A stretch of 8,400 nucleotides of DNA from a bacterium. GTDB taxonomy: Bacteria; Gemmatimonadota; Gemmatimonadetes; Gemmatimonadales; Gemmatimonadaceae. Shown piece by piece: positions 1 to 8,400 of this stretch. Location of the stretch: contig JAJZRK010000138.1 in assembly GCA_021802745.1 (NCBI GenBank), positions 1-8,400 of the forward strand, given 5' to 3'. A model generated the notes under the pieces. The model saw only the letters and a program-made list of their open reading frames with translations. It was not told the DNA's origin and made no database searches. How positions within the stretch are numbered: the stretch's first letter is position 1; every line of letters starts with the position of its first letter. Position numbers and translations under genes: made by a program.

Positions 1-5
1 AGTAG

Positions 6-120
6 GAGGAGGAGGAGGAGGATGCGGATGCAGGCGTGGATGCTGATGCGGATGCAGGCGCGGATGCCGGTGCAGACGCGGATGCGGATGCGGAAGCGGA
101 GGAGGGCGAGGATGATGATG
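6..120. repeat. GAG and GATGCG/GATGCA hexamer repeat
   Basis: A short GAG run is followed by degenerate six-base units of the GATGCG, GATGCA and GGTGCA type up to about base 100, then GAG/GAT units. The period of six keeps the repeat in frame, giving Asp-Ala in one frame and Arg-Met in another. This is simple sequence probably grown by slippage. Confidence 0.7.
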
Positions 121-245
121 CCGCGAGCGATTCTTGGGCGTGTTTCCGAGCGAGCGCGAGCGCGATGGACACCGCCGCCGAGCTGCAAATTGCAACTGTC
201 ATTACCGCGACGGCTGCGAGCGCAACGGACGAACCTTTCATCTGA
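6..245 (+). CDS. possible acidic C-terminal exon of an off-window gene
   Basis: This frame is open from base 6 to a TGA at 243-245 and would encode about 79 residues: a run of Glu, then alternating Asp-Ala/Gly and Glu, then a less biased tail ending DEPFI. An in-frame TAG occupies bases 3-5, so the frame is coding only if an intron acceptor such as the TAG at 3-5 precedes it or if translation starts inside. Acidic Asp/Ala tails occur in nuclear and virion proteins, so a C-terminus of a left-hand gene is plausible. A second frame is also open from the edge to 276 but gives a Met/Arg-rich product, which is the expected shadow of the same repeat. No domain is recognisable, and the stretch may equally be a non-coding microsatellite. 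Confidence 0.25.
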   Translation, partial: EEEEEDADAGVDADADAGADAGADADADAEAEEGEDDDAASDSWACFRASASAMDTAAELQIATVITATAASATDEPFI

Positions 246-651
246 AGTCGCCGCAGGATTTTTGCAGCGGCTTTGAGAGACGCCAAACGGTTCGTTGCGT
301 GTAACAGTGTCTGCAAGCTACAATGCGCTACAGTGCGGCTGCTGCTGCCGGAAAATGAAAGGCGGTTCGTGGCCGTGAAAGCGGTTGGTGAATGACTGAA
401 ATTGGTCGGTTTCGGAGAGACAGGTGAAACGTGGCTCGATGAGAGCGGCTACGTTATGCGTATATGCGAGCGGAGCATCGGTGATGGAGAGGCGGAAAAT
501 TGGGGGCGAGTATCGGGAGGGTGGCTACAATGCGGATGTGAAAGCGGTGGTGACGGGGGGTGAGTATCGGGAGGGTGGATACAATGCCGGATGTGAAAGC
601 GGTGGTGATGGGGCGACGGAAAATTGGGTTTGGGATCGCGAGTGAGCGGCG
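246..651. other. intergenic region without a convincing gene
   Basis: This stretch lies between the acidic frame and the stop of the eight-exon gene. It is less GC-rich than the genes around it. Short frames exist on both strands but are created by the internal tandem repeat, and the one-base difference between repeat copies shifts them, which argues against coding. I see no obvious polyadenylation signal for the minus-strand gene ending at 652. Confidence 0.6.
504..610. repeat. tandem repeat, two full copies of about 54 nt plus degenerate flanks
   Basis: Two adjacent copies run from about 504 to 556 and 557 to 610. GAGTATCGG recurs at 508 and 562 (period 54) and GTGAAAGCGGTGGTGA recurs at 538 and 593 (period 55, after one inserted C in the second copy). 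GCGGAAAATTGGG before the array (about 492-504) and GACGGAAAATTGGG after it (about 615-627), plus a weak GTGAAAGCGGTTGGTGA copy near 376, suggest an older, longer array. It looks non-coding. Confidence 0.75.
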
Positions 652-2221
652 TCACATCGCGCCGAGGACGCGGATGCAGGTGCGCGCGGCCTCGCGCGCG
701 GCGAGGTCGTCCTGCGCGCGGGTGCGAGGCCGGGTTGGAATGGGCGAGGGGGGGGCTAAAAAGCTGCGTCCTCCCGTCTCACCTCGCTGCATTTCTCGGC
801 GACGCCCGTGGCCAGCACGTGGTCCAGTCTGTTCGCGAGGGGCTCGACGCGGTTGACTCGACCGGCCATGAACGCTAGTGCGTGCAGGGACCCGCCCACG
901 ACGGCGGCGTTGTACATGGCCATGAGCACGTCGATGGCGTCGTTGGGAACGATGGCGTGAGACAGGTTGGTGTGGAACTGGAAGGGGGGCGGGGCTTAAA
1001 AGCTGTTTTGCGAGGCGCGGAGCGGTAGCGGCGCGGCGCCCGGCCCGCCCGCGCCGCGCACCATCCAGTTGAACTTGACGTGCGCGGCGATGTGGCTCCC
1101 TCCCGCAGCGCGCATGTGCACGGACACGCCCACGTCGAGCGGCCACTCGTCGCCGTCCACCGCGTCCAGAAACTCGGGCATCAGGTCGCAGCGCCAGGCG
1201 TTTTTCCCCAGGCGCGATGCGCCGCGCTGCGGTGCGAAGGGCGACGGGGTTGGGCGGGCGGTGGGGTGGGGCTGCCAGCCCGCGCGCGCCGGGTGCTGTG
1301 CACCTGAGGCTCGCTCTGGACGTCTCCTCCGTCGTGCATCGGGATGACAAAGGCGCGGATGTCGGCATCGTAGAGCAGGAGCACGCTGGCCATGCCGAGG
1401 CGCGCCAGGTAGGCGGGAAACAGGCAGGGGCGGTCGGGCGCATACAGTCTCGCGTACGCCCTGGAAGCCACGGAGAAGAGCAGCGAGAAGAATGCAAACT
1501 GCGGGACGGGGCGGGGCGGTCGGTGCCGCTGCAGCGAGCGCGAGCGGGCTAAAAAGCGGCAAGCAGCGATGCACCGCGCCGCACGCACCAGGTTGCAATA
1601 CGCCCCCGGCGTGCCAAACTCGACGGTCAGGACTGCAGCATGGGCTTCGCCAAACAGCTTTGCGTCGAACGTGCGTTCCGCGACGGCAGCGACGTGGCCG
1701 AGCGCAAAGACGCGGCTCGCGAGCGGGACGAGGACGCGTTGGCCGACGGCGGGGCGCTCGAGCATGACGGCCTGCGCGACGGGGGCTTAAAAGCGGGCTT
1801 AAAAGCTGTGGACCGCGCAGCAAACCGGAGCAAGACGCGCTTGCCTGTTCGAGGGAGTCGGCCAACTCGGAGCTCAGCTCGATGCGGTGGTTGGCCCTGT
1901 GGTCGGACGCGCTCACGAGGCGGACGGCGTCCAGGATGACGTCCACGTGCGCTCGCATGCACGCGTCGACGGCGGTCGTGGCGTAAAACTGCAGGACCTG
2001 CAGGCAAAGGAACGAGGCGATGGGAGAGGGGGGCGCGGCGCGGGGGCAGAGCGGCTCGCTCGCTCGCTCGCGGGCGCGCGCTCTCGCCGTTTCTTTCACG
2101 GCGGCGGCGTTGGCGTACATGGGCGACTTGCCCTGGCCCTGCGAGTGGATCGGCGGGGGCTTAAAAGCTGCTGCCCTGCCTCCTCCACTGCAGTCGCTTC
2201 TCTCACCGTGAGCGGAGACAT
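652..2221 (-). CDS. eight-exon gene, 334-aa protein of unknown function
   Basis: Read on the minus strand, the exons are 2207-2221, 2100-2138, 1845-1997, 1589-1771, 1304-1498, 1062-1226, 783-977 and 652-711, totalling 1005 nt. They join without a frame break into 334 codons and TGA. Every intron is phase 0, every acceptor is CAG, and six donors are GTG-type while the third is GC (CAG/GCAAGC). The joined protein has ordinary globular composition, while the intron translations are Arg/Pro/Ala junk, which supports the model. The first exon encodes only MSPLT. If intron 1 lies in the leader, translation would start at the Met at 2120, in the same frame (MYANAAA). Residues about 131-140 (FAFFSLLFSV, start of exon 5) form a short hydrophobic patch, but there is no signal peptide or clear membrane segment. 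I recognise no family or catalytic motif. The product could be a virion or lineage-specific protein. The exon model is well supported; function is unknown. Confidence 0.8.
712..782 (-). other. intron 7 of the eight-exon gene (71 nt, with element)
   Basis: Donor GAG/GTGAGA, acceptor GCGCAG/G, phase 0. The variant GCTTTTTAGC at 755-764 starts 18 nt after the donor and contains a TAG in the reading frame. Confidence 0.8.
978..1061 (-). other. intron 6 of the eight-exon gene (84 nt, with element)
   Basis: Donor ATG/GTGCGC, acceptor CCTTCCAG/T after a CCCCGCCCCCCTT tract, phase 0. GCTTTTAAGC at 994-1003 lies 16 nt from the acceptor. Read-through would hit TAA within the element. Confidence 0.8.
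1227..1303 (-). other. intron 5 of the eight-exon gene (77 nt)
   Basis: Donor CAG/GTGCAC, acceptor ACCGCAG/C, phase 0, with a C-rich body. It lacks the conserved element. Confidence 0.75.
1499..1588 (-). other. intron 4 of the eight-exon gene (90 nt, with element)
   Basis: Donor GTGCGT, acceptor CCGCAG/T, phase 0. It carries the variant GCTTTTTAGC at 1548-1557, 49 nt before the acceptor. An upstream CTGCAG could be an alternative acceptor, but the model used keeps the frame. Confidence 0.75.
1772..1844 (-). other. intron 3 of the eight-exon gene (73 nt, GC-AG type, two elements)
   Basis: Donor CAG/GCAAGC matches the usual GC-AG intron donor context; acceptor CGCGCAG/G; phase 0. The GT dinucleotides nearby (GTTTGC, GTCCAC) give the wrong phase for this acceptor. 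Two GCTTTTAAGC copies stand in tandem at 1797-1806 and 1785-1794, 12 nt apart. Confidence 0.7.
1998..2099 (-). other. intron 2 of the eight-exon gene (102 nt)
   Basis: Donor GTGAAA, acceptor TTTGCCTGCAG/G, phase 0. It is a multiple of three with no stop, so retention would keep the frame, but its translation is a repetitive Arg/Ala/Glu stretch from a CTCG tetranucleotide run. A pyrimidine-rich 3' end supports splicing. It lacks the conserved element. Confidence 0.65.
2139..2206 (-). other. intron 1 of the eight-exon gene (68 nt, with conserved element)
   Basis: Donor GTGAGA, acceptor GCAG/G, phase 0. It carries GCTTTTAAGC (2159-2168) 20 nt before the acceptor. It could be a leader intron if translation starts in exon 2. 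Confidence 0.7.
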
Positions 2222-2231
2222 GAGCAGAGGT

Positions 2232-2274
2232 GCAAAATCGAAAGGTGGGAGAAAGGGAGGACCTTTCGATTTGC
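2232..2274. other. long hairpin upstream of the eight-exon gene
   Basis: Arm 2232-2246 (GCAAAATCGAAAGGT) pairs with 2261-2274 (ACCTTTCGATTTGC): 14 base pairs with one bulged base and a 14-nt loop, all purine on the plus strand. It ends 10 nt before the ATG at 2221. It could be a leader or operator structure, or a 3'-end signal for the membrane protein gene at 2451-2726, since palindromic transcript ends are known in some giant viruses. Confidence 0.65.
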
Positions 2275-2360
2275 TGTGGAGCTCAAAACAGCGCGAGAGA
2301 CTGTTTCGAAATGCTTTTGAATACTTAGAATGTGATAGAGAGGAGAGATGATGAGAGTAT

Positions 2361-2417
2361 CACATCCTGCCGCAAGTACCACATCCTGCCGCGAGTACCA
2401 CATCCTGCTGCAGGTTG
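2361..2417. repeat. 19-nt tandem repeat, three copies
   Basis: CACATCCTGCCGC(A/G)AGTAC begins at 2361 and 2380; a third, diverged copy begins at 2399 (CACATCCTGCTGCAGGT). It lies just downstream of the 91-aa gene on the minus strand. No coding role is apparent. Confidence 0.8.
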
Positions 2418-2450
2418 TATGGCAGCTTCCGCAGCGGCGCCACGAGAGAG

Positions 2451-2726
2451 TCACTGCTGCTGCTGGCCGGAAATCAGCATCCAGATGCCGAGTGCAAGAC
2501 TGAGCAGGCAGCAGCAGGCCGAGCCGCCCATGCCGGCCCATAAGCAGGCCGTCCACTCCGGTGCTGGACACGCGAAGGTCAGCCATGCGGCAGGAGCCAA
2601 TCCAATCAGATACCCCCCCGTCTGCGGAGCAAAATAATAGCCGACCAGGTTCAAAACAGTGGAGAGCGACCAGCAGCAACCGCAGACGACGAGAACGACA
2701 CCGATTGCTGTGGACGATGAAGACAT
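2451..2726 (-). CDS. small cysteine-rich membrane protein, 91 aa
   Basis: An uninterrupted frame runs from ATG (2726) to TGA (2451). Hydrophobic segments lie at about residues 6-32, 38-53 and 65-87, so two or three membrane passes are likely. The Cys residues cluster as CxCC (15-18) and CCC (71-73), the Trp count is high, and the tail is GQQQQ. Such small, Cys/Trp-rich multi-pass proteins are common in virion or infected-cell membranes of large DNA viruses, but I recognise no family. The ATG follows an AT-rich box (2740-2749) in a spacer of only 39 nt after the stop of the gene at 2766, so it probably has its own promoter. Membrane location is well supported by composition; the role is unknown. 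Confidence 0.75.
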   Translation of the reverse strand: MSSSSTAIGVVLVVCGCCWSLSTVLNLVGYYFAPQTGGYLIGLAPAAWLTFACPAPEWTACLWAGMGGSACCCLLSLALGIWMLISGQQQQ

Positions 2727-2739
2727 GGAGCAACGGTGG

Positions 2740-2749
2740 ATAAAAAATA
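2740..2749 (-). promoter_or_regulatory. TATA-like box of the 91-aa membrane protein gene
   Basis: On the minus strand this reads TATTTTTTAT, 14 nt before the ATG and the only AT-rich run in an otherwise GC-rich 39-nt spacer. Its placement suggests a core promoter with a very short leader. An AT-rich 3'-end signal for the gene ending at 2766 is the alternative. Confidence 0.5.
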
Positions 2750-2765
2750 TGGCGGGGGCGGCTCG

Positions 2766-3662
2766 TCACAGCGCGATGAACGCGTGCGTGTCGGCGCGCA
2801 TCCAGAGCTGCGTGCCGGCGACGCGCAGGAATGGGACCGAGCCGGAGTCGTCCGAGCCGATGCCGGTGCCGGTGCGCTGCCAGACGTCGCCCAGGCTGGT
2901 CAGCGGCGGGTCGAAGTCGACGGTGCGCGCGACGCAGGGGCGCAGCAGCGCCTCGCTCACGGGCTGGCGGTTGACGCGGGCGTAGGCCTCTTCGGCCGAG
3001 GAGGCGCCGCGCAACACCTCCTGGTGGAAGGCGGGCGTCAGCTCGCACACCAGCGCGCGCAGTGGGTTGAGCTGCACGCCGCCGACGGGCCCGCGCAGAA
3101 ACAGGCCGTCGCCGGAGAGTTGCCAGGCTCCGACGTGCGTGAGTTTTTCGTCCGTGACGCCTGGTTTTTCGTCCGTGACGCCGGTAATCGCCAGGCGCAG
3201 GCACAGCAGGTCGGCCGTGCGCCTGAGCACGTCCAGCAGCTGCGCCGTGCGGTCTGGACCGCGCGCCACGAACAGGCGGCTACTAGCCTTCAGGCAGGCG
3301 TAGGACGCGCCACCGAGCTCGACGCGAGCGCCCTCGAGGCGCGCGCCGGCCTGGAGGTCGCGGAAGAAGAAGGCGCGCGCGGGGCCGCCGCTCGCCTCGC
3401 CGTCCAGCAGGTCCGAGAGACCGAGCGCGCTGGCCAGGCGGGCGGGCGACGCCGCGTCCCAGATGGTCGCGTCGCGGCCGAGGGCTGCGACGACGTCGGC
3501 GTCCTGCGAGGGGGGCGGGCGGCGGGAGTGGCGTGAAAATGCGAAAGTCCCGGCTTCCTTTCGCATTTGCTGCCCGTAAAAGCGCATCGAAATGCGCCTC
3601 TGGCACAGGAGACCCACTGGAAAGTCGAGCCCGAGATCCATGTCATCTCTTGCCTCTGCCAT
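2766..3662 (-). CDS. unknown protein, 260 aa spliced (298 aa unspliced)
   Basis: The frame is open from ATG (3662) to TGA (2766). The preferred model has exons 3618-3662 (MAEARDDMDLGLDFP) and 2766-3503, joined in phase 0. The 38 residues encoded by 3504-3617 are basic and unlike the rest, and that stretch ends in a C-rich tract plus CTCGCAG. Because it contains no stop, retention cannot be excluded. The main exon is a globular sequence with ARAFFFRDL, a Leu-rich stretch (LLCLRLAITG), and a duplicated GVTDEKP at about residues 123-136. No catalytic motif or membrane segment is apparent and I recognise no family. The start is 141 bp from the divergent MYND-finger gene, so the two probably share a promoter region. 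Confidence 0.7.
   Translation of the reverse strand: MAEARDDMDLGLDFPVGLLCQRRISMRFYGQQMRKEAGTFAFSRHSRRPPPSQDADVVAALGRDATIWDAASPARLASALGLSDLLDGEASGGPARAFFFRDLQAGARLEGARVELGGASYACLKASSRLFVARGPDRTAQLLDVLRRTADLLCLRLAITGVTDEKPGVTDEKLTHVGAWQLSGDGLFLRGPVGGVQLNPLRALVCELTPAFHQEVLRGASSAEEAYARVNRQPVSEALLRPCVARTVDFDPPLTSLGDVWQRTGTGIGSDDSGSVPFLRVAGTQLWMRADTHAFIAL
3144..3182 (-). repeat. 21-nt in-frame tandem duplication
   Basis: TTTTTCGTCCGTGACGCC on the plus strand occurs at 3144-3161 and again, exactly, at 3165-3182. It duplicates seven codons (GVTDEKP) of the minus-strand gene. Exact identity suggests a recent event. Confidence 0.85.
3537..3568. other. perfect 11-bp hairpin
   Basis: AAATGCGAAAG (3537-3547) pairs with CTTTCGCATTT (3558-3568) around a 10-nt loop. 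It lies inside the probable intron of the gene at 2766-3662 and shares a CGAAAG core with the hairpin at 2232-2274. Confidence 0.7.
3582..3597. other. 6-bp hairpin with CGAA loop
   Basis: GCGCAT (3582-3587) and ATGCGC (3592-3597) flank CGAA. It stands 13 nt from the neighbouring 11-bp hairpin, within the same probable intron. Confidence 0.5.
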
Positions 3663-3803
3663 GGTTTCGAAAAAACTAAAAGTGTCTCTGTGGCGAGTCT
3701 GCATGCTCAAGAGGGTCTGGAAGGCCGGGGACTCTGCAAGATCCGGCCAACTTCTCCTGCGAGCCCTTTCCTTCCCACTTTGCGCTTCTTTCGCCGTGCA
3801 AGC
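3663..3803. promoter_or_regulatory. divergent promoter region
   Basis: This 141-bp gap separates the starts of the minus-strand gene (ATG 3662) and the plus-strand MYND gene (ATG 3804). An AT-rich run at 3665-3681 beginning with the palindrome TTTCGAAA lies immediately before the minus-strand ATG. The plus-strand gene is preceded by a pyrimidine-rich leader (about 3757-3792) without an obvious TATA box. Confidence 0.45.
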
Positions 3804-5197
3804 ATGTCTTTCGACTGGAGCACGGCGTTCGACGGTGATTGCGGCGACCTCGCCCGCGAGCCCGTTGCGCCGCCCGCCCGCTCGCCTCGACGCGCGCCCC
3901 GCCCCGCCCCCCTCTGCAGATGTCCGGAGGGTCGCAGAGCAGCGCAACATGTCGCTGGCGGCGGTCTGCGCGCGCGCGCTGCAGCAACCTCCCTTGTTGG
4001 GCACCGGGCCTTTCTGGACGCTGATCGGCGGCGACACGGCGGTGGGCAACCTGCGCGTCTGGGCGACCGTCGCGGGCGCGGCCTGGAGCGCCACGCGCGA
4101 GGCGCTGCGCGAGGCGGGCATGGCGACCGGCGCCGGGCCCTCGCCCTTCGTGCTGTTGGTCGTGGACGTGCAGCGCAAGCAGGCGGCGGCCGTGCGCGAG
4201 CCGCTGCTGCCTCCGCCGCGCGCCGGGCACTGGCTCCGCGAGATCTACGATGCCGCGCTGCTGGATTCGGCGCAGTCGGCGCGCGACAACGCGGCGGACT
4301 GCGCGGCCGACATCTGGATGGGCTTCTGCCCCCTGTCGCCCCGCGGGTCGCCCGTGCGCCTCGTGGCCATGCGGCGCGCGGCGATCGCCGCGGGGCTGCG
4401 GTACAACCCCGGCAACTGGCGCGCGGCGACCGCCACGGGGCTGCGCGACAACCCCGGCAACTGGCGCGCGGCGGACGTGCCCATGAAGCTGTGGCGCTTC
4501 CTGGTCAAGTGGTCTGGACTGGCGAGAGGGTGCGATGCCTGCGCTCTGCCGCGCGCGCCGGCGCCCCCGCGCTCGCTCACCCCGCCCGCCTCCCTGTCGC
4601 GCGCGCAGGTCGGGGCGCCCCTTCCTCGACTTCATGCCCTCCATGCTGCAGCTGGCGGCGCATTTGTCGCCGCCGCTGCTGCTCTCGCAGGCGGCCATCT
4701 GCGGCCGGCGCGAGTGCTTTGCCTGCGGTGCCGGCGGCGCGCGGCAGTGCTGCTCGGCGTGCATCGTCGCGCTGTATTGCAACCGGGAGTGCCAGCTGGC
4801 GAACTGGCGAACGCACAAGCACCGGTGCAAGCTGCTGCGCCTGCGCGTCGTGCCCGGTCCCCTGATGGAGAGCGCGGTCTGGTCGCAGGCCGCGGCCGGC
4901 TCCGCGCTGGCGGAGCACCGCGCGGCCGAGGTCGCGGGCGACGCGGCGACGGACGAGTCCGAGGTCAGCGTGGTCACCGCCGCCTGCTGCACCGGCAAGC
5001 TGATGAGCGCGGACGTCCTGGGCGTCGTGCGCGCGGCGGTGGAGGCGGCGCTGGCGTTCGAGCGGGCGCAGCTGGCGCGGCTGCCGGACGAGGGCCCGCT
5101 GCTGCGGCGCCTCAACGGCGCCTGCGTGTCGGAGCTGCAAGGCCTCGAGCCCGCGGAGGCCGCGCGCCAGTTGCTTTTTGCGCCGCCCGAGCTGTAA
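3804..5197 (+). CDS. MYND-type zinc-finger protein, 409 aa, three exons
   Basis: Exons 3804-3834, 3920-4529 and 4609-5197 join (phase 1, then phase 2) into 409 codons ending in TAA. The third exon holds a complete MYND finger at residues 250-287: CFAC, CSAC, YC, C, H and C give all eight zinc ligands (C250, C253, C262, C265, C271, C275, H283, C287). MYND fingers bind proline-rich peptides, usually in transcription regulators or SET-domain methyltransferases; no SET motifs are visible here. The N-terminal 210 residues include GPFWTLIGGDTAVGNLRVWA, a tandem GLRxNPGNWRA duplication (165-194) and MKLWRFLVKW. I do not recognise that domain. The remainder after the finger is Ala/Glu-rich and probably helical. 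MYND proteins are expanded in some giant viruses, which fits the context. The finger is near certain; the partner and role are unknown. Confidence 0.85.
3835..3919 (+). other. intron 1 of the MYND gene (85 nt)
   Basis: Donor GACG/GTGATT, acceptor CCCCCCTCTGCAG/AT, phase 1. Splicing is required to connect MSFDWSTAFD with the long downstream frame. It lacks the conserved intron element. Confidence 0.75.
4381..4470 (+). repeat. 45-nt in-frame tandem duplication
   Basis: Copies at 4381-4425 and 4426-4470 differ at four positions and encode AIAAGLRYNPGNWRA and ATATGLRDNPGNWRA in the MYND gene. Three of the four differences change the residue. Confidence 0.9.
4530..4608 (+). other. intron 2 of the MYND gene (79 nt)
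   Basis: Donor AGAGG/GTGCGA, acceptor GCGCGCAG/G after a CCTCCCTG tract, phase 2. It joins two different frames and brings the MYND finger into frame with the N-terminal domain. It lacks the conserved element. Confidence 0.75.
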
Positions 5198-5213
5198 CCT
5201 GCCGCCAAGTCCG

Positions 5214-5221
5214 AAAATAAA
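5214..5221 (+). promoter_or_regulatory. AATAAA box abutting the next start codon
   Basis: AAAATAAA follows the MYND gene stop by 16 nt and directly abuts the ATG at 5222. AATAAA is the standard polyadenylation hexamer, but in this 24-bp gap the same bases may serve as an AT-rich promoter element of the next gene. Confidence 0.45.
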
Positions 5222-6592
5222 ATGTGGGCGACGGTCATGGCAGTGCCCAGGAAAGGCCACCCCGCGAGGCGCCCGGTGCGGCGCCCCGCCGCGCACCCGC
5301 CCGCCGCCGCGCGCCGCCACCCGCCCGCGCCGTCGGGCCTGCTGCCTCGCGCGGCGCCCCCTCCTCCCCCCGCGTTTCCCACGGCGGCAGGGCCCGGCTT
5401 CATGTTCACCAACCCCCCCGGGGGCTACTCGTGCGCGCAGCTGACCAGCGCCATCAAGCCCGGCGTGATCACGTACTGCGGCACTGCCAAGAGCGCGACC
5501 GATCCCGACTTCAAGTGGATGGGCGCCTACGTGCGCGGCAAGGACGGCCAGCCGAAGATCCTGGGGAACACCTGGTTCTTCATGGGCCAGCCGCGCCTGC
5601 CATGGCCGCAGGGCCAGACCATGTACAACCTGGGACTCAACTCGTGCAACCCCTTCGTGGCCGGCAACAGCGACCGCCGGCCGTGCATCACCGAGGAGTA
5701 CAGCGTGTGCGACTTCTTGGCCGACCCCTCCAACCAGGGACAGACGTTCCTGTGCGCGGACCCGAAGACCCAAGGCTGGCAGGGCGGCTTTTACATGGAC
5801 AACGGGGTGATGAACTGGTACGCGAGCGAGGCGGACTGGCAGGCCGCGGGCAGCCCGATGAAGGCCGTGGGGCCGTGCTCGCTGCCGCTGCGCCAGGGCT
5901 GCCCGCAGGCGACGGCCCCGACCGCGGCGCCGACGACGGCGCCTTGGAGCCTGCAGCCCGCGGGCGTGACGACGAGCGTGAACGCCGGCAACACCTCGCT
6001 GCTAATGAAACTGCAGAACCAATCAAACAACACGAACAATGTAGCCAATGCGAGCCAGGGGGCGGCGGGCGGCGGCGGCGGCGGCGGGGGCAACTCGGCG
6101 ACCGCGCTGCTGCTGGCCTCGATGCTGAACCAGCAGACGCAGGCGCCGCAGCAGCCGCCCTACCCGGTGCCCTACCCCCCTCCCTACAACTTCCCGTACG
6201 GCCCGCCCACGGACACGCCTTCGCCCGTGCCCACGGACACGCCCGCGCCGTCCACGCTGGATCCGACGACCGCCGCGCTGCTGCAGCAGCTGGCCACGCC
6301 CGCGCCCACGCCCGCGCCCGCGCCCGCGGCGCTCGCGTGGTACCAGCAGCCGCTGGTCCTGTGCAGCATCGCGGTGGCGGTGCTGGCGCTGTCCGCCGGC
6401 GCGTGGTGGTGGTACGCGAGGCGCCACAGCGGGAAGGCCGCGGCTACTACCGGCGGCAACGCCGCGCGCGCGGGTGCCGCCGCCGCGCCGGCCGCCGTCG
6501 CGCCGACGCCCCGCGCCAACTCCAACTACGGCCGCGGAGGCGGCTACGACTACGACTACGGCGGCGCCGGCAACGGCGCGCCGTACCGCTGA
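5222..6592 (+). CDS. anchored protein with eight-cysteine domain and Pro/Thr-rich stalk, 456 aa
   Basis: One open frame runs from ATG to TGA. Residues 1-58 are a basic, Pro/Arg/Ala-rich segment without a signal peptide. Residues 62-228 form a compact domain with eight Cys (71, 86, 142, 155, 163, 178, 219, 227), a PPGG motif and many Trp, suggesting four disulfides. Residues 230-375 are a low-complexity stalk with NxS/T sequons (257, 266, 269, 276), a Gly run and PTDTP/PAPTP repeats. A membrane segment lies at about 377-398, followed by a Gly/Ala/Tyr tail. This is the layout of a virion surface or entry protein. Its PGG, C-x7-C and C-terminal anchor loosely recall poxvirus G9/A16 entry-fusion proteins, a comparison from memory only. 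The true start is uncertain: Met6 (5237), Met61 (5402), or an N-terminal intron ending at the pyrimidine-rich GGCAG near 5395. Confidence 0.8.
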   Translation: MWATVMAVPRKGHPARRPVRRPAAHPPAAARRHPPAPSGLLPRAAPPPPPAFPTAAGPGFMFTNPPGGYSCAQLTSAIKPGVITYCGTAKSATDPDFKWMGAYVRGKDGQPKILGNTWFFMGQPRLPWPQGQTMYNLGLNSCNPFVAGNSDRRPCITEEYSVCDFLADPSNQGQTFLCADPKTQGWQGGFYMDNGVMNWYASEADWQAAGSPMKAVGPCSLPLRQGCPQATAPTAAPTTAPWSLQPAGVTTSVNAGNTSLLMKLQNQSNNTNNVANASQGAAGGGGGGGGNSATALLLASMLNQQTQAPQQPPYPVPYPPPYNFPYGPPTDTPSPVPTDTPAPSTLDPTTAALLQQLATPAPTPAPAPAALAWYQQPLVLCSIAVAVLALSAGAWWWYARRHSGKAAATTGGNAARAGAAAAPAAVAPTPRANSNYGRGGGYDYDYGGAGNGAPYR

Positions 6593-6723
6593 GCAAGCTA
6601 TCGCCACCGAGCGCTGCGCCTGGTCGAAACGCATGCGGCCACGATCGCGAGCGCGGCGACCGCACGTGGAAAAAATTGGCGCGGCGGCGGCTGTGGCGGC
6701 GCGACGCCTGTCATCGAGCGATG
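6593..6723. other. convergent intergenic spacer
   Basis: This 131-bp gap lies between the ends of the plus-strand anchored-protein gene and the minus-strand repeat-unit gene, so it holds both 3' ends. It contains one AT-rich patch (GGAAAAAATTGG, 6669-6680) and a GCATGC palindrome. No AATAAA, strong hairpin or frame is visible. Confidence 0.5.
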
Positions 6724-7258
6724 TTACACTGCACCGTTTATGCACAGAAAGAGCAGTGCATCGGCGATTTGGGGCTGCTCCGTTATCCACTGCGCGGCCG
6801 CCAAGTCCGCCGCGGGGTCGTCGTTGCCGAGCTCCTCGATGTCTACGGGCTGCAGGCTCTCGAAGATGGGCGCGTCGCCCTGCGTCAGCCAGCACTCCAT
6901 CTCGAGCCGCCTTGCGGCGCTGACCGCGCCGTAGACGTGCAGCAGTCTCGCCAGGAACGTGGTCACCAGCCGCTGCCCCCGCACCGCCACTGCGCCGGTG
7001 GCAAACACGGTCGCCACCTCGCCGTCCGGGTTCAGGGGGGCCGAGAGCAGGTTGAACGCGACGGCGTGGGCGGGTGCACAAACGTGGCGCGCCAGCTCCA
7101 GGCGGTATAACCGGCTCCTGCCCGCACCCGTTGCGCCGCTTGGGTGGCACCACTCGAACGAGAGCCGCGTGGTCTCCAGCTCGCGCTTCTTGCCGGCGAT
7201 CGCGTCGCGCACGTCGCCAGGCAGCGGGAGGGGCAGGGGCTCCGGAGGCGGGGGCGGC
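6724..7258 (-). repeat. repeat unit 3 (last exon)
   Basis: A Pro-rich start (PPPPPEPLPLP) is followed by KKREL, LSFEW, LELARHV, AVAF, AVRGQRLVTTFLARLL and ALLFLCIN. It ends in GCAGTGTAA, a real stop rather than a GTGAG donor, which fits the last position in the gene. Confidence 0.8.
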
Positions 7259-8348
7259 CTGGGGAGGGTGGGCGGAGGGGAGGTGCGATGGTGCGAGCGA
7301 GCAGGCGTTCTGTGTCGCACGCGTCGGGCTTAAAAGCGGCAGACTCACGCGCCGATGTTGGTACACAGAAAGAGCAGGGCATCGGCGATGCCAGGATTGG
7401 CCGTCGTCTGCCGCGTGACTGCCAAGGTTGCCTCGCCGACGTTGCTGACATGCCGGTCCCTCCATACGACGCCGCCGCTGATCGCCATGGAGTATTTCAG
7501 ATTGCGGCCGTCGACTGCGGCGTTGGTTGCCCAGTGGCCATGCAGCAGCCTGGTCAGGAGAATGGTCACCAGCCGCTCTCCGCCGCGCACCGCCGCTACG
7601 ACGCGGGCGGAGTGCGTCTCCCCCGGGCCGCGGACGTGCTCGTGAAACGCGACGGCGTGAGCAGGGTGGTCGATGCGCCGCGCGAGCACCAGCTCGCGCT
7701 CCACCGGCTGTTCCACATTGACGACCCACGCAAACGTGAGCTCCATTTGCGACCCGGAAGAGGCAGGGAGCGGCCTGGGAGAAAGAAAGGGTGCGGATGG
7801 GCAACGCGGCGCGATGGGCCTGGCTTGGCTTGGCGCGGCGCGGCGCACCCTCCGCCCCACGTTGCTCACGTGGCAATGTTGGTGCACAGGAAGAGCAGGA
7901 TCTCGGACACGTCGGGGTGGGCGACCATGCTCCGCGTGGCCTCCAAGTACTCCACGGCGTCGTGTGGCGACGGGATTTGATGCTGAGTCGGCCTGGGAAG
8001 CACCTCTGCAAGCGTAACCCCTCCCTGCGTCAGGCTGCACGTCATCGCAAAGCGCGCCGCGGCGCTGAGACCCCGCTTTTCCTGCAGCATTCTGGCCAGG
8101 AGCATCGTCACCACCGGCTCGCCGCGCGCCGCAATGGCATTGCGCCCGGTGGGCTTCATCTCGGCATAGTGCGCGTTGCTGACCCTCCCCTTGTACTCGT
8201 CGAACATGACGGCGTAGGGGTCATCCGCCACGTGCCGCGCGAGCGTCAGCTGGCGTTTCCGGTACGAGCGGCCGTTGGGGGAGTACACAAGCCACTCGAA
8301 CACGAGCCGCATTGCGCCGAGCTCGCGCTGCTTCCGGCCGGCCGACAT
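6724..8348 (-). CDS. three-unit repeat protein, 479 aa, three exons (family unknown)
   Basis: Exons 7870-8348, 7349-7774 and 6724-7258 join in phase 2 twice into 480 codons with stop TAA. Each exon is one copy of a domain of about 130-160 residues. Shared signatures are LxFxW near the start, LxLAR(H/R)(V/I), AVxF, AxRGxxxVTxxLxRxL in the middle, and LLFLC(T/I)N at the end. Pro-rich linkers precede units 2 and 3 and would arise from the exon starts. The alternative is three separate paralogous genes, with units 1 and 2 ending at TGA in their donor sites. Unit 2 lacks its own well-placed ATG and upstream leader, which favours splicing. I recognise no family, catalytic residue or membrane segment; the hydrophobic LLFLC end is too short. 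The ATG at 8348 is a reasonable start, but the frame is open to the window edge, so more units may lie upstream. Confidence 0.65.
7259..7348 (-). other. intron between units 2 and 3 (90 nt, with element)
   Basis: Donor GC/GTGAGT, acceptor CCCTCCCCAG/G, phase 2. GCTTTTAAGC at 7328-7337 begins 11 nt after the donor. The presence of the same element as in the distant eight-exon gene independently supports intron status. Confidence 0.7.
7349..7774 (-). repeat. repeat unit 2 (second exon)
   Basis: The unit contains LTFAW, LVLARRI, AVAF, AVRGGERLVTILLTRLL and ALLFLCTN. Its exon start supplies PLPASSGSQ before the first conserved residue. The unspliced frame ends at TGA 7345-7347, inside GTGAGT. 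Confidence 0.8.
7775..7869 (-). other. intron between units 1 and 2 (95 nt)
   Basis: Donor AC/GTGAGC, acceptor TTTCTTTCTCCCAG/G with a classic pyrimidine tract, phase 2. The body has pentanucleotide runs (GGCTT x2 and GGCGC x3 on the plus strand, about 7827-7855). It lacks the conserved element. Confidence 0.65.
7870..8348 (-). repeat. repeat unit 1 (first exon; stand-alone frame 7866-8348)
   Basis: ATG gives MSAGRKQREL, then LVFEW, LTLARHV, AVMF, AARGEPVVTMLLARML and ILLFLCTN. If unspliced it ends at TGA 7866-7868 as a 160-aa protein; if spliced, the last codon is split at GTGAGC. Confidence 0.8.
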
Positions 8349-8400
8349 CGTGGGAGTGGGAGACGTGGCAGGAAGAATGACCGGGGGGGGGTAACGGCTG
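8349..8400 (-). other. 5' flank of unit 1, open frame to the edge
   Basis: Upstream of ATG 8348 the frame stays open to the window edge, reading a Pro-rich segment (YPPPPVILPATSPTPT). The final three bases read CAG on the minus strand, positioned as a phase-2 acceptor. It may be leader sequence or the start of an internal exon. Confidence 0.3.

What the first reader, a model, noticed from the sequence alone, without database searches (positions are those of the whole stretch)
712..7348. Conserved intronic element GCTTTT(A/T)AGC in six introns of two unrelated genes
Seen: seven copies at 755-764, 994-1003, 1548-1557, 1785-1794, 1797-1806, 2159-2168 and 7328-7337. All are sense-oriented within predicted introns, usually with CCC after them and often CAG or CCG before. 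I found no other copy in the window. Distances vary from 11 to 58 nt from the donor and 13 to 69 nt from the acceptor, so this is not a fixed-position splice signal. Candidates are an extended branch site, a splicing enhancer, an in-frame stop device (TTTTAA and TTTTTAG put stops into retained introns), or the remnant of mobile introner-like elements. GCTT..AAGC is also a short inverted repeat. Introns 2 and 5, the MYND introns and the unit 1-2 intron lack it.
Basis: partly seen in the sequence, partly recalled or inferred. Interest (0 to 1): 0.8.

Follow-up and report, generated by a model that had tools for sequence, protein, structure and literature searches.

The report
Strict 14-base motif inside short introns
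Six of the twelve predicted short introns in this GC-rich stretch of unknown microbial DNA carry the same 14-base sequence, and nothing else in the stretch comes close to it, so it looks like an unusually strict splicing signal, perhaps the branch site, although no transcript data exist to prove that.

Summary
All seven copies of GCTTTTWAGC are where stated, all on the minus strand and all inside predicted GT/GC-AG introns. The shared unit is longer: CMGCTTTTWAGCCC, 14 bases, exact in 7 of 7. The next best window match scores 9.5 bits against 23.6-26.3, so copies are all-or-none. The organism is unknown; I found no relatives. My preferred mechanism is an extended branch site or 3'-splice-site recognition element with the invariant A (base 8 of the 10-mer) as branch base. 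From that A, the first downstream CAG is 15-22 nt away in 5 of 6 introns (45 in the sixth), and pyrimidines rise from 48 to 70% past the motif. Both signals are modest against placement controls (P about 0.01-0.04; 0.001 for a band fixed after seeing the data). Against it: poor pairing with U2, no CTRAY core, half the introns lack it, one copy puts the A 19 nt from the donor. Introner, stop-codon and acceptor readings fail tests. Sense orientation cannot be told from minus strand, because both genes lie on that strand.

The parts
753..766 (-). 14-mer CAGCTTTTTAGCCC in intron 7
992..1005 (-). 14-mer CAGCTTTTAAGCCC in intron 6
1546..1559 (-). 14-mer CCGCTTTTTAGCCC in intron 4
1783..1796 (-). 14-mer CCGCTTTTAAGCCC, second (3') of two copies 12 nt apart in intron 3
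1795..1808 (-). 14-mer CAGCTTTTAAGCCC, first (5') of two copies in intron 3
2157..2170 (-). 14-mer CAGCTTTTAAGCCC in intron 1
7326..7339 (-). 14-mer CCGCTTTTAAGCCC in the intron between paralogous units 2 and 3
2139..2206 (-). predicted intron 1, 68 nt, phase 0
1772..1844 (-). predicted intron 3, 73 nt, phase 0, GC-AG
1529..1588 (-). predicted intron 4, 60 nt with near acceptor (90 nt, to 1499, with far acceptor), phase 0
978..1061 (-). predicted intron 6, 84 nt, phase 0; in-frame TAA lies in the motif
712..782 (-). predicted intron 7, 71 nt, phase 0; in-frame TAG lies in the motif
7310..7348 (-). predicted unit 2-3 intron, 39 nt with near acceptor (90 nt, to 7259, with far acceptor), phase 2
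1998..2099 (-). predicted intron 2, 102 nt, no motif
1227..1303 (-). predicted intron 5, 77 nt, no motif; other in-frame AG acceptors exist
7775..7869 (-). predicted unit 1-2 intron, 95 nt, phase 2, no motif
652..2221 (-). gene 1, eight predicted exons; no Pfam match for a hand-joined spliced product of 326 aa
6724..8348 (-). gene 2, three paralogous units of about 130-170 aa joined by two introns

Best explanation
The motif is most likely an extended branch site, or more broadly the branch and 3'-splice-site recognition element, of one class of short spliceosomal introns in this genome. The invariant A (base 8 of GCTTTTWAGC) would be the branch base, the U run just before it would be held by a branch- or U2AF-like protein, and the C-rich stretch after it would act as the pyrimidine tract up to a CAG about 15-22 nt on. 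Shown: the motif, its exactness, its restriction to predicted introns, its spacing and the composition change. Inferred: that the stretches are spliced, that the A is the branch base, and which factor reads it.
For: Exact 14-mer in 7 of 7 copies, all in predicted introns. One A is invariant in every copy and fits the minimal branch consensus NYYNAN (consensus quoted in PMC2483917). Distance from it to the first CAG: 22, 15, 21, 18, 45, 20 nt for introns 1, 3 (second copy; 27 from the first copy), 4, 6, 7 and unit 2-3; 5 of 6 within 15-22, placement control P = 0.0012 for that band, 0.0155 for any 8-nt band. Pyrimidines 48% before and 70% after the motif; placement control P = 0.012-0.035 by acceptor choice. 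None of the 6 motif-bearing introns has a YTNAY site. The introns are not alike end to end, so the 14 bases were kept or copied alone.
Against: Predicted pairing with U2 is 3-4 of 6 (U2 and U12 pairing letters from memory). There is no CTRAY core and the base after the A is always G. 6 of 12 predicted introns lack the motif, and 4 of those 6 also lack YTNAY, so its absence discriminates little. AG depletion after the motif is not beyond the placement control. The branch A would be 19 and 26 nt from the donor in two introns and 45 nt from the acceptor in intron 7. The A itself is predicted unpaired with very uneven probability, 0.01 to 0.97. The motif is longer than the branch sites in the passages I read.
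Confidence: 0.5

Rival explanations
1. An intronic enhancer or silencer: a sequence-specific RNA-binding protein, or a small RNA, binds the accessible U-rich island and sets splicing or export of a chosen set of introns; the branch point is elsewhere.
For: Only 6 of 12 introns carry it, copies are all-or-none, two copies stand in tandem in intron 3, donor-to-A distance varies 19-66 nt, and the U run is predicted mostly unpaired (0.81-0.98) in 5 of 6 introns.
Against: Spacing to the first CAG is tighter than placement controls and the pyrimidine rise begins at the motif, which an enhancer does not need. In intron 3 the U run is predicted only half unpaired (0.51).
Confidence: 0.22
2. A DNA-level element (GC-W6-GC, a possible protein-binding site) that happens to survive in introns because exons cannot hold it.
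For: Both genes are on the minus strand, so RNA sense and DNA strand cannot be separated here; the core is six A/T bases between GC pairs.
Against: No copy in predicted intergenic DNA or anywhere on the plus strand; TTTTWA always points the same way in 7 of 7.
Confidence: 0.1
3. Remnant of a small intron-creating mobile element (introner).
For: Exact repeats at unrelated intron positions and a tandem copy; introners are reported in mirusviruses and algae.
Against: Introner families need similarity reaching near both splice boundaries (PMC9860276 passages). Of the motif-bearing pairs (15, or 26 comparisons with both acceptor choices) 0 align to within 10 nt of both ends, unmasked or with the motif neutral, and the motif's place within the intron varies.
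Confidence: 0.08
4. A device that puts stop codons into retained introns.
For: In introns 6 and 7 the only in-frame stop is the one in the motif.
Against: In frame in 3 of 6 introns against 2 of 6 expected, P = 0.32; the unit 2-3 intron already has a TGA at the donor.
Confidence: 0.03

Closest known systems
Extended branch sites of intron-poor eukaryotes, such as ACTAACC in Cyanidioschyzon and GACTGACG in Ostreococcus (PMC2483917, passages)
   Same: A strict intronic motif with one invariant A in spliceosomal introns, upstream of the acceptor.
   Different: Those share a core of the CTRAC type. Here the core is TTTWAG with fixed GC flanks, longer, and in an intron-dense gene (seven predicted introns in about 1.6 kb).
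Fused branch and 3' splice site of Giardia, VCTRACACRCAG (PMC6679479, passages)
   Same: A long, strict motif near the 3' end of introns.
   Different: There branch and acceptor are one block at fixed distance; here 15-45 nt separate the candidate A from the acceptor.
U12-type branch site UCCUUAACU (PMC2846911, passages)
   Same: A U-rich stretch followed by AA or UA.
   Different: Donors are GTG-type or GCAAG, not RTATCCTTT; 4-5 of 8 pairs; the stretch after the motif is pyrimidine-rich.
Introns of mirusviruses, branch consensus WCTAAC, CYSAC or CTGAC by order (PMC12768974, passages and section 8)
   Same: Short GT-AG introns near 80 nt, dense in some genes, genomes up to 72% GC.
   Different: None of the three branch consensuses resembles this motif; no mirusvirus marker was identified in the window.
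Distant branch points near the donor in vertebrate OGDH (PMC7969005, outline and abstract)
   Same: A branch point close to the 5' splice site can work.
   Different: Different lineage, one gene, regulated exons.

Membership tests
U2-type branch site | one invariant A fitting NYYNAN | tested here: met
   7 of 7 copies, base 8 (consensus)
U2-type branch site | CTRAY core | tested here: not met
   core is TTTWAG; no YTNAY in the 6 introns
U2-type branch site | pairing with the U2 branch region | tested here: not met
   3-4 of 6 pairs with the usual U2 sequence, recalled; the organism's own U2 is unknown
U2-type branch site | confined distance upstream of the acceptor | tested here: inconclusive
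   15-22 nt in 5 of 6 if the nearest CAG is used; two of those acceptors are ambiguous
U2-type branch site | lariat at the A | not testable with these tools
   no RNA data
Introner | intron similarity reaching near both splice boundaries | tested here: not met
   0 of 15 motif-bearing pairs (26 comparisons with both acceptor choices); criterion
Introner | target-site duplications or terminal inverted repeats | not tested
   no run made
U12-type intron | RTATCCTTT donor | tested here: not met
   0 of 6 motif-bearing introns (consensus)
U12-type intron | branch site pairing with U12 | tested here: not met
   4-5 of 8 pairs (U12 letters recalled)
Fused branch-acceptor intron (Giardia type) | fixed branch-to-acceptor distance | tested here: not met
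   15 to 45 nt
Mirusvirus intron | short GT-AG intron | tested here: met
   the nine gene-1 and unit introns are 39-102 nt, one with a GC donor
Mirusvirus intron | order-specific branch consensus | tested here: not met
   no YTNAY in the 6 motif-bearing introns (consensuses). The CYSAC consensus was not scanned by itself; the motif does not contain it.
Mirusvirus intron | lies in a genome with mirusvirus marker genes | tested here: inconclusive
   of eight ORFs scanned, Pfam named only a MYND finger above cut-off; 8.4 kb is too little to judge

The most novel reading that the evidence does not exclude
The genome has two intron classes: one read by ordinary weak signals, and one defined by a strict 14-base element, unrelated to CTRAY, that replaces normal U2 base pairing at the branch, read by a divergent U2 or by a dedicated host- or virus-encoded factor.
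Probability: 0.18. Interest if true: 0.78.

Novelty: new variant of a known kind. Interest (0 to 1): 0.5.

Why it matters
Branch sites vary in strength but usually keep a CTRAY-like core that pairs with U2 (general knowledge; WCTRAYN is the extended consensus in PMC2483917). A strict, longer, non-CTRAY motif in an intron-dense gene would be an exception both to that pairing rule and to the pattern that strict branch motifs go with intron-poor genomes (same passages). It would also give a ready handle for finding genes of this unknown lineage in metagenomes.

Tried and rejected
Motif as acceptor (GCTTTTWAG|C): the join keeps frame in 1 of 6 introns (intron 1) and loses it in introns 3 (both copies), 4, 6, 7 and unit 2-3, where the intron would be only 20 nt. 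Stop device, introner and U12 readings: see rivals and membership test. In some searches the masking penalised alignment across the motif, so one search repeated the test without that bias for the motif-bearing introns.

Search for relatives: no whole genome is held; phages, megablast, no match. Viral contigs by the 456-aa protein, hand-joined gene 1 (22), MYND protein (30) and unit alignment (67): 2, 24, 14 and 137 pattern stretches, none confirmed by tblastn. The protein database gave five proteins in three searches (in 10 and 37 only the best 7,994 and 7,996 candidates were scored): P0002 is identical to the window's unit 1, P0004 identical over the 92% of its gene that it covers, P0001 98% identical, P0003 a paralogous unit, P0005 a variant of the same gene region. 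The longest contig listed for the first four is 31,118 bases; that the window lies on it is inferred. DNA patterns in viral contigs (9: 18 stretches; 21: 30; 47: 18; 74: 1) and genome contigs (48: 39 stretches) gave scattered hits. Among the loci fetched (pieces of contigs), a second copy of the 10-mer on one strand appears in L001, L060, L061 and L064 and L106, all at 37-55% GC against the window's 69%; no relative was recognised.

Papers seen: PMC12768974 (passages and section 8), PMC2483917, PMC5995976, PMC9860276, PMC6679479, PMC2846911 (passages), PMC7969005 (outline and abstract); others as search listings only.
Full report
Observation. GCTTTTWAGC occurs seven times in the 8,400-base window at exactly the coordinates given, always on the minus strand; allowing one mismatch adds nothing on either strand (0.41 expected at that tolerance, and 0 of 200 dinucleotide shuffles reached 7). 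The shared unit is 14 bases, CMGCTTTTWAGCCC, in 7 of 7 copies; all four combinations of M and W occur. A weight matrix built from the seven scores them 23.6-26.3 bits and the next best place in the window 9.5. The seven trained the matrix, so their high scores are expected; the gap below them is the finding.

Gene context. The window is 69% GC. On the minus strand gene 1 reads as eight exons from ATG at 2221 to a stop ending at 652; all seven introns are phase 0 and the join is open. The second minus-strand gene has three paralogous units joined by two phase-2 introns; unit 3 has no ATG between the far acceptor and its conserved block, so splicing is needed for it to be made from an ATG. Predicted introns in all: 12 (nine here, two in the plus-strand MYND gene, one in the gene at 2769-3662; the last three rest on splice-site reading only), of which six carry the motif. 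The introns are predictions; no transcript was available. Introns 1 to 5 have no in-frame stop when retained, so for introns 2 and 4, whose lengths are multiples of three, retention cannot be excluded by frame.

Position. With the nearest CAG as acceptor, which keeps frame in both ambiguous introns, the distance from the invariant A to the acceptor is 22, 15 (second copy of intron 3; the first copy, 27, was left out), 21, 18, 45 and 20 nt. Five of six lie in 15-22. Placing the motif at random within the same introns gives that count with P = 0.0012; since I chose the band after seeing the data, the fairer number is P = 0.0155 for any 8-nt band. Pyrimidines are 48% before and 70% after the motif. 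Against random placement the difference has P = 0.035 with far acceptors, 0.021 with near ones and 0.012 for the four introns with one acceptor. A plain Fisher test looked far stronger (8e-7) but ignores that introns become pyrimidine-rich towards the 3' end anyway. AG depletion after the motif (Fisher P = 0.005) is not beyond placement (P = 0.37-0.52).

Branch-site reading. Base 8 is the one invariant A (base 7 is A or T) and fits the minimal consensus NYYNAN (passage of PMC2483917). None of the six motif introns has YTNAY; but only 2 of the other 6 do, so this is weak. Pairing with the usual U2 is 3-4 of 6 and with U12 4-5 of 8, against 6 and 8 for the control sites (letters recalled). The U run is predicted mostly unpaired in 5 of 6 introns, not in intron 3; the A itself ranges from 0.01 to 0.97 unpaired. 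I conclude that an extended branch or 3'-recognition element is the best single reading at about one half, with a separate RNA-binding site next.

Readings that failed. Stop device: the motif's stop is in the upstream frame in 3 of 6 introns (6, 7 and unit 2-3), P = 0.32. Acceptor: frame is kept in 1 of 6 introns. Introner: with the motif masked, the ten highest of 36 intron pairs by z reach 2.0-3.6, and 3 of those ten are pairs of two motif-bearing introns, against 15 of 36 overall; 0 of 15 motif-bearing pairs align to within 10 nt of both ends, in 26 comparisons with both acceptor choices, unmasked or with the motif neutral. Similarity near both ends is the published criterion (PMC9860276 passages). 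U12 type: donors do not fit.

Where it comes from. Unknown. The protein database held only the window's own proteins, close variants and one paralogue, on few contigs, the longest 31,118 bases. No relative was found in IMG/VR. The absence of relatives, compact genes and introns of about 80 nt recall pandoraviruses and mirusviruses (PMC5995976 passages; PMC12768974 section 8), but no marker gene supports either, and a cellular protist is equally possible.

Caveats. Seven copies in six introns of two genes on one strand are a small sample. Sense and strand are confounded. Acceptors were picked from sequence. The statistics are post hoc.

Noticed in passing
2235-2272: Perfect AT-rich inverted repeat (12 + 12, 14 between) just upstream of gene 1 and downstream of the 91-aa ORF; possibly a transcript-end hairpin.
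   Followed up: no
3537-3568: A second perfect inverted repeat of similar sequence (11 + 11, 10 between) inside the putative intron of the gene at 2769-3662. A close variant protein (P0005) changes frame here, which suggests the stretch is not coding, or is a sequencing error.
   Followed up: partly
[not shown]
   Followed up: partly
5222-6592: Single 456-aa ORF with a long low-complexity stretch and a likely membrane span near its C end (sequence reading); the only database hit is a 98% identical record.
   Followed up: partly
4373-4462: 45-base direct duplication, 91% identical, within the MYND gene.
   Followed up: no
2356-2412: Three 19-base tandem repeats downstream of the 91-aa ORF.
   Followed up: no
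L001, L003, L006, L014: Viral contigs of 86-88 kb repeat an inverted repeat GGGGCTTAA...TTTTAAGCCCC that contains the 10-mer; possibly terminators, unrelated to the window.
   Followed up: no
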